Shown: in pieces, positions 1-64,000 of the stretch
Numbering within the stretch: position 1 is the stretch's first letter
Layout: each line of letters begins with the position of its first letter
Assembly: GCA_947476255.1 (NCBI GenBank)
Contig: CANJPY010000001.1
Location: forward strand, 53,768-117,767
From: Chthoniobacteraceae bacterium
Lineage (GTDB): Bacteria > Verrucomicrobiota > Verrucomicrobiia > Chthoniobacterales > Chthoniobacteraceae
Direction: 5' to 3'
Length of the DNA: 64,000 bases
Translations under genes and position numbers: made by a program
Notes under the pieces: model-generated
Database searches by the model: none
Seen by the model: only the letters and a program-made list of their open reading frames with translations
Told to the model about the DNA's origin: nothing

Positions 1-1
1 G

Positions 2-115
2 ATCAAGTTGAAGATGGACATGATGCTCGAAGGCTACCGGCCGAAACGTGTGGTCCGGTTCTATCCGGCGACGTGGAAGGTCATCGCGCTGCCCAAAGAA
101 GAACAGGGTTTTTAG
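2..115 (+). CDS. C-terminal end of an unidentified protein (5' truncated by window)
   Basis: An open frame enters from the left edge and ends at a TAG at 113-115, giving 37 residues ending in LPKEEQGF. The tail is basic and aromatic (GYRPKRVVRFYP). I do not recognise the family from this short piece. It points towards the convergent EEP gene, whose stop lies at 163, leaving a 47-bp gap with no clear terminator. Confidence 0.5.
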   Translation: MKLKMDMMLEGYRPKRVVRFYPATWKVIALPKEEQGF

Positions 116-162
116 CGACCCCTTTTTCCGCTCGGCAAGCGCTCCAATGACGCCGTGTGAAT

Positions 163-1107
163 TCAGCGTTCATTGGGAATGATCTGTGTATAAATCAACC
201 GGTGGTCACTGGCTTTGCGCCATTGCGGGGACTGGCTGATATACGCCCTTCCTGTCGCAAGTTCGGGGCGCAAGGCTCGGTTCACCATCAGGTAATCAAT
301 GCGCGAGTAGACATCGGTAAAATAGCGGTAGTGTGTCCAGCGGTCTCCCGCGGCATCCTCGGCGGGAAGATCGGTGAGGCTGTTCAGCCCCCCGCGCATT
401 CCAAGCACTCCACGCACGGAAGGCTCTTCCTTGGTTTCATTGAAGTCTCCATAAACAAGCAGGTTCACATTTGGGTTTTCACGGATGATCCCGTCCACAA
501 GGGAACGCAAGGCAAGCGCCTCCATCCGGCGCAACAGAGCTTCTCCAGCAGGTGAGGGCAATTTGCTCTTCAAGTGCACCCCAACCAATCTGAGAACGTA
601 TTGAGGGTTAATTTGAACGCTCACGTCCAGAAAACCGCGCCTCACCAATTCTGGAACCCCATTGAGTTCAAACGAAACTTTGGGCAGGGACTGCCGCCTT
701 GCAAATGGAAACCGGCTTAACAAAGCCACGTGCCGCTCGGGATCCGGACCATCGACATACTCGACATAGGGCAAGCGCGCACCGCGCTTTTCCAAGCGTA
801 CACGCAAATCCTCAAGCGCCTCGGGAGAGCCAACTTCACAAAGCCCCAAGATGTCAGGGTGAACACCTGCGGCGACATCAGCCACGGCGTCTCTGGCACC
901 CGTTGTTTTAATCCGGGTCCGCTCGGCACCCGTAAGAGTATAGTTTTCAATATTATATGAGGCAACAACGACCGGCGCCGATGCCTGAAGCTGGCCTGGC
1001 TCTGACGCAGCCAAAAGCCAAGAAGCCAGAATGAGGGCACAAAAAAGCCCGCCTTGAGGGGCGGGCTTTTTTTTACCGGCTGGACCGGAGTAACCAGAAG
1101 AATCCAT
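163..1107 (-). CDS. Exported endonuclease/exonuclease/phosphatase (EEP) family protein
   Basis: A 314-aa protein with the EEP (DNase I-like) metal-dependent phosphoesterase motifs in order: SYNIEN near residue 50, ILGLCEVG (metal-binding Glu), VGVHLKS, VYGDFNE (catalytic Asp-Asn), RIDYLMVN and ASDHRLI (catalytic Asp-His). The N-terminus is a signal peptide: a lysine cluster followed by a hydrophobic run (LFCALILASWLLAAS). The family cleaves phosphodiesters in nucleic acids, phosphoinositides or sphingomyelin; the substrate here cannot be told. The only in-frame ATG is at 1107. The codons for the n-region of the signal peptide coincide with a strong intrinsic-terminator-like hairpin (1041-1074), which is unusual. 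tatA lies upstream on the same strand, 48 bp away. Confidence 0.85.
   Translation of the reverse strand: MDSSGYSGPAGKKKPAPQGGLFCALILASWLLAASEPGQLQASAPVVVASYNIENYTLTGAERTRIKTTGARDAVADVAAGVHPDILGLCEVGSPEALEDLRVRLEKRGARLPYVEYVDGPDPERHVALLSRFPFARRQSLPKVSFELNGVPELVRRGFLDVSVQINPQYVLRLVGVHLKSKLPSPAGEALLRRMEALALRSLVDGIIRENPNVNLLVYGDFNETKEEPSVRGVLGMRGGLNSLTDLPAEDAAGDRWTHYRYFTDVYSRIDYLMVNRALRPELATGRAYISQSPQWRKASDHRLIYTQIIPNER
1041..1074. terminator. Bidirectional intrinsic-terminator-like hairpin inside the EEP gene 5' end
   Basis: Six A residues (1041-1046), a perfect 7-bp GC stem (GCCCGCC 1047-1053 with GGCGGGC 1060-1066), a 6-nt loop and eight T residues (1067-1074). With the A/T flanks pairing, the stem reaches 13 bp. 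On the minus strand it reads GGCGGGC then TTTTTT, so it could stop tatA transcripts. It sits inside the coding sequence of the EEP protein, about 35 bp after its start codon. Confidence 0.75.
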
Positions 1108-1155
1108 GTGAAGACGCAGGACTCGAAGTCCGGGAGCTTCCTGACGCAGTGTGCT

Positions 1156-1569
1156 CTAAGCGTGAGGCTGGGAGCCAGTCACAGTCCCAGCCGTCACTGG
1201 AGCGGATGCGGGAACTGCTGGAGCGGGCGCTGTGGCTGCAGGAACCGGCTCGTAAGGAGCGGTCGCAGGCGGCACCGGTGCTGACGGCGCTGCCGGGCTG
1301 GCGGCCACAGCCGAAACCGGAGCGGCGGCGGCAGGCGCGGGCGGCAATCCGTGCTCAACGGGAGCGTGATAAACAGGGTTTTCCACGTGGGCAGCGCGAT
1401 GGATTTCCGAGTTCATATCCTCTTTTGCTTTTGCAAATTCGCGCACAGCCTGACCCAACCCTTTGGCAAGTTCAGGTAGTTTCTTGGCGCCAAACATAAT
1501 AAGCACAATCAGGAAGATAATGAGCATATCGGGTCCGGCTAGGTTGGGGAGGAGGGCAAGAGTGTTCAT
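1156..1569 (-). CDS. tatA: Twin-arginine translocase subunit TatA/E
   Basis: A 137-aa protein with the canonical TatA architecture. A single N-terminal membrane helix (GPDMLIIFLIVLIM, residues 13-26) is followed by the FGAKKLPELAKGLGQ hinge and amphipathic helix. The acidic-basic linker then gives way to a long alanine/proline-rich cytoplasmic tail (about residues 70-137). TatA oligomers form the translocation element for folded proteins with RR signal peptides. Possible substrates in this window are the DUF1501 protein (38401) and the Gfo/Idh/MocA protein (42869). No tatB or tatC is adjacent. The length is somewhat above the usual 60-90 aa because of the Ala/Pro tail. No strong Shine-Dalgarno sequence is visible before the ATG. 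Confidence 0.93.
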   Translation of the reverse strand: MNTLALLPNLAGPDMLIIFLIVLIMFGAKKLPELAKGLGQAVREFAKAKEDMNSEIHRAAHVENPVYHAPVEHGLPPAPAAAAPVSAVAASPAAPSAPVPPATAPYEPVPAATAPAPAVPASAPVTAGTVTGSQPHA

Positions 1570-1734
1570 AGGTTACTTGGCTCTACAGTAGCACCGCAGA
1601 ACTGTGGTTGCAACGCACGATCCTAACACGTCCCCTTCTCTTAGCAAGAGATTGAATCCATCGCTCCCGCTCTCTGAAAAAATCTCTCCTCCCTCTCCCA
1701 ATGCCGGCGCACAGGCCGATCCATTCGGCCCAAA

Positions 1735-2277
1735 CTACGCATGGAATACTTTCTGAACAGGCAGATCGTGCTTCTCCAACGGAAGCGCCTCCAGCACTTG
1801 GAACGCAAAACACACACCCATACGCTTCGTCCCAGCTCCCGCTTCAGCCAGAACGCGGTCATAGTACCCGCCTCCCCGACCCAGACGCCGTCCCGCCAAA
1901 GTGAAGGCGAGTCCGGGCACCAAGAGCAAATCGATCTCCCCCAAGGGCACGGGAATTCCCTCCTCGGGCTCGTATAACCGCCGCAACCCGTCTGTTTTGC
2001 TCGGCTGCAGGGTGCGCGGATCGGATACCTCGTGCCAAACAAGCCTGTCGCCAGCAATGCGCGGAAAGGTAAAGCGCCTGTGTTTTTCTGCCATCAGAGC
2101 GAGCAGATCCGGCTCCTCCGGCAGGGGACAAAATAGACCCACCGTGCGGGAGGCCTCCCAAAAGCGGGCTTTTTGAAGCTGCTCGCAAATGGCTTCAGAG
2201 CGCGACTTTAAGCTGGCCGCTTCGATCCGTAAGCGGGCTCGCATCTCTCGGCGCAAGGGTTCTTTCAAGTCCTTCAT
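1735..2277 (-). CDS. 5-formyltetrahydrofolate cyclo-ligase (MTHFS)
   Basis: A 180-aa enzyme that converts 5-formyl-THF to 5,10-methenyl-THF with ATP. The diagnostic C-terminal signature is present: LLVPGLAF, then GRRLGRGGGYYDRVL (nucleotide/folate-binding loop), then GVCFAFQ. The N-terminus MKDLKEPLRREMRARL is the usual basic helix. I chose the ATG at 2277; the frame is open to 2340, but that would overlap the upstream squalene/phytoene synthase gene by 28 bp and add residues outside the family. The gene lies 35 bp behind that gene on the same strand, so the two may be co-transcribed. A 165-bp gap to tatA follows in which I see nothing. Confidence 0.92.
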   Translation of the reverse strand: MKDLKEPLRREMRARLRIEAASLKSRSEAICEQLQKARFWEASRTVGLFCPLPEEPDLLALMAEKHRRFTFPRIAGDRLVWHEVSDPRTLQPSKTDGLRRLYEPEEGIPVPLGEIDLLLVPGLAFTLAGRRLGRGGGYYDRVLAEAGAGTKRMGVCFAFQVLEALPLEKHDLPVQKVFHA

Positions 2278-2312
2278 CTGTTGAAAAGAAAATAACCAAA
2301 GCGCTCCAAACC

Positions 2313-3320
2313 CTAGCTCAGCAGCGCTTTGAGAGCGCACTTCAAAACTGTACCCCGTGTCACGCGCAGGCGATGGCCCGTTTCAAGCGGAGGATTGCGG
2401 CGCAACAGGGCAAGGGTCTCGACCCCCAAAAGCCGGGGCAAGGCCACGCTAAAACGCAAGCGCCGCCCTCGAATGCCTTTGGTGTAGGCCGCGCCAGCCT
2501 CAAGCCAGACCTCGGCTTGCATCAGCCAGTGTTCAAACACTGGACGCGCTTTTGTGGGATTCTCCAGAAGATCGGACACCTTGAGCTTCGCCTCCTGCAA
2601 AGCCTCCAAAGGCAGGTAACAACGGCCCATGCGCAAATCTTCAGGCAGATCGCGGAGAATGTTTACAAGCTGCAGTCCCTGGCCGAAAATCCGTCCAAGT
2701 TCAATGAGTTCCGCCGTTTGGAGCCGCGAGAAGCCCGGGGTCTGGAGAGCACAAATGCGCGTCCAAAACTCCCCCACACACCCGGCAACCGCGTAGGTAT
2801 ATGCCACCGTATCCTCGGCCCGAGGAAGAGCCTGTGGAGCCGAAGCCGAGGCATAGCCAAACCGCACCAGATCGCCTCGTTGCCCTCCCGTGATCGTACG
2901 GAGCACGGACAGAACTTCTTCTCGCAGTGGCGCCTGCAACCGCGCGAAGCAGCCCACAAGCTCCTCTGCTTTTCGAAGCAGCGCCGCTTCAGCCGGGTTT
3001 GGGCATTGAATTTCCGCTAGCAACGCTGTGAGTGAATCACTGCCACACTCACTGCCACACTCATTCTCATGGGCGCTCTCGAGTGCTTGCATCAGTGCGT
3101 CCAACGCCTCCAACCGCACTCCCAATGCTGCATCGGAAGCGTCTGCGAGAGTATCGCTTGTTCTTGCCAAAAGATAAGCCAGCCCAAGAGGCTCCCTGAC
3201 TCCCTCAGGCAAAAACCGAAGAGAAAGGTAAAAGGAACGGGACACCGTTTTTAGAAGCGGCCCAAACTGAGACTCAGGTTGCGACGCAGACACGCGGTCC
3301 TGCGTGGACCCCCGCTTCAC
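2313..3320 (-). CDS. Squalene/phytoene synthase family protein
   Basis: A 335-aa head-to-head prenyl synthase. Visible motifs: SRSFYLSLRFLP at the N-terminus, the first aspartate-rich motif in ARTSDTLAD (about residues 53-61), and the second in LVNILRDLPEDLRMGRCYLP (about residues 220-238). Enzymes of this family couple two farnesyl- or geranylgeranyl-diphosphates; FPP to squalene is the more likely activity, because no carotenoid desaturase is nearby, but hopanoid or carotenoid partners are not in the window. The C-terminus lacks a clear membrane anchor. The start is a GTG at 3318-3320 that overlaps the stop TGA of the upstream gene (GTGA), so the two genes are translationally coupled. Confidence 0.88.
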   Translation of the reverse strand: MKRGSTQDRVSASQPESQFGPLLKTVSRSFYLSLRFLPEGVREPLGLAYLLARTSDTLADASDAALGVRLEALDALMQALESAHENECGSECGSDSLTALLAEIQCPNPAEAALLRKAEELVGCFARLQAPLREEVLSVLRTITGGQRGDLVRFGYASASAPQALPRAEDTVAYTYAVAGCVGEFWTRICALQTPGFSRLQTAELIELGRIFGQGLQLVNILRDLPEDLRMGRCYLPLEALQEAKLKVSDLLENPTKARPVFEHWLMQAEVWLEAGAAYTKGIRGRRLRFSVALPRLLGVETLALLRRNPPLETGHRLRVTRGTVLKCALKALLS

Positions 3321-3859
3321 AGGCCCAAGTCCTGCAAAAGGTCACGGTCTACGCGGCCCGTCACCGGAAGACCGCGGTCCACTTGATACGCACGAATCGC
3401 GTTGCGCGTTCCGGGGCCATTCATGCCATCCACCCGACCTCTGTAGTATCCAAGGCGGCGGAGATTTTCCTGAACTTGGAGGAGTCTGGTGTCCACCATC
3501 GGCACCGGTGGTGGCGGGGGGGAAGTATACTCGTAATTGGACGGCGGGACTGAATTGCCGTAATAAACTGGAGGCGTGGTGTAAACAACAGGTGGCGGAC
3601 CGTACACAACCGGCGGAGGTGTGACATAAACGGGCCCGCCGTAGGACCGGTAAGCAGGATAATAACCTCTGGGCCCGTAGTAATAAGGACCAGGTCCGGT
3701 AGAAATAGAGACTCCAATACTGGTGCTGGGCCGCGCACGATACGATGAATTTCGCCACCGCATGGCGTGTGAACCATCCTGCTCAGCACACCAAGCGGAG
3801 GAAAGCGTACTCAAAAAAAGAAGGGCCGGTACTATCGCTTTGGGAAATAGCGCTCTCAT
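3317..3859 (-). CDS. Secreted peptidoglycan-binding (PG_binding_1) protein
   Basis: A 180-aa protein with a signal peptide (MRALFPKAIVPALLFLSTLS), a long low-complexity middle rich in Pro, Tyr and Gly (repeated PPPVVY and PYYYGP units), and a C-terminal peptidoglycan-binding domain. That domain has VQENLRRLGYYRGRVDG, GPGTRNAIRAYQ and LPVTGRVDRDLL, the classic three-helix PF01471 pattern. It probably tethers to the sacculus in the periplasm. The ATG at 3859 begins the signal peptide; an upstream ATG at 3892 would add 11 residues of no signal character. The stop codon overlaps the GTG of the squalene/phytoene synthase gene. Confidence 0.82.
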   Translation of the reverse strand: MRALFPKAIVPALLFLSTLSSAWCAEQDGSHAMRWRNSSYRARPSTSIGVSISTGPGPYYYGPRGYYPAYRSYGGPVYVTPPPVVYGPPPVVYTTPPVYYGNSVPPSNYEYTSPPPPPVPMVDTRLLQVQENLRRLGYYRGRVDGMNGPGTRNAIRAYQVDRGLPVTGRVDRDLLQDLGL

Positions 3860-3945
3860 AGAGGAGTGGGTAGTGATTGCTGGGGTTTCCATTCTAGTGC
3901 CTTAAACTCTGCTAACTCTACGCAAACGAAAGCAGAAAAACGGAA

Positions 3946-5700
3946 CTATTTCAAAGGGATCTGCACCACCCCACAATTCGTGCCGGCGGTCACTTTCTCG
4001 AGCCACGCAGCAGCCCCCCGTCCCAGGGGCGGACAAATCCACTGCGGCATCACGGGAGAGTTGCGTCCGAGACGCCGCAGCGCGGCCCGGATGCCGGCTC
4101 CCGCCTGAGCTGCAGTCTCCCCCTGGCGAAGCGTCGGCAAACCGTCCGAAAACAGGCATACCGTGTCCCGGCGCGTGGCACGGCCAGCGCCGACGGCGCG
4201 GCTGAGATTCCGGACCGCCTCCGCAATGGGGCTCCCGCCCGCAGCGTTGGGGAGGTTGGCGAGTCGCTCAAAAGCTCCACCGGCTGTGGAGTTTCTTAAG
4301 AGCCAGCTTATTTTGTGATCGTGAATCAACAGCAGCGATACCCTTTTGGCCTGCAGGGCGATGCCAGCCAGTATCCCACGCGCCTGCTCCAAAAAAGCGG
4401 CGGCACCCGTGGACCGGCTGGCATCCAGAAGCGCCCACAAGCGACGCACAGGCTGCGTCGAATTCCGCACCCAGCTCCAGCCAGAGGCGCCCGGTTTCCA
4501 GCCCTGTTTCACCGACTGTAGAAGCGATGCCTGCCACAGCACCGGCCCAACGGAAAGACGGCACGTTTTAAACCGGGACGTCACCTTCATGGAAGCGGTC
4601 TGGTGCCGTCCACCAAAGACCGGCTCGGGCAGGGAAAGAATTCGGGGTTTTTGCATAGAAAGCAGCGGGATAGGAGTGGGGTGTGCGGCTTTGGGTGTCA
4701 GGCCCTTTAATGGCGCAGCGGTTGGTGTGGAGGGAGCCGCGGAACCCGGTTTTCCCTCGGTGGAACAGTCTGGCTTCCGCGCGGAAGGGGAGGGCGGCGG
4801 CCTTGATGCAGGAGCCGAGGGAGGCCCGGGGGGCGCGGAAGCCCCTGCGGTGGAACGATGGCCAAGACAGAGGCGCCAAGCCTCCTCCATGTCCTCCTGC
4901 GATGCCGCATCCGAGCCCCGCAAAGCCGCAGCTGCACGCGCAGTACGCAGCACAGCTAATTCGGCACGCATCCCCTCCAATCCTTCCTCGTGGGCGCGCT
5001 TCGCGAGATCAAAACGCAGCACCTCTGCCACTTTGACCTCCAGGAGCCGTTTCCGCGCGTTTTGCAACTGTTCGTTCAAGAGCGCTGTTGGCGCCGCCCA
5101 CGCTTGCTGAAACGCTTCGGGATCATCTTCAAAGGCCAGGCGTCTCCTTCCAATTTCGACACGCTCCTCAGCCGAAAACGACCCGGAAATTTGAATCCCA
5201 TGCGCAAACCGGTCAGACAGTTGAGGGCGCAAGTCTCCCTCTTCCGGATTCATCGTGCCGATCAAAATATACTGGGAACGATGTGTTTGAGACAGACCGT
5301 CCCTTTCTTGGCGATGGACGCCAGAGGCCGCGGAATCTAGTAAAAGATCAGACACCGAGTCCGGCAGGAGATTGATTTCGTCGATGTAAAGCACTCCACC
5401 GTCCGCCATTTCAAGCAAACCCGCCTGGGAAATCCAAGCACCTGTCCGCACGAGAGATTCTCCGTGAACCGCCCCCAAAAGCCGGTCTTCGCTCACCCCC
5501 AGGGGCACTTCGACAAACGGAGCCGGCCGCGATTGGAGCGTTGGAAGCAAAGCCGCAAATCCCCGGGCGAGCGTGCTCTTCGCACAACCGCGATGGCCAA
5601 GAAGCAACGTGCCACCGATTCGCGGATCCACGGCATGCAACAGGAGGGAACGCTTGGCGCGTTCCATTCCCACAACCGCGGTGAAAGGATAAAGAAACAT
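3946..5700 (-). CDS. Magnesium-chelatase-like AAA+ ATPase fused to a VWA domain
   Basis: A 584-aa single-chain fusion of ChlI/BchI-like and ChlD/BchD-like parts. The AAA+ domain has Walker A GHRGCAKST, Walker B VLYIDEINLLPD, and the MNPEEGDLRPQLSDRF sensor region typical of chelatases. A Pro/Ala/Ser-rich linker (about residues 290-370) follows. The C-terminal von Willebrand A domain has a MIDAS DASRS and LFSDGLPTL. Chelatase I/D subunits power metal insertion into tetrapyrroles together with an H/CobN subunit, which is absent here, so the physiological partner is unknown. I used the ATG at 5700 (MFLYPFTAVVGMERAK), which matches the family N-terminus; the frame is open to 5817. It is divergent from the cytochrome gene at 5898. 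Confidence 0.85.
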   Translation of the reverse strand: MFLYPFTAVVGMERAKRSLLLHAVDPRIGGTLLLGHRGCAKSTLARGFAALLPTLQSRPAPFVEVPLGVSEDRLLGAVHGESLVRTGAWISQAGLLEMADGGVLYIDEINLLPDSVSDLLLDSAASGVHRQERDGLSQTHRSQYILIGTMNPEEGDLRPQLSDRFAHGIQISGSFSAEERVEIGRRRLAFEDDPEAFQQAWAAPTALLNEQLQNARKRLLEVKVAEVLRFDLAKRAHEEGLEGMRAELAVLRTARAAAALRGSDAASQEDMEEAWRLCLGHRSTAGASAPPGPPSAPASRPPPSPSARKPDCSTEGKPGSAAPSTPTAAPLKGLTPKAAHPTPIPLLSMQKPRILSLPEPVFGGRHQTASMKVTSRFKTCRLSVGPVLWQASLLQSVKQGWKPGASGWSWVRNSTQPVRRLWALLDASRSTGAAAFLEQARGILAGIALQAKRVSLLLIHDHKISWLLRNSTAGGAFERLANLPNAAGGSPIAEAVRNLSRAVGAGRATRRDTVCLFSDGLPTLRQGETAAQAGAGIRAALRRLGRNSPVMPQWICPPLGRGAAAWLEKVTAGTNCGVVQIPLK

Positions 5701-5897
5701 GGGGTGGCGAAGGAGCCAGTGTGGCGGACAACGCGCGCTCGTGGCAACGCTACAACAACAGCGCCCAAGCGGCGAGGAAACACCCCAACGCTCTTTTCCA
5801 TCCCCCTTCCCCCCCAACTTACGCCTCTTTCTCTGAATTTTAAGGCGTTCAAATCTAACAGAACGGCATGGGAGCCGATTATTACTTACGCGAACTC

Positions 5898-6311
5898 ATG
5901 GGCAGATTTTTTTTCATCCTTGGTGCGGTGGTTTGGCTGCAGCTCCCAGCCGCAGTAGTGGCCCTCCCAAGCCAACCGGCAAAGGCGTGGACTCTGGCAG
6001 ATTTTGGCGGCGTTTTATCCGTTGGTCTGGAAGGACATCGTAACTTTGGCAACGGCAGGAGTCTATTTAAGGGCCAGTGCGCCTCCTGCCATCAAATGGG
6101 AGCCTTGGGGGGAGGCCCAGCGCGCGATCTGAGCAAACGCTCGCTCACGTACGCACCGGAAGAATTGCTCGGCCACATTCTTTCCATGGAGAACCACCCG
6201 CAAAAAAAGAACGCCTTGCTGGAGAATTTCTCTCAGGGCGACGTACTTGATCTGCTCGCTTTTATTCTTTCGGGCGCAGATGCTCAGAGTCCGTTTTTCT
6301 TTCACCCCTAA
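5898..6311 (+). CDS. Small periplasmic c-type cytochrome
   Basis: A 137-aa protein with a signal peptide (MGRFFFILGAVVWLQL, then a PSQPAKA-like cleavage region) and one CxxCH haem site (CASCHQMG, about residue 64). MENHPQKK further on can supply the distal Met. The C-terminal GDVLDLLAFILSG is the last helix of class I cytochromes. An upstream in-frame ATG at 5868 would add ten residues and blur the signal peptide. It sits 2 bp before the TolC-family gene, so it is the first gene of the exporter operon. An electron-transfer role is likely, but its partner is not evident. Confidence 0.82.
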   Translation: MGRFFFILGAVVWLQLPAAVVALPSQPAKAWTLADFGGVLSVGLEGHRNFGNGRSLFKGQCASCHQMGALGGGPARDLSKRSLTYAPEELLGHILSMENHPQKKNALLENFSQGDVLDLLAFILSGADAQSPFFFHP

Positions 6312-6313
6312 AC

Positions 6314-7675
6314 ATGCGCGCCCGACTTTTATCGCAGACCTTCCCTCTCCTGCTGCTTCTGTGCTCGGGAGGAGCATGGGCGGAAACACAACCGGCTTCT
6401 AAACCGGCGGCCGCGCCTGCGTCTTCGTCATCGAGCACACTCATGACACTCGAGCACGCGTATGACATCGCAGCGGCCTCGGACCAAACCCTGCGCATCG
6501 CATATCTCGCCGTCCGGCAGGCAGAACTGCTCCCCCTGAGTGCGCTTACCAAGATCACGCCCCGGCTCAATGGTTCCTTGGGATACGACCGCAGCTCCAG
6601 TAGTTTTACGAGTCCAGATAGCCAAGGGAGGCATCGTGGCATCGCTTCGAGCGATCTGACGCTTCAACTTCCACTTTTGGATTTGACCGTCTTTCCGGCT
6701 CACCGGAAGGGAAAACTCGCCGTCGAATCGAGCCGGCTTGGACGCAAATTCACGATTCGCGAGACGCTGTTTGGCGTGGCTAAAGCGTATTTTGAAGTGT
6801 TGAAGGGCGAACGCGTTGTAGCTGTCAATCAGCAGTCCTTGGATCTGGCGCAGGAACAGGAAAATCTTGCTCAAAAACGTTCGGATGTCGGTGAGGTGAC
6901 TCGCTCTGACGTCCTGCGGGCGAAGGTGAGCGTTGAAACGGCTCGACGGGCGTTGATTACGTCCCAAAACGACCTCGAATTTCAACGCAACACGCTGCTC
7001 AACATCTTAAACCTGTCTCCAACCGTGACACTTCGGCTTGCTGAACCACTCCCCTACAAACGTGATGTGCCTGAATTTGGCCCTCTGCTTGCCAAGGCTT
7101 ATGATCGCCGGGAAGATCTCAGGGAGCGCGCGCTCGCGGTACAACAGGCCGAGATGCACCGAGAGGAGGTGCGTGCAAAAATGGCGCCCACTATTGTGGC
7201 ACAGGGCGGACCAAGCATAGACCGCTCCTCGGGCGAAGGGACCGGAGGAAGACAGAGTACTTGGGAAGGTCGAGTCGCGGTTCAATTTCCGCTGTTTACC
7301 GGAGGCCAGAGGGAACTGGATATTGTGGGAGCGGGGTATGAAATCCAACAGGCCACTCTCGAGAAAGAAAGGCTCACCAAAACCATTGAATCGGACGTCA
7401 AACTGGCTTGGCTAAACGTACAGACTCTTGAAGGCTCCCTGAGCGCTGTCCGTGCCCAAGTCCAAGCGGCCGAACAGGGATATAAAGACCTTCAAAACCA
7501 ATACAGCGCCGGCACCGCCAAGAGCGTCGACGTACTCTCTGCACTCAAGGATTTAAGCGGTGCGCGCGCGGATCTGGCGACGCTCTCTCTCGACTACCAA
7601 GTGGCACTGCGCGCGCTAGAGCAGGTGAGCGGCACGTTTCAAGACCTTCGAGTCCGCCAGCTCACGGAAAAGTAA
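6314..7675 (+). CDS. TolC-family outer membrane efflux protein
   Basis: A 453-aa protein with a signal peptide (MRARLLSQTFPLLLLLC, then AWAE) followed by two outer-membrane efflux protein repeats. The TolC-type long helices are recognisable: TLEHAYDIAAASDQTLRIAYLAVRQAE; VAKAYFEVLKGERV with VNQQSLDLAQEQ and AKVSVETARRAL in the first half; and VKLAWLNVQTLEGSLSAVRAQVQAAEQGYKDL in the second. It forms the trimeric outer-membrane channel. It is followed after 27 bp by the MacA-like adaptor and then the MacB-like ATPase and permease, a complete tripartite ABC exporter. Confidence 0.92.
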   Translation: MRARLLSQTFPLLLLLCSGGAWAETQPASKPAAAPASSSSSTLMTLEHAYDIAAASDQTLRIAYLAVRQAELLPLSALTKITPRLNGSLGYDRSSSSFTSPDSQGRHRGIASSDLTLQLPLLDLTVFPAHRKGKLAVESSRLGRKFTIRETLFGVAKAYFEVLKGERVVAVNQQSLDLAQEQENLAQKRSDVGEVTRSDVLRAKVSVETARRALITSQNDLEFQRNTLLNILNLSPTVTLRLAEPLPYKRDVPEFGPLLAKAYDRREDLRERALAVQQAEMHREEVRAKMAPTIVAQGGPSIDRSSGEGTGGRQSTWEGRVAVQFPLFTGGQRELDIVGAGYEIQQATLEKERLTKTIESDVKLAWLNVQTLEGSLSAVRAQVQAAEQGYKDLQNQYSAGTAKSVDVLSALKDLSGARADLATLSLDYQVALRALEQVSGTFQDLRVRQLTEK

Positions 7676-7702
7676 GCCTTCAGGGCCGGCTGTAATACCT
7701 TC

Positions 7703-8881
7703 ATGAAAAAGCTGTTGCTTCTGCTCATTTTACTGGGCGCCGCAGGTGGCGGATGGTGGTATTTCAACAACCGCAAGCCAGAGCTTCCTGTTTACACGAC
7801 GGAAACCCTCTACAAGGGCGACATCACCCAAATCGTCACGGCCACGGGCACGCTCAAGCCTGTGATTAATGTCACCGTTGGCTGTCAGATTTCGGGGACG
7901 ATCCAACAGCTGCTTGCTGACTTTAATTCCAAAGTCAAAGAAGGGGACATCATCGCGAAACTTGATCCTGCGACTTATCAAGCGGTGCTGCGGCAGGCGC
8001 AGGGTGAGCTTGCAAATGCCCAAGCCACCCTCGAGTTGGCGGAAACAACGGCCCGACGAAAAGAGGAACTCGTGAAACAAAACGCCGCCACCAAGGCGGA
8101 TATGGACTCCGCTGTGGCGGGTCTCCACCAGGCGCAAGCCGGAGTCACGATCCGCGAGGGTGCTCTCCAAAAGGCCCAGGTGGATCTGGACCGTTGCACC
8201 ATCTATTCGCCCATCGACGGGACCGTCATCTCTCGCAGCGTGGACGTCGGACAAACCGTCGCCGCTTCCCTGAGCGCACCGAACCTTTTCACCATCGCCA
8301 ACGACATGACCAGCATGCAGATAGAAGCTGCAGTTTCCGAGGCGGATATTGGTACCGTAGCAGAGGGACAAACCGTGGAGTTCACGGTTGATGCCTTTCC
8401 CTACTCTCCCTTCAGCGGCGTTGTGGAGCAGATTCGTAATTCTCCGGTCACGGTTCAAAGCGTTGTCACGTATTCGGTTTTAGTGCGCGTGAAAAACAAC
8501 GAACTGAAACTAAAACCCGGGATGACTGCCAACGTTTCCATTACCGTGGCGCAGCGCAAAGACATTCTACGCGTGCCAAACTCCGCGCTGCGTTTCAAAC
8601 TTCCCGACCCCGCCCCGACCAACGGCGCCGAAAGGCCCAAAACGGGCGGCAAACCCAAAGGCTTCAAGCCTGAGCGCAAAGTACACCTGCTCAGGGCCGG
8701 CGAGATAAAACCCGTGCCCGCGCCGGTGAAACTTGGCATAGCAGACGGTCTTTTTACCGAGGTGCTTAGCGGGGTTGCCGAAGGCGATGTGGTTGTCACG
8801 AGCCTCAAGAATCCACCACCGGCCAATGCCGTAAAGCCTCCCGCCAACCCATTAGGAGCGCCCTCAATGCGGACACGCTAG
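7703..8881 (+). CDS. MacA-like periplasmic adaptor (HlyD family)
   Basis: A 392-aa membrane-fusion protein. An N-terminal anchor (LLLLLILLGAAGGGWWYF) is followed by the lipoyl half-motif (VTATGTLKPVINVTVGCQISGTIQQLL), the alpha-hairpin (about residues 90-150), the second lipoyl half (CTIYSPIDGTVISRSVDVGQTVAASL) and beta-barrel domains. The GCQISGTI/SPIDGTVISR pair is typical of MacA-type adaptors. It links the TolC channel to the MacB-like permease. A Pro/Lys-rich insert (about residues 305-335, PTNGAERPKTGGKPKG) interrupts the membrane-proximal domain. It is in operon with genes on both sides. Confidence 0.92.
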   Translation: MKKLLLLLILLGAAGGGWWYFNNRKPELPVYTTETLYKGDITQIVTATGTLKPVINVTVGCQISGTIQQLLADFNSKVKEGDIIAKLDPATYQAVLRQAQGELANAQATLELAETTARRKEELVKQNAATKADMDSAVAGLHQAQAGVTIREGALQKAQVDLDRCTIYSPIDGTVISRSVDVGQTVAASLSAPNLFTIANDMTSMQIEAAVSEADIGTVAEGQTVEFTVDAFPYSPFSGVVEQIRNSPVTVQSVVTYSVLVRVKNNELKLKPGMTANVSITVAQRKDILRVPNSALRFKLPDPAPTNGAERPKTGGKPKGFKPERKVHLLRAGEIKPVPAPVKLGIADGLFTEVLSGVAEGDVVVTSLKNPPPANAVKPPANPLGAPSMRTR

Positions 8882-8907
8882 ACGACCGCCCTCGAGTTTG
8901 CGTTATC

Positions 8908-9714
8908 ATGGACGCCGCCGCAGAATCGGTCTTCTCCCAAACGCCCACTGTCCAGACTTCCATGCCCCCCGTCATTTATCTCGATCACGTGTGGAAGACC
9001 TACCGGACGGCGGATGTGGAATTGCACGCAGTCCGCGACGTTTCGCTCACGATTGAGAAGGGCGAATTTGTGGCGATCATGGGTTCCAGTGGTTCGGGCA
9101 AGTCGACGATGATGAATATTTTAGGCTGTCTGGACCGGCCGACGCAGGGGCACTATTTTTTGGATGGCACAGATGTTTCCACCCTCGACCGCGACGGCTT
9201 GGCTGACATACGGAATCAAAAAATCGGCTTCGTTTTTCAAGGGTTCAATCTTCTCACCCGGACATCTGCGGCTGAGAACGTCGAACTGCCGATGATGTAT
9301 GCCCGCAAATCTCTGGGTTCAAAAGAAATGCGGCGCCGGGCGCTCGAGGCGCTCGACATGGTGGGCCTCTCGCAGAGGGCGGACCACCATCCCAACCAGC
9401 TCTCCGGCGGGCAGCAGCAGCGCGTTGCCATTGCGCGGGCGCTGGTGAATCAACCGGCGTTACTCCTTGCCGACGAACCTACGGGCAACCTCGACACCAA
9501 AACATCCGTTGAAATCATGGAGGTCTTCCAAACGCTGAATGATCAGGGCATCACCATTGTCATGGTCACCCACGAGCACGATATTGCGCAGTACAACAAA
9601 CGCTGTCTGGTCATGCGCGACGGTGTAGTGCGCAGCGATGGCCCTGTGGTCGACCGGTTTAGCGCCCGCACACAACGCGAGGCACTCGCCGCAACCGGTG
9701 GCGCGCCCGCCTGA
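8908..9714 (+). CDS. MacB-like ABC transporter ATP-binding protein
   Basis: A 268-aa nucleotide-binding subunit of the LolD/MacB group. Walker A is GSSGSGKSTMMN, the Q-loop lies in VFQGFNLL, the signature is LSGGQQQRVAIARAL, and Walker B is LLADEPTGNLD with the H-loop in MVTHEHD. Here the ATPase and permease are separate genes, unlike the fused E. coli MacB. The first about 19 residues precede the conserved start (MPPVIYLDHVWKTYRT), so an internal ATG near 8962 is an alternative start. It is in operon with the permease 39 bp downstream. Confidence 0.93.
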   Translation: MDAAAESVFSQTPTVQTSMPPVIYLDHVWKTYRTADVELHAVRDVSLTIEKGEFVAIMGSSGSGKSTMMNILGCLDRPTQGHYFLDGTDVSTLDRDGLADIRNQKIGFVFQGFNLLTRTSAAENVELPMMYARKSLGSKEMRRRALEALDMVGLSQRADHHPNQLSGGQQQRVAIARALVNQPALLLADEPTGNLDTKTSVEIMEVFQTLNDQGITIVMVTHEHDIAQYNKRCLVMRDGVVRSDGPVVDRFSARTQREALAATGGAPA

Positions 9715-9753
9715 GGCCGGCAACGGCTGACGCCCACGAACGCCATTCTCTTC

Positions 9754-10971
9754 ATGACTCCTTTAGCCACCTTCAGCCTCGCCTTGCGTGCACTGCAGCG
9801 CAACAAGATGCGTTCCACCCTGACGATGTTGGGCATCGTCATAGGCGTCGGCGCCGTTGTGGCGATGGTTGGCATTGGCAACGGAGCCAAGGCTCAAGTG
9901 GAGGCGCAGATTGCCACCCTGGGCCAAAATGTCATCCTCATTTTCCCAGGCAGCGTAGCCATGGGGGGCGTCCAATCGGGATCGGGAGGTGTGGGCACCT
10001 TGAAACTTGAAGATGCAAAGGCCATTGCGGAAGAGGTTCCGGACGTCTTGGCGGTCAGCCCCGGCACGCGCGCCTCTTCTCAATTGGGGTATGGGAACCA
10101 AAACTGGGCCACATCTGTGGCAGGCGAGGCCCCCGAGTATTTTGAAATCAGACAATGGGAGATCACTTCCGGGGCGGGCTTTACCGAACAGGACGTCCGC
10201 TCCGCGGCCAAAGTCGCCGTGATTGGCTCGACAGTCGCGCGCCAACTCTTTGGCGAAGAGGATCCTGTGGGACTGATTATGCGGGTGCGCAACGTCCCGT
10301 TTCAAGTGATCGGCGTGCTGCGCACCAAAGGCACGTCCGTCATGGGCACGGATCAGGACGACATTGTGATTGTGCCCTATACCACCGTGATGAAGCGTCT
10401 GAGCGGGATCACCAACCTGCGCATGATTTCAGTGCAGTGCGCCAGCGAAGAGCGCACGGCGGCGGTGGTCCAGGGCATCACGGATCTCATGCGTCAGCGG
10501 CACCGGCTGGGCCCGGACAGGGAGAACGACTTTATGGTGCGCAGTCAGCAGGAGATCGCAGAAATGGCGACGGCGACTTCCAAGGTGCTCAGAGTTCTTT
10601 TGGGAGCCATCGCCAGTGTGTCGCTGATTGTGGGTGGCATCGGGATCATGAACATCATGCTCGTAAGCGTGACAGAACGCACACGAGAGATAGGGATCCG
10701 CATCGCGCTCGGGGCCCATGGCGCCGACATCCTGAGCCAGTTTTTGATCGAGGCCGTGACGCTCAGTTCCCTTGGGGGTATCATCGGAATCCTCATTGGT
10801 CTGGGCACCTCGAGTCTTCTTTCACGTTTCGCAGGCTGGCCGACGCTGACGTCTGTGGACGCGATCGTGGTGGCGTTTCTTTTCAGCGCTGCCGTGGGCG
10901 TTTTCTTCGGCCTGTACCCCGCGAAGAAAGCCGCAGCGTTGGATCCTATCGACGCTCTGCGATACGAGTAG
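9754..10971 (+). CDS. MacB-like ABC transporter permease (FtsX family)
   Basis: A 405-aa permease. The N-terminal helix (NKMRSTLTMLGIVIGVGAVVAMVGIGNG) precedes a large periplasmic MacB_PCD domain (about residues 45-260). Three C-terminal membrane helices form the FtsX core, including SLIVGGIGIMNIMLVSVTERTREIGIR, LSSLGGIIGILIGLG and FLFSAAVGVFFGLYPAKKAA. MacB-type pumps drive macrolides, peptides or lipoproteins from periplasm to outside through TolC; the cargo here is unknown. It is the last gene of the operon 5898-10971. The region to the convergent gene end at 11039 is short and has no obvious terminator. Confidence 0.93.
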   Translation: MTPLATFSLALRALQRNKMRSTLTMLGIVIGVGAVVAMVGIGNGAKAQVEAQIATLGQNVILIFPGSVAMGGVQSGSGGVGTLKLEDAKAIAEEVPDVLAVSPGTRASSQLGYGNQNWATSVAGEAPEYFEIRQWEITSGAGFTEQDVRSAAKVAVIGSTVARQLFGEEDPVGLIMRVRNVPFQVIGVLRTKGTSVMGTDQDDIVIVPYTTVMKRLSGITNLRMISVQCASEERTAAVVQGITDLMRQRHRLGPDRENDFMVRSQQEIAEMATATSKVLRVLLGAIASVSLIVGGIGIMNIMLVSVTERTREIGIRIALGAHGADILSQFLIEAVTLSSLGGIIGILIGLGTSSLLSRFAGWPTLTSVDAIVVAFLFSAAVGVFFGLYPAKKAAALDPIDALRYE

Positions 10972-11038
10972 CCGACCTCCCACCGTACGATAACGCACGC
11001 ACAGGCCCGGAGAGAGCGAGAACGCCTTGAGGAGGAGT

Positions 11039-12385
11039 TTAATTTCCCACGCGCTGCCGGCGTGCTTGGCGAAATCGTTCGGCATCAGGGCGCTGTGCTT
11101 GGGCCTGGGAAAGAATCGTTCGTTCATCCGCCGAGAGACCCGGCGCGGAGGCAATCCACTCCGCGGCGGCGGTCGGGTTAATGCGCCTCCAAATGCCGAC
11201 GGTCTGCTCGAGCGTGCTTGCGCGCTGCTCCCCTGCGGGAAGGGTGGAGGCCCACATGGTCGCACCCTCCGGATCCCGCGGCGCAGTACGATTGGCGAAG
11301 GAAGCAACCGCGGCATCACGCGCCGTGCCCTTTGGAAGGGTATCAAGCCATGTGGCAGCCGCGACAACATCACGAGTGGCCCATTCCCGGGCAATGCCGC
11401 CGTAAGCGGAATCCTTGCTTTGGCCTTCGGGCAGTCCGCGGGCCCACGAAAGCGCTTTGTCTGTATCCTCTCGCACCAAGCCGACAGCGATAGTCGCGGC
11501 AGCTCCCGACACCGTGTTGGAAGGAAGGTCCGCGATTAATTTCTTGGCTTCCTCCAAGTTGGTAGAAGCGATTTGAGCGACCACGGCATCAATTCCAGCC
11601 TTGCGGCCGGCGCCCTCCGGCATGCGATTGGCTGCAGCAAGTGCCTCGGCGGAATCCTTTATCCCCATGTTTGCGAGCGCCGTTGTCACCAATTGATTAC
11701 GATCCTGGCCCTCGGGCAACTGATTGGCAAAATCGAGCGCCCGCTGCGGATCCGTTTTCGCGACACGCTCCAAAATGAGCGTCCGGGTTTGATTTTTGAA
11801 ATCCCCGTCCCCGAGTGCCGAGAACCAGCGCAAAGCACTTGCGGGATTGGACTTCGCCCAGGCTGTAAAAAACGCGTCCCCGAGCGGCGGCGCATTGCCA
11901 TCGGTCCACGCCTTCACCGCCCCCAACGGATCCACCTCCGCCCAACGTCTTTCCAACGCTCGAATCGCAATCGGGTTGTCTTCGGTCTTCGCACGCTCCA
12001 AGGCGGCGGCGATGTCATCCTTGCCCAGCTCGCTTGCCGCCTCATAAATGGCGAGGAACCGGCGCAAGTCGCTTTTATCGGAGAAGGCTGCGGAAATGGC
12101 GTCCATCGTCTGGAGGGGCGTGCGCGTACCCGCGGAGGGGGATGTTCCTCCCAACAAACGCGCCACCTCCGCCTCGACCGCGCTGTCGGAAGACTCCCGA
12201 ATAACTGGATCACCTTTGCCGGAAGCGCTTTGAGCTTGGGAGGAACCGGCATTGCTCCTGCTCGAACCCACCATGGGACTACGCGATGCGTAATGCATAT
12301 TCCGCCCTATCACCACACCAATCACAATGGCGCTCAAGGGCAGCCACTGCCTGCGCAATACCTGGAAGGGAAGCTGTAGATTCAC
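11039..12385 (-). CDS. Membrane-anchored tandem-repeat protein of unknown function
   Basis: A protein of about 448 aa with an N-terminal membrane anchor (WLPLSAIVIGVVIG) and a C-terminal two-thirds made of about 33-35-residue helical repeats. Each repeat carries a variant of WA..LPEG..R: FANQLPEGQDRN, AANRMPEGAGRK, WARGLPEGQSKD, WLDTLPKGTARD, WASTLPAGEQRA. I know this repeat style from hypothetical proteins of Verrucomicrobiota; no function is established to my knowledge. The frame is open to a GTG at 12481 that would almost touch the divergent thiE start, so I prefer the GTG at 12385, just before the basic residues and the membrane helix. It may be a periplasmic scaffold. Confidence 0.7.
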   Translation of the reverse strand: MNLQLPFQVLRRQWLPLSAIVIGVVIGRNMHYASRSPMVGSSRSNAGSSQAQSASGKGDPVIRESSDSAVEAEVARLLGGTSPSAGTRTPLQTMDAISAAFSDKSDLRRFLAIYEAASELGKDDIAAALERAKTEDNPIAIRALERRWAEVDPLGAVKAWTDGNAPPLGDAFFTAWAKSNPASALRWFSALGDGDFKNQTRTLILERVAKTDPQRALDFANQLPEGQDRNQLVTTALANMGIKDSAEALAAANRMPEGAGRKAGIDAVVAQIASTNLEEAKKLIADLPSNTVSGAAATIAVGLVREDTDKALSWARGLPEGQSKDSAYGGIAREWATRDVVAAATWLDTLPKGTARDAAVASFANRTAPRDPEGATMWASTLPAGEQRASTLEQTVGIWRRINPTAAAEWIASAPGLSADERTILSQAQAQRPDAERFRQARRQRVGN

Positions 12386-12483
12386 GATGAAACCCGTTTT
12401 TGCGAGGCTAAAACTTCTCACGCGAAAAGTCACGCAGTTGTTCCCTCTCCCCTCGCACAGGATTCTGTGTTGGAATAGCACGC

Positions 12484-13143
12484 ATGAAAGCGATTAGTGA
12501 CGCATTGCTCTACGGAATTTTAGATCTTGGTTATGTCGAACTCTCCCAGCTTGAACACGTCACCGTGCGCCTGCTGGAAGGGGGCGTGGACATTCTTCAA
12601 CTGCGCGCCAAAGGTTTCGACGAAGAGGTGATCGAGGCGTGTGCGCGCAGAGTGGTCTCACTGACGGAGGAAGCTGGTATTCCCCTGATTTTGAATGATC
12701 ACCCGGAGTTGGTGCCGTCCATGGGCGCACAGGGAGCCCACGTGGGTCAGGACGATTTTACGGTGGCTGACGCGCGCTGGCGCGCAGGACGCGCACTCGC
12801 GGGCGAGGTGGCGCTGCCGTTGATTGGCAAATCGACTCATTCCCTTGCCCAGGCCTTGGATGCCGTCGAGCAGGGCGCTGATTACATTGGTTTTGGGCCT
12901 CTTTTTAGCACGCCCACCAAGCCGGGCCGGCCCGCCATCGGTCTGGCAGACATCGCGGAAGTGCACAGCAACGTCTCCCTCCCCATTTTCTGCATCGGGG
13001 GCATCAAACGCGAAAATCTGGAACAGGTCCTCGACGCCGGAGCCAAAAGGGTTGTTGTGGTTTCGGGCATCCTGCAAGCTGCCGATATTTCCGGCTATTG
13101 CCGCGAGATCAAAGCCGAGTTGCAGGCGCGCCAATCCAAATAG
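12484..13143 (+). CDS. thiE: Thiamine-phosphate synthase
   Basis: A 219-aa TIM-barrel enzyme joining HMP-PP and the thiazole phosphate to thiamine phosphate. Family marks: GVDILQLRAK, LILNDHPELV, GAQGAHVGQDD, IGKSTHSLAQA, GADYIGFGPLFSTPTKPG and FCIGGIKRENLEQVLDAGA. The full usual length is present. It stands alone, divergent from the tandem-repeat gene with about 98 bp between the preferred starts, and its 3' end faces the YdcF-like gene 13 bp away. Confidence 0.93.
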   Translation: MKAISDALLYGILDLGYVELSQLEHVTVRLLEGGVDILQLRAKGFDEEVIEACARRVVSLTEEAGIPLILNDHPELVPSMGAQGAHVGQDDFTVADARWRAGRALAGEVALPLIGKSTHSLAQALDAVEQGADYIGFGPLFSTPTKPGRPAIGLADIAEVHSNVSLPIFCIGGIKRENLEQVLDAGAKRVVVVSGILQAADISGYCREIKAELQARQSK

Positions 13144-13156
13144 CGCGCTCCGACGC

Positions 13157-13918
13157 TCAGCGCCTGCTCAAACTTCCCACGAGCTCCCAGGCCGCGAGGT
13201 TGACACGCCAGAACCCCGCCCCTTGAGGCACGCAGTCCTGAACTTGAAAAACGTGCTGTCGTCCTCTCCAGTCGCTTCCCACGGGAGTCCCAGCCAGGCC
13301 CTCTTTTGTGGCAAGCTTCATAATTCGGGGCAGATGCCATGCCGAGCTCACAAGCGCCGTCGATTCCCAATTCCGCTCTTTTTGAAGCCGTTTAAAAGCG
13401 CGTACTTCATCCAACGTCACCCAGCACGGCTCCGGCACCAAATGAATGGCGGCCTCCGGAACTCCAAGCGAAAGCCAGATTTGGCGGGTCTCTTCGGCCA
13501 GATTCCGAGAGCCCGTGGGACTGTCTGCCGACACCCCGCTCGCCACTAAAAGCTTCGCCAACCCAGCGTGATAGAGACGGGCCGCCGCAATCACGCGGTC
13601 TCCGCTGCAGGCAAGTTCGGGCCGGCCGAAGGGATCCAGTTCCGTAGAGCCTCCAAAAACGCAGGCAGCGGCCACCGGAGTGACGGGGAGTTTTTGAAGG
13701 TCTGGCACCTGCCGCTCGAGATGACGCATGAGTGCGTGGCCCACATGGATGTTCCCAGCGAAAGTGTAGGCGACAAAGATGAGAGTGTAGAGAGCGGCCC
13801 GTCCGCGATTGCGGCTGCGCCATCCTGCGATCGTCGCACCAAAAAGCGCCAACCAGATGAGGCCCGCTGGCATGATTAAAAATCCGACAACTTTTTGAAG
13901 CGTTAAGAGAGGTGTCAT
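13157..13918 (-). CDS. YdcF/ElyC/SanA-family (DUF218) membrane protein
   Basis: A 253-aa protein with two N-terminal membrane helices (VVGFLIMPAGLIWLALFGATIAG and ALYTLIFVAYTFAGN) and a DUF218 domain. That domain begins at VAAACVFGGSTELD and includes GDRVIAAARLYHAGLAKLLVASG, ETRQIWLSLGVPEAAIHL and ALVSSAWHLPRIMKLA. Family members such as ElyC affect envelope integrity and undecaprenyl-carrier or peptidoglycan metabolism; the biochemical activity is unclear. The ATG at 13918 (MTPLLTLQKVVGF) matches the family start; the frame is open to 14008 without a credible N-terminus. It is convergent with thiE. Confidence 0.85.
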   Translation of the reverse strand: MTPLLTLQKVVGFLIMPAGLIWLALFGATIAGWRSRNRGRAALYTLIFVAYTFAGNIHVGHALMRHLERQVPDLQKLPVTPVAAACVFGGSTELDPFGRPELACSGDRVIAAARLYHAGLAKLLVASGVSADSPTGSRNLAEETRQIWLSLGVPEAAIHLVPEPCWVTLDEVRAFKRLQKERNWESTALVSSAWHLPRIMKLATKEGLAGTPVGSDWRGRQHVFQVQDCVPQGAGFWRVNLAAWELVGSLSRR

Positions 13919-14145
13919 GGTCGCGAAGGATTGGAAGGGAAGAAGGTGTTTTGAAAAAGGGGAATTTTTGGGCGCAAAATCACCTCCAGAGAAAGAACAG
14001 CAGGGCAAAACCAGAGAAGTAGAGAGATCTAGCCCGAAACCTGCTGTGAACGAGTTTTTCCTTGAAGGGAACCGCAGAAGAAGCCGCCGAAGCTTCGCCT
14101 GAAGTTCCCTAATCTGTTTCCTAGCCTAACTGTTTTCAACTGTTC

Positions 14146-15333
14146 ATGAGATCGACCTTCAGATCCTTAATTGCCATTGTGTCGGTGGCATTTCTGAGTG
14201 CATCAGCGATGGCTGCAATGCCCTCCAAAAACAAAGGCAAAGTGAAGGCACCCAAACCCACCGCGTCCTCCATGGTGGATGGCGAAACGGGTCAACCCTC
14301 ACCCATCAAACCGGTAAAACCTGTACCTCCGGAGGAAATGGCGTTTCGCTTCTTTAAGGAGGCCCTCGGCAATTACGGCACCTGGATTGAACTTGGCGAA
14401 TATGGCCGCTGTTGGAAACCCTCCAACGTGGGGGAGCGCTGGGCGCCATATACCGAAGGCTCATGGGCCTACTCCCGCTACGGTTGGACTTGGGTAAGCA
14501 ATGAGGAGTTCGGAGGCATTGTTTATCATTACGGCCGTTGGATGCGTACCTTTCAGGCCGGTTGGTGCTGGGTTCCCGATCTCGAGTGGGCCGCCGCCTG
14601 GGTCAGCTGGCGCTATGGTCAGGATGTCATTGGGTGGACGCCGCTGCCCCCGAAAATGGATTGGAATCCCGCCGTCGGGGTCGGCGTTTGGGTGGACCAA
14701 ATCCACAATCTCGGCCCGGACAACTACGTTTTTTGCGCCATTAGTGATTTGGATGAGTTCAACATGCGCGATGCGATCTTCCACAGGTCCGAAAATCCCT
14801 CGTGCATGCTGCATACGGTGAACGTCACGAACATCTCTCTCTTCGGAAAATCCATATTCTGCGGAGGTCCTTCATACAACTGGGTGGCGTCCAGAGTGAA
14901 AAGCGTCGTTCCCGTGGTGCAGATCGTGAAGGAACGCAGCCTCGTGAAGTTCCGGGAGAAGCTCAATGAATCCAAGGACTTGCCCCTCAGCTTCCGGTCC
15001 TTTATCGAAGGCGGGAAGCTCACTCTGGTAGCACCCGAATGGGGGCACTTGGTGGATCCTCGCAAAGCGGACGCGCTCGGGTTCACGGGCGAAGAGGACG
15101 AAAAAGTCACCAAAGTGCAGTGGGTTGAGGGCAATCCGGAGGCACCGCTCATCAAGCCAACCGGGCCTGTCGCCATTGTGGAAGTACCACTTGTGACGGG
15201 GTGGGAACTGCTGACTCCCTCGGAAAAGACGGAACTCAAAATCAAGGTTGCGCGGGAGGTTGCAGGGATAGACCCCCTCACACATCCCGCCGAGCGCTTC
15301 AACCCGGAACGCGACATTCCCACGGGCCGCTAA
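14146..15333 (+). CDS. Secreted DUF6600-like protein
   Basis: A 395-aa protein with a signal peptide (LIAIVSVAFLSASAMA, cut near residue 23). It has the aromatic repeat pattern I associate with DUF6600-type proteins: YGTWIELGEYGRCWKP, WAPYTEGSWAYSRYGWTWVS, YHYGRWMRTFQAGWCWVPD and WAAAWVSWRYG (about residues 80-165). The remaining two-thirds has no motif I recognise. Such proteins are common in Verrucomicrobiota and some Proteobacteria and are presumed to act in the envelope; no activity is known to me. The ATG lies 22 bp upstream of the next gene's pair, giving a likely two-gene operon with 15355-15951. Confidence 0.75.
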   Translation: MRSTFRSLIAIVSVAFLSASAMAAMPSKNKGKVKAPKPTASSMVDGETGQPSPIKPVKPVPPEEMAFRFFKEALGNYGTWIELGEYGRCWKPSNVGERWAPYTEGSWAYSRYGWTWVSNEEFGGIVYHYGRWMRTFQAGWCWVPDLEWAAAWVSWRYGQDVIGWTPLPPKMDWNPAVGVGVWVDQIHNLGPDNYVFCAISDLDEFNMRDAIFHRSENPSCMLHTVNVTNISLFGKSIFCGGPSYNWVASRVKSVVPVVQIVKERSLVKFREKLNESKDLPLSFRSFIEGGKLTLVAPEWGHLVDPRKADALGFTGEEDEKVTKVQWVEGNPEAPLIKPTGPVAIVEVPLVTGWELLTPSEKTELKIKVAREVAGIDPLTHPAERFNPERDIPTGR

Positions 15334-15354
15334 CGCCTCGGAGTTTCCACGCCG

Positions 15355-15951
15355 ATGCTTCCCAGCGCACTGCTCGCAGTGGTCGATGCGTTGCCCGTTC
15401 TCCAGAAGCTGGGCATTTCAAAGGCTGCACGTCCCGCAGACTTTGTGGCGCAGATTGAAAGCGCCTGCGAAAAAGGTCTCGGCTCGGCGGCGGCCATTGC
15501 CCACCCGGCCGCCTATGCGCTTTTGAAAGGCGGTCTTTTTTACGCGGTGGACGCACTGGACGCGGCGCATTCTATTTTTCAAGAGGATCCCAGTCCGGAG
15601 GGTTCCTACTGGCATGGGATGCTGCACCGACGTGAAGGTGATTTCTGGAATGCGAAGTACTGGCTTCAGAGGGCCGGCCGTCTTGCCGCTCTGAAAGATT
15701 TCCCCGAGTTTGATCCCATCCAGTTTGTCACTCGCTGCGAGCGCGCCGCACAACGCTCGGAGACGGAAGACCCAGAGGACCTTCTTGCGTTGCAGCGCAG
15801 AGAATGGGAGCACCTGCTCAAAGCGGCTTACGAAAAAGCCTTCCGTGATGGAACACGAAAGACTCTTTCAAACGGAACTGCGCGCGGGGGTGAACCCACG
15901 CATGCGACAGCCAGCAGACTGCCCACTGAGGCGCAATCAAGAGCGCACTGA
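15355..15951 (+). CDS. Conserved hypothetical protein, mostly helical
   Basis: A 198-aa soluble protein without signal peptide. Its most striking segment is SYWHGMLHRREGDFWNAKYW (about residues 83-102), which I remember from hypothetical proteins of planctomycetes, verrucomicrobia and some eukaryotes; no function is known to me. The segment before it (AAIAHPAAYALLKGGLFYAVDALDAAH) looks helical. The last about 15 codons lie in a 22-bp direct repeat, so the C-terminal tail is probably newly acquired. It begins 21 bp after the DUF6600-like gene and converges on the SDR gene. Confidence 0.65.
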   Translation: MLPSALLAVVDALPVLQKLGISKAARPADFVAQIESACEKGLGSAAAIAHPAAYALLKGGLFYAVDALDAAHSIFQEDPSPEGSYWHGMLHRREGDFWNAKYWLQRAGRLAALKDFPEFDPIQFVTRCERAAQRSETEDPEDLLALQRREWEHLLKAAYEKAFRDGTRKTLSNGTARGGEPTHATASRLPTEAQSRAH

Positions 15952-15961
15952 GGCGCAATCA
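15924..15961. repeat. Two-copy 22-bp tandem repeat across a gene end
   Basis: The 16-mer CACTGAGGCGCAATCA occurs at 15924-15939 and again at 15946-15961, a period of 22 bp. The second copy supplies the TGA stop of the 15355 gene and overlaps the stop end of the convergent SDR gene. Confidence 0.85.
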
Positions 15962-16738
15962 GGACACCGTGGCGCGGGTCGCACCCGTTGAAATGCCACC
16001 ATCCACAAGCAAGGTCTGCCCCGTGACGTAACGGCTCGCCTCGGAGGCAAGAAATACCACGGGGGCATCCAGATCACCGGGCTGGCCGGGACGCTTCAGG
16101 GGGATGCGATCACAGAGGTAAGTGACCCACTCTGGATTTTCATAAAGAACCTTGTTCTGGTCCGTTTTAAACCATCCCGGCGCGAGACAATTGACAGTCA
16201 CGCCGTGTTTTCCCCAGTCATCCGCAAGACTCATCGTCATCTGCTTCACCCCGCCACGGCTGGCTCCGTAGGGCGCCAGTCCCGCATAACCCGCGACACA
16301 GGTCACGGACCCCACATTAATAATGCGCCCATAACGGTTGCGGATCATTCCGGCGGCCACCGCCTGCGAGGTAAAAAAGGTGCCCCTCAAGTTGGTGTCC
16401 AAAATCAAATTCCAATCCTCCCACGTCACTTCGAGAGCGGGTTTGCGTACGTTACAGCCGGCGTTATTCACAAGGATGTCGATTTTGCCGAAAGCCTGCT
16501 CGACCTCGGCCACCGCTTTTTGAATGGAAGCATGGTCACGCACGTCCAACGCCGTCGCGAAGGTTTTCCGGCCAAGTGCTTCGATTTCGTCCTGAAAAGG
16601 TCGAAGGGTTTCCACCTTTCGGCTCGTCATCGCGATGTCCGCCCCCGCGAGCGCAAGGGCTCTGGCGAAGTACTGCCCTAAACCGCGACTTGTTCCTGTG
16701 ACCAAGGCCACCCGACCGCTGAGATCAAATAATTGCAT
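15959..16738 (-). CDS. SDR-family oxidoreductase, gluconate 5-dehydrogenase-like
   Basis: A 259-aa short-chain dehydrogenase. The Rossmann motif is TGTSRGLGQYFA, then NNAG, GSVTCVAGYAG and PGWFKTD. The conserved active-site Tyr is in PYGASRGG, where the usual catalytic Lys (YxxxK) reads Arg; that is odd and may weaken or alter activity. It lies 14 bp behind a medium-chain zinc dehydrogenase on the same strand. The pairing resembles IdnD/IdnO-type sugar-acid pathways, where the SDR interconverts 5-ketogluconate and gluconate. The substrate is inference. Confidence 0.85.
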   Translation of the reverse strand: MQLFDLSGRVALVTGTSRGLGQYFARALALAGADIAMTSRKVETLRPFQDEIEALGRKTFATALDVRDHASIQKAVAEVEQAFGKIDILVNNAGCNVRKPALEVTWEDWNLILDTNLRGTFFTSQAVAAGMIRNRYGRIINVGSVTCVAGYAGLAPYGASRGGVKQMTMSLADDWGKHGVTVNCLAPGWFKTDQNKVLYENPEWVTYLCDRIPLKRPGQPGDLDAPVVFLASEASRYVTGQTLLVDGGISTGATRATVS

Positions 16739-16752
16739 AGAAAAACTCAGAA

Positions 16753-17784
16753 TTAAGGATGCAGGACGACTTTCATCAACCCGGGTTCGTGGCTGTAAAG
16801 ACGCTCAAACCACTTAGGGCCCTCATCAATGGGGGCAAATGCGCTCAGCATCGGATCCACTTGGATCATCCCTGTTGCGAGGAGATCGATACACGCGGGG
16901 ATTTCTCCCGCCGATGCGCAGGAACCCTGAAGCCGGATCTGACGGGTGACCACGGACTGCAACGGCAATTCAATCCGCGGCGCAATGTTGCCGACGAGGG
17001 TCACCGTGCCCCCCTTGCGTGTGCTTTCAATCGCACTTTGAACGGTGGCCGTCGTCCCCACACACTCAAAGGCGACATCCGCCCCACGGCCGCCCGTGAG
17101 CTCGCGCACCGCCGCGGGCACGTCGTTGTTCTTGGCCATGACAACGTCGGTTGCTCCCAGTCCCTTTGCGGTCTGCAAGCGTCCCTCGTCTACGTCCACA
17201 GCGATGATCCGCCGGCACCCCGCGAGACGCGCTGCCTGAAGCGTAAGCAACCCAATCATCCCGACCCCTACCACCACAGCCGTGTCATTGAGCGCCACGG
17301 GCGTGATTTCCACGGCATGCACGCCGACAGAGATCGCTTCAATCATCGCGGCCTTCTGAAAAGAAAGGCTGTCTGGTAGTGGGTATAAAATCCGCTCAGG
17401 TACCGTTACAAATTCCGCAAAGGCCCCCGCCCGCCGGAATTCTTGACAGGAAACGCCGAGCACCTGTCTCGCGTCGCAAAGATTGATGGCGCCTTTTTTG
17501 CAAAAATAACACTGCCCGCAGGAAACCATGGAGTCAAAAGTAACCCTCTGCCCGAGCTGAAAACGCGTCACTCCTGCGCCCACGTCTGCAATAACGCCGG
17601 CAGCCTCGTGCCCCATCACCAAGGGCGGAATGCGCCGGCCCGTGCTCCCGTCATAACCGTGTACATCGCTCCCGCAAACGCCGCAGGCTTCTACGCGCAC
17701 CAACACCTCTCCGGGACCGGGATCGGGTTTGGGCAGGTCTTGGATTTCAAGTTTACGGTAATCAGTGAGAACAAGAGCTTTCAT
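16753..17784 (-). CDS. Zinc-dependent medium-chain alcohol/polyol dehydrogenase
   Basis: A 343-aa MDR enzyme. Catalytic zinc ligands are in CGVCGSD and GHEAAGVI; the four-Cys structural zinc lobe is SCGQCYFCKKGAINLC. The NAD-binding region is VVVGVGMIGLLTLQAARLAGC followed by AVDVDEGRL with an acidic residue favouring NAD(H). It is related to L-threonine, sorbitol, galactitol-1-phosphate and L-idonate 5-dehydrogenases. It is the first gene of a two-gene operon with the SDR. The 169 bp to the divergent manA gene must hold both promoters. Confidence 0.88.
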   Translation of the reverse strand: MKALVLTDYRKLEIQDLPKPDPGPGEVLVRVEACGVCGSDVHGYDGSTGRRIPPLVMGHEAAGVIADVGAGVTRFQLGQRVTFDSMVSCGQCYFCKKGAINLCDARQVLGVSCQEFRRAGAFAEFVTVPERILYPLPDSLSFQKAAMIEAISVGVHAVEITPVALNDTAVVVGVGMIGLLTLQAARLAGCRRIIAVDVDEGRLQTAKGLGATDVVMAKNNDVPAAVRELTGGRGADVAFECVGTTATVQSAIESTRKGGTVTLVGNIAPRIELPLQSVVTRQIRLQGSCASAGEIPACIDLLATGMIQVDPMLSAFAPIDEGPKWFERLYSHEPGLMKVVLHP

Positions 17785-17953
17785 ACAATTTCAGCAAAAA
17801 ACGGAACAGACTTGGACTTTAGCGTTGTTGTTGCAGAAACTAGAACAACAAAAACGATCGCTTCCCTTGTAATTAAAAAATCCGCACCACCAACGTTCAC
17901 GGTTCATATTTGGCGCTGTTTTGTCCGCCGAGTGCCGATTTTCCTTTAGACAC

Positions 17954-18901
17954 ATGTTCTTCTCCGAGCCTCTTTCTTTCGCCCCCATTTATCAGGAACG
18001 TGTCTGGGGGGGGCGCGCCTTGGAACACACACTCGGCCGCCAACTGCCTTTCTCCAAGCACATTGGTGAGTCCTGGGAGGTCGTGGACCGGCCCGAGGCC
18101 CAAAGTGTCGTCCATGGGGGACTCCAGCAGGGCGTTGACCTGCACACACTCTGGGCCCAACACCGCGAAGAAGTCTTTGGGAAGGGCGTTGAAGCTTCTG
18201 AGCGGTTTCCGCTGCTGGTGAAAATTTTGGATGCTCAAGAAGCCCTCTCGGTACAGGTTCACCCCTCTGGAAAAGAAAAAGGGAAGCCACTGGGAGAACC
18301 CAAAAGCGAGTGGTGGTATGTCCTTCATGCAGAACCTGACGCGGCCCTCTTCGCAGGCTTCACTCGAAGCCTTTCGCGCCCTGAATTTGAAGCCGCCATC
18401 ACCGAAGGTTCGGTCGAGAACCTGCTGCACCGCATTCCCGTCAAGGCCGGCGACTCCATTTATGTGCCCGGAGGCCGCTGCCACGCGATTGGCGCGGGAT
18501 GCCTGATTGCTGAGATTCAACAAAACAGCGACACGACGTTTCGCGTCTTTGACTGGAACCGCCTCGGAACGGATGGCCAACCCCGCGCCCTGCACCTTCC
18601 GGAATCGCTCGCGTGTTTGGACCTTCTGGATGTCGCGCCGACCCTCGCACCCGGACTCAGCGAGACACCATTCTCCTGCGCCTTTTTTGACGTGGAAAAA
18701 ATCCACCTCCGTGAAGCTTCTCGTCTTCCCAAGGCGGGCGGCGCCATTTTTCTTGTTCTCTCCGGTGTCGTGAGCGTGGGATCACAACAATTTTCGAAAG
18801 GAAACTGGTTTGTCCTTCCCGTTCAGGCAGCAAACCTCGCCTTCTGCCCCGGAAGCGAAAGCGCGGCGTTGTTGCAGGTTCGCCTGCCTGTTGTAAAATA
18901 G
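17954..18901 (+). CDS. manA: Mannose-6-phosphate isomerase, class I
   Basis: A 315-aa type I phosphomannose isomerase of the short bacterial form. The N-terminus is FAPIYQERVWGGRALEHTLG, zinc ligands lie in SVQVHPSG (Gln, His) and KSEWWYVLHAEP (Glu), and the second part has YVPGGRCHAIGAGCLIAEIQQNSDTTFRVFDW. It links fructose-6-phosphate and mannose-6-phosphate and so feeds GDP-mannose, the substrate of the gmd product at 28344. The ATG at 17954 is preferred to one 33 bp upstream because homologous sequence begins there. Confidence 0.93.
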   Translation: MFFSEPLSFAPIYQERVWGGRALEHTLGRQLPFSKHIGESWEVVDRPEAQSVVHGGLQQGVDLHTLWAQHREEVFGKGVEASERFPLLVKILDAQEALSVQVHPSGKEKGKPLGEPKSEWWYVLHAEPDAALFAGFTRSLSRPEFEAAITEGSVENLLHRIPVKAGDSIYVPGGRCHAIGAGCLIAEIQQNSDTTFRVFDWNRLGTDGQPRALHLPESLACLDLLDVAPTLAPGLSETPFSCAFFDVEKIHLREASRLPKAGGAIFLVLSGVVSVGSQQFSKGNWFVLPVQAANLAFCPGSESAALLQVRLPVVK

Positions 18902-19068
18902 CAGGAGGGCGTGTCGGTCACGACCAAAAGACCCCTGCAACGCGAAGCATCTGGGGAGGGAGGCAGGGAAGGCAAAGGCATGCGGGTGCCTGGCGTGCCG
19001 TTTCGAGGCAGGGACGACTGAAGAAGCCCGCATTATTGCTTGTTGCCGGCCTTTGCGAAGCACGGATC

Positions 19069-19995
19069 ATGAACGGCTCAGGTTGGTGGAATAGAAACCG
19101 AAAACAATACGCGCTGCCGGCAGCATGTCTGACTGGCGCGCTTGTCTGGATGGCAGGAAACCATTTTCAAAACAGCAGGAAGGCAAATCCGCAAAGCTCC
19201 ACCACGGCCACGGCTTCCATAAGCCCAGAGGGAGCCCGGCTACGCCGTACGGAGCCGCTACAGGAGCCTCTGGAAGATCGAACGCCACACGAGATTGCGG
19301 AAACTCTCCGCACGGATCCCCGGGGCACCCAACAAGAAGATCGCTCCGGAGTTTGGAGGTTTTTGAAAGACGCGGAAGGGTGGAAGCCTGAGAAGGAAAC
19401 AGCATGGCTCTTGGGCGCGGACGAAGCCCTGAGCTGGCTGAGGGGTGCCGAACACGCCGCGGCAGAAATCGAAACAAGCCTCTGCTCCCTAGCCCTTGCC
19501 CAAAACATTCCTGCGGCGCTGCGGGAATACGCCCTGCAGCATTTGAGCCTTTGGGCGGAAGAACACGCCGCAGGAATTCAGGTGCTTGAAACCTTCAAAC
19601 AAACATGTCTTTCAGAAGAAACATCCTCGCTCGCGGGAATTGCCCTGACAGGCCTGTATCGAAGTTGCTTTAGCACACAAGAAGCCGCTTGGATTCGGAC
19701 ACACTCCCTGTCTCTGGCCGCTGCCGCAAGAGCCCATCCCAAGGCGCGCGCAGCGGCGCTGGAAATCCTTGCGCAAAGCGGAGTGCAGGATGCCGAACCC
19801 ATCGCCCGCAGCTTCTTCACCAAAGAAGCCACGCTTGACGAGAAAATCAGCGCCCTGCAAGTGCTCGGCAGAGTGGGCACAGCGGAAACGCTGGGGTGGT
19901 TGACCTCCTTTTCCAAAGATCCCGAGCCTCTGACGGCCGCCGCTCAACACCAAGCATTACAGACACTTCGCGCACGCTGGATTCTGGCGGAATGA
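19069..19995 (+). CDS. Membrane-anchored helical-repeat (HEAT-like) protein
   Basis: A 308-aa protein with one N-terminal membrane helix (YALPAACLTGALVWMAG) and a charged linker. The rest is alpha-helical with HEAT-like spacing: ALREYALQHLSLWAEEHA, SLAGIALTGLYRSC, ARAAALEILAQSG, KISALQVLGRVG. I do not recognise a family with a known role. The ATG at 19069 starts just before the basic residues preceding the helix. It stands alone between manA and the convergent ilvD. Confidence 0.6.
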   Translation: MNGSGWWNRNRKQYALPAACLTGALVWMAGNHFQNSRKANPQSSTTATASISPEGARLRRTEPLQEPLEDRTPHEIAETLRTDPRGTQQEDRSGVWRFLKDAEGWKPEKETAWLLGADEALSWLRGAEHAAAEIETSLCSLALAQNIPAALREYALQHLSLWAEEHAAGIQVLETFKQTCLSEETSSLAGIALTGLYRSCFSTQEAAWIRTHSLSLAAAARAHPKARAAALEILAQSGVQDAEPIARSFFTKEATLDEKISALQVLGRVGTAETLGWLTSFSKDPEPLTAAAQHQALQTLRARWILAE

Positions 19996-20140
19996 GCGCC
20001 CGGCGCCTGCCGCGCGAGCTTCTGCCTTCTGGGTTGAAAACATGGCTTTCACGCTCCCTCTCACCGCGATAGGCACAGTCCTTCCGCGCGCGTCAAATGC
20101 CGGGAGGCTCATGACGGAAGGACGCTGGCCGGCTCCTCGA

Positions 20141-21919
20141 TTATTCCAAATCCGTCACCGCCCCCAGCGTGGCGGTAGTCACCGTGCGTGCGTACTTTGC
20201 CAAAACTCCGCGCGTATACGCAGGCGCAGGCGCCTTCCACTTGGCCTTGCGCTTGGCAAGTTCAGCCGCAGGAACCCCCAGCGTCAGCTCGTGCTTTTTA
20301 GCGTCGATTGTCACCAAGTCGCCGTTCTTGACCAACGCGAGCGGACCGCCCAAAGCGGCCTCAGGCGTGATGTGCCCGACCACAAATCCATGCGATCCAC
20401 CCGAAAAACGTCCGTCCGTAATCAATGCCACATCCTTGCCCAACCCCTTGCCCATCACCGCACTGGTGGGAGACAACATCTCGCGCATCCCAGGCCCTCC
20501 CACGGGCCCCTCGTGGCGAATCACAATCACGTGCCCCTTCTTCACCGTTCCGTCCAAAATGGCCTTCAGTGCGGTCTGTTCGTTTTCAAACACAATCGCC
20601 TTCCCACTGAAAAGCAGCCCTTCTTTTCCAGAGATTTTCGCCACGGCTCCGCCCGGCGCCAAGTTGCCTTTCAAAACCACCAGATGACTATCCGGTTTGA
20701 TCGGGTTCTCAAACGAACGCACAATCTCCTGGTTGCGGGGATACGCCTTCACCTTCTTGAGATTTTGAGCCAGTGTTTTGCCAGTCACGGTCAGACAATC
20801 CCCGTGCAACAATTTCTCGTCCAAAAGCATCTTCATCAGCGGGGTCTGGCCGCCGATTTCAATCAACTCGCTCATCAGGAAACGGCCGCTCGGCTTGAGG
20901 TCGGCAAGCACCGGCACCCGCTTGCCAATTTTGGTGAAATCATCCAGAGAAAGTTTCACTCCGGAGGCATGCGCCATGGCGAGCAAATGCAGGACCGCAT
21001 TCGTAGACCCCCCCAGCGCGATCACCACGGTAATGGCGTTTTCAAAGGACTCGCGGGTCAAAATATCCGAGGGCCGGATCCCCCTCTTGATCAGTTCCAC
21101 CACGGCAATCCCTGCTTGGCGGGCATCTGCAAGTTTTGCAGAAGAAGTCGCGTTCTGGGCACTCGAGTTGGGCAAGCTCATTCCCAATGCCTCGATCGCG
21201 GACGCCATCGTGTTTGCCGTGTACATTCCGCCGCAGGAACCCGCGCCCGGAATCGATTCCTCTTCGATCAAAGCCAGTTCACGGTCATCAATGTGTCCGT
21301 TGGCGATGGCGCCCACGGCTTCAAAGCAACTCACGATGTCCAGTTTGCGCCCGGCTAAGGCTTCCGCCCGGTCCTTGCGCAGGCGCTTGGCCGCAATGGT
21401 CCCCGTGATACACCCGGGCAAAATCGTCCCGCCATAAACAAACACTGAAGGCCGGTTCAAGCGCGCCAAAGCCATCACGCATCCCGGCATGTTTTTGTCG
21501 CAACCCCCGATCGCCACCACACCGTCAAAACCCTGACACCCCACCACCGCCTCAATCGAGTCGGCAATAATTTCCCGTGACACCAGAGAATACTTCATCC
21601 CCTCGGTCCCCATGGAGATCCCGTCCGAGATGGTCATCGTATTGAAAATGAGCCCCTTCCCTCCGGCGGTGTTGATGCCGGCCTCGGACTGCCTGGCCAG
21701 GCCGTCGATATGCATATTGCAGGGCGTAACCATGCTCCACGTGGAGGCGATCCCGATCTGGCTCTTCTTAAAGTCGTCGCGGGTGAATCCCACGGCATGT
21801 AACATCGCCCGGCTTGCCGCGCGCTCGACTCCGTCCACGACCTCCGAGGACCAATGCCGGTGGAGAGTTGCTTTGGCGGAGGGGGCTTTTTGGGACTTTG
21901 GGCCGGTCGATTTACTCAT
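20141..21919 (-). CDS. ilvD: Dihydroxy-acid dehydratase
   Basis: A 592-aa enzyme of branched-chain amino acid synthesis that dehydrates 2,3-dihydroxy-isovalerate and -methylvalerate, using an Fe-S cluster. Signatures: TPCNMHIDGLA, the cysteine motif GCDKNMPGCVMA, GSCGGMYTANTMASAIEALGMSLP, GGSTNAVLHLLA and DGRFSGGSHGFVVGHITPEA. The start is the ATG at 21919; the open frame to 22003 has no family match. There are no other ilv genes nearby. Confidence 0.95.
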   Translation of the reverse strand: MSKSTGPKSQKAPSAKATLHRHWSSEVVDGVERAASRAMLHAVGFTRDDFKKSQIGIASTWSMVTPCNMHIDGLARQSEAGINTAGGKGLIFNTMTISDGISMGTEGMKYSLVSREIIADSIEAVVGCQGFDGVVAIGGCDKNMPGCVMALARLNRPSVFVYGGTILPGCITGTIAAKRLRKDRAEALAGRKLDIVSCFEAVGAIANGHIDDRELALIEEESIPGAGSCGGMYTANTMASAIEALGMSLPNSSAQNATSSAKLADARQAGIAVVELIKRGIRPSDILTRESFENAITVVIALGGSTNAVLHLLAMAHASGVKLSLDDFTKIGKRVPVLADLKPSGRFLMSELIEIGGQTPLMKMLLDEKLLHGDCLTVTGKTLAQNLKKVKAYPRNQEIVRSFENPIKPDSHLVVLKGNLAPGGAVAKISGKEGLLFSGKAIVFENEQTALKAILDGTVKKGHVIVIRHEGPVGGPGMREMLSPTSAVMGKGLGKDVALITDGRFSGGSHGFVVGHITPEAALGGPLALVKNGDLVTIDAKKHELTLGVPAAELAKRKAKWKAPAPAYTRGVLAKYARTVTTATLGAVTDLE

Positions 21920-22024
21920 AGGGGAAAACAGGTGGTCCCCGTAGTCTAGTGGATCAGGCTCTTTGAGGCAAGCCCGGCTGAGGACTCGACTTTTACGATC
22001 CACGAGTTCATCCTAAGGCCTTCC

Positions 22025-22336
22025 ATGCTCCCCTTTGTTCTACTGTTGATCGGCATTTTCTTCTGCGTGATGGTCTCAGTGAAGCGTTTTCTGGCCCGGT
22101 ACCAATCCCCCACCCAGCGCTCTTGGTGGATCAGGGTTTGCATCTTCGGCTTTTTCGGCCTGGTTTTTCTGGGGATCTTGATCCTGCCACTTCCGAACAA
22201 ACAGCGTCTCCTGGCCATTGTCCCCGCCTTTTTTTTCATCGCAGTGGCCAGCCGGGTGTTTCGGTCGGGAAAAGCACGCATGCAACAGGAGCCGCAAAAA
22301 GCCCCGGACTTGGAGCAGATGAAACGACTCAACTGA
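22025..22336 (+). CDS. Small hypothetical membrane protein
   Basis: A 103-aa protein with three predicted membrane segments ([33 protein letters not shown] and [18 protein letters not shown]) and a charged C-terminal tail. No family recognised. It is divergent from ilvD and 116 bp upstream of msrB. Confidence 0.5.
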
Positions 22337-22452
22337 CCGGCGGCATGAGGAAGGCAGCGCTTGAGAGAATATGTTTGAACGCCCTAGAAGCCATTGGCGT
22401 CCCAAGATTTCATAGTGTATACTGCTTGAAAACCACCAACCCATCTCCCCTC

Positions 22453-23130
22453 ATGCACCACCGCCGCCTCCTCCCTTTCGCCTCGCTCCCTTTCGCCTCG
22501 CTCCCGTGCGTTTCCGCGATTTCCAGCCTTTTGCTGATTTCGTCCATTTTACCCCTCGTTTCGTCCACTGCCTCCGCGGCGGACAAACCCGCGGCAGCCG
22601 CTGAAAAAACCACCGCCGAACCCGTTGTGAACAAAGAAGAACTTCGCAAAAAACTCAGCCCCCTGCAGTACGATGTCACCTGTAATGCAGCCACGGAGCC
22701 CCCCTTCCGCAATGCCTACTGGGACAACCACAAGATGGGACTCTATGTCGACGTCATCGATGGGGAGCCTCTCTTCGCCTCCAACCACAAGTTTGATTCC
22801 GGCAGCGGCTGGCCCAGTTTCTTCCAGCCCGTCTCGAAGGCTTCCATCATTGAAAAGGAAGACCGCACCCACAACATGATCCGGGTGGAAGTCATCTCCA
22901 AGAAAAGCGGCGCCCATTTGGGCCACCTCTTCCCAGACGGGCCACGCCCCACGGGAATGCGCTACTGCATCAACTCCGCCTCCCTGCGGTTTATTCCGGT
23001 TGCAGAGCTCGAAAAGGAAGGCTACGGGAAACTGCGGCCGCTGTTCGCAGAAGCTGAGACGCAGTCCACGGACTCGGCGGCCAAGCCTGTGGGTGCCGCC
23101 GCCAAGCCCGGCGATGCCTCCAAGAAATAA
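22453..23130 (+). CDS. msrB: Exported peptide-methionine (R)-S-oxide reductase
   Basis: A 225-aa protein that reduces methionine-R-sulfoxide in proteins. A signal peptide (about residues 1-43, ending ASA) is followed by the MsrB fold: [15 protein letters not shown] (about residue 118), [11 protein letters not shown] and the catalytic Cys in [11 protein letters not shown] (about residue 169). The two CxxC zinc pairs of E. coli MsrB are absent; the corresponding stretch reads [10 protein letters not shown] likely resolving Cys is in [11 protein letters not shown]. It ends in an Ala/Lys tail. Export suggests periplasmic repair. The signal sequence contains a 15-bp duplication ([10 protein letters not shown]). 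Confidence 0.9.
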
Positions 23131-23267
23131 GTCGTAAACGCCCCTAGATCGAAGCCAGTAAAGCTGTGCGGTAAAATGCGTTGAGCCTCCCCTGAAAACG
23201 CCCGGCAACTTTTCTCCCTTCCCAGTTTCTTCTCCACCCGCTCTCTTTTTCCCTCGAAGGCCAGCCA

Positions 23268-24563
23268 TTGAACGAAATCAACCCCCGCGGTAAAATCGTG
23301 GAACGCGCCCTGCTCGTCGGGGCGTTTTTTAAACAAACAGACCGGCCTGAAGCGGAAAGTCTTCTTCAGGAACTTGAAGAGCTCGTGACCACGCTTGGTG
23401 TGCCGATTGTGGACCGGATGCTCATTTTCGGCCGGGAAACGCACGCCCAGTATCTGCTGGGCACAGGAAAAGCGGCTGAAATCGCGGAGCGTGTCAAAAT
23501 TGAAGGGCTGGATTCCGTTATTTTTGACAACGAACTGACCCCCAGCCAGCAGCGAAACTGGGAAAAAATCACGGGCGTCGCGGTTCTGGACAGGCAGGAA
23601 GTCATTCTCGATATCTTTGCCCAGCGGGCGCAAACCCATGAAGCGCGGCTCCAGATTGAACTCGCGCGCTTGGAATACTCGCTCCCGCGCCTGACCCGCG
23701 CGTGGGGACATTTGGTGCGCCAAGGGGGTGGCATCGGCGCCAAAGGAGAGGGCGAATCCCAGCTCGAACAGGACAAACGTCGCATTCGCACCGCGATTGG
23801 CCGGCTCAAAGACCAACTCAAAGAAGTCCGCACCATTCGCTCCACCCAGCGCAAGGATCGCAAGCGCACCCCCGTTCCCAACGCCGCCATTGTCGGTTAT
23901 ACCAACGCCGGAAAATCCTCCCTCATGCGTCGGTTGACGGGTGCCGAGGTGCTCATAGAGGACAAATTGTTCGCCACCCTGGACACCACGACCAGAAAAG
24001 TGTCCCTCCCCAATCACCAACCGCTTCTGCTTACAGACACAGTCGGTTTTGTGCGCCGCCTGCCCCACCGCTTGGTGGAAGCTTTCCGCGCCACTCTTGA
24101 GGAATCCGTCCTGGCGGAGTTTTTGGTCCACGTTTTGGATGTTTCCCAGCCCGAAGTTCTCACATTTTACAAAACAACCATGGAAGTCCTTGCCGAGTTG
24201 GGTACGGACACCAAACGAATGATCCTCGCCTTTAACAAGGTGGACCAAGTGGAAGAACGCTCAAAACTGGAGCCCCTGCGCCACCAGTTTCCGGAAGCGC
24301 ATTTTATTTCCACACACACGGGCGAGGGAATCGACGGTCTGGTGGAGCATATGGCGGAACTGGCCTCCAACGGTTCTCGTGTATGCACCCTTGAGTTACC
24401 GGCTGCCGCCGGCGACCGTCTTGCCCGTTTGCACAGGTCGGCACAGATTCTGGAGACGCGTTACGAGGAGGACCGCGTGTGTTTAGTTGCCGTGCTTTCA
24501 CCCGCCATGCTCAGAGACTATCAGGACTGCGTGAAGGCATCCGAGCGGGAGGGGTTGCAGTGA
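23268..24563 (+). CDS. hflX: Ribosome-associated GTPase HflX
   Basis: A 431-aa GTPase. The HflX N-terminal domain (LLVGAFF, LIFGRETHAQYLLGTGKAAEI, IFDNELTPSQQRNW) and the helical linker with GGGIGAKGEGESQLEQDKRRI precede the G domain. G1 is GYTNAGKSSL, G3 DTVGFVRRLPH, G4 NKVD. HflX rescues stalled ribosomes and splits 70S particles under stress. The start appears to be TTG at 23268, with GAAGG about 12 bp upstream; no ATG fits. Confidence 0.93.
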   Translation: MNEINPRGKIVERALLVGAFFKQTDRPEAESLLQELEELVTTLGVPIVDRMLIFGRETHAQYLLGTGKAAEIAERVKIEGLDSVIFDNELTPSQQRNWEKITGVAVLDRQEVILDIFAQRAQTHEARLQIELARLEYSLPRLTRAWGHLVRQGGGIGAKGEGESQLEQDKRRIRTAIGRLKDQLKEVRTIRSTQRKDRKRTPVPNAAIVGYTNAGKSSLMRRLTGAEVLIEDKLFATLDTTTRKVSLPNHQPLLLTDTVGFVRRLPHRLVEAFRATLEESVLAEFLVHVLDVSQPEVLTFYKTTMEVLAELGTDTKRMILAFNKVDQVEERSKLEPLRHQFPEAHFISTHTGEGIDGLVEHMAELASNGSRVCTLELPAAAGDRLARLHRSAQILETRYEEDRVCLVAVLSPAMLRDYQDCVKASEREGLQ

Positions 24564-24634
24564 AATCAAACCCGGGGCATGCCCCCCAAACAACCGCACC
24601 TGCAAGGTGCGTTCAGAAAAAGGATCCCACGATT

Positions 24635-24664
24635 TTGACGGGTTGGCGCGAAATCAGCTATACC
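24635..24664 (+). promoter_or_regulatory. Putative sigma70-type promoter for the coiled-coil gene
   Basis: TTGACG at 24635-24640 and TATACC at 24659-24664 are separated by 18 bp. The implied transcription start lies about 28 bp before the ATG at 24699. Seen by consensus match only. Confidence 0.45.
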
Positions 24665-24698
24665 AAGGCTTGATTCGTTTTTTGGGAAAAAGTAGATC

Positions 24699-27600
24699 AT
24701 GAACCAGGACAGTATTGATGCTCAGAATACAGCCGCGACAGCGGTCAGTCCCGTTCTGACCCTTGAACTCGGCGATTTTTTGCACCGCATCCCCCCAGGC
24801 GCTCTGAATGACGGCCCGCATGTGCCGACCCAGCCAATTTCCTTCGATTTCAACTGGCTGGACGCCCGGGTTCAATCAGGTGACCCCACCGTTCCCCTCT
24901 CTGAAATCTATTCGAAGGTTCCAAAAATTTTCCGCGATCCAGAGTCTGCCCACAGTGCCGTTCCGATCCGTTTGCCTTACCTGAAAGTGACGCGCATGCT
25001 GGCGCAGCGCCGTGCGCAGGTAGCACTGGAAAGTCCCCCGGCAGACGCCAACATCGCGCAGGACGCTGCCCCAGTAGCCGCGCACACCCCGACGGAAAGC
25101 GCTGAATCCTCCGTCTCAATTTCCGTACCCTCCCCAGAAACGGCTGCAAAAACTGCATCGGAAACTGCGCTTGCCCAGCAAGCCGCGCAGGCTTTACCCG
25201 AGCAAACGCCTTCTCCTTCGGTGGTGGTGCTTGAAATTCCTCCAGGCACACCTGCGGTTCCCTCGGATTTGAAGCAGCCTTCTGAACCACTGGAGCAGAG
25301 TCACCTCAAGGAAATAGAGACCCTGCAACGCACCGCAGCTCAAGAATTGGAAAAGGAGCGGGAAGCGCGCATCAAGCTGCAGCACCAACTGGAAGACGCC
25401 CAAAAGGACGCCCAAAAAGCCCTGGCGGCGCTGGAAGAGGCAAAACAAGCGGCTCACACAGAAGCGGCCGCGGAACCGATAGCAAAAGGCCCCGCGGACG
25501 AAGAACTCTCGGATTGGGAATTGCGGGCTGTCAAACAGTTGGAAGAGGATGTCGAAACCTACAGGAAACGCATTCGCACTCTGCTCACAGAGCGCGACAC
25601 CCTGCAGGAAAAGAACGCCCAGCTGGCACATCAGCTCCAAACAGCCGGCCAGCCTCAGGTGCTGATTACCGCACCCAATGCCGGCGGACCCGCCCCCGCG
25701 AGTCCAAACGAGCTGCAAAACAGAATTTCAGTTCTCAAACAGGAGCGTGCCGCTCTGGAGAAAGCGCGGCAAGAAGCCCTGCAACAATTGGAAGATGTCC
25801 GCTCGGGGAAGGCGCAGCTTGAAAGTGCCGTCGCCAACATGAGCACCGAAGCGCAGGCTCAGGAAATTCTGGCTCTGCGCCAGCAGCTCGAAAAGGCGGC
25901 TAAAGAGATTGAGCAGCTCAAAAAAGACAAGGAACTCTTGTCGGACATAAAAAAAAATGACTCCGACAATTCGGAGCGTACGTCGGCTGTAAACGATCGT
26001 ACGGTTCAAGGGCTCCGGCGCTCAATTGACGCCCAGTCCAAGGCGGTCAGTTCGCTGACCCGGGAGCGGGACGCCCTGTCTGAGGAACGAGACGTCCTCA
26101 CCAAGGATCTGGCGGCCTCCAAGTCCGCGCACCAGTCGGAAGTCGAAGGGATGCGCGGACGCTTGGAAACCGCGGAAAAAACGGCTGCTGAATTCCAAAC
26201 CGTCAAAACCGCGGATATTGCCCGCATTGAAGAGCTCACCAAGGAGCGGAATCAATTGCGCCAGCAAATCAGCTCTCTGGAAAGTACGGTTCAAAATTTA
26301 CAGGCGCAATTTTCCGAGTCCAAGAAGGCGCAGGAAGAATCGACCCTCAAATTTGATGCCGAGCAACGGCGCGCAGATGCCGAACTTTCAGCCGCTCGAG
26401 CCGCTACCGAGAGCGCAGTGGCGGCGGCTCATTTGGAGAGCCACGAAAAATTGGCGGATCTGGACAGTCAGCGCTTGAAGGCGGTTGAAGCGCGGGCCGC
26501 TGTGGAGGCGCGCGCTGCGGAACTCGACCGCGCAAAATCTGTTTCGGAAACACGCAACAAGGACCTTGAAACGGATTTAGAGAATCTTCGAAAGGAGAAC
26601 CTTGAATTAAACCTCCGTCTTTCCGACATCCTTAAGGAAAAGGATGACGCCATCGCAGGCCTGCGTGAGGAGCACAAACTCACTCTGGACAGTTCAACCA
26701 GCATTCTCAAGGAGCGCCTGGAGCAGTCCGAAAAAATGCATTCCAAGGCGTTGGCCGCCGCTAAAGAAGGGGCTCAACATGCACTGGATGCCGCCAAACG
26801 CGCCCATGCCACAGAGTTGACACAGCTTCAAAGCGCGCTGGATACCGCAAAAGCCGACCGCCAACAGGCCACCGAAGCACTGCAATCCCAACTGGATGCC
26901 AGAATCGCCGAGCACCAGCGTTCGATTGACACGCTTCAAACGACGCAGGCGGCCACGCTGGAACTCACCAAAGTCCAGCACCAGCAGATTCTTGACGCCC
27001 TGCACCTCTCCCAGGAAGAAGCGCTGTCCGCCTTGCGTAAATCCAAGGACGACGAAATCGATGACATCGAAGCCGCCTCGAAGGAAACCATTCTGCGTCT
27101 GGAGGCCGAACGCAACCAACTTCTTACAGAACGCACACGGCAGCTGGCCGATATCCGCGCAGCCCAGGAAGAGCAGCTGGCCCTGAGCCGTGCCGAGCAT
27201 GAAAAAGCCCTTGCAGCCGCACTCACGGAACGCGCTGCCGCCGTTGCCGAACGCGACCAGCGCTTAGCCGCCGTAAGCGGCGACCGGGAGCGCCGGATTG
27301 CGGAATGGACCACCCGCTACGAAGCGCTGCAGGCTGAACACGCCCGCGTCGTGGCCACACTCGCGGCGGAACGCGATTCCACCGTGCTTCTCAAGGACCA
27401 ACAGCTGGCCGAAGCTCAGGCAGAACGCGACCGCCGCCTCGCAAAAGCAACCGCCGACCACCGCCAGACGCTTTCTAATCTTACCACCTCCAAGGATTTT
27501 GAGATCGCCAAGATCCGCGAAGAACTCAGTAGTGTCCGCGTGGATTCTGACCGCCTCCGGGCCGCTCTGGCTGACACAGAACGCCGCTATCCAGCGGAGA

Positions 27601-28094
27601 TTTCTCGTCTTCGTGAGGATCTCGATGCGGCCCGTAATGAGTCCTCAGAACTCACAGGCCGTCTCGCCGCTGCCGAGAGCGACTCCCGCCGCCGTTCAGA
27701 CCAGTTAAGCCGGGAACGCGAGGCGCTTCTGAACGAGAAGGTCACGCTGCTGGCGCTGCTCGAAGAAAACCGGGAAACCCTGAGGGCCCGCACTGAAGAT
27801 TTTTCACGTCAAATTGAAGGAGTCACACGCCAGCGTGACGAATTCCGGGCCTCCGCCGAGACCGCACGCGCCACGGCGCGGGAACAAGCGTTTGCCTTGG
27901 AGCGCGAACGCAACGACCTTATCCGTGGCGATACGGAGCAACGCGAACGCATCGAACGCGAGCTCGCCCGCCTTCGCAGGGAGCGCGATGCAGCCGTGCG
28001 CCAGCGTGACGCATTGCGCGAACGGGCAGACGTTCTTTTGGAGCGGCAGCAGCATCTTTTGGAAGACATCTCCCGCACCAGTCCCCAAGTTTAA
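24699..28094 (+). CDS. Giant coiled-coil protein of unknown function
   Basis: A 1131-aa soluble protein. Residues 1-105 form a compact, non-repetitive domain (LTLELGDFLHRIPPGAL, then IPLRLPYLKVTRM-like sequence). An Ala/Pro/Glu-rich linker follows to about residue 200, and then more than 900 residues of heptad-like coiled coil rich in Glu, Arg, Ala and Gln with few glycines. Short recurring blocks such as ALTERAAAVAERDQRL and RQRDEFRASAE suggest internal duplication. No motor, ATPase or membrane motif is visible. Length and composition recall structural or cytoskeleton-like proteins and spindle-type scaffolds, but that is only analogy. It stands alone with its own likely promoter. Confidence 0.75.
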   Translation: MNQDSIDAQNTAATAVSPVLTLELGDFLHRIPPGALNDGPHVPTQPISFDFNWLDARVQSGDPTVPLSEIYSKVPKIFRDPESAHSAVPIRLPYLKVTRMLAQRRAQVALESPPADANIAQDAAPVAAHTPTESAESSVSISVPSPETAAKTASETALAQQAAQALPEQTPSPSVVVLEIPPGTPAVPSDLKQPSEPLEQSHLKEIETLQRTAAQELEKEREARIKLQHQLEDAQKDAQKALAALEEAKQAAHTEAAAEPIAKGPADEELSDWELRAVKQLEEDVETYRKRIRTLLTERDTLQEKNAQLAHQLQTAGQPQVLITAPNAGGPAPASPNELQNRISVLKQERAALEKARQEALQQLEDVRSGKAQLESAVANMSTEAQAQEILALRQQLEKAAKEIEQLKKDKELLSDIKKNDSDNSERTSAVNDRTVQGLRRSIDAQSKAVSSLTRERDALSEERDVLTKDLAASKSAHQSEVEGMRGRLETAEKTAAEFQTVKTADIARIEELTKERNQLRQQISSLESTVQNLQAQFSESKKAQEESTLKFDAEQRRADAELSAARAATESAVAAAHLESHEKLADLDSQRLKAVEARAAVEARAAELDRAKSVSETRNKDLETDLENLRKENLELNLRLSDILKEKDDAIAGLREEHKLTLDSSTSILKERLEQSEKMHSKALAAAKEGAQHALDAAKRAHATELTQLQSALDTAKADRQQATEALQSQLDARIAEHQRSIDTLQTTQAATLELTKVQHQQILDALHLSQEEALSALRKSKDDEIDDIEAASKETILRLEAERNQLLTERTRQLADIRAAQEEQLALSRAEHEKALAAALTERAAAVAERDQRLAAVSGDRERRIAEWTTRYEALQAEHARVVATLAAERDSTVLLKDQQLAEAQAERDRRLAKATADHRQTLSNLTTSKDFEIAKIREELSSVRVDSDRLRAALADTERRYPAEISRLREDLDAARNESSELTGRLAAAESDSRRRSDQLSREREALLNEKVTLLALLEENRETLRARTEDFSRQIEGVTRQRDEFRASAETARATAREQAFALERERNDLIRGDTEQRERIERELARLRRERDAAVRQRDALRERADVLLERQQHLLEDISRTSPQV

Positions 28095-28343
28095 CACAAG
28101 TCTCAGCCAGCGACACTCGGCCCGGTCGCGTTTTCGCGCCCCCAAGCGGGTCAACGTCACCGGGACGGTCCGCACTCCATCCCAAGGAGGGATTCAAGGT
28201 GGGAGAAAAACAACCACCATGGTGAGGCAGTTGCAGCAGGGCCCGCCGCCGGTGGAATGGCGGGGACCCCCGCCTCACTCACCCGCAGATCTCACACAGT
28301 TAGTGGCTTTGCAGATTTAATTTTGATGCTAGATTCGCCGCCC

Positions 28344-29384
28344 ATGAAAGTTGCACTCATCACCGGAATCACGGGGCAGGATGGCTCCTACCTAGCGGAG
28401 CAGTTGTTGGATAAAGGCTACACCGTGCATGGGATGATCCGCCGCAGCTCTTCGTTTAATACGGGTCGCATTGATCATCTTCACGACGATCCCACCATTC
28501 ACGGAAGCCGGTTCTTCCTCCATTACGGAGACCTCACGGACTCCAGTAATTTAAACCGGCTCCTCGAGCGTATTCAGCCTGATGAGGTCTATAATCTTGC
28601 GGCTCAGAGTCATGTCAAAGTTTCCTTTGACGTGCCCGAATATACCTCGGAGGTCGACGCCTTGGGAACGCTGCGTTTTTTGGATGCGATTAAAGAAGTC
28701 GGGCTGCGCGACAAAACCCGTTTTTACCAAGCCTCCACCAGCGAGCTTTACGGAAAAGTCCAGGCCGTACCGCAGGACGAAAAAACCCCTTTCTACCCGC
28801 GCTCTCCCTACGCCGTCGCGAAAATCTACGGCTTTTGGATGGTGGTGAATTACCGCGAGGCCTACGGCATCCATGCGTCCAATGGAATTCTCTTCAATCA
28901 CGAGTCTCCCCGCCGTGGCGCCACCTTTGTCACACGGAAAATCACCATCGCAGCCGCTCGCATCAAGCTTGGAAAGCAGGAACAACTGCATCTTGGAAAT
29001 CTGAACGCGAAACGAGACTGGGGCTTCGCGCCTGAGTACACGGAGGGCATGTGGCGCATTCTCCAGCAAGAGACGCCCGATGATTACGTCCTCGCCACGA
29101 ATGAAACCCATACCGTCAGGGAGTTCGTGGCACTGGCGTTTGCGCATATCGGAATGCCACTGCGCTTCGAAGGAGAGGGTGAAAAAGAGGTTGGGATCGA
29201 TCCCACAACGGGCAAAGTCATTGTTGCGGTGGATCCTCGCTACTATCGGCCGACGGAAGTGGATTTGCTGATTGGTAATCCGGCCAAAGCGGCGGCGAAA
29301 CTCGGTTGGAAGCCTAAGACGCGCTTCAGTGATTTGGTCAAAATGATGGCCGAAGCCGACTTGAAGGAAATCAAAGGGCATTGA
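28344..29384 (+). CDS. gmd: GDP-mannose 4,6-dehydratase
   Basis: A 346-aa extended SDR. The NAD(P) motif is [30 protein letters not shown], the active-site region TSELYGKVQ and [10 protein letters not shown] (Tyr and Lys of YxxxK), and [16 protein letters not shown] are all diagnostic. It makes GDP-4-keto-6-deoxy-D-mannose, precursor of GDP-fucose, GDP-rhamnose or GDP-perosamine. The next enzyme is not in the window. The ATG at 28344 gives the family N-terminus; the frame is open upstream without support. It precedes a conserved hypothetical gene. Confidence 0.95.
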
Positions 29385-29467
29385 TGTCACTGGCTCCGCA
29401 AAAAGGGGCGCAAACAAATCCAGTGGTTCCCGTTTGCTATCCCGGTCCCTTCACGTACATTTACCCC

Positions 29468-29998
29468 ATGGCCGCGCTCGACGAAGCATCCTTTCAATAT
29501 GCCATAGAAAACACCCAGGTCCTTCAAGCGCCCGAAAGACGCATTGATACCTTCGGCACCACTAGTTTCCGTTTCTTTCTGGTGTCTGAATTGATGGACT
29601 CCGTGGGGCAGGTCCGGGTGAGAGATGGGAGGCTGCACGCAGAGCGGCCGCAGATCATCGCCCCGGGGCACCTGCAAAGGCTTCTTTTGGATGGCTTTGG
29701 AGAAAAGGCCGAGCAGTTCATGACGTGGCTTCGGGATCATTCGAGTCATCTGGCCATTCTGAAATACGGCTTCCAGTTCAGAAAGACGGACGTTTCAGAA
29801 CATGTGGCCCACAGTAGCGTGGAGGAAGTTGTGCAGAAGATCAAAGACCAGATCGACTACTCTGAGGATCCCTTGAGCGCGATCATTTTGGGCGTCGACG
29901 AAGGCTGGGAGGTCTGTTTGCTGAAATTTGCCTCAGACATGATTCAGGAATCATCGGGAAGCAATATGGGGGACTTTCGCAGGCGCGGACTGCTCTAA
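29468..29998 (+). CDS. Conserved hypothetical protein with a frame-shifted repeat tail
   Basis: A 176-aa soluble protein containing RRIDTFGTTSFRFFLVSELMD, RPQIIAPGHLQRLLLDGFGE and LAILKYGFQF. I recall this type from verrucomicrobial and planctomycete genomes without a known function. The ATG at 29468 is preferred, since the frame before it has no family character. The reading frame stops at 29998, exactly where an 18-bp minisatellite begins; that repeat is open in the +1 frame and would add a hexapeptide tail. Confidence 0.65.
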   Translation: MAALDEASFQYAIENTQVLQAPERRIDTFGTTSFRFFLVSELMDSVGQVRVRDGRLHAERPQIIAPGHLQRLLLDGFGEKAEQFMTWLRDHSSHLAILKYGFQFRKTDVSEHVAHSSVEEVVQKIKDQIDYSEDPLSAIILGVDEGWEVCLLKFASDMIQESSGSNMGDFRRRGLL

Positions 29999-30143
29999 GG
30001 ACCCTCCCGCTGAAAAGGACCCTCCCGCTGAAAAGGACCCTCCCGCTGAAAAGGCCACTCCCCCAGAAAGGGCCACTCCCCCAGAAAGGGCCACTCCCGC
30101 TGAAAAGGCCACTCCCCCAGAAAGGGCCCTCCCGCTGAAAGCC
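29997..30143 (+). repeat. 18-bp minisatellite encoding a hexapeptide in the +1 frame
   Basis: Eight 18-bp units: three GGACCCTCCCGCTGAAAA copies, then variants based on GGCCACTCCCCCAGAAAG. In the frame beginning at 29997 they translate as K/R-D/A-P/T-P-A/P-E repeats, open for 60 codons to a TAA at 30177-30179. In the frame of the upstream gene the repeat is cut off by that gene's stop. Confidence 0.9.
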
Positions 30144-30326
30144 TCTCCCGCCGCGTTCAGATCAGTTCTGATTGGCTAAAATCCGTAGAGAGCTTTAAGA
30201 AGGCATAGGACACAATCCTTCTTCACATTGAGCGGCGGCGTTGCCTCCCACGAGGCGAGGGGCCGAGTTCTTTGGACAACCCAACCCACCATGCAGAGTC
30301 AGCCTTCCTTTCCAACCACCGTGGCG

Positions 30327-30351
30327 CGCTCGTTCGCGAGCGGGGGTGAGG
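30327..30351 (+). promoter_or_regulatory. UUCG-capped hairpin directly before a strong purine-rich RBS
   Basis: CGCTCG (30327-30332), TTCG loop, CGAGCG (30337-30342): a perfect 6-bp stem with a very stable tetraloop. It is followed at once by GGGGGTGAGG, the likely ribosome binding site of the GTG-started LysM gene at 30353. Confidence 0.4.
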
Positions 30352-30352
30352 C

Positions 30353-31252
30353 GTGTTTGCTCTGTATCGAGCCCTGTACGCCGTTGTGAGAGGCTTTCTC
30401 AAAGGCCTGTTTGTACTGCTGCTGACCACCGCCGTGTTCGGAGGCGGGGGCTATTACACTTACCTTCTTTATATCCATCCCGAAATCGAACTGGAAAAGG
30501 AAAAAACCTCGGGCGTCCAAGCGCAGCCTGCCTTCAAAGACCCGACCCTTGAGGAGTTTCAAAAATGCCTGCAGATAGAAGCTGTAGGAGATCCACTCGC
30601 CAGTCGGCGGTGCTTCGTCGAGTTTTTAGATAATTATCCAGACTCCTCCAAAGCCGACGAAGCGAGAACCCGCCTTGGAGCGATTCAATCCTTCCTGCTC
30701 TTTAGTCCACGCGCCACTCCTGAGAAACAAATCATCATCGTCAAATCAGGCGAGGTTTTGAACAAGCTGAGCCACAAACTCAAAACCTCCCCCGAACTGC
30801 TCCTCGCCATCAACCGCTTGGAGACACCAAACCTTCGTGTGGGACAACGCCTTTATTCTGTACCGTCCAACTTTTCAGCGCTGATTGACAGGGCGTCCTC
30901 CAAAGTCACGGTCCTCCGCGACAAGGAATTTTTCACGCAGTACCCCATCCTGGAAACCAAAGGCTCCGCCCATGTGGGGCCGCTCAAAAAAGGAGCGCCA
31001 ACCATGCTGGCCGCGAAGGTGCAGGACAAACCAGGCTGGAAAGACAATGTGCGGCTTAATTTTGGGGAAAAAGGATTTGCTGAATCCACTCGCTGGGTGG
31101 TCTTGTCGCCGCCCAGCCATACCCTGTACAGTGTGTCCTCGAACTCGAGCGAAAACCCGCCCACACCGCCCTCGGGTTACGGCCTCGCGCCAGAAGCGGT
31201 ACGTGAACTGTCGGCATTGCTCCGGAAGAACGATACTGTCACCATAAAGTGA
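30353..31252 (+). CDS. Membrane-anchored LysM protein with a degenerate L,D-transpeptidase-like domain
   Basis: A 299-aa protein. An N-terminal membrane helix (LKGLFVLLLTTAVFGGGGYY) is followed by a short TPR-like segment (residues 65-110). A LysM domain spans about residues 125-168 (IIVKSGEVLNKLSHKL, LLAINRLETPNLRVGQRLY). The C-terminal about 120 residues follow the order of a YkuD L,D-transpeptidase: a strand TVLRDKEFFTQYPI, PGWKDNVRLNFG, and a terminal LRKNDTVTIK. The catalytic His and Cys are not visible; the S-x-GC-R site appears to read SGYGLA. It probably binds peptidoglycan without cross-linking. The GTG start lies 4 bp after the RBS; accA follows 4 bp downstream. Confidence 0.7.
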   Translation: MFALYRALYAVVRGFLKGLFVLLLTTAVFGGGGYYTYLLYIHPEIELEKEKTSGVQAQPAFKDPTLEEFQKCLQIEAVGDPLASRRCFVEFLDNYPDSSKADEARTRLGAIQSFLLFSPRATPEKQIIIVKSGEVLNKLSHKLKTSPELLLAINRLETPNLRVGQRLYSVPSNFSALIDRASSKVTVLRDKEFFTQYPILETKGSAHVGPLKKGAPTMLAAKVQDKPGWKDNVRLNFGEKGFAESTRWVVLSPPSHTLYSVSSNSSENPPTPPSGYGLAPEAVRELSALLRKNDTVTIK

Positions 31253-31256
31253 TTCT

Positions 31257-32216
31257 ATGAAGCTGCAGCCCCTAGAGTTTGAAAAACCGGTTCTCGATCT
31301 GGAAGCTAAACTTGCTGACCTCAGAAGCAGTTCCGCCGCCAACGATATCAACATCGAAGCCGAGGCCGCAAAGCTGGAGGAGAAACTGGAAAAAACCCGC
31401 CACGAGATCTACACCAAACTCACTCCCTGGCAGAGGGTTCAAATCGCACGCCATCCCGCGCGTCCCTTTGCGCTGGATTACATGCAGCTGTCTTTTACGG
31501 ACTTTGTGGAACTCCATGGCGATCGGTTGTTCGGAGATGACTCCGCAATGCCCGGGGGACTGGCAACCATCGGTAAACACAAATGTACGGTGATCGGCCA
31601 CCAGAAAGGCCGCGATACGAAGGAAAATCTCAAGCGGAATTTTGGGAGCGCCCATCCGGAAGGATACCGCAAAGCTCTGCGTTTGATGCGCATGGGTGAG
31701 AAATTCGGACTCCCCTTCGTCTCCTTGATCGACACCCCTGGCGCCTACCCGGGAGTCGGCGCCGAGGAACGCCACATTTCCGAAGCCATCGCGCTCAACC
31801 TGCGCGAAATGATGGCCCTCAAAACCCCCACGGTTGCCGTTGTCATCGGCGAGGGAGGATCAGGAGGCGCTCTTGGGATCGGCGTGGCAGACCGCGTCCT
31901 AATGCTCGAAAACTCCTATTATTCGGTCATCAGCCCCGAGGGATGTGCCGCGATTTTGTGGAAACACCGCAAGCACGCTCCGGAAGCTGCAGAAGCACTC
32001 AAACTCACAGGGCAAGATTTGTTGGGCCTCGGACTTATCGATGAGGTCATTTCGGAACCCCTCGGCGGCGCGCACCAAGATCAGACCGCTGCGGTCCTCA
32101 ACCTTCGTCTGGCGGTGACAAAACATCTGGATGAGCTGAGTGAGCAGCCATTGGAACAACTTCTTGAAACACGCTACGCAAAGTTCCGCAAATTCGGTGA
32201 ATTTGCCGGCGCCTAG
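31257..32216 (+). CDS. accA: Acetyl-CoA carboxylase carboxyltransferase subunit alpha
   Basis: A 319-aa subunit of the carboxyltransferase that makes malonyl-CoA for fatty acid synthesis. Diagnostic segments: FEKPVLDLEAKLADLR, HGDRLFGDD, GHQKGRDTKENLKRNFGSAHPEGYRKALRLM, DTPGAYPGVGAEERHISEAIA, GEGGSGGALGIGVADRVLMLENSYYSVISPEGCAAILWK. Full length. It shares a short operon with the LysM gene. Confidence 0.97.
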   Translation: MKLQPLEFEKPVLDLEAKLADLRSSSAANDINIEAEAAKLEEKLEKTRHEIYTKLTPWQRVQIARHPARPFALDYMQLSFTDFVELHGDRLFGDDSAMPGGLATIGKHKCTVIGHQKGRDTKENLKRNFGSAHPEGYRKALRLMRMGEKFGLPFVSLIDTPGAYPGVGAEERHISEAIALNLREMMALKTPTVAVVIGEGGSGGALGIGVADRVLMLENSYYSVISPEGCAAILWKHRKHAPEAAEALKLTGQDLLGLGLIDEVISEPLGGAHQDQTAAVLNLRLAVTKHLDELSEQPLEQLLETRYAKFRKFGEFAGA

Positions 32217-32407
32217 CTTAAGGCGTGCCGCTGAGATGCCTTCCCAGGCCAACCCCCGCTCACCTTCGCCCCATGAAGCGAAGTCTAGCCACTCTGTCCC
32301 GCGACATCATACGAAATCTTGGAGAAAACGGGCGATTTGACCCTGGGAGCGCACGCCACAGCTCCGCTCTAAAGTCCAAATAATCAGTGATTTATTCCGT
32401 CTGCGCC

Positions 32408-34288
32408 TCAGGCGAGCTTGCTGCTGCGCCAGAAACGCTGCGGAAGCGCCGCAAATCCAATCAGCAACAACTGGCTGGCGACAAACATCATCAACCAGGT
32501 GAATGCGGCTGACATGAAGCCATAGGAATGAAGGCCGATTCCCAACATGTTCACGCCAAACCACGACCACGCCGTCACAATGTTGCCGGCAATGGCCAGG
32601 CTCATTAAACCGCGTTCACGGGCAATCCCTCCCCAGCGCGCGTGCAGAAACAACGCGTTCCACAACACAATCATCAGGGCGCCGTTTTCCTTCGCATCCC
32701 AGCCCCAAAAGCGCCCCCAGGACTGATCCGCCCAAATGCCCCCCAAAACCGTCCCGACAAAGCTGAAGAGCGCGGCAAAACACACGATCCCATAAACCAT
32801 CTTCACCAAGGACTTTGCCATCTCCGGCGTCAGGGCCCGCGTAAACACTCCCAGCGCGACATACAAAACGGCGAGAAGTCCGGCGACAAAAGTGCTGGAG
32901 TATCCCAGCGTCACCACGACCACATGGGTTGCCAGCCAGAAGTTTGTATCCAGCACGGCGCGCATCATTTCCATCGTGTCGCCACTCAGGGCCAGGTTGT
33001 GCGCAATGATCAGCGTCATGAAACCCGCCGTGGAGGACACAAGAACCCCGATCCCGTTTTTCCAAAACCGCTCCAGCAACAGTCCGAGCACGCACGCCCC
33101 CCAGCCGATGAAGACGGCGGAGGAATACAGATTCGTCACGGGCGGACGTCCTTCCAAAACCATGCGATAAATGAGGCCGCAGGAATGCACCAGCAACGTC
33201 GCAAGCGTCAGCCACCGCGCCGTCTCACGCAGGAACGCGAGCCGCTCTGGCGCGAGTGTAAAAATCAACACGCAAAGTCCGGCCAATACATACAGGACGA
33301 TGGCCTTGTAAAAAGGCTCCAAATGATTGAACACCTGCTCTCTGGAGCACTTCTTGAGTACTTCGTGCCCGTAAGGCGCGAGTTGCTCCCGGTAAAGATC
33401 CACCGCCGCCTTAAACGCCACGGCATCGCCTTTCCTAAAAGCAGTTCCCATCGAGGCATAGGCGCGCAGCGCGGCCGGAACAGGCTCCCCGCGTGCTATG
33501 CGAAAAAGGGTCTCGTCGGTACGCATCCACCCTGCAATCCCCTCCGCAGGCTGCGGCGGAGGAATCACAAGCGAGGCATTAATCTCCTTCATGACCGAGG
33601 CCCGCTGCAGTTCGGTGATGAGTTTTTCCAACACCGCCTCGTCATAGGGCTGGCCCGCTTGTTGCGCCTTGGCCGCTTCACGCCCCGCAGGCACGGCCTC
33701 CACAAAACGCTGGAGTTCTCTTTCCCAATCCTTCGCATTTTGCGGCTGCACCGTGTTCTGGAGACGCATATACATGCCCACCGAATTCCAGAGCTGCAGC
33801 AGAGCCCTGTCGTAGGGTGTTCGAGCGGACTCCTCCACTGCCGAGGCCCGGCGTGCCTCTTCGCGGACTTCCCCCAACTTGGGAGCGACTTGGTTCCATG
33901 AGAAATGTTTCCCATCCGTCTGCTTGTTTGAATCAGCGTCCAAGGGCAGGCCCAAAAGGCCCTTCACATCGGTGTGCAGAATGCGGAATACCGGTCTGGT
34001 ATCGGCAAGTTCCTGCTTGAAGAACATTTCGAGCAACCACTCCGAGGCGGTCAAGATTTTAGCCCCGCTCTCCCAAGGGGCAGTATTTACGGTCTGCTTC
34101 TCGCGAATCTGCAAAAGCGTGTTGCGCGCCAAAGAGTCCAACGGCTGGACGCGCCCGCCTGCAATGAGAGGAAGTCTTGCGAAGGCATTCACGGCCATCG
34201 CGCCTTCCTTGTCTGCGGGTGTCCGCCACGCGGAGAAAATCCAAAGCAGGGCGAACGCCGCGGTAACTAAAGGAATATTTTTTTTCAT
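32408..34288 (-). CDS. ccsA: Cytochrome c biogenesis protein CcsA (system II) with long N-terminal domain
   Basis: A 626-aa membrane protein. The C-terminal about 270 residues hold about eight helices and the haem-handling WWD segment (WADQSWGRFWGWDAKENGALM), with conserved His near LFLHARWGG and HSYGFM. Residues 1-360 are an extra, mainly soluble region after one N-terminal helix (IPLVTAAFALLWIFSAW) that I do not recognise. CcsA with ResB delivers haem to periplasmic apocytochromes. The ATG at 34288 lies 14 bp behind the resB stop; the frame is open far upstream over resB but not credible. This region fits the cytochromes at 5898, 36153 and 41436. Confidence 0.9.
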   Translation of the reverse strand: MKKNIPLVTAAFALLWIFSAWRTPADKEGAMAVNAFARLPLIAGGRVQPLDSLARNTLLQIREKQTVNTAPWESGAKILTASEWLLEMFFKQELADTRPVFRILHTDVKGLLGLPLDADSNKQTDGKHFSWNQVAPKLGEVREEARRASAVEESARTPYDRALLQLWNSVGMYMRLQNTVQPQNAKDWERELQRFVEAVPAGREAAKAQQAGQPYDEAVLEKLITELQRASVMKEINASLVIPPPQPAEGIAGWMRTDETLFRIARGEPVPAALRAYASMGTAFRKGDAVAFKAAVDLYREQLAPYGHEVLKKCSREQVFNHLEPFYKAIVLYVLAGLCVLIFTLAPERLAFLRETARWLTLATLLVHSCGLIYRMVLEGRPPVTNLYSSAVFIGWGACVLGLLLERFWKNGIGVLVSSTAGFMTLIIAHNLALSGDTMEMMRAVLDTNFWLATHVVVVTLGYSSTFVAGLLAVLYVALGVFTRALTPEMAKSLVKMVYGIVCFAALFSFVGTVLGGIWADQSWGRFWGWDAKENGALMIVLWNALFLHARWGGIARERGLMSLAIAGNIVTAWSWFGVNMLGIGLHSYGFMSAAFTWLMMFVASQLLLIGFAALPQRFWRSSKLA

Positions 34289-34302
34289 CGGCTCAGGCGG
34301 TT

Positions 34303-35856
34303 TCAGACGGTTGGTGCGGACGCGACAGCGGTCTTGGGGGACCTCGGTTTGGAAAGGAACCCCACCAAGTGATACAGGAACTGCCAGAGCATGCCCAAAC
34401 TCACCACCGCACAGCCCAGATACGGCGTGATCCAGCTCGGATTGCGCACGACTTGCAGAACGCTGGTTCCCTTGCCTCCAGTCGGTTCCGTACGCCCCAT
34501 CTGGTGCTGATAAAACGTCAGCCCCCCGTACCGCAGCGGATTGTTCATCGAGATATCCACCTCCCGCTTCTCCGCGCTCGTTGAATTTTCCAAAAACACG
34601 CGGCTTTGAAAGTTTTTCGGGATCTCCGTCCCTGCGTAAACCTCGTGCGTTGTTTTCACCAACTTCAAGGAAAACGGCTGGTAGTAACGTTCGTTTCGGA
34701 GGCCGATTTTGAAAGTCCGTCCCTCCACCGAAACTTCCTGCAGGTTCAGCCATGGCGAAACCACCCAGACCCCCAAGCTGGTGCCTTTTTGAAGCAATTC
34801 CACTTTCGCGTAAGGTGTATTCTGCTGATCCATCCCGCGCACTTCAGGCTGCGCAACCACCAGCGCCTGCAACCCAGCCCCCATTGAAGAGGAGGCAGGC
34901 AGCGCGTCCACGGCAACCGTTCTCCCCTCGGACAGCTCTTTGCCCACGTAACGCATCGAACGCATCCGGTCATTGGCCATCTGCATCGGCGGTATCTTTT
35001 GAAACGCATTGAGCATCTGACTTTTAAAGCGCTTCTTTAACTCTTCGCGCAGTTTCTCGCCGCGCGCCGGATCCGCCACAACCCGGGCCGCGCCAGCCAC
35101 GATGTTTTTGTCGTTCTCTCCCACGGCAGCCAATGCCTGCTTCCATACGTTGAGGCGTCCCTCGTTCTCGAGCGCTTTTTCCGCTTCGCCGGGCAATAGT
35201 TCGAGCTGCGCGTACTTGGTTTCCAGCGTGCCCAGCGCGGTCAACAACTGAGTTGCAGCCTCTTTGACCGAAGGATGCGACAGCACTTCACAGTTTTCCC
35301 CAAACTCCGTGACGCGCAGCTCAAAAGGCACGTCCGCGCCCTGCAACGGCAGCTTCCGGCGCAGGGCCTTTCCGGTGAAGGAAACCACTTTCTCGCGCCC
35401 ATCCGCTCCGGGCTCGCCGGTGACAACAAGTTCTACTTCGCGGTGCGCTTCGGAATAAGCGAGAGTCTGGCCCTCGCCCTGGTCAAAGCGCATGAAACTT
35501 TCCCGGGAAAACATATCCGTGGCCAGCTGCCCGAGCAAAAGCAGCACGATCCCAGCATGCGTGAGGTGGATTCCAACCTTGCCCCAGCTTAATTTGAACC
35601 GCTTCACATGCGCCGCAAGAAGGTTGATGAGGAGTCCGAAACCCAGCGTGTAACCGCCCGTAAAAACGGGGGGTACCCACCAAACGTCGCCGGGACGACG
35701 AAACACAAGGTAGCTCTTAAACCACCGCTCTTGTGCTTCCCACAGGCCCTCGTGCACCTGCGCAAGGGTCCCTAAAAATACCAGCAGCGTGCTCAAAACC
35801 AGAAGCACAACCGTCACTTTAAGTGATGTTAAAAAATTCCAGAGACGTTGGCTCAT
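34303..35856 (-). CDS. resB: Cytochrome c biogenesis protein ResB (CcsB-type)
   Basis: A 517-aa ResB-family protein. It has three N-terminal helices (TSLKVTVVLLVLSTLLVFLG, FTGGYTLGFGLLINLLAAHV, LTHAGIVLLLLGQLATDMF), a large periplasmic domain with FKIGLRNERYYQPFSLKLV and NNPLRYGGLTFYQHQM, and a last helix (WITPYLGCAVVSLGMLWQFLYHLV). It acts as the haem channel partner of CcsA, encoded 14 bp downstream. The 296-bp region to the divergent gene at 36153 is AT-richer and must hold promoters; I see no clear element in it. Confidence 0.92.
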   Translation of the reverse strand: MSQRLWNFLTSLKVTVVLLVLSTLLVFLGTLAQVHEGLWEAQERWFKSYLVFRRPGDVWWVPPVFTGGYTLGFGLLINLLAAHVKRFKLSWGKVGIHLTHAGIVLLLLGQLATDMFSRESFMRFDQGEGQTLAYSEAHREVELVVTGEPGADGREKVVSFTGKALRRKLPLQGADVPFELRVTEFGENCEVLSHPSVKEAATQLLTALGTLETKYAQLELLPGEAEKALENEGRLNVWKQALAAVGENDKNIVAGAARVVADPARGEKLREELKKRFKSQMLNAFQKIPPMQMANDRMRSMRYVGKELSEGRTVAVDALPASSSMGAGLQALVVAQPEVRGMDQQNTPYAKVELLQKGTSLGVWVVSPWLNLQEVSVEGRTFKIGLRNERYYQPFSLKLVKTTHEVYAGTEIPKNFQSRVFLENSTSAEKREVDISMNNPLRYGGLTFYQHQMGRTEPTGGKGTSVLQVVRNPSWITPYLGCAVVSLGMLWQFLYHLVGFLSKPRSPKTAVASAPTV

Positions 35857-36152
35857 TATAAAAATAAATTATCGGACGCGTCGCGGTTGGAGACCTCGCT
35901 TGGGGGCTTTGGGGGGATCATTAAGCTAACCCGAAATCAATATAGAGATTAGCCTTTTCCCAAAACCTCACACTATAGGTCTGCAACCCAGATCCCTGCA
36001 ACAGCAGTTTACCGACAAACCTTCCAACATCCGTGTAAACCGACCCTCACGGGCGCTTTCATGCCGTCAATAACCACCACTGTTTTCCTTGATAGCGGTA
36101 TTTGAGTTTTTAGTTCAAAGCATTCCCCTCATTCAGGGTAGTTCCGTCTGTT

Positions 36153-38396
36153 ATGCTTCGCTTCACCCCTGAGCGACAATTTCTGAAGGCCAGCTTGTTT
36201 CCACTCGCCGGCTTGCTGTGCTTGCTAGCAACCATTCTTGGGGCATCAGCCAGTTACGGAGAGAGCACAGAAGCAGCAACGCCTGTCAGTTTTCTCAATG
36301 AAATCATGCCCAGGCTCACCAAAGCAGGCTGCAACGCCGGCGCCTGCCATTCCAAACCCGAGGGGCAGAATAATTTCAAACTCTCCGTTTTTGGGTACGA
36401 TCCACAACTGGATTTCAATGAGATCGTGAACGACGCAAGAGGGCGCCGCGTTTTCTTCGCGGCACCGGAGGAGAGTCTTTTGCTGCAAAAAGCCACCGGC
36501 AAACTTCCCCACGAAGGAGGCAGCCGTTTCAGTGAAGACTCCGAAACCTACAAAACGGTCTTAAACTGGCTGCGCCAGGGCGCCCCGTTTGACGGACCGG
36601 AAGTCCCCCGCCTTTCTGGGATTACAGTGAACCCCGGGCAGGTCGTTTTGGAACCCGGTGCCAGCGCTTCCCTCAAAGTCACAGCCTCTTTCTCGGACGG
36701 CAGTACCCGGGACGTGACCGCCATGACTCTTTATGCCTCCAACGACAAGGATCTCGTCTCCGTGGGCGAGACCGGCGAATTGCAGGCTGGCAAGAACCGG
36801 GGAGAGGCCGTGGTTGTCGCAAATTACATGGGCGCCGTGGCCGTTGTGCGGCCCGTCATCCCCCCTCACAAACGCCTCTCCGATGCCGATTTCAAAGCGG
36901 CGCCAGTGCAAAACGAGGCCGACCGTTTCATTTACAAGCGGCTGGAGGGACTCGGAATTCTCCCCTCAGGCTTGTGCTCGGATGCAGAGTTTTTGAGGCG
37001 CAGCACCCTGGATTGCATAGGCCGCCTGCCCACCGTGGAGGAGGCCACGGCCTTTCTAGCAGACGCCTCCCCCCACAAACGCTCGCAGTGGATTGGCAAA
37101 ATCCTCGCAGATCCCAACTACGCCGACCACTGGGCCGTGAAATGGGGCGATCTGATCCGGCCCAATCCGGTGCGCGTCGGAGTGAAGCCGGTCTACCTGC
37201 TGGACCTCTGGCTGCGGGATGCGTTTCGGCAGAACCTGCCCTATGATGTCATGGTTCGTGAACTCCTCACCGCCCAGGGGAGTTCCCACAAGTCCGGTCC
37301 CGTGGCTGTCATCCGGGACAAACGAGAGCCCGTAGACGCGAGTGGTTTTGTCAGCCAGATTTTTCTCGGGGTGCGCATGGAATGCGCGAAATGCCACCAT
37401 CATCCGAGTGAAAAATGGACCCAGGAAGACTACTTCCAGTTGGCGGCGTTTTTTGGAAAACTGCGCTCCCGCGGACAAGGCATTTCCGCACCCATCTCGG
37501 GCGAGGCGGAAATCTGGTGGTACGATGCCTCAGGCAAAGGTGTGACTCACCCTATTTCTGAGGCCGTGATGGTGCCCAAAGTGCCCGACGGCCCTGAAAT
37601 CCCGTACGTTGAGGGAGTGGATCCCCGCAAGCAACTGGTGGAATGGATGGTCCGTCCCGAAAACCCCTTCTTTGCGCGCGCCATCGTAAACCGGATCTGG
37701 AATGAGTTTTTAGGCAAAGGCATCGTGGATCCGGTGGATGATTTCCGCGCGTCCAACCCGCCCTCCAACCCCGAGTTGCTGGACTGGCTTGCCGCGGATC
37801 TCACCGCGCACCATTACGACCTCAAACATCTGATGCGGACCATCATGGAAACTGCCGCCTACCAGCGCAGCAGCCTTCCCCATCCAAGCAACACGGCCGA
37901 CCAGCGGAATTTCGCGCGTTCTCTGCGAAAGCGCCTCCCAGCCGAGGTATTGCTGGATGCGGTGGGAGATTTGACAGGCAGCCGCGAAGCCTTTGGAGGG
38001 CTTCCCCCGGGAGCGCGCGCCGTGCACACGTGGAACCACAGAATGGGTTCCGATTTTATGGACGCTTTTGGCCGCCCCAACGCCAGCCTCGAATGTCCGT
38101 GCGAGAGGGAGAGGAAACCCACCGTGGTTCAGTCGCTGCATTTGATGAATTCTCCGGCTCTTCAAACCAAACTCGCTGCGCCCAAGGGACGGGTTGCAGG
38201 TTGGGTGGCGTCCGCAAAGCCGCTTGAAGAAACGGTGAAGGAAATCTACCTCGCCGCCTACGCCCGCTATCCGGACCCGAGCGAGACGCAGGCGGCGGTG
38301 GCGCATCTCGGCAGAGAAGGCGCTTCAAGAAACGAGTCCATGCAGGATCTTGTCTGGGCGCTGGTCAACACGGCTGAATTTGTTTTTAACCATTAA
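36153..38396 (+). CDS. DUF1549/DUF1553 planctomycete-type cytochrome protein with Big domain
   Basis: A 747-aa secreted protein. A signal peptide (LFPLAGLLCLLATILGASAS) is followed by a cytochrome-like motif (AGCNAGACH, residues about 58-66), a bacterial Ig-like (Big_2) domain (VNPGQVVLEPGASASLKVTASFSDGSTRDVT), the DUF1549 domain (about residues 250-450) with ECAKCHHHPSEKW, and the DUF1553 domain (FFARAIVNRIWNEFLGKGIVDP to the C-terminus). It is the first gene of a four-gene operon; DUF1501 follows by 4 bp. Such pairs are abundant in Planctomycetota and Verrucomicrobiota; roles in polysaccharide degradation or redox have been suggested but not established. Confidence 0.9.
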   Translation: MLRFTPERQFLKASLFPLAGLLCLLATILGASASYGESTEAATPVSFLNEIMPRLTKAGCNAGACHSKPEGQNNFKLSVFGYDPQLDFNEIVNDARGRRVFFAAPEESLLLQKATGKLPHEGGSRFSEDSETYKTVLNWLRQGAPFDGPEVPRLSGITVNPGQVVLEPGASASLKVTASFSDGSTRDVTAMTLYASNDKDLVSVGETGELQAGKNRGEAVVVANYMGAVAVVRPVIPPHKRLSDADFKAAPVQNEADRFIYKRLEGLGILPSGLCSDAEFLRRSTLDCIGRLPTVEEATAFLADASPHKRSQWIGKILADPNYADHWAVKWGDLIRPNPVRVGVKPVYLLDLWLRDAFRQNLPYDVMVRELLTAQGSSHKSGPVAVIRDKREPVDASGFVSQIFLGVRMECAKCHHHPSEKWTQEDYFQLAAFFGKLRSRGQGISAPISGEAEIWWYDASGKGVTHPISEAVMVPKVPDGPEIPYVEGVDPRKQLVEWMVRPENPFFARAIVNRIWNEFLGKGIVDPVDDFRASNPPSNPELLDWLAADLTAHHYDLKHLMRTIMETAAYQRSSLPHPSNTADQRNFARSLRKRLPAEVLLDAVGDLTGSREAFGGLPPGARAVHTWNHRMGSDFMDAFGRPNASLECPCERERKPTVVQSLHLMNSPALQTKLAAPKGRVAGWVASAKPLEETVKEIYLAAYARYPDPSETQAAVAHLGREGASRNESMQDLVWALVNTAEFVFNH

Positions 38397-38400
38397 CGTC

Positions 38401-39732
38401 ATGGAACCCTCCTTCAATTGCAATGGCATCGGCCGCCGTAATTTCCTCCAGCTCGGTTTCGGGGCGCTGGGTGGTCTTGGTTTCACGGAATTGCTGCAAC
38501 GCCGCGCTGAAGCCGCGAAAGCCAAAGGCACTTCCACCAGCAACGTGAACTGCATTCTGATCTGGCTGGACGGCGGGCCCTCTCATTACGAGACGTTTGA
38601 TCCAAAACCAGACGCCCCAGCCGATATTCGCGGCGAGTTTAAATCCATACCGACCGCCATTCCCGGCGTGCATTTCAGCGAAATCCTTCCGACCCTCGCA
38701 AAAATCGCCGACAAGTTCGCCGTCGTTCGTTCCATTTGCCACAAAGACCCCAACCATGGCGGCGGCAATCACTACTTGATGACGGGCGCCCCCACTCCCG
38801 TACCCGTGGGCTGCGGCGCCTTCGTGAGCTATCATCCCTCCTTCGGCTCGATGGTTTCCCACGAACGGGGCGTCCGAAACGGGCTGCCCGCCTACGTCAG
38901 TCTGCCCTCCATGGCGCGCTCCGGTGGTCCGAATTTCCTTGGCGCACAACACTCGCCTTTTGTGATTTCTGGAGATCCAAACCAGACTGGGTTTCGAGTG
39001 CGCGACGTGACGCTTCCCGCCGACATCAGCGAAGGCCGGGCATCGTCGCGCAACGCCCTCTTGTCTTCCTTGGACCGGATGCAGCGCATCCAAGAGGCCG
39101 CGGCTGAAGACCCGCTGGTCGGGTTCGACCAGTCTTACAAACAAGGCTTTAACCTCCTTGCCTCCCAGCCGGCACAGGCCGCGTTTGACCTCTCCAAGGA
39201 GCCGGAGGCCATCCGGAAACTATACGGGGAAACAGATTTCGGACAGCGCCTTCTTCTCGCGAGGCGGTTGGCTGAAGTCGGCGTTTCCTTCACCGTCGCC
39301 TACTGGGGCGGCTGGGACAACCATCGCACGCTCTTCAAAACCTACCGCGAAGGGTTTGGCCAAAAACTCGACCAAGGTCTGAGCGGCCTCATCATCGATC
39401 TCGAACAGCGGGGCATGCTCGACTCCACTCTCGTGGTCTGTCTCGGCGAGTTTGGACGCACACCGAAAGTCAATAAAGACGCGGGGCGCGACCACTGGCC
39501 GGGCGCCATGTCCGTCTTTATGGCGGGTGCAGGGATTCCAAAGGGAGCGATCATTGGCGCGACGGATCCCAAGGGCTATTACGCATCCGAAAATATCTAC
39601 ACGCCCGAAGACTTCGCCGTTTCCCTCTATTCCAAGCTGGGCGTTGATCCTCACCAAACCCTCCACACCAACTCCGGCCGGCCTGTGCAATTGGTAAACG
39701 GCGGGCGCCAGATCAAAGAGCTCTTTGTATGA
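38401..39732 (+). CDS. DUF1501 family protein with Tat signal
   Basis: A 443-aa protein of the alkaline-phosphatase/sulfatase-like DUF1501 group. The N-terminus has a twin-arginine motif (GRRNFLQLGFGALGG). Domain marks: NCILIWLDGGPSHYETFDPKP, SICHKDPNHGGGNHYLMTG, LVVCLGEFGRTPKVNKDAGRDHWPGAMSVFMAGAGI, and a C-terminus HTNSGRPVQLVNGG. The substrate is unknown. The ATG at 38401 is 4 bp after the DUF1549 gene; the next gene overlaps by 4 bp. Export would use the Tat system. Confidence 0.92.
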   Translation: MEPSFNCNGIGRRNFLQLGFGALGGLGFTELLQRRAEAAKAKGTSTSNVNCILIWLDGGPSHYETFDPKPDAPADIRGEFKSIPTAIPGVHFSEILPTLAKIADKFAVVRSICHKDPNHGGGNHYLMTGAPTPVPVGCGAFVSYHPSFGSMVSHERGVRNGLPAYVSLPSMARSGGPNFLGAQHSPFVISGDPNQTGFRVRDVTLPADISEGRASSRNALLSSLDRMQRIQEAAAEDPLVGFDQSYKQGFNLLASQPAQAAFDLSKEPEAIRKLYGETDFGQRLLLARRLAEVGVSFTVAYWGGWDNHRTLFKTYREGFGQKLDQGLSGLIIDLEQRGMLDSTLVVCLGEFGRTPKVNKDAGRDHWPGAMSVFMAGAGIPKGAIIGATDPKGYYASENIYTPEDFAVSLYSKLGVDPHQTLHTNSGRPVQLVNGGRQIKELFV

Positions 39733-41426
39733 GTTCTCTTTTGAGGCACCGGGGGGGGCTCCTGCTCCGCGTTGCCTGTGCTTTGTTGTTTTCGCATCAC
39801 CACGTTGTGCAGGCTGCGTTCCCTTTGCTCACGGGCGTCACCCCTTTCGCGGCGAACCCGGGCAAGACTGTCCCAGTCAAGTTCGCCGGTAAACTGGACG
39901 GCAGGGCACGCCAGGTTTGGTGCGATGACCCGTCGATCGTTTTTTCCCTGCCAGATGCCTCTGGAAATGCGACGGTAACCGTGGCCCCAGACGCCCAGCC
40001 CGGGCTGCACTTGGTGCGTTTCCTCAACACGGAGGGCGCCACCTTGCCTATCCGTTTCGCCGTAGGCCCCCTGCCTCTGCTGGAGGAAAAGGAGCCCAAC
40101 GATGAATTCGCTGCCGCCCAGCAGATTACGAAGCTCCCTGTCTGGCTTCAGGGCAGGCTTGAAAAACCCGGAGACGTGGACCACTTCTCCCTCGTGCTCA
40201 AAAAGGGAGTTCCTCTCCTGCTCAAGGTGGACGGATATTCACTCGGATCCCCCGTCGATCTGATCCTCCATGTGCTGGACCAAACCGGCAGCAAGGTCGC
40301 GACTTACAGCGATGGACGCAACCTGGATCCCGAGGGCATTTTTGTGCCTCCCGCCGACGGCCCCTATACCCTTCAGATCGCGGGCTTCGCTCATCCGCCA
40401 GGAATGGACGTCAGCTTTACAGGTTCTGCGGCATGTGTTTATCAAATTGCACTATCCCTTGGCCCCTTCGTCGACCGCATCTTCCCCGCAGCGGTCGCCC
40501 CTGGCGATAAAACGACGGCAGAGTTGCGGGGCATTGGCGTCTCCCCGGGTTCCCGCCGGGAATTTACTCCAGCGGATTTGGTGGGAATAAGAGAAGTCGC
40601 CACTTTGTTTCCAAAGGAAGCAGTAGCGCCGATTTCCGTGTTGCGCCCCCGCCACCCGATTGTCTCGCCCCCGCACGGTTCCTTGGAAGCACCTTTACTG
40701 GTGTCGGTGCCCACCGTGATTGCGGGACAGCTGGAAAAGGATGGAGTTGTCGCTGCGTACAAGGTGGCCATGAAAAAGGGCGAACGCATGGCCGCCCGTT
40801 TTTGGTCGCGCAGTCTGGGCCTTGGAGTGGAGGGGGATTTGTCGGTCAAAGGTCCCAGCGGCCAACAAATCGCGGCGAACGCGAATCCCGCCGATATTAC
40901 TTCCGAGCCGAGTGTTGTGTGGACCGCCACCGTCGAGGGTGAATACACCCTCTTGATACGCGACCTCTTCAGTCGCGGCGGCGAACGCTTTGAGTTCCTG
41001 GCAGAAATCGCGCCGCCCACAGCCTCGTTTTCCGTGGAACTTCCAGACGGCAAACCGGCGCGCGTGGAAATGGGCAAGACTCTGGTGCTCAAGGCAAAAG
41101 TCGTCCTGAATGAGGGCTGGAAAGAGCCGCTCGTTCTGCGCGTTCAAGGCTTGCCGGACGGCGTGTTTGCCCCGGAGGTGCCCGTTCCAGAAAAAGGCGG
41201 AACTGTGGATATCACTCTCACGTGCGCTTCAAATGCCCCTGCGGGAACAGCGCCGGCAAGGATCTCGGTTTGGACTCAGGCTACGCCACCCGTTTTTGTA
41301 GAGGCGGCATATTCACTCCGTAATGAATTGAAACGCGGCGACTCCACCTCGGATTTTGCCCGGGATCTTTGGCTCACTGTCACTCCGCCCGGAGCGCCGC
41401 CGCCTCCCACTCCTGAAAAAAAGTAA
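39729..41426 (+). CDS. Secreted PPC-domain protein
   Basis: A 565-aa protein with a signal peptide (LLLRVACALLFSHHHVVQA), an IPT/TIG-like first domain (FPLLTGVTPFAANPGKTVPVKF), and a bacterial pre-peptidase C-terminal (PPC) domain (EKEPNDEFAAAQQITKLPVWLQGRLEKPGDVDHF). A second PPC-like beta-sandwich follows near residues 345-440. No enzyme domain is visible; it may be a structural or binding component. ATGA overlap with the DUF1501 gene shows coupling. It is the third member of the planctomycete-type operon. Confidence 0.85.
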   Translation: MSSLLRHRGGLLLRVACALLFSHHHVVQAAFPLLTGVTPFAANPGKTVPVKFAGKLDGRARQVWCDDPSIVFSLPDASGNATVTVAPDAQPGLHLVRFLNTEGATLPIRFAVGPLPLLEEKEPNDEFAAAQQITKLPVWLQGRLEKPGDVDHFSLVLKKGVPLLLKVDGYSLGSPVDLILHVLDQTGSKVATYSDGRNLDPEGIFVPPADGPYTLQIAGFAHPPGMDVSFTGSAACVYQIALSLGPFVDRIFPAAVAPGDKTTAELRGIGVSPGSRREFTPADLVGIREVATLFPKEAVAPISVLRPRHPIVSPPHGSLEAPLLVSVPTVIAGQLEKDGVVAAYKVAMKKGERMAARFWSRSLGLGVEGDLSVKGPSGQQIAANANPADITSEPSVVWTATVEGEYTLLIRDLFSRGGERFEFLAEIAPPTASFSVELPDGKPARVEMGKTLVLKAKVVLNEGWKEPLVLRVQGLPDGVFAPEVPVPEKGGTVDITLTCASNAPAGTAPARISVWTQATPPVFVEAAYSLRNELKRGDSTSDFARDLWLTVTPPGAPPPPTPEKK

Positions 41427-41435
41427 CAAGCTCCC

Positions 41436-42788
41436 ATGCTTCCACGGATTTTATTTTCTGCGCTTGCTCTGGCTGTTCTCGGCCCGGCCACCGAGGCAGC
41501 TGATTCGCCTGCTGCGGCTGCTGCGGCTGGTGCAAACGCCCCTGCCGTCGCCGCTTTGGAGGTCTTTCGTGACGAATGTGTGGCGTGCCACCGCACCGGC
41601 AAAGCCAAGGGCGGCCTTAAACTCGAAACCTTGGAAACCATCAAAGCCGGCGGTGAATCAGGACCTGTGATCCATCCCGAGCGTCTTTCGGAAAGCCCTC
41701 TGCTTACGGTGCTCTCGTCCAAGGGAGACCCGCACATGCCTCCAAAAAAACAGCTCACCGACGCGCAAATGACCGCAGTACGCGCATGGCTGGAAGCTGG
41801 CACGCCGTGGGATGCCGCAGTCATGAACAGGCCTCCACGTAGCAAACCAATCGCCTTAAAACCCCTGCCCAATAGCGTCCACCCCGTGCTGGCGATCGCC
41901 TTTTCTCCGAACGGAGAAACACTCGCGGTGGCTCGAGGCGGAAATATTGAATTGCGAGACGCCACGGCTCCCCGTTATCCCGTCAAGAGCACCTTCACCG
42001 CGGAACCGGACACCGTTCAATCGCTGTTGTGGCTGCAGGATTCCCAGACCCTCGTCACGGGCGGATTCCGTCGAATCAGTTTTTGGAGCACCCCGGATGG
42101 AGGTTCGAAAGGCTCTATTGCAGAAGGTCTTAGCGGCGATGTCACCGCCCTTTGTTCTCATGGCGAAACGCTCTGGAGCGCCGATTCCCTGGCCAGTCGC
42201 GGCGGCTTTGTGCACCGCATCGCCTTGGCGGACCGCCGGATTCTTCAGACCTGGAAAGCCCACGACGATTCGGTCTACGGCCTCGCCGTTTCCCAAGACG
42301 GAACATGGCTGGCGAGCGCCGGCGCCGACCGCCTTGCGCGCCGCTGGAATCCCGCGACGGGCGCGCTCGCAGCCACTTACGAAGGCCATACCAATCACGT
42401 GCTTTGTGTGGTATTCGATCCCAAAAACCCTCGCCTTGCCACCACGGGGGCCGACCGCGAAGTCAAAATCTGGGACCGGGACAGCAGGGAACAGGACGCC
42501 GTTCTGGGGGACAAAAAGCAGGTAACGTCCGCTCTGGACTGGTCCTCGGATGGAAAGCGTCTTGCAAGCGTGACCGACCGCGGCACAGGTTGGGTCTTTT
42601 CGGAGATTCAAAAACACACTGGCGAACAAAGTTCGGCCACCTCCAAGATTCAAAAATTAGAAAAGGTGAACGCGGTGCTGCAGTGCGTCAGCGCCAACAA
42701 AGACGGCACCCGGGTGGCGGCGGGAGGGGCCGCCGGACAACTCTTCGTTTGGAACGGCGTGGACGGCAAATTAATTCCCCTGGATTGA
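41436..42788 (+). CDS. Secreted cytochrome (PSCyt-type) fused to WD40 repeats
   Basis: A 450-aa protein with a signal peptide (LPRILFSALALAVLGPATEA), a planctomycete-type cytochrome C domain (ECVACHRTGKAKGGLKLET, LTVLSSKGDPHMPPKKQLTDAQMTAVRAWLEAGTPWD) and a WD40 propeller from about residue 150 (HPVLAIAFSPNGETLAVA, HDDSVYGLAVSQDGTWLASAGADRLARRWN, HTNHVLCVVFDPKNPRLATTGADREVKIWD). Last gene of the block; a terminator hairpin follows 12 bp after the stop. Confidence 0.9.
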   Translation: MLPRILFSALALAVLGPATEAADSPAAAAAAGANAPAVAALEVFRDECVACHRTGKAKGGLKLETLETIKAGGESGPVIHPERLSESPLLTVLSSKGDPHMPPKKQLTDAQMTAVRAWLEAGTPWDAAVMNRPPRSKPIALKPLPNSVHPVLAIAFSPNGETLAVARGGNIELRDATAPRYPVKSTFTAEPDTVQSLLWLQDSQTLVTGGFRRISFWSTPDGGSKGSIAEGLSGDVTALCSHGETLWSADSLASRGGFVHRIALADRRILQTWKAHDDSVYGLAVSQDGTWLASAGADRLARRWNPATGALAATYEGHTNHVLCVVFDPKNPRLATTGADREVKIWDRDSREQDAVLGDKKQVTSALDWSSDGKRLASVTDRGTGWVFSEIQKHTGEQSSATSKIQKLEKVNAVLQCVSANKDGTRVAAGGAAGQLFVWNGVDGKLIPLD

Positions 42789-42800
42789 GCCCATCCCCTC

Positions 42801-42851
42801 AAAAAACATGCGCCTCGGGAAAAGCTTCCCAAGGCGCACGTTACGTTTTTT
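42801..42851. terminator. Bidirectional intrinsic terminator between convergent genes
   Basis: TGCGCCT (42809-42815), one mismatch, GGGAA (42817-42821), loop AAGC, TTCCC (42826-42830) and AGGCGCA (42832-42838), with A6 before it (42801-42806) and T6 after (42846-42851). It can serve both the WD40 gene and the oppositely oriented oxidoreductase gene. Confidence 0.8.
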
Positions 42852-42868
42852 AGAACCGGCGGGGCGGT

Positions 42869-44257
42869 TTAGTATTCCCGCTTGGTTTTGATGCCCGGCT
42901 CCGGCACTGGGTAGAGGCCCTTCGCATCCACCTGCACGGGAGCGGGCGAGTCCATCGTAAACTTATCGGCGTCCGGAGCATATTCATGCTCGTGGTTGAG
43001 CATCTCGTCGAGGGTCACCTCCTGGGCCGTGTGCGTGGCGTAACGCCCCATGGAGGTCACCACGCTGGCCATGACTCCACGTTCTACTTCGTTGTACGGG
43101 GTGTCATTACGAATGGCAGCCGTCAGATCCTGCCATTCATTGAAATACGGATCGTCTGCAATTTTGGGATCCGGCGAAGTCCACAGCATGTTCTCCTTTG
43201 TGGGAGACTGGCCTTTGTAAGTGCTGGAAGGACGACCGCAGTCCCCATTTTTAGAAACCACAGCCATCCCTTTGCTTCCGTGCGCGTAGCTGGAATAAAT
43301 TGGCAGGGCTCCATTCATGCAACGACCGTCCATAAACAGCTTTGCCCCGTCCTCGAAGGTGTATTCGACGGAATACGAGTCAAAGTTCTGGTCGATATAG
43401 GTCTTGCCGCCGGGAGCCACGCGAGAGGTGCGCCCGCCCACGCCCTGACACTTCACCGGCCAGGCGTTCTTAAGCCAGCACAGATGGTCCACGTGGTGGA
43501 TATAGAAGTCACTGAAGGCTCCGCCGCTGGCCCACAAGAAGCTGTGGAAGCGGGAGATCTGCCACAGCAGCTCGTTGGGATCGCCGGGCCATGGTTCCGA
43601 AAACGCAGAGCCAATCACACCCTGCATCCGGTAACCGCGCATGAAATTGATGTCACCGATTTCGCCATCCTGAATGCGCTTGTGAAGTTCCTGCATCGCA
43701 TGGCTGTGCCGAGACATGAGTCCCACTCCGACCTTGAGGTTTTTCGCCGAAGCCTGCTTGCCGAGTTCCAGCATGCGGCGTGAGGTCGGACCGTCTGCCG
43801 TGATGGGTTTTTCCATGAACACGTTCAGACGCTTTTCAATCGCATACTTGAAATGCACCCAGCGGAACGCAAGCGGGGTCGTGAAGATGGCAATGTCTCC
43901 GGGGCGAAGCGCATCCATCGCGTGTTTGTAACCATCAAACCCAATGTATTTGCGGTCTCCCACATCGACCTGATCTTGAAATTTGGCGCTCAACGATTTA
44001 AAGCTGGTGTCAAGCTTGCGCTGAAAGACATCGGCCATCGCGACTAGTTTTGGGGCGCCAACCTGCGCCATCGCATTAACCGCGGCTCCGGTGCCCCGGC
44101 CACCGCATCCAATCAGGGCAATACGAAGCTGATCGCTGCCCTGTGCATGCACATGGGGAAGAGTAATGCCGGCCAAAGCGGAAGCGCCCAGAGTCAGTCC
44201 GGAGGCTTTAACAAAATCTCGTCTTGTGAGGGGGGATATATCTGTGGAGGAGTCCAT
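42869..44257 (-). CDS. Tat-exported Gfo/Idh/MocA oxidoreductase
   Basis: A 462-aa protein with a twin-arginine signal (TRRDFVKASGLTLGASALAG), a Rossmann domain (LRIALIGCGGRGTGAAVNAMA, then VAMADVF), FMEKPITADGPTSRRMLELG (the conserved EKP) and a C-terminal alpha/beta domain. Gfo/Idh/MocA enzymes oxidise or isomerise sugars with NAD(P). Exported members are frequent in Verrucomicrobiota and Planctomycetota, and their cofactor is expected to be loaded before export. The ATG at 44257 gives the complete Tat signal. Confidence 0.9.
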   Translation of the reverse strand: MDSSTDISPLTRRDFVKASGLTLGASALAGITLPHVHAQGSDQLRIALIGCGGRGTGAAVNAMAQVGAPKLVAMADVFQRKLDTSFKSLSAKFQDQVDVGDRKYIGFDGYKHAMDALRPGDIAIFTTPLAFRWVHFKYAIEKRLNVFMEKPITADGPTSRRMLELGKQASAKNLKVGVGLMSRHSHAMQELHKRIQDGEIGDINFMRGYRMQGVIGSAFSEPWPGDPNELLWQISRFHSFLWASGGAFSDFYIHHVDHLCWLKNAWPVKCQGVGGRTSRVAPGGKTYIDQNFDSYSVEYTFEDGAKLFMDGRCMNGALPIYSSYAHGSKGMAVVSKNGDCGRPSSTYKGQSPTKENMLWTSPDPKIADDPYFNEWQDLTAAIRNDTPYNEVERGVMASVVTSMGRYATHTAQEVTLDEMLNHEHEYAPDADKFTMDSPAPVQVDAKGLYPVPEPGIKTKREY

Positions 44258-44426
44258 CCCTGAAGTCTCCCAAGTCTCCCCGACCAGTGTCAACCACGCT
44301 CATCTAAATTGATCGGCATCGTTCAGATTGGAAAAAACGACTAAGAGATAGGGCGTGAAAGGATAGCTCGCCGCGCTCACCGCAGAAGGGCAGCCACCGC
44401 GCACGGAGATCGCAAGCGTGCGCTGT

Positions 44427-44498
44427 ACCACTACTCCACCACTACTCCACCACTACTCCACCACTACTCCACCACTACTCCACCACTACTCCACCACT
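44427..44498. repeat. 11-bp minisatellite, six copies
   Basis: Six copies of CTACTCCACCA with starts at 44431, 44442, 44453, 44464, 44475 and 44486. The period is 11 bp, not a multiple of three. The 3' end of the RND adaptor gene runs into it: the last residues (GGVVVE) and the stop codon are encoded by repeat sequence. Confidence 0.92.
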
Positions 44499-45677
44499 TA
44501 CCACTTCGACTCGAATGCCCTCCGAGAGCGAGTCTGGCGGGTTCACAATCACGCGCGACTCCGCGGTGACCCCCTCCAACAGTTCAACGGAGCTGCCAAA
44601 ATCCCTTCCCAGAGTCACTTTCACAAGCCGCACCACACCGCCGCCGTCCACAACCGCCACCTGGGCTCCCTCGGACCGAAAAATAAGCGCATTGGCGGAT
44701 ACCGTCAGGGGGGCCTCCTTCTGGGCGCTCGGAAGCAGCACTTGCGCGTAACTTCCCGCCAGGAGCCTGCCATTGGCATTGTCCACTTCCAACTCGGCCA
44801 GAAGAGTGCGCGACGCGGGATCAATAGATCCCGCCGAACGGACTATTTTTGCTTTGAACGTCTCGGAGCGCAATTCCGGCAGGGCGATCTCAGCATCCTG
44901 CCCGGCCTCAATACTGCGGGCATAAGCTTGAGGCACTCGCACAAAAACCCTTAAGCGCCGGGTTTCAGATAGTTTGAAGAGCTCTTTGGAACCGCCAGCC
45001 TCCACCAGTTGCCCCACTTCCAAGCGACGCGCCGTAATCGTGCCCTCGAACGGAGCTGTTATCGTCGCAAACTTCGCAATCTGGTTAAACCGCTGCACCT
45101 CGGCGCGGGCAGCGTCCGCAGCCGCCGTTTTAAGCTCCAAATCCGCCTTTTTTTCGTCGGCTTCCTGTTTGGAAGCCGTGCGCGCTTCCAGCAGTTCTTC
45201 CCAACGGCGGGCCGTGGTGGAGGCCAGATGTCTGGCGGCCTCCGCCAGCGCGAGCTGCGCCTCCGCGCGAGCGCTTTCCCTCTGCAGTTCAGGAGTATCG
45301 AGCTCCGCCAACACCTGACCCGCAGTCACGTGGTCCCCCATGTCCACGCTCCAGCTCCGAACATAACCCGGCACCCGCGCCAAAATGGACGCCTCCGCCG
45401 CGGGCTTGAGTTCGCCCGAGAGGGACAGAACCGCGGAGGCCGGCGCAGGGGCAGGCCTCGCCACTTTGACACGAACAACGGCGAGATCCTTTGTATCCGC
45501 CACCACAACCTCCTGTTGCTTAAGTTTGGGGAGCCAGCCCCAGTAAAAAGCGCCCGCTCCCAGAGCCGCGATCAACAACAGCACGGTATAGAATGCACCC
45601 CCGGAAGTCTCCGTCAGCTCTGTAGATGCAGAATGTTCTTTAGCGGCGTTCACAATCGTTCGTGGTAAGAAAACCAT
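44475..45677 (-). CDS. RND-type efflux adaptor (HlyD family), without pump partner
   Basis: A 400-aa membrane-fusion protein. A membrane anchor (FYTVLLLIAALGAGAFYWGW) is followed by lipoyl (LSLSGELKPAAEASILARVPGYVRSWSVDMGDHV), alpha-hairpin (about residues 130-190, ERTASK-type heptads), second lipoyl (ATITAPFEGTITARRLEVGQLVEAG), beta-barrel and membrane-proximal domains. It is typical of RND/HAE efflux adaptors. No RND pump or TolC follows; the gene ends in the 11-bp minisatellite instead. The ATG at 45677 is preferred to an upstream TTG at 45689. Confidence 0.85.
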   Translation of the reverse strand: MVFLPRTIVNAAKEHSASTELTETSGGAFYTVLLLIAALGAGAFYWGWLPKLKQQEVVVADTKDLAVVRVKVARPAPAPASAVLSLSGELKPAAEASILARVPGYVRSWSVDMGDHVTAGQVLAELDTPELQRESARAEAQLALAEAARHLASTTARRWEELLEARTASKQEADEKKADLELKTAAADAARAEVQRFNQIAKFATITAPFEGTITARRLEVGQLVEAGGSKELFKLSETRRLRVFVRVPQAYARSIEAGQDAEIALPELRSETFKAKIVRSAGSIDPASRTLLAELEVDNANGRLLAGSYAQVLLPSAQKEAPLTVSANALIFRSEGAQVAVVDGGGVVRLVKVTLGRDFGSSVELLEGVTAESRVIVNPPDSLSEGIRVEVVSGGVVVE

Positions 45678-45683
45678 CGGGCT

Positions 45684-45698
45684 CCACAAAAATTGTGG
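45684..45698. promoter_or_regulatory. Perfect 6-bp inverted repeat before the RND adaptor start
   Basis: CCACAA, AAA spacer, TTGTGG, lying 7 bp upstream of the adaptor ATG on the minus strand, in the region shared with the divergent ABC operon. It could be an operator for a small dimeric repressor, but the short length allows chance. Confidence 0.3.
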
Positions 45699-45792
45699 TT
45701 TTTTGACAGACGCCAGCGGGGGAGAAAGCGTCTTTCAGTAGAAACTCCCGAGACATTGACGCTAAGCCCACCGGGTGGTTGGATCAAGGCAC

Positions 45793-46926
45793 ATGCTTCG
45801 ACTCGCGCTCAAAATGCTTTTTGGCGACCGCGCAAAATACGCGATGCTTGTTTGCGGACTTAGCTTTTGTGCGCTTCTGATGTCCCAACAGACATCCGTG
45901 TTCTGTGGACTGCTCCTTTGGACCACGGCCACGGTCCGCAATATCCGCGTCCCCATTTGGGTCGCCGATGCCAAGGTGGAACAGGTCAACGAGGTGGTCA
46001 CCATGCGTGAAGTCGAAGTCCAACGCGTCCGCTCTGTTCCGGGGGTGGACTGGGCGGTTCCCTTGTTTTGGTCCATCCTCCAAGCCAGGCTTCCGGATGG
46101 CACCTTTCAGGGCGTACAACTGACCGGCCTCGACAGCGCAAGCCTCGTGGGACGCCCCGCAAAAATGCTGGAAGGCAGGATTGAAGATTTGCAGCTTCCC
46201 AACGCGGTGATTGTCGACCAAGTGGCGATTGAAAAGTTCGCCAAACGCGGGATCCGCCTCCACGTCGGGACTGTTTTTGAAATCAACGACAAGGAAGCCC
46301 GCGTCGTGGGCATCTGCGAAACGGAGCGGTCTTTTCTGGGCCAGCCGTATGTCTTTACCACGTACTCCCGGGCGCTCCAGTACGCCCCTCTACAGCGTAA
46401 ATTACTCTCCTTCATCTTGGTACACCCCAAAAAAGGGACGCCTGTCCCCGAATTGGTGCATCGCATTTCCACCCTCGGCGGACTGCGCGCCTTCAGTTCC
46501 GACCAATTCGCCTGGGACACCTTAATCTGGTACGTGCGTAACACAGGCATCCCCATTTCATTTGGCACGGTGGTGATTCTGGGCATTGTGGTCGGCATCG
46601 CGATTGCGGGCCAGACCTTCTATCTCTTCGTTCACGAAAACATGCGCTATTTGGCAGCGCTCAAAGCCATGGGGGCGGGTTTCAGCGTGCTTGCAAAGAT
46701 GGTTGTTCTGCAGGCATTTACTGTTGGCTTTATCGGCTACGGACTGGGGGTCGGCCTGGCGGCGCTTTTTGGAAACGCCGTTTTGCGCAAAGGACAGCCG
46801 CCCTTTTACATGCCCTGGCAGATTCTGGCGTTTACCGGCGTTGTCATTATCCTCATCTGCCTGTTTTCCGCCCTTGTGGGGCTCATTAAAATCGCACGCA
46901 CCGAAGCGGCGATGGTCTTCAAATGA
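45793..46926 (+). CDS. ABC transporter permease, DevC-like (FtsX family)
   Basis: A 377-aa permease. One N-terminal helix (YAMLVCGLSFCALLMSQ) precedes a periplasmic region (residues 45-240), and three C-terminal helices follow (ISFGTVVILGIVVGIAIAG, MVVLQAFTVGFIGYGLGVGL, ILAFTGVVIILICLFSALVG). The permease-ATPase-adaptor order and the MLRLALKMLFGDRAKY start match DevBCA-type exporters, known for glycolipid export in cyanobacteria. The ATG at 45793 follows AAGG at a good distance. The stop overlaps the ATPase gene start (ATGA). Confidence 0.88.
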   Translation: MLRLALKMLFGDRAKYAMLVCGLSFCALLMSQQTSVFCGLLLWTTATVRNIRVPIWVADAKVEQVNEVVTMREVEVQRVRSVPGVDWAVPLFWSILQARLPDGTFQGVQLTGLDSASLVGRPAKMLEGRIEDLQLPNAVIVDQVAIEKFAKRGIRLHVGTVFEINDKEARVVGICETERSFLGQPYVFTTYSRALQYAPLQRKLLSFILVHPKKGTPVPELVHRISTLGGLRAFSSDQFAWDTLIWYVRNTGIPISFGTVVILGIVVGIAIAGQTFYLFVHENMRYLAALKAMGAGFSVLAKMVVLQAFTVGFIGYGLGVGLAALFGNAVLRKGQPPFYMPWQILAFTGVVIILICLFSALVGLIKIARTEAAMVFK

Positions 46927-47651
46927 GCACGCCCCCCTCCATGGATTACGCCGTCAAAACCACGGCCTTGGGAAAGACTTACGGCAAAGGCGACAATGTA
47001 GTGCAAGCGCTCAAAGCCGTCGATTTTGAAGCCCGTTGCGGCGAGCTCCTCATGATTGTCGGCCCCTCCGGTTGTGGCAAAACAACGCTTTTAAGCGTCA
47101 TTTGCGGGACCCTGCACTACGACACGGGCTCTGTGAGCGTCTTCGGACAAGATCTCGCCCGTTTGAGTTCAGGTAAATTGACCGCCTTCCGCGGTAAAAA
47201 CGTGGGTTTTGTCTTCCAGCAGTTTAATCTCATTCCAACCTGGACGGCATTGGAGAACGTGACGGTGCCCATGCTCTTGAATGGGAGCTCGCGCGCCAGC
47301 GCCGAAACAGCCGCCAGCGCGCTTTTGAAAGAAGTGGGTATAGGGGACAAGCTCAACGCACTCCCCTCCGAACTGTCAGGCGGCCAGCAACAACGTGTGG
47401 CCATTGCAAGGGCGCTAGTGCACGAACCACGCCTCCTCATCTGCGATGAACCCACGGCCGCCCTGGACGCTGCCTCTGGAAAGAAAGTCCTCCAACTGCT
47501 CAAGGAACGCGCCTGCCGCCCTGATCGCGGAGTGATTGTCGTCACGCATGACAGCCGTATTTTCCCTTTTGCCGATCGCATCGCTGAAATGGAAGATGGT
47601 CAAATCAAGGCCATGCACGGCCCGGGAGAATGCCAGTCTCTTTATGTTTAA
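46923..47651 (+). CDS. ABC transporter ATP-binding protein, DevA-like
   Basis: A 242-aa ATPase with Walker A GPSGCGKTTLLS, VFQQFNLIPTWTALENV (Q-loop), LSGGQQQRVAIARALVHEP signature and LLICDEPTAALD Walker B, then VVTHDSRIF (H-loop). LolD/DevA subgroup. It overlaps the permease by 4 bp and the adaptor start by 8 bp. Confidence 0.92.
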   Translation: MSTPPSMDYAVKTTALGKTYGKGDNVVQALKAVDFEARCGELLMIVGPSGCGKTTLLSVICGTLHYDTGSVSVFGQDLARLSSGKLTAFRGKNVGFVFQQFNLIPTWTALENVTVPMLLNGSSRASAETAASALLKEVGIGDKLNALPSELSGGQQQRVAIARALVHEPRLLICDEPTAALDAASGKKVLQLLKERACRPDRGVIVVTHDSRIFPFADRIAEMEDGQIKAMHGPGECQSLYV

Positions 47652-48567
47652 ACGGGTTTCATTTTTCGTTGCGCTCGCGGGCATCGGCCTCGCCGCAAAT
47701 CTGGTACGCAAACAAGACGTCGTCCTGCCGCCAGTGGCCCCATTGGCAGAACCCGCTTCGGCCCCCTACCGCGACTCCATCGGTGCGCGCGGCATCGTGG
47801 AGGGCGTCGAGGAGAACGTACGCATCGCCCCCGCCGGCGCGGGTTTGGTGGCCTCGGTAAAAGTCAAAGTCGGCGACGAGGTTTCCGCAGGAGATGTTCT
47901 TTTTGAACAGGATACGAGGGACGCAGAAGCGCAGATCGCCGTCCAGGAAGCCACCGTCCTTGCGATTCAGACCTCCATCGTCGAAGCAGATGTCGCCCTG
48001 GCAGACAAGCAGGACCAATGGGACCGCGTGGTCCAGTTGCGAGAAAACCGCGTCGTCAGTGTGGATGAAAAACAGCGCACACAGTTCGCGCTGCGCGCAG
48101 CCGCGAGTCGCGTCGAATCTCGCAAAAGCGACCTCGCAGCCGCGCGAGCGCAGGCTGCGCGCGCCAAAGTGCAACGCGAACTGCTGTCCGTCCGGGCTCC
48201 GCGCCACGGAACCGTCCTCCAGGTAAATATTCGCGCCGGTGAATATGCCGTCCCCAGTGCTGCGGAGGTCAGTCTCCTTTTGGGGCGGACAGACAGTTTC
48301 CAATTGCGCGCGGATGTGGACGAAGACAACGCCCCCAGAGTCAAACCCGGCTGCTCTGGCGTGGCTTTCATCAAGGGATCCCGTCAGAACTCGATTCCCC
48401 TGCGCTTTGTACGAATAGAGCCCTATATCTTGCCAAAACGTTCCCTTACAGGTGAAAGCGGCGAGCGCGTCGACACCCGGGTCCTGCAGGTGATTTTTCA
48501 ATTCGATCGCGGCACCGTGCCGGTCTATGCAGGACAACAGATGGACGTGTTCTTGGACGCCAAATAA
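47644..48567 (+). CDS. HlyD-family adaptor of the DevBCA-like exporter
   Basis: A 307-aa membrane-fusion protein with an N-terminal anchor (FKRVSFFVALAGIGLAANL), lipoyl halves (VRIAPAGAGLVASVKVKVGDEVSAGDVLFEQD and SVRAPRHGTVLQVNIRAGEYAVPSA), an alpha-hairpin between them, and a beta-barrel with RFVRIEPYILPKRSLTGE. It resembles DevB. The ATG at 47644 lies within the end of the ATPase gene. No TolC channel gene follows; the channel at 6314 or another may be shared. Confidence 0.85.
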   Translation: MFKRVSFFVALAGIGLAANLVRKQDVVLPPVAPLAEPASAPYRDSIGARGIVEGVEENVRIAPAGAGLVASVKVKVGDEVSAGDVLFEQDTRDAEAQIAVQEATVLAIQTSIVEADVALADKQDQWDRVVQLRENRVVSVDEKQRTQFALRAAASRVESRKSDLAAARAQAARAKVQRELLSVRAPRHGTVLQVNIRAGEYAVPSAAEVSLLLGRTDSFQLRADVDEDNAPRVKPGCSGVAFIKGSRQNSIPLRFVRIEPYILPKRSLTGESGERVDTRVLQVIFQFDRGTVPVYAGQQMDVFLDAK

Positions 48568-48772
48568 ACCTCTGGGGCCCAGACGACTCACTCCTTTTGG
48601 GCGGGATCAGCGCCTCAAGGAATTCCCCTGCCCCACAGGGAAGCACCGGACTCGACTTGTCAGACCCACCGAAAGTTCCCGGCCCCCGAGGCGGCTCAAC
48701 TCGACAACATCGAGCGGTTCGAGCTTGCACAATTGCGAACGGCCCTCAATGATGCTCGACTCTTTTCAAAAC

Positions 48773-48863
48773 GGATGGGTGCCGGAGTGGTCGAACGGGC
48801 TCGCCTGGAAAGCGTGTGTACCTCAAAAGGGTACCGAGGGTTCGAATCCCTCCCCATCCGCCA
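48773..48863 (+). tRNA. tRNA-Ser (anticodon GGA), CCA encoded
   Basis: A type II tRNA. Acceptor GGATGGG (48773-48779) pairs with CCCATCC (48853-48859), with discriminator G and genomic CCA at 48861-48863. The anticodon loop CTGGAAA gives GGA (reads UCC/UCU). A long variable arm (GTGTACCTCAAAAGGGTACCG region) and the T-loop GGTTCGAATCC are present. The sequence closely parallels E. coli tRNA-Ser(GGA). Confidence 0.95.
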
Positions 48864-49080
48864 TATTTTATTGCTCCCCAAGCACTTGGGGGTTACGCCA
48901 AACCCGGCAGCCGCCGGAAGCACTGGGCGCAGCCCCCCGCAATTTGAGTCCTACGTCTGTTAAGGGTTCGTAAAAGCTGTAAACGTTCTGTTTTTTCAAT
49001 GCTCAGTCCGCGGCAGTGGTTCGATTCCTGCTCACTATGTTCCCGTCGGCACTCCCTCATCTCGCTTCCCTCCCCTCCCT

Positions 49081-52000
49081 ATGAAAAAAACGACTAAATC
49101 TGACGTTTGGAAAAAGCGGCTCGCGACCTCGGCCGCTGTGGGTTTATTGGGCTCCGTCGGCTACCTGGCTGGAAGCCATCTTGGGCAACCCCTTTCCCTC
49201 CAGACGTCTCCGTCAAACACACCCACCCCTTCAGCGCTGCATCCAAGCGCGCTCACCTCGAAAAAACCGACTGCAGATTCGTCCTCGGGGCGCGGCACGC
49301 AAGCCCCCAATCCCTCGGGAAAAGCCCCCTTCGCAGTGCTTCCAGCAAAAGGGGCCCCTCAGGGAGAACTGCTGCCCGCCGCGGCCGAAAATCCTGATGC
49401 CGACAAAGGCCGCGTCGTGAAGTTGGATTTATCAAAAGTGAAGAACTGGGCCGGGTTCAAGCAGGGCGACCAGATTGCACTGCCCACCGCCTCCGGTGAA
49501 GTCCTCGAGGGGACGATCAACTTGGTGCAAGAAGACGGGGCCTGGCTCCGTATGGGTGGCCTACTCGCCGATGGCAAAGGCAGCTTCAGCCTCAACACAA
49601 ACTTCGATGAAGCTTCCGGGATGATCCTGCTGCCGGAATCAGGAGTCGGGTATCAGATCCAAATGGATGGCCCGCAACTCGTCTTGGTGGAAAGGCGCCT
49701 GAGTTCCTTGGTTTGCTTTCCTGCAATCAAGGCCTCTTCGGCACTCGCCGCCTCAGACAACGCGCCACGCCAAGCCGTTCCCACTGCGGTTGTCATTCCC
49801 TCGGTGAACACCCGCCCGGGCGCGCGTGGCGTCATTTACGTCGATTTCGATGGAGAATCGGTCACCGACCCCGTTTGGAATGGAGGCCGTACCATTAACG
49901 CGGCGCCCTCCTCTCTCTCAAGCGACCAGATCGTGCAGGCCCTCAATAACGCCGCGCAAGACTGGGCGCCCTTTGACGTCACCTTCACCACCGACGCCGC
50001 GCTGTATGCCGCGACGCCCGCCGGTTCAAGAATGCATGCCGTTGTCACCCCCACAGATAGCGCCGCCCCCGGTTCAGGGGGTGTGGCGTACGTGGACAGC
50101 TGGAGCGGGGCCGGACGGGGCTTCCGCTCAGATGTGGTCTGCTGGATTTTCAATCAAACCGTAAAGAATGTGGCCGAATCGTTGTCCCACGAAGTTGGAC
50201 ACACCGTCGGACTCAACCACGACGGCCAGGTTGGCGGCTCGGAATATTATTCCGGCCATGGCGGAGGCCTTTCCACACCAACGAGCTGGGCGCCGATTAT
50301 GGGCGCCGGATACTCAAAGAGCCTCGTGCAGTGGAGCAAGGGTGAATATGCCAACGCCAACAACAAGGAGGATGACCTGGCCACCATTGGCAAGGCAGCC
50401 AACCAATTCGGCCTCGTCAAAAACGAACTGCTCAACGGCGTCAGAGCCCTTCCAGTCACGGGAAGCACTTTCCTGGCAGACGGCCTCCTGCGCAGCGCCG
50501 ACAGCGTGGATACGTTCAAATTCCGCACCACTGGCGGCCAACTTCTGGCTTCCGTGCGCCCCTCTACGGAGGAAAGCGATCTCGACGTTCAACTCGAACT
50601 TCAGAACTCTTCCGGCGGCACTGTAGTTCTTTCCAACTTGGCAGACGCGCTGAGCGCCTCCATTAACAAAGCCATCACAGCCGGAGAGTACAGCCTCGTC
50701 GTGCGTCCCGCAGGCATGGGAACAAAAGCGGCAAATGGATATACCGCAGGATATTCCTCCTATGGTTCGGTAGGCAGGTACACTCTCTCCGGGTCCCTGC
50801 AGGGGATCATCTCCGTCCCCATCTTTACCGCACCTTCCACGTTTCTTGGCACTGCCGGCCAACCCCTCAGTTATACGGTCAGCGTAAGCGCGGGAAGCAC
50901 GGTCACCTTGGCCCCAGGCAGTCTTCTGCCTCCCGGCCTTTCCTTCAACACGCAGACCCTCGTTTTAAGTGGGACCCCAACGCAGGCCACTGGCACTGGC
51001 ACCCCCGGCACCGCTGACGGCCCCGGCCTGCTCAAGCTCGTTGCCACCAACGCCACCGGTTCTGCAGCGATGGACATCGTGATTCACATTTCCAAGGCCG
51101 GCCTCCCCTTGGCCGACGCTCTGCTTGGCAATGCCGCGGTGACCTCACCCACTGCCCCATGGAGCGGTGTGAGCCTTGTAAAAGCAGACGGTACAACGGG
51201 TACTGTCGCCCAAAGTGGAGCGATTGCCAATGACGGTGTCACTTCATTGCGGTTTGACTACACCTACCCAAAACCTGCCACCCGCGGGGCCTCACCTTCA
51301 AGCATTCTGACCTTTTACTGGAAAGCCTCCACAGAAGCCGCAAGCAGGTTCTACTCAAAGGGCGATATGGTCCAGTGCCGCGTCGATGGAGCTCTCCTTA
51401 GGGATTGGGAACAGGGGACACCGCTCATCCTCAGCGGCGAAACCGGTTGGATGAAACAAACCGTGCGTCTCCATGGATACGGCACGCGGAGAGTGGAATT
51501 CGTTTACTCCAAAGACGCCAGCCTCAGCGCCGGTCAGGATAAAGTTTGGGTCTATGTATCCGGCATTGGGCAGCCTCCAATGGTCAACAGTTCGCCTGAT
51601 TCTCTCAAACTGAGTCAGGGAACCACCTCCTTTACCCTGAGCGCAGACATCTCCGGGGCGGATTCCCTCGTCTGGAAAAAAGATTACGCGACGCTCGTTA
51701 GCGGTTCCTCGGGAACGGGCAGCAGCATCATTGGCGCCAACACCAGCGTTCTCACCGTTTCAAACATCTCGGGCGCGGATGTGGGCGCATACTGGCTCGA
51801 AGCTAAAAACGCTTACGGCCAGGTAATTACCAGACCGGCGCAGGTTCTCATCGCCTCCCCTCCCGTCATCACTCAGCAGCCAGCGGCACCTCTGGATCTA
51901 AAACTCGGAGACCCCTTGCTCCTTACCGCCGAAGTGGGTGGAGGCGACCCCATTTATTATCAATGGATCGAGGATGGCATCGCCACTCGCTGGAGCGTTG

Positions 52001-52188
52001 CATGGTCTTCCTCGGTGAGTTTTTCGGTCCCCAAGACCACGGCTGCCACTCCGGGTAAGTATACGCTGGTCGTTCTAAACCAGTTCGGCAAAGTCACCTC
52101 GGAGTCTGTCACCGTTGCCTTCACGACCGCAACCATCGGCGCGCCGAAAGCTCGGATCCTCTCTCGCTCGACCCACCACGCAGACTGA
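49081..52188 (+). CDS. Large secreted zincin metalloprotease with Ig-like domains
   Basis: A 1035-aa protein. A signal/anchor region (LATSAAVGLLGSVGYLAG) and a Pro/Ser-rich linker precede a metalloprotease domain with HEVGHTVGLNHD (about residue 370; HExxHxxGxxHD zinc site) and a Met-turn in APIMGAGY. The PPC-like segment (about residues 450-580), a He_PIG-type Ig domain (LPPGLSFNTQTLVLSGTPTQA) and at least one more Ig-like domain (WKKDYATLVSG, GAYWLEAKNAYGQ) follow. It probably digests protein outside the cell. It stands alone after the tRNA. Confidence 0.83.
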   Translation: MKKTTKSDVWKKRLATSAAVGLLGSVGYLAGSHLGQPLSLQTSPSNTPTPSALHPSALTSKKPTADSSSGRGTQAPNPSGKAPFAVLPAKGAPQGELLPAAAENPDADKGRVVKLDLSKVKNWAGFKQGDQIALPTASGEVLEGTINLVQEDGAWLRMGGLLADGKGSFSLNTNFDEASGMILLPESGVGYQIQMDGPQLVLVERRLSSLVCFPAIKASSALAASDNAPRQAVPTAVVIPSVNTRPGARGVIYVDFDGESVTDPVWNGGRTINAAPSSLSSDQIVQALNNAAQDWAPFDVTFTTDAALYAATPAGSRMHAVVTPTDSAAPGSGGVAYVDSWSGAGRGFRSDVVCWIFNQTVKNVAESLSHEVGHTVGLNHDGQVGGSEYYSGHGGGLSTPTSWAPIMGAGYSKSLVQWSKGEYANANNKEDDLATIGKAANQFGLVKNELLNGVRALPVTGSTFLADGLLRSADSVDTFKFRTTGGQLLASVRPSTEESDLDVQLELQNSSGGTVVLSNLADALSASINKAITAGEYSLVVRPAGMGTKAANGYTAGYSSYGSVGRYTLSGSLQGIISVPIFTAPSTFLGTAGQPLSYTVSVSAGSTVTLAPGSLLPPGLSFNTQTLVLSGTPTQATGTGTPGTADGPGLLKLVATNATGSAAMDIVIHISKAGLPLADALLGNAAVTSPTAPWSGVSLVKADGTTGTVAQSGAIANDGVTSLRFDYTYPKPATRGASPSSILTFYWKASTEAASRFYSKGDMVQCRVDGALLRDWEQGTPLILSGETGWMKQTVRLHGYGTRRVEFVYSKDASLSAGQDKVWVYVSGIGQPPMVNSSPDSLKLSQGTTSFTLSADISGADSLVWKKDYATLVSGSSGTGSSIIGANTSVLTVSNISGADVGAYWLEAKNAYGQVITRPAQVLIASPPVITQQPAAPLDLKLGDPLLLTAEVGGGDPIYYQWIEDGIATRWSVAWSSSVSFSVPKTTAATPGKYTLVVLNQFGKVTSESVTVAFTTATIGAPKARILSRSTHHAD

Positions 52189-52206
52189 AAGCGTGGGCGC
52201 CTCCTG

Positions 52207-52251
52207 CCATCCCAACCAACCTCCTCCTCCGACTGCATCAAACTCGGCATT
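52207..52251. repeat. Left copy of an imperfect direct repeat flanking the SGNH gene
   Basis: The 45-bp stretch beginning CCATCCCAACC and ending AACTCGGCATT resembles 53069-53112 (ACATCCCAATCC ... AACTTGGCAT). On the minus strand both read F-D followed by a Gly-rich GGGG-LG segment, like the start of a secreted jelly-roll or LamG-type domain. Confidence 0.5.
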
Positions 52252-52284
52252 GCCGTACACGCCGGTGCGCGGGGCCGTGGTTGG

Positions 52285-52986
52285 CTATGGATCGAGCGCT
52301 CCAAGCATCTTCTCGGCGACGAACTGGTTGCCCGCTAAGTTCAAGTGAACCTGATCGCTGGTGAGGATTCCCTTTTCCTTATCTTCCGGATTGTGAAGCG
52401 CGATGTAGTCAACGAACGCCTTTCGCAGGTCACAGAGTTGGAGGTTTCGCTCTTTGGCCAGGCTGCGACTCAGATCCGAGTATTCATCGAGCTTCGCGTC
52501 GGGAGGGTTGCTGCCGTGTTTCTTTTCGCCAATGACACTAGGGGTGCAAAGAATCACGCGCGCGCCCCCTGCCTGAATTTTGCTGATCACTTCCTTAAGC
52601 CCAGAGGTAAAGCTGTCGGGCGTGGTGCCGCGGTTCGGGTCTGTTTGGCCGCGCCAAACATCATTGATTCCGATATAGATCACGACAATCGTCGGTTCCT
52701 TGGCCACGACGTCCTTCTCGACACGGGCCTGCAGGTCTGGAACTCTGTTGCCGCTGACACCCGCCCCAAGGCACTCGATTTTAAGTTCGGGATATTTTTT
52801 ATCCAATGAACTTCTGATCATTGTGATGAAGCCGTTGAGACCCGCCCCTCCCGCAGTAATCGAATCGCCGAGGAACACGATGCGCTCGCCCTGCCTCAGG
52901 GGCGTCTTTTCGGCTTCGGATGCAATCGCGGAAACGAACAAACCGAACGTGATCAAAGCGGCGGTGGTGAGGCGAGTGGGACACAT
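52285..52986 (-). CDS. Secreted SGNH/GDSL-family hydrolase
   Basis: A 233-aa esterase-like protein with a signal peptide (RLTTAALITFGLFVSAIAS). SGNH blocks: IVFLGDSITAGG (nucleophile Ser), GNRVPDLQARV, VVIYIGINDVWRG (Asn of block III) and DQVHLNLAGNQFVA (catalytic Asp-His). Such enzymes remove acyl groups from carbohydrates or lipids. The ATG at 52986 begins the signal peptide. The gene is flanked by a 44/45-bp imperfect direct repeat and lies between the metalloprotease and VapBC. Confidence 0.9.
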   Translation of the reverse strand: MCPTRLTTAALITFGLFVSAIASEAEKTPLRQGERIVFLGDSITAGGAGLNGFITMIRSSLDKKYPELKIECLGAGVSGNRVPDLQARVEKDVVAKEPTIVVIYIGINDVWRGQTDPNRGTTPDSFTSGLKEVISKIQAGGARVILCTPSVIGEKKHGSNPPDAKLDEYSDLSRSLAKERNLQLCDLRKAFVDYIALHNPEDKEKGILTSDQVHLNLAGNQFVAEKMLGALDP

Positions 52987-53034
52987 AGGGGCGCTAATGG
53001 GCAGATGGCCTGAGGTTGTCGACTTGCGCGACAT

Positions 53035-53395
53035 CCCATGATCTTAAGTGCGATGACAACCCCCAGGACATCCCAATCCACCGCCTCCTGCGAAGGGATC
53101 AAACTTGGCATCATCTAACCGCCAGATTTCGAATTGAATCCAAAATATCGGGACTTCCGAGGATTCGTCCAAAGCACGGCGTGAGCCGGCCGGCAAACGG
53201 ACTTCCTTTGGTGCGGGGCAAAAGAGGAAGTTCAAATTTAGCGCGTTGTGCCGACGCGCTTTTGAAACCGGCGACACAATACACTCTGGTCGTAGAAGCT
53301 GCGTTTAACCCGCTGGGCAAGGAAGCCTTCCTCCCCCCCATGCGCACGCAAAAAGGAATTGCTTATCGATATTTCGGGCAGTCAAATATGTCAGA
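53035..53395. other. Non-coding stretch with a probable decayed gene
   Basis: 361 bp without a credible gene. It contains the right copy of the direct repeat (53069-53112). The minus-strand frame across about 53060-53290 reads as a possible fragment of a secreted domain (WIQFEIWRLDDAKFDPFAG...), but no full domain can be recognised. Confidence 0.4.
53069..53112. repeat. Right copy of the direct repeat flanking the SGNH gene
   Basis: Partner of 52207-52251, about 860 bp away, in the same orientation and with roughly three quarters of positions shared by eye. Confidence 0.5.
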
Positions 53396-53827
53396 TCAGG
53401 GGGCAATGAGGTGTAGTGCTGCTGCACCACCTGTGAGAAGAGCGGAATCAATGCGTTGATCAAAGGTGGCCAGTTTACTTCCATGCTTCACGGCGAGGGC
53501 GAGAAGGTAGAGGTCCGTGAGCTGCTGTGACTCGGGGAGGCTCGGAAAGGCACGAGGATCCGCGAGGGAAATGTCGTCTGGCCAAAATTGGTGACCAGGA
53601 GCGGCGCGAAATGTATTTAGTACCCGCCTTGCTTCTGCCGTTGACCCCGGTCCGTGGGGATAACTGTTTCCGCCGAAAATGCGGATGAAGGCGTTCTCGG
53701 TGAGCGGGCAGGTGGCCCAGCCTTCCAGGGTGGCGCACTTTTCAAAAAACTGCAGGGCCGCAACCCTATGCGGATGATTGGCGTCCCCTAGCGCAATCAG
53801 CACATTGACATCTAGAAGGTAGATCAT
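53396..53827 (-). CDS. vapC: PIN-domain toxin VapC
   Basis: A 143-aa PIN-domain ribonuclease. It has YLLDVNVLIAL with the first conserved Asp, LTENAFIRIFGG, an acidic pair in ISLADPRAF, QLTDLYLLALAVKHGSKLATFDQRI (two further acidic residues) and a short C-terminal tail. VapC toxins cleave tRNA or rRNA when freed from VapB. The start ATG overlaps the stop of the antitoxin gene (ATGA). A damaged relative of its 3' part lies at 63131-63232. Confidence 0.9.
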   Translation of the reverse strand: MIYLLDVNVLIALGDANHPHRVAALQFFEKCATLEGWATCPLTENAFIRIFGGNSYPHGPGSTAEARRVLNTFRAAPGHQFWPDDISLADPRAFPSLPESQQLTDLYLLALAVKHGSKLATFDQRIDSALLTGGAAALHLIAP

Positions 53828-54111
53828 GCGTTTCCCGTGGCGACGGAGATGATCCTAGCGTCTTCTTCTTCATATTGATGATCGACAAGACGCTGAACCT
53901 GGTCGGTCGGCAGCGCTTCGGAGCGCTTTTTTAAACTCAGGATGCCAAACGGCCCCACTTCGTAGGGGCTGTCCGGCGCGAGAGTTTCCAGCGGAGCGAT
54001 TTCCCTGCGAAGGGCGTGCTCCACCATGGCCTTGAGGGTGGTTTTCCGCTGGGCAGCCAGCGCTTTGGCCGCGATCAACAAGGTGTCGGGCAAATCAAGC
54101 GTGGTTTTCAT
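53824..54111 (-). CDS. vapB: Ribbon-helix-helix antitoxin VapB
   Basis: A 95-aa antitoxin with an N-terminal MKTTLDLPDTLLIAAKALAAQ ribbon-helix-helix that binds its own promoter, and an acidic/Tyr-rich C-terminal region (about residues 60-95) expected to wrap the toxin. It is translationally coupled to vapC. Its 5' region carries repeated GATATGG boxes. Confidence 0.88.
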   Translation of the reverse strand: MKTTLDLPDTLLIAAKALAAQRKTTLKAMVEHALRREIAPLETLAPDSPYEVGPFGILSLKKRSEALPTDQVQRLVDHQYEEEDARIISVATGNA

Positions 54112-54138
54112 GATATGGGTTACGATATGGAAATATGG
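54112..54138. promoter_or_regulatory. Candidate VapB operator boxes
   Basis: GATATGG at 54112-54118 and 54124-54130, ATATGG at 54133-54138, immediately upstream of the vapB start, plus an inverted CCATATC at 54193-54199. The 12-bp spacing suits RHH dimers. Consensus not known. Confidence 0.45.
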
Positions 54139-54200
54139 CTGACTGTAAAGCCCTGTTCTGGCTCTCGCGCTTTAGCGAGGTCGCTTCGTGAGCCATATCA

Positions 54201-54230
54201 GTGTCGCGTAAGCCCTAAGATACGCGACAC
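54201..54230. promoter_or_regulatory. Perfect 10-bp inverted repeat in the vapB/kinase intergenic region
   Basis: GTGTCGCGTA (54201-54210), 10-nt spacer, TACGCGACAC (54221-54230). There is no T-run, so it is not a standard terminator. It lies between the divergent vapB and kinase genes and may be an operator or the stem of a small RNA. Otherwise the 277-bp gap holds GC-rich sequence of no clear kind. Confidence 0.5.
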
Positions 54231-54388
54231 CCCGAAACCAAGAGCGCCGCTTCTGACCGCGATGAGGACGCGCGGCGCGAACCTCAATCGAAAGGCCGCG
54301 CGCGGCCTATTCGCGGGACGCGTTAAAAATGCACTGACAAACAACATTCGCGCTAATACTTTATAGTAAATCTGCATTTACCTGCCCG

Positions 54389-56296
54389 ATGCCCACCCCC
54401 ACCATTCCATTCTGGGATATCGAGATCACAGAGGACAACGCTCCCCGGTGCAGCTTCAAGCTTCAGGAGGGTTTGCTTTCGCTCGGAGCCTCACGCGATT
54501 GCGAAATCGTCAGCAGCGCAGCCGGCGTTGCCCCGCGGCACGCTGAGTTTTCGGTGAACGCCGGCGTCCTCCAATTGCGCATTCTCGACGGCGTCCCGCC
54601 CGTCCACCTCAATGGCGCCCCCGTGCGAGGCCCCGTCGATGTCCCCTGCCCGGCAACCCTCCAGATCGGCGCCCTGCGCGCGTTCATCACCCACTCCGGA
54701 GCAGACACAGCTTCCGGACGGAACGCTGAGTCCACGCTCCGAATCATCCACCCGGTGAGCCACTGCGCCCCGCAGCGCACGGATCCCGACACCCTCGATG
54801 TCACGGGCCGGATTGTCTACCACCTGCCGGACGCAGAAGAAGCCTCCCCCGCAAAACCGCTTTCCCGCCACCCCGATTTTCAGAGTCAGCAAACAGCCCC
54901 CTTGTTTTCCGGCGAAAGCACCATGGCGTTTTCCATGGAATCCCTGGACCTTGAGATCGCAGACAAGGTCCCGGTACGCATCGAGTACGAGGTCAAAGGC
55001 GAAATCGCCCGGGGCGGCATGGGGAAAATCTACTCCGCCGAGGACGCCGAACTCGACCGTCTTGTGGCCCTCAAGGTCAGCACCGCCGGCGACCCCGGCA
55101 GGAACGCACAGTTCTTCCGCGAAGCCAAGATCCTCGCGGCACTCGCGCATCCCAATATCGTCCCGATCCACAACCTCGGGGTCGACGCCGAGGGGCGTCC
55201 TTTCTATTCAATGAAACTGATCCAAGGGCGCACCCTGCAATGGATCCTTAAACAGCTCGCCGCCGCGGCCCCTGGAGCCGCGTTGGTGTACACCCGGGCG
55301 CACCTGCTGGATGTTTTCCGCAAGGTTTGCGACGCCGTTTCGTTTGCGCACTCCAAGGGATACCTGCACCGCGACCTGAAGCCCGAAAACATCATGGTGG
55401 GTGAGTTCGGGGAAGTGCTCGTCATGGACTGGGGGCTGGCGAAGATCATCCGCAGGCACGGCGCGGGAACGGCGAGTCAAGGGTCGGAGGAGCATGAACC
55501 GGATTCCCTGCCCTACATCGAGGGCACTCCCCAGTACATGTCGCCCGAACAAGCAAACGGGATGTTCGGTGGACTGGACGAACGCTCCGACATCTATTCG
55601 CTGGGCGGTGTGTTGTACGCCATACTCACCCTGCGTCCACCGGTGAGCGGTTCCTCCCTGAACGAAGTGCTTGAAAAGGTGCGCAACGGCGAAACCACCA
55701 CCATGGCGCTGCCCCAAGGTTCAGTGACAACGATGGATCCGACGCGCGTCTCGGGGGTGCCGGAGGCCCTGCGGGCTGTCACGCACAAGGCACTGGCGCG
55801 AGAGAGGGAGCGCCGTTACCAGAACGTGGAGGCGTTTACGGCGGATATCGAAGCGTACCAGAACGGGTTCGCCACGAGTGCTGAGACCACTGGCATCGTG
55901 CGCCAGTTTGTGTTGTTGGTGAAGCGCCACCGCATCGCCTCTGGATTTGCAGCCGCATTGCTCGCAGGTGCCGTGGTTTTCACACTGCGGCTGGCGGCCA
56001 GCGAACAGCGGGCGAACGACAATGCTCTTTTGGCGCGCAACGAGGCGGCCAGCGCTGCGGCGCATGCGAGGCGCGCGAGCGAACAATCCGCGATTGCCAG
56101 TGCGAACGAGCAACGCGCTCTCGAAAACGAGGTGCGCGCTGTCGCCAATGAACGCAGGGCGCTGGAGCAAAAGGAGAGTGCTCGCAAATCCGCGGCTCGC
56201 GCACAAATCGCGCTCGCCGAGGCCGCCGAACAAAACCTCAACGCGCACGGAATCCGCTCTGCCCTCGACGGGGTAGACGACGATCTTCAAGGCTAG
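54389..56296 (+). CDS. FHA-Ser/Thr kinase, N-terminal part of a split kinase-propeller gene
   Basis: 635 residues up to an in-frame TAG. Residues 1-115 are an FHA-like beta-sandwich (LLSLGASRDCEIV, HAEFSVNAGVLQLRILDG, VHLNGAPV). The protein kinase domain (about residues 195-490) has GEIARGGMGKIY, VALKV, LHRDLKPENIMV and MDWGLAK (DWG variant), TPQYMSPEQ and SDIYSLGG. A membrane helix (about residues 519-535, FAAALLAGAVVFTLRLA) and an Ala-rich coiled coil (540-620) follow. The amber at 56294-56296 (LQG-stop-EWRY) appears to replace a Trp codon: the next 129 bp continue in the same frame into the propeller domain. A membrane receptor kinase sensing the periplasm is the likely ancestral role; the kinase part may still work alone. 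Confidence 0.85.
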   Translation: MPTPTIPFWDIEITEDNAPRCSFKLQEGLLSLGASRDCEIVSSAAGVAPRHAEFSVNAGVLQLRILDGVPPVHLNGAPVRGPVDVPCPATLQIGALRAFITHSGADTASGRNAESTLRIIHPVSHCAPQRTDPDTLDVTGRIVYHLPDAEEASPAKPLSRHPDFQSQQTAPLFSGESTMAFSMESLDLEIADKVPVRIEYEVKGEIARGGMGKIYSAEDAELDRLVALKVSTAGDPGRNAQFFREAKILAALAHPNIVPIHNLGVDAEGRPFYSMKLIQGRTLQWILKQLAAAAPGAALVYTRAHLLDVFRKVCDAVSFAHSKGYLHRDLKPENIMVGEFGEVLVMDWGLAKIIRRHGAGTASQGSEEHEPDSLPYIEGTPQYMSPEQANGMFGGLDERSDIYSLGGVLYAILTLRPPVSGSSLNEVLEKVRNGETTTMALPQGSVTTMDPTRVSGVPEALRAVTHKALARERERRYQNVEAFTADIEAYQNGFATSAETTGIVRQFVLLVKRHRIASGFAAALLAGAVVFTLRLAASEQRANDNALLARNEAASAAAHARRASEQSAIASANEQRALENEVRAVANERRALEQKESARKSAARAQIALAEAAEQNLNAHGIRSALDGVDDDLQG

Positions 56297-58245
56297 GAGT
56301 GGCGTTATTTAAAAGGCGCAAGCAACTCCGCTGCCTGGACACGCGAGATCAACAGCGCCGAGTACCCCGCCCTGTTACCGCATCCCGAATATTCCGGCGT
56401 CCTCCTTGCTCTCCACAAGGATGGTGTGCTCCGGTTCATCGACCTCACCAGCGGCTTGGCCCAGGACATCTGCAAGATTCAAGATACACGAAATCTTGCA
56501 TTTATGGATGGATTGGCAATCACCTCTGATGGAAAGACGGCCGCCATCACCACGCGCAACACGGATAAAAACGCCCCGGGGAAAAACACCGTTCAGATTC
56601 ACCTCGTACATCTCGAAGACGGGAAGCGAGTTCCTTTGAATGAGTCTCCTTCCGGCACGGGCTCCCGAGATTTGGCGTTCAGCCCCGATGGAAAATTCCT
56701 TATGGAAAGGTACGGCAACCGTCAGGCAACCCTGTTCGACACCGAAAGCAGCGCCGTTTTATGGAGTAAAACCGGAGGTTCGTTTGAGCTGTATCACTTT
56801 CAAGCGACTGGCACATGCCGCTACATCAGCGCCTCAAGAACGTACGCGCAACTTGCTCCCCAGACGGGCTTGGATCGCGGCACCATGAGCAAAGTTCCAT
56901 TTAGCATCCCCACTTTTGGGTTCCTATGCGATTCTAATGCCAACCAAATACTGTACCATGACTACGGCATCATTCGAAAATTCAACATGCTCGACGGCCA
57001 GGTTCTGTTTGAAAACCGCCTGTCCATCGCCATCGGCCAGTGGCGGAGCGTTCAAATATCGTACGTGGATGGATACAATTTGACGGTTTCTCTTTCACCA
57101 ACAATCGACAACGAGGCGACTCTGCAAGTTTGGGACGGAGCGCAAGGAACCCTGGTCAAATCGATTCCTATCGAAATCCCGGGATCCAACAGGGGAGGCT
57201 GGAAGCTTTTGGCACATTCAAAGTGGCGGCACGTCGCCATCATGCGCGGAAACACGATCAAGGCATGGCCGATTCAAAACGTCCGAGAAGATTTGTTTGT
57301 TCCCATGGAGGGTCACATCTCCCATGGATTTGCTTTCGGGAGCGCTCCCGACAGTTTCATTTATCAAAAACCACGCCGTTCTTTACAGGCAGAAGTGGCA
57401 GTCTTCATGTCGGGTGAAAAAGACGCCCAAAAGACAGGATTGCTCGAGGGGATCCACAATCCCATTTCTTTTTTTCATCCACCCGTAGCGGCGAACGTCT
57501 GGCTTTCGGTGCCGTATCCAACTTTTACTCTCCTAGCTCGCTGCGCTTCTTTGGAAACATCGAAGAGACACGACTGCAGCCCCCTGGCAACGGTTCGCCC
57601 ATTTCCGGGGCTCCCCACTGCTTTGAACTGAGCCCGGACGGATCCCTCCTCTGGCTGGGCAGCGGTTTTTACGAGCCCTCCGCACAAAAGCGCATCCACG
57701 AACTCGACCGCTCGGGCATGGAGAGACCGGAGGGAGTTGAATCGGCGTGCTGGGTTGGAAACTCGCACGTCGCGGAAGTCGTCACATGGGTTGTGCCAAA
57801 ATCGGACCGCCGCCGCGCCATCGCGCGCTGGAGCCTCAGCGAGGCCAAGCCCCTGCTGGAAGAGGCACCGAATGCAAACGCGGTCTCCGCGTCGCCGGAT
57901 GGGGCGCTGATTGCCGAGGCAGGAGCGGACATGCGCGTGCGCATCCGGGACGGCGTGACTTTGGCCGAGCGAAAAACACTCCGCACCCACAATGCGCCCG
58001 TTACAGGAGTGGCATGGCATCCGACTTTGCCCCTTCTTGCGACTGCCTCGCAGGATTACACGGTCAAAATCTGGAACCTGGAAACGGAAGCCCTAGTGGA
58101 GGAGATCGGTTTATTTCGGAGCGTACCCGGCAAGCTATACTGGAGTCCGGACGGAAAAAGGCTCGCCGTTCGAACGAACGGATCCGCAGACAGGGGCGGG
58201 ATCAGCCTGTTTACTCCAAAATCCTGCACTCAGGCCGGCAAGTAA
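56297..58245 (+). pseudogene. Detached beta-propeller C-terminus of the FHA kinase gene (amber plus frameshift)
   Basis: The frame continues from the amber codon through EWRYLKGAS... and a WD40-like propeller to 57631. At the T7 run (57469-57475) the sense shifts: from about 57475 the propeller continues in a different frame ([34 protein letters not shown]) to a stop at 58245, ending with [30 protein letters not shown]. One lost T in the run explains it. With both lesions repaired, the gene would be a single protein of about 1285 residues spanning 54389-58245. Sequencing error is an alternative for either lesion. Confidence 0.8.
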
Positions 58246-58461
58246 GCAGCACGGCAGCATTGGCACCGAGGCAGCTCTTCTTCCGGATCTTCTGCAGGTT
58301 CTCATGGACCAGAGGCATTCATCTCGCACAGACTAGGAGGCTTGATTGTGTGAGTCCCTTAAAGCGGCTTGGTGTTATTCGGCATCTTTTTTAGTCGCTC
58401 GTTTACCCGATTGTATCTGTTAGCAAACTCCCACTGATCCAGACGTTTATTCTCAGCTTTG

Positions 58462-58740
58462 ATGGACCCACGCCACGGCAAGGACGATCCCACTTGGAAC
58501 GGCGAATGGCGCGTGGAAACGCGCTTCGAGAAGACCACCCGCGTCTGGCGTTCCCAGTTGAGCATTCCCTTCCAGACTCTCGAGACTCCGCCGCCCGCGC
58601 AGGGAACCCGGTGGCTGGCCAACTTTGCCCGCCACCACTTGGTGGCGCGCAGCAAGCAGGACGATTCAATCTGGTCTTCCTCCGCTTCGAGCCATTCCAT
58701 GGACGACCGGAGCGTGTTTGGGGAACTGCTGTTTGAATGA
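58462..58740 (+). pseudogene. 3' fragment of a CBM9-like carbohydrate-binding protein
   Basis: Up to 93 codons that read as the last strands of a family 9-like carbohydrate-binding (DOMON-type) domain: WNGEWRVETRFEKTTRVW, QLSIPFQTLETPPPAQGTRWLANFARH, SMDDRSVFGELLFE. The N-terminal part and any signal peptide are missing, and the 213 bp before it show nothing. It is probably the tail of a deleted glycan-binding or glycoside hydrolase gene. Confidence 0.55.
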
Positions 58741-58754
58741 GTTCGCCCCGCCCG

Positions 58755-59867
58755 TCAGCGGGAGCGGCGCTTTGAACTGGGGCGCCGCTCTTTGGGCTCC
58801 CAACTGGCCAGTGTGGCGTCCAGGTCCGCAAGCAACGACACCTGTCGCCCACGGTCTGCGCGCAGATCCCTCTCGATTCGGGCCCGCAGGGCCGACCTGT
58901 CGGGCGTCTGGCTGAACTTCCAGGCCATGTCCTTTTTCGCCCCACTCAAACTCCGCAGCATGGCCTGAATGGACCGCCGCAATTCCCGAAGGGCAGCCGC
59001 CATCTGGGACAAGGAAGTACCGGCGACCTCTCCTGCAGTCACCTCGCTCAACGCAAACAGCCTCTCCAACCGCTCCAGATCGCCCTTTGCATAAGCCTCC
59101 TGCACCTCGTGCCAAAGCGTACCGACCCCGTCCTTGGCGTCTGTCCTCGCGTCGGGGTGCAGGCGGCGCACCAACTGCCGGTAGAGGTCTTTGAGCCGGG
59201 AAACCCCCGAACTTTCGGCCCCCGAGGTCTTGACGGCGCTCGCTCGTTTGCCGCCCTTTTTTTGGGGGGGCGGAGGCGTATGCCCGAGCACTTCTTTTTT
59301 AAACTTCGCAAAAAGCCGCTTGTACTCGGCCTTGCTGAGGTCCTCGGCGAAGAGGCCCATGTGTATTTCTAGAAACTCGTGAAACAACAACTCTTCATCC
59401 TCCCCGTGTTGCCCCGCCGCTGTAAACCCCTCAAAGGGATCGGGCTCCTCGTCCCTCCAAGCCGCATCCCCGTTGCCAGCTTCCTCCGGAGGAGCAGCAC
59501 GTCGCTCCATGACCAATTTGTAGGCAGCCCGGTGGTTGCGCGCAAATCCAAGAAGGACAACGAGCTCCACTTCCTCGATGAGGTTCATTTTCTCCCGGGA
59601 CTCCTGCTCCCCCTCACGCAACTGCGTTAAAAGCGCCCCGAACTGATGTGCCATCCACTGCGCAAACAGCGGCTGGTCTTCCTTCTCAAACCGTGCCCAC
59701 TCCGCCCGCAACCGCTCAAGCCTCGCCATCTCCTTCGCGCAGTCACCCGCCGCCTTTTTCCTCAGGGGCTCCTGCTCCAACAGCACGATCTCCATACACT
59801 CAGAAACCCAAGACCCAGTTTGGGTCTTCTTCTTCTTGCCCGATGATTTCTTCCTGCGCTGACTCAC
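58755..59867 (-). CDS. J-domain-like protein of unknown function
   Basis: A protein of about 370 aa. The basic N-terminus (SQRRKKSSGKKKKTQTG) is followed by helical, Glu-rich regions. Around residues 220-270 it has LKDLYRQLVRRLHPDAR...GTLWHEVQEAYAKGDLERLERLFAL, which matches helix II, the HPD loop and helix III of DnaJ J-domains. J-domains stimulate Hsp70 ATPase. There is no Gly/Phe or zinc region, so it would be a specialised co-chaperone. I chose the GTG at 59867; the frame is open to 59987. It lies between two FHA-kinase genes, opposite to both. Confidence 0.65.
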   Translation of the reverse strand: MSQRRKKSSGKKKKTQTGSWVSECMEIVLLEQEPLRKKAAGDCAKEMARLERLRAEWARFEKEDQPLFAQWMAHQFGALLTQLREGEQESREKMNLIEEVELVVLLGFARNHRAAYKLVMERRAAPPEEAGNGDAAWRDEEPDPFEGFTAAGQHGEDEELLFHEFLEIHMGLFAEDLSKAEYKRLFAKFKKEVLGHTPPPPQKKGGKRASAVKTSGAESSGVSRLKDLYRQLVRRLHPDARTDAKDGVGTLWHEVQEAYAKGDLERLERLFALSEVTAGEVAGTSLSQMAAALRELRRSIQAMLRSLSGAKKDMAWKFSQTPDRSALRARIERDLRADRGRQVSLLADLDATLASWEPKERRPSSKRRSR

Positions 59868-60215
59868 AACTAACTGTTCCACGATTTCCAACCGAATTCC
59901 AGCGCAAGAAATCCCAGCGAACGGCCAGTTCCAACGGGCGCCCATTGTTGGATCTGCCCCCGGTTCCCGCTGCATTTGGAGAAGCATTTCCCATTAGCGC
60001 GCCTGCCCACAATGACGCGCGCACGCGTCCAGGATACAGGCTCCGGCGAGTTTATCGTAGCCGAGTTCCCTGCCAAGCTCAGAGGCCGGGAATGGGAGTC
60101 TCATCCCTCATGCTGGTGTGTCTGTTGAGAAAGATCCTTTGCTGGCGTTAGATTGACAATCTCGGGTTGAGCTACGCGACTTGTTCTTTTTTATTTTTTT
60201 GGTAGAAAAATTCCT

Positions 60216-62759
60216 GTGAACCAGTGGGCTCTTTCCCTCCTCGGCCCCGCAGGGCTCATCTCGCGATTTGAATCTGGGACGGCGCATTTTGTCCTCGGGA
60301 CAGAGGAGGCGCCTGATGTATTGCGGGTGAATGGCGAAGGCGTGGCCGCGCGTCACGCTTGGGTGTGGATTGCGGACGGCAGCATGCAGGTTGAGGACCT
60401 TGTCGGCGGCACCTTGGTGAACGGACATCCTGTGAGCGGACGGGTCCAGATAGACTATCCGGCTTCGGTGCAAGTTGGAGACGTGACGTTGGTGGTGGTA
60501 CACAAGGAACATGCCGAAACCGAGGGGGCCATTACCCTCCCGCAGCGCTCGAATCGGGCACCGTCAAAGAGTCCCGGTGGACTGCTCGAGTCGCCAGTGA
60601 GCACCGTCCTGCCACCTCCCGAAGGTCTGGCGGGTACGCATTGTCAGTACCGGTTGTTGCGTGAAATTGCGCGGGGTGGGATGGGGCGCATTTATTTCGG
60701 AGAAGATGCGCAGCTTAAGCGAAACGTCGCGGTGAAGGTGAGCAGCATCAGTGAGCAAGGGGTGGATGCGCGTTTTTCTAAGGAGGCTGAGGTCCTTGCT
60801 CTATTGGCGCACCCCAACATCGTGCCAATTTATGCGCAAGGGATGGACAGTTCGAACCGTCCCTTTTATTCAATGAAGCTCGTGAATGGGCGGACGCTAC
60901 AGGCCCTGCTAAATGCGATCCGCGACGGCGAGGCGTTAGCGGTGAAGGAGTACCCCCGGGCGGCGCTGCTAACCATTTTCCGGAAGGTGTGCGATGCCCT
61001 AGCGTTTGCGCACGCAAAGGGTGTGTTACACCGCGACCTCAAACCGGAGAACATCATGGTAGGGGAATACGGGGAGGTGCTCGTAATGGACTGGGGCCTG
61101 GCCAAGGTTCTGGGGAGTGACGAGACGCTCGGTGCGACGAGATCACCTGCAAAGGGTACGGCCGATTACGGAATGACGATGGAGGGGGAGGTTATGGGGA
61201 CGCCTCAGTACATGTCGCCCGAACAAGCCGAGGGAATGGTGGCTGAACTCGACGTGCGCTCGGACATTTATTCGCTCGGCGGGATCCTCTACGCGATACT
61301 CACGATGCGCCCGCCGATTGACGGTAAGACGCTGGACGAGGTGCTCACCAAGGTAAAGAAGGGCGAGATCACCTCGATGGCGATCAAGGGGGACGCAAAA
61401 ACGGGCGCGGTTATGGGCACGCTAGTGTCCAAGGGTGTAGAGGTGCCTGAGGCCTTGCAGGCGGTGACACTCAAGGCCATGGCCACGGACCGAACGACGC
61501 GCTATGCGGGCGTGGTTGCATTTGCGAAGGACATTGAATCTTACCAAAACGGGTTTGCCACGAGTGCGGAGAATGCGGGGGCATGGAAGCGCGTGAAGCT
61601 GTGGGTTGGCCGCAACAAGGGGTTGGCGGGAGCAACGGCAGTCTTGATGCTTGTAGTCAGTGGCTTCACGGCACGCGTGATTCAGAAAGGACAAGAGGCC
61701 ACCGAGGCGCTCAGAAGTTTGGCGGATACGGCGCCGACGTTTGCCCTTCGGGCTCAGGACGCCCTGCACTCAGGCGACTATGAGGAGGCATTGAAGGCGG
61801 TGTCGTTCGCCCTCCATCTTCATTCCTCCGTCGCGGAATACCATGTGATTCGGGGGAACATTTTGCAGCTTTTAGTACGCTGGCCTGAGGCAGTTGCAGA
61901 ATACCGGTTGGCCGGTGAGCATGAAATGGCGCAGAAAAATTTAATGCTCACTGAGGCGCTTATCGCCAAGGCCAAGGTAGAGGGGGAAAAAAAGGCCAAG
62001 GCCTTCCTGTTTGAGGCGCTGGGCGAACAAGGACGCCAGACCGAGGCGATGAGATTCGCGAGAGATCTCGAAGATTTTTGGAAAGGCCGAAAGGGCGATC
62101 CCAAAGCTCTCGCCGAACTAGTTCACCGCTTGGAATCAAAACTGCTGCCAGTGCCGGGGACAGGCGTTTTAATGTGTAAAACCGAGTTCACGGCAGGTGA
62201 GTGGAAGCTCTACGACAAAGCAACCCATCAGACTCTTTATGCGCAACCAGGCAGCTGGAAAAGGTCCGGGGTGGAGTTTGTGCAGGATGACAATCACCCC
62301 GTGGTTTACTGCAGTTGGAAAGCGGTTCAAGCCGTTGCCGAGTTTTTAAGTTCACAAACAGGCAAGGAATGGCGAGTGCCCACGAGTGCAGAATGGAACG
62401 CTGCCGTGGGACCTTCCAAGTATCCGTGGGGACAATATTATCCTCCCAACTGGGACGACGGAAATTACGCAGCAGGCGCAGGATTGGGACAGGATCCGGA
62501 AAAAAAAGGTTTCGATGGCATCTACGGCACAGCCCCAGTGGCATCATTTAAGCCTAATGCTTTGGGGTTCTATGATCTGGGAGGCAATGCCGCGGAATGG
62601 ACCGCGGATTTGGGGCCTGATAAAAAAGGCCCGCGCTTTCTTCGTGGTGGCTCGTGGATAAATTATAACGTTGGCTGCACATCCTCCTTCAAAGAAACCA
62701 ATCCTGAGACCTTCTCAGACAACACCACCGGGTTTCGCTTGGTGCGGGTGCAAAAATAA
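60216..62759 (+). CDS. FHA-Ser/Thr kinase with TPR and formylglycine-enzyme-like C-terminal domain
   Basis: An 847-aa paralogue of the split kinase. An FHA domain (about residues 15-110, with VAARHAWVWIADG, LVNGHPVSG) and the kinase domain (about 145-440: REIARGGMGRIY, VAVKV, LHRDLKPENIMV, MDWGLAKV, TPQYMSPEQAEGM) precede a membrane helix (about 470-488) and TPR-like helices (about 505-625). The last 200 residues are an FGE-sulfatase (C-type-lectin-like) domain: EFTAGEWKLYDKAT, HPVVYCSWKAVQAVAEFLS, WRVPTSAEWNAAVG, YDLGGNAAEWTADLG, FLRGGSWINYN, TGFRLVRV. The start is a GTG at 60216. A membrane signalling receptor with a periplasmic sensor is likely. Confidence 0.9.
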   Translation: MNQWALSLLGPAGLISRFESGTAHFVLGTEEAPDVLRVNGEGVAARHAWVWIADGSMQVEDLVGGTLVNGHPVSGRVQIDYPASVQVGDVTLVVVHKEHAETEGAITLPQRSNRAPSKSPGGLLESPVSTVLPPPEGLAGTHCQYRLLREIARGGMGRIYFGEDAQLKRNVAVKVSSISEQGVDARFSKEAEVLALLAHPNIVPIYAQGMDSSNRPFYSMKLVNGRTLQALLNAIRDGEALAVKEYPRAALLTIFRKVCDALAFAHAKGVLHRDLKPENIMVGEYGEVLVMDWGLAKVLGSDETLGATRSPAKGTADYGMTMEGEVMGTPQYMSPEQAEGMVAELDVRSDIYSLGGILYAILTMRPPIDGKTLDEVLTKVKKGEITSMAIKGDAKTGAVMGTLVSKGVEVPEALQAVTLKAMATDRTTRYAGVVAFAKDIESYQNGFATSAENAGAWKRVKLWVGRNKGLAGATAVLMLVVSGFTARVIQKGQEATEALRSLADTAPTFALRAQDALHSGDYEEALKAVSFALHLHSSVAEYHVIRGNILQLLVRWPEAVAEYRLAGEHEMAQKNLMLTEALIAKAKVEGEKKAKAFLFEALGEQGRQTEAMRFARDLEDFWKGRKGDPKALAELVHRLESKLLPVPGTGVLMCKTEFTAGEWKLYDKATHQTLYAQPGSWKRSGVEFVQDDNHPVVYCSWKAVQAVAEFLSSQTGKEWRVPTSAEWNAAVGPSKYPWGQYYPPNWDDGNYAAGAGLGQDPEKKGFDGIYGTAPVASFKPNALGFYDLGGNAAEWTADLGPDKKGPRFLRGGSWINYNVGCTSSFKETNPETFSDNTTGFRLVRVQK

Positions 62760-62781
62760 CTAAGGTATTCTCCGCTTCGAA

Positions 62782-62834
62782 CCACCCAGCGGGCGGGTGG
62801 ATGTCTTTTGTCGCAGGCGGCTTTTGGGGCCGCC
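62782..62834. terminator. Two adjacent GC-rich hairpins after the FHA-FGE kinase gene
   Basis: CCACCC/GGGTGG (62782-62787 with 62795-62800) and GGCGGC/GCCGCC (62816-62821 with 62829-62834). Neither has a strong T-run, so termination is plausible but unproven. Confidence 0.35.
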
Positions 62835-62835
62835 G

Positions 62836-62945
62836 CTTGAGGCACTCAGAGGCCTCCCTTGAGGCACTCAGAGGCCGCCCTTGAGGCACTCAGAGGCCGC
62901 CCTTGAGGCACTCAGAGGCCTCCCTTGAGGCGCTCAGGGGCCGTG
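62836..62945. repeat. 22-bp minisatellite, five copies
   Basis: Units starting with CTTGAGGCACTCAGAGGCC at 62836, 62858, 62880, 62902 and 62924 (the last slightly changed to GGCGCTCAGGGG). It lies between the kinase gene and a VapC relic. The rest of the 527-bp gene-free stretch 62760-63286 holds hairpins, the relic and otherwise nothing I can name. Confidence 0.92.
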
Positions 62946-63130
62946 TGAGGGGGGCGACTAAACAGCTGCTCCGTCGTATTTTCGGTCTGAGCGCGCCCCG
63001 CAACAACGCCGTACACTCGACCCTCGGATACGGGATAAAAGGCGATTCCAGAATTTATGATGTGTCACAGCCTGCGCTAAAACACCATATTCAGCATCAT
63101 TTGGGGCAGGCTAATATGCCGCATTCTCGA

Positions 63131-63232
63131 GCGGTAAGGTGTCGTGTTACTGCACCACCCGTGAGAGGGTCGTGGTCAATGCTTTGATCACACGTCGTCG
63201 GGCCAAAAGTCGTGACCGCAACCCATCCCTCG
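63131..63232 (-). pseudogene. VapC (PIN domain) relic
   Basis: The minus strand reads ...CDQSIDHDPLTGGAVTRHL, matching the intact VapC end FDQRIDSALLTGGAAALHL at 53396-53470. Just upstream, in another frame, it reads GHDFWPDD, matching GHQFWPDD of VapC. The roughly 35 residues between them in VapC are missing. Nucleotide similarity to 53383-53470 is also visible by eye. Confidence 0.65.
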
Positions 63233-63286
63233 GCTCCTGCTAATCCTCAATTGCACGCTCTACGAATTTGAAAACCGTGAATCCAA

Positions 63287-63857
63287 TCAAGCAGGCGGCG
63301 GGGAGAATCCCAAACGATGAGACAGCCCGTCGGCGAAGTGCCTCACTTGCGGGCCAAGCTTGTCTAGTGCGCGCAGCGGCAGCCGCTCCGAGGGACCGCT
63401 GATCCAGATCGCGGCGACGGGAAGGCTGCGATGATCAAACACAGGCGCCGCGACGCACGCGAAAGTCTCGCTCTCTTCGCCTCGGTCGAGCGCGTAGCCG
63501 CATGCCTTCACTCGCTTCAATTCGGCGAGATAGACGGCGACGCTGGTCAGCGTGTGGCGCGTCTTTTTGCTAAACTCAAACTTCTGCACAAAAGCCTTCT
63601 GCGCCTCACCGCTCCAGTAGGCCAGCATCGCCTTTGCCGGTGCCGCTGTGTGCAGCGTAAAGGCGTGTCCGATTTCTACCACGACCTTCACCGGATGCGA
63701 CGACGGGATCTGATCAAGCACCACGCCATAATTTCCCGCCAGGGTTCCGAGCAGAGCCGTCTCCCCGGTGGCATTGCGCAGCGCCCTAAGGATGGGACCG
63801 GCAGCCTGCATCAAACGTTCCCCACCCACGGCCGCGTGTCCTAGACTCAGCAGTTTA
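63287..63857 (-). pseudogene. 3' exon of an IclR-family regulator interrupted by a group II intron
   Basis: The exon encodes the linker (KLLSLGHAAVGGERLMQAAGPILRA) and the whole effector-binding IclR domain (GETALLGTLAGNYGVVLDQIPS, AAPAKAMLAYWSG, GYALDRGEESETFACVAAPVFDH, VAAIWISGPSERL). Family members are about 250 residues with an N-terminal winged helix; that part must lie beyond the intron, outside the window. An ATG or GTG within the exon near 63811-63829 would give a protein without DNA-binding domain. The regulated pathway is unknown. Confidence 0.75.
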
Positions 63858-64000
63858 ATAGAGTAGGGAGACGAGGATGGTTTGCGGCCACAACCACTCC
63901 TTGTCCTCCTCTCCCCCTCATCGAACCGGACGGGCGGATTTCCCGCATCCGGCTCTCGGAGGCTGTTCTCCGGTTTGCTTCATTTGCATTGCCGTGTGGC
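63858..64000 (-). mobile_element. 3' end of a group II intron (domains V and VI), truncated by the window
   Basis: On the minus strand, domain V is at 63923-63955: GAGCCGGA and TCCGGTTC form the outer stem with a GCGG/CCGC upper stem and GAAA-containing loop. Domain VI follows at about 63862-63918 as a long hairpin (GGGAGA...TCTCCC base), and the intron ends ...CTACTCTAT at 63858, with the typical AY end. The 45 bp before domain V resemble the region after an intron-encoded reverse transcriptase, which would lie outside the window. Confidence 0.82.

Follow-up and report, generated by a model that had tools for sequence, protein, structure and literature searches.

Planctomycetota and related phyla have well-described membrane serine/threonine kinases that carry WD40 arrays at the C-terminus; in these, the kinase is predicted to be cytoplasmic and the WD40 part mostly periplasmic (PMC11032199). 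As for genes whose reading frame changes along their length, those frameshifts that appeared as singletons in the GeneTack survey were mainly ascribed to recent indels or to sequencing errors (PMC3711429).

The locus described here touches on both subjects. It lies in a window of 64,000 nucleotides, the whole stretch of DNA that was analysed, from an uncultured bacterium in a Chthoniobacteraceae-like genus of the Verrucomicrobiota; its genome is a 5.15-Mb draft of 189 contigs with 93.4% completeness. Positions 54389-58245 (+) of this window hold a single FHA, Ser/Thr kinase, transmembrane and beta-propeller gene with two interruptions, an amber codon and a frame change. This copy is probably a young, recently inactivated pseudogene from a family of membrane-anchored sensor kinases with FHA, kinase and WD40-propeller parts, of which this bacterium has multiple copies. 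The weight of about two thirds given to real decay was not calculated; it expresses a judgement.

A kinase-propeller gene in three pieces

The first open frame spans 54389-56293 on the forward strand (635 codons) and is closed by TAG at 56294-56296. The same frame resumes immediately after this codon and stays open over 56297-57628, up to a TGA at 57629-57631; the 393 codons past the amber that contain no stop would be expected by chance with a probability of about 5e-8. One base back from the kinase frame, a third stretch is open over 57418-58242 and ends with TAA at 58243-58245. The pieces were scored against a profile of length 1256 built from intact full-length relatives. Taken singly, they reached 858, 208, and 241 bits, respectively. 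Joined as a single protein, with an X at both breaks and the best switch points, they reached 1349-1353 bits, against only 1100 bits when joined without a frame shift. Their matches to the profile are successive and collinear, the first piece covering positions 7-607, the second 610-977, and the third 1002-1254. Given the joined score and the succession of these matches, the three pieces belong to one gene, which bears out the preliminary description of a single gene split by an amber codon and a frameshift.

The first piece (54389-56296, +), delimited from its open reading frame, its translation, and Pfam matches, encodes an FHA-like N-terminus, a kinase, a putative transmembrane helix, and a charged stretch. 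The Ser/Thr protein kinase domain occupies residues 200-481 (Pfam Pkinase, E=1.5e-33), and its catalytic motifs are intact (ARGGMGKIY, VALKV, HRDLKPENIM, and MDWGLAK). At the N-terminus the Pfam FHA match is below the 20.7-bit cut-off (17.8 bits, E=0.0047), and identity to the nearest relatives is about 50% (47-51% for the FHA region). A putative transmembrane helix is located near residues 517-535 and is followed by a charged stretch rich in Ala and Glu, both assigned by eye. The second piece (56297-57475, +), recognized by the profile and by homology to intact relatives, continues in the kinase frame with the N-terminal part of the propeller. The third piece (57478-58245, +) carries the C-terminal WD40 blades (Pfam WD40, E=1.1e-14) and ends at the natural TAA stop.

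When 57 genomes were searched with the propeller part, strong matches were almost confined to the same genus. Most of these matches are encoded in one open frame, some 1110-1310 aa long; for the same-genus relatives as such the length is about 1130-1310 aa. No internal stops were found among the matches listed. The named relatives comprise metagenome-assembled Chthoniobacteraceae as well as other Verrucomicrobiota. Comparison with relatives, a check put forward in the preliminary description, shows the gene unbroken in them, with neither the stop nor the T-run at the corresponding sites. A DNA search of the genus returned no near-identical copy of the locus, and no other genome from this species was found. 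Within the host genome, 17 stretches resemble the kinase half; with so many homologues, the bacterium should be able to do without one copy.

Downstream of the broken gene, at 60216-62759 (+), Pfam matches identify an intact paralogous kinase in which TPR and FGE-sulfatase domains replace the propeller. Upstream, a PIN-domain protein is encoded on the reverse strand at window positions 53396-54111 and a small antitoxin-like gene stands ahead of it; judging from gene order and the Pfam PIN match, the two probably form a VapBC-type toxin-antitoxin pair.

The amber codon and the frame change

The premature amber codon (56294-56296, +) falls where the propeller meets the transmembrane/charged stretch. 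In 21 aligned same-genus copies, which take in paralogues from the same genome, this column is occupied by Gln (CAA or CAG) in 20 and by Asn in the remaining one, and none of them has a stop there. Because CAA or CAG is so nearly constant in the relatives, a change of CAG to TAG is the simplest and likely event at this position. The ancestral TGG codon proposed earlier was rejected, since the relatives carry Gln and not Trp in this column, and looking for TGG in the reads would thus be the wrong test.

No tRNA with a CTA anticodon was found among 41 tRNA-family matches, an absence that is not absolute in a genome that is 93% complete, and TAG serves as the stop of about ten further open frames in the window. 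On these grounds, suppression or reassignment of the amber codon was rejected. One match to the tRNA family, at approx. 200-306 on the reverse strand of locus L192 (G000:C101), has a long variable region and was not called by ARAGORN; its anticodon loop, judged by eye, does not read CTA. In-frame start codons exist past the amber, the first at 56426, and inspection by eye revealed no convincing ribosome-binding site for them.

The second interruption is a -1 frame change, the kind left by the loss of one base. Profile scores of all switch points, together with the reading frames, place it within 57418-57480 (+). Between 57418 and about 57478 the scores stay within about 3.8 bits of each other, with the top score (1352.6) inside the T7 run at 57469-57475 (+) and a drop after 57481. 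Judged by these scores, T7 appears to be the most likely site of a one-base deletion within about 60 bases. The earlier placement of the shift at T7 is thus matched by the best score, but homology confines the shift only to about 57418-57480. The relatives have no T-run at this point. Seven T is an ordinary run length here: the window holds 8 runs of T7 or T8, and 18 relative loci, each about 5 kb long, together hold 36 runs of at least 7 of any base.

Age and cause of the damage

Three sets of comparisons bear on the age of the lesions. In the kinase, the fraction of identical residues between the query and its nearest relatives is 0.73-0.74, and intact relatives show 0.70-0.74 among themselves. 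The corresponding values are 0.22-0.27 and 0.23-0.29 for the first propeller part, and 0.35-0.39 and 0.32-0.45 for the second. In the kinase, propeller, and combined trees, the root-to-tip distance of the query is mid-range and its branch is not elongated. Since the identities match those among intact relatives and the branch is of ordinary length, decay can only just have begun, and long-standing relaxed selection was rejected. The GC content of the propeller is low (52%); a foreign or decayed propeller was considered on this account and rejected, because nearly all intact relatives share the lower GC of the first part. The first propeller part as such (56297-57475, compared across loci L056-L073) shows only 20-29% identity between copies that reach 70-74% in the kinase; it has the features of a fast-diverging putative sensor, with lower GC in nearly all members. 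Given that there is no excess divergence and no further stop in nearly 400 codons, the damage is either very recent or an assembly error. This agrees with the alternative drawn in the preliminary description, as the two lesions are small, the gene is otherwise intact, and it is not evolving faster than its relatives.

Between these two, recent decay is favoured. A C-to-T transition would have turned a conserved Gln codon into TAG at the point where the transmembrane/charged stretch joins the propeller. The other lesion, which may have come before or after it, would be a one-base slip within the propeller, most likely in T7, that broke it a second time. Decay would lead one to expect two lesions in the same gene, because a second mutation is neutral once the first has disabled the gene. 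If the locus is transcribed, its product would be the 635-aa half comprising FHA, kinase, and membrane segment, deprived of the propeller, the presumed sensor in the periplasm. The propeller pieces would be neither made nor exported, and a propeller begun at a start past the amber would have no membrane anchor. Both lesions would then be real in the cell and the function lost. As read from its sequence, the copy is likely non-functional or, less likely, sensor-less; its catalytic half is intact, and the truncated kinase might still work. The lesions found here are disabling and absent from the orthologous and paralogous copies, as is expected of a pseudogene.

The other branch of the alternative is an intact gene in a metagenome-type draft, with one lesion or both due to errors of sequencing or assembly, or to the consensus of a minority strain. 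This is a real but distinctly lesser possibility. The fragmented and incomplete state of the draft would allow it, as would the lack of any sign of relaxed selection and the fact that homopolymer indels are a typical error; moreover, a kinase-propeller gene in a same-genus metagenome-assembled genome (L082, 1692-1732, CAMDSZ010000306.1) is similarly split, at an A9 run near the beginning of its propeller. However, the C-to-T change behind the TAG does not belong to the homopolymer errors, so that two unrelated errors would be needed in a 3.9-kb gene, and T7 is short, other runs of 7-9 in the window showing no obvious breaks. A coding-potential scan of the 64-kb window also detected no other clear split of a single gene. 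A generally error-ridden window was likewise rejected, since those suspicious neighbouring frames that were checked with Pfam proved to be separate genes (the ResB/CcsA genes at 32411-35868, the efflux genes at 6251-10968, and others). Other kinase-propeller genes in draft relatives are broken at different points, as in L082 and L119, and these breaks fit decay and artefact alike.

Three further explanations would leave the gene a function, and all carry far less weight than an assembly error. That the 635-aa kinase is retained in a sensor-less form, the amber trimming the propeller and the remainder being dead weight, is quite improbable: the stop does fall at the boundary of two domains, and the kinase has kept its motifs, but no independent truncation at this point was seen among the collected loci, and after so recent a lesion intact motifs would be expected anyway. 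Phase variation, with slippage in T7 turning the propeller part on and off, is still harder to credit. The homopolymer does coincide with the best-scoring frameshift point. Nevertheless, a long or conserved repeat, expected at a phase-variable switch point, was not found: there are only seven T, a short run in DNA where runs of this length are common, with none at that point in the relatives. Furthermore, the T-run alone cannot switch the propeller, as the upstream amber keeps it off whatever the length of the run. The reversible switching suggested at first is thus not supported. The least credible explanation is recoding, in which readthrough of the amber and -1 slippage would yield a little full-length kinase beside a sensor-less majority. 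In its favour, T7 read in the upstream frame is T TTT TTT, a slippery heptamer in the right phase for -1 slippage, which would lead into the third piece. Two events in series would nevertheless be required, the searches recovered no tRNA able to read the amber while TAG ends other frames of the window, and the relatives share neither site. Of the hallmarks of a programmed -1 frameshift, the in-phase heptamer is thus present, and a conserved site and a stimulatory structure were not found. RNA folds were no better than those of shuffled sequences, either downstream of T7 (z=-0.09) or at the amber (z=0.18), and stimulated frameshifting was rejected because the fold downstream of T7 is unremarkable.

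Comparison with intact kinases and described frameshifts

A pseudogene of this age shows cleanly how gene loss starts in an expanded family of Verrucomicrobiota sensor kinases, an ordinary finding that in itself matters little. It does carry a caution for annotation: in drafts of this kind, kinase and propeller frames that are split should not be annotated as separate genes until they have been compared with relatives.

The closest counterparts are FHA-Pkinase-TM-WD40 kinases of the same genus, for example two from one genome (G004:C19, CANFTB010000019.1, and G004:C33) and one from another (G002:C180, CANJZW010000180.1), which share the domain order of the window copy from end to end. Their identities to it are 73-74% in the kinase, 47-51% in the FHA region, and 22-39% in the propeller. 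They are unbroken frames of 1268-1299 aa, whereas the window copy has the amber and the frameshift. The single uninterrupted frame expected of a member of the FHA-Ser/Thr kinase-WD40 family is lost here through the TAG at 56294 and the -1 shift within 57418-57480; the window copy is a member of this family by descent, a broken and not a working one.

With the Planctomycetota-type kinases (PMC11032199), the window gene has in common the kinase, the transmembrane segment, and the C-terminal WD40 blades, and it differs from them in its FHA-like N-terminus and in being broken. Finally, it resembles the GeneTack singletons (PMC3711429) in that its frame transition is not conserved among relatives, but unlike them it carries a nonsense codon upstream in the same gene.
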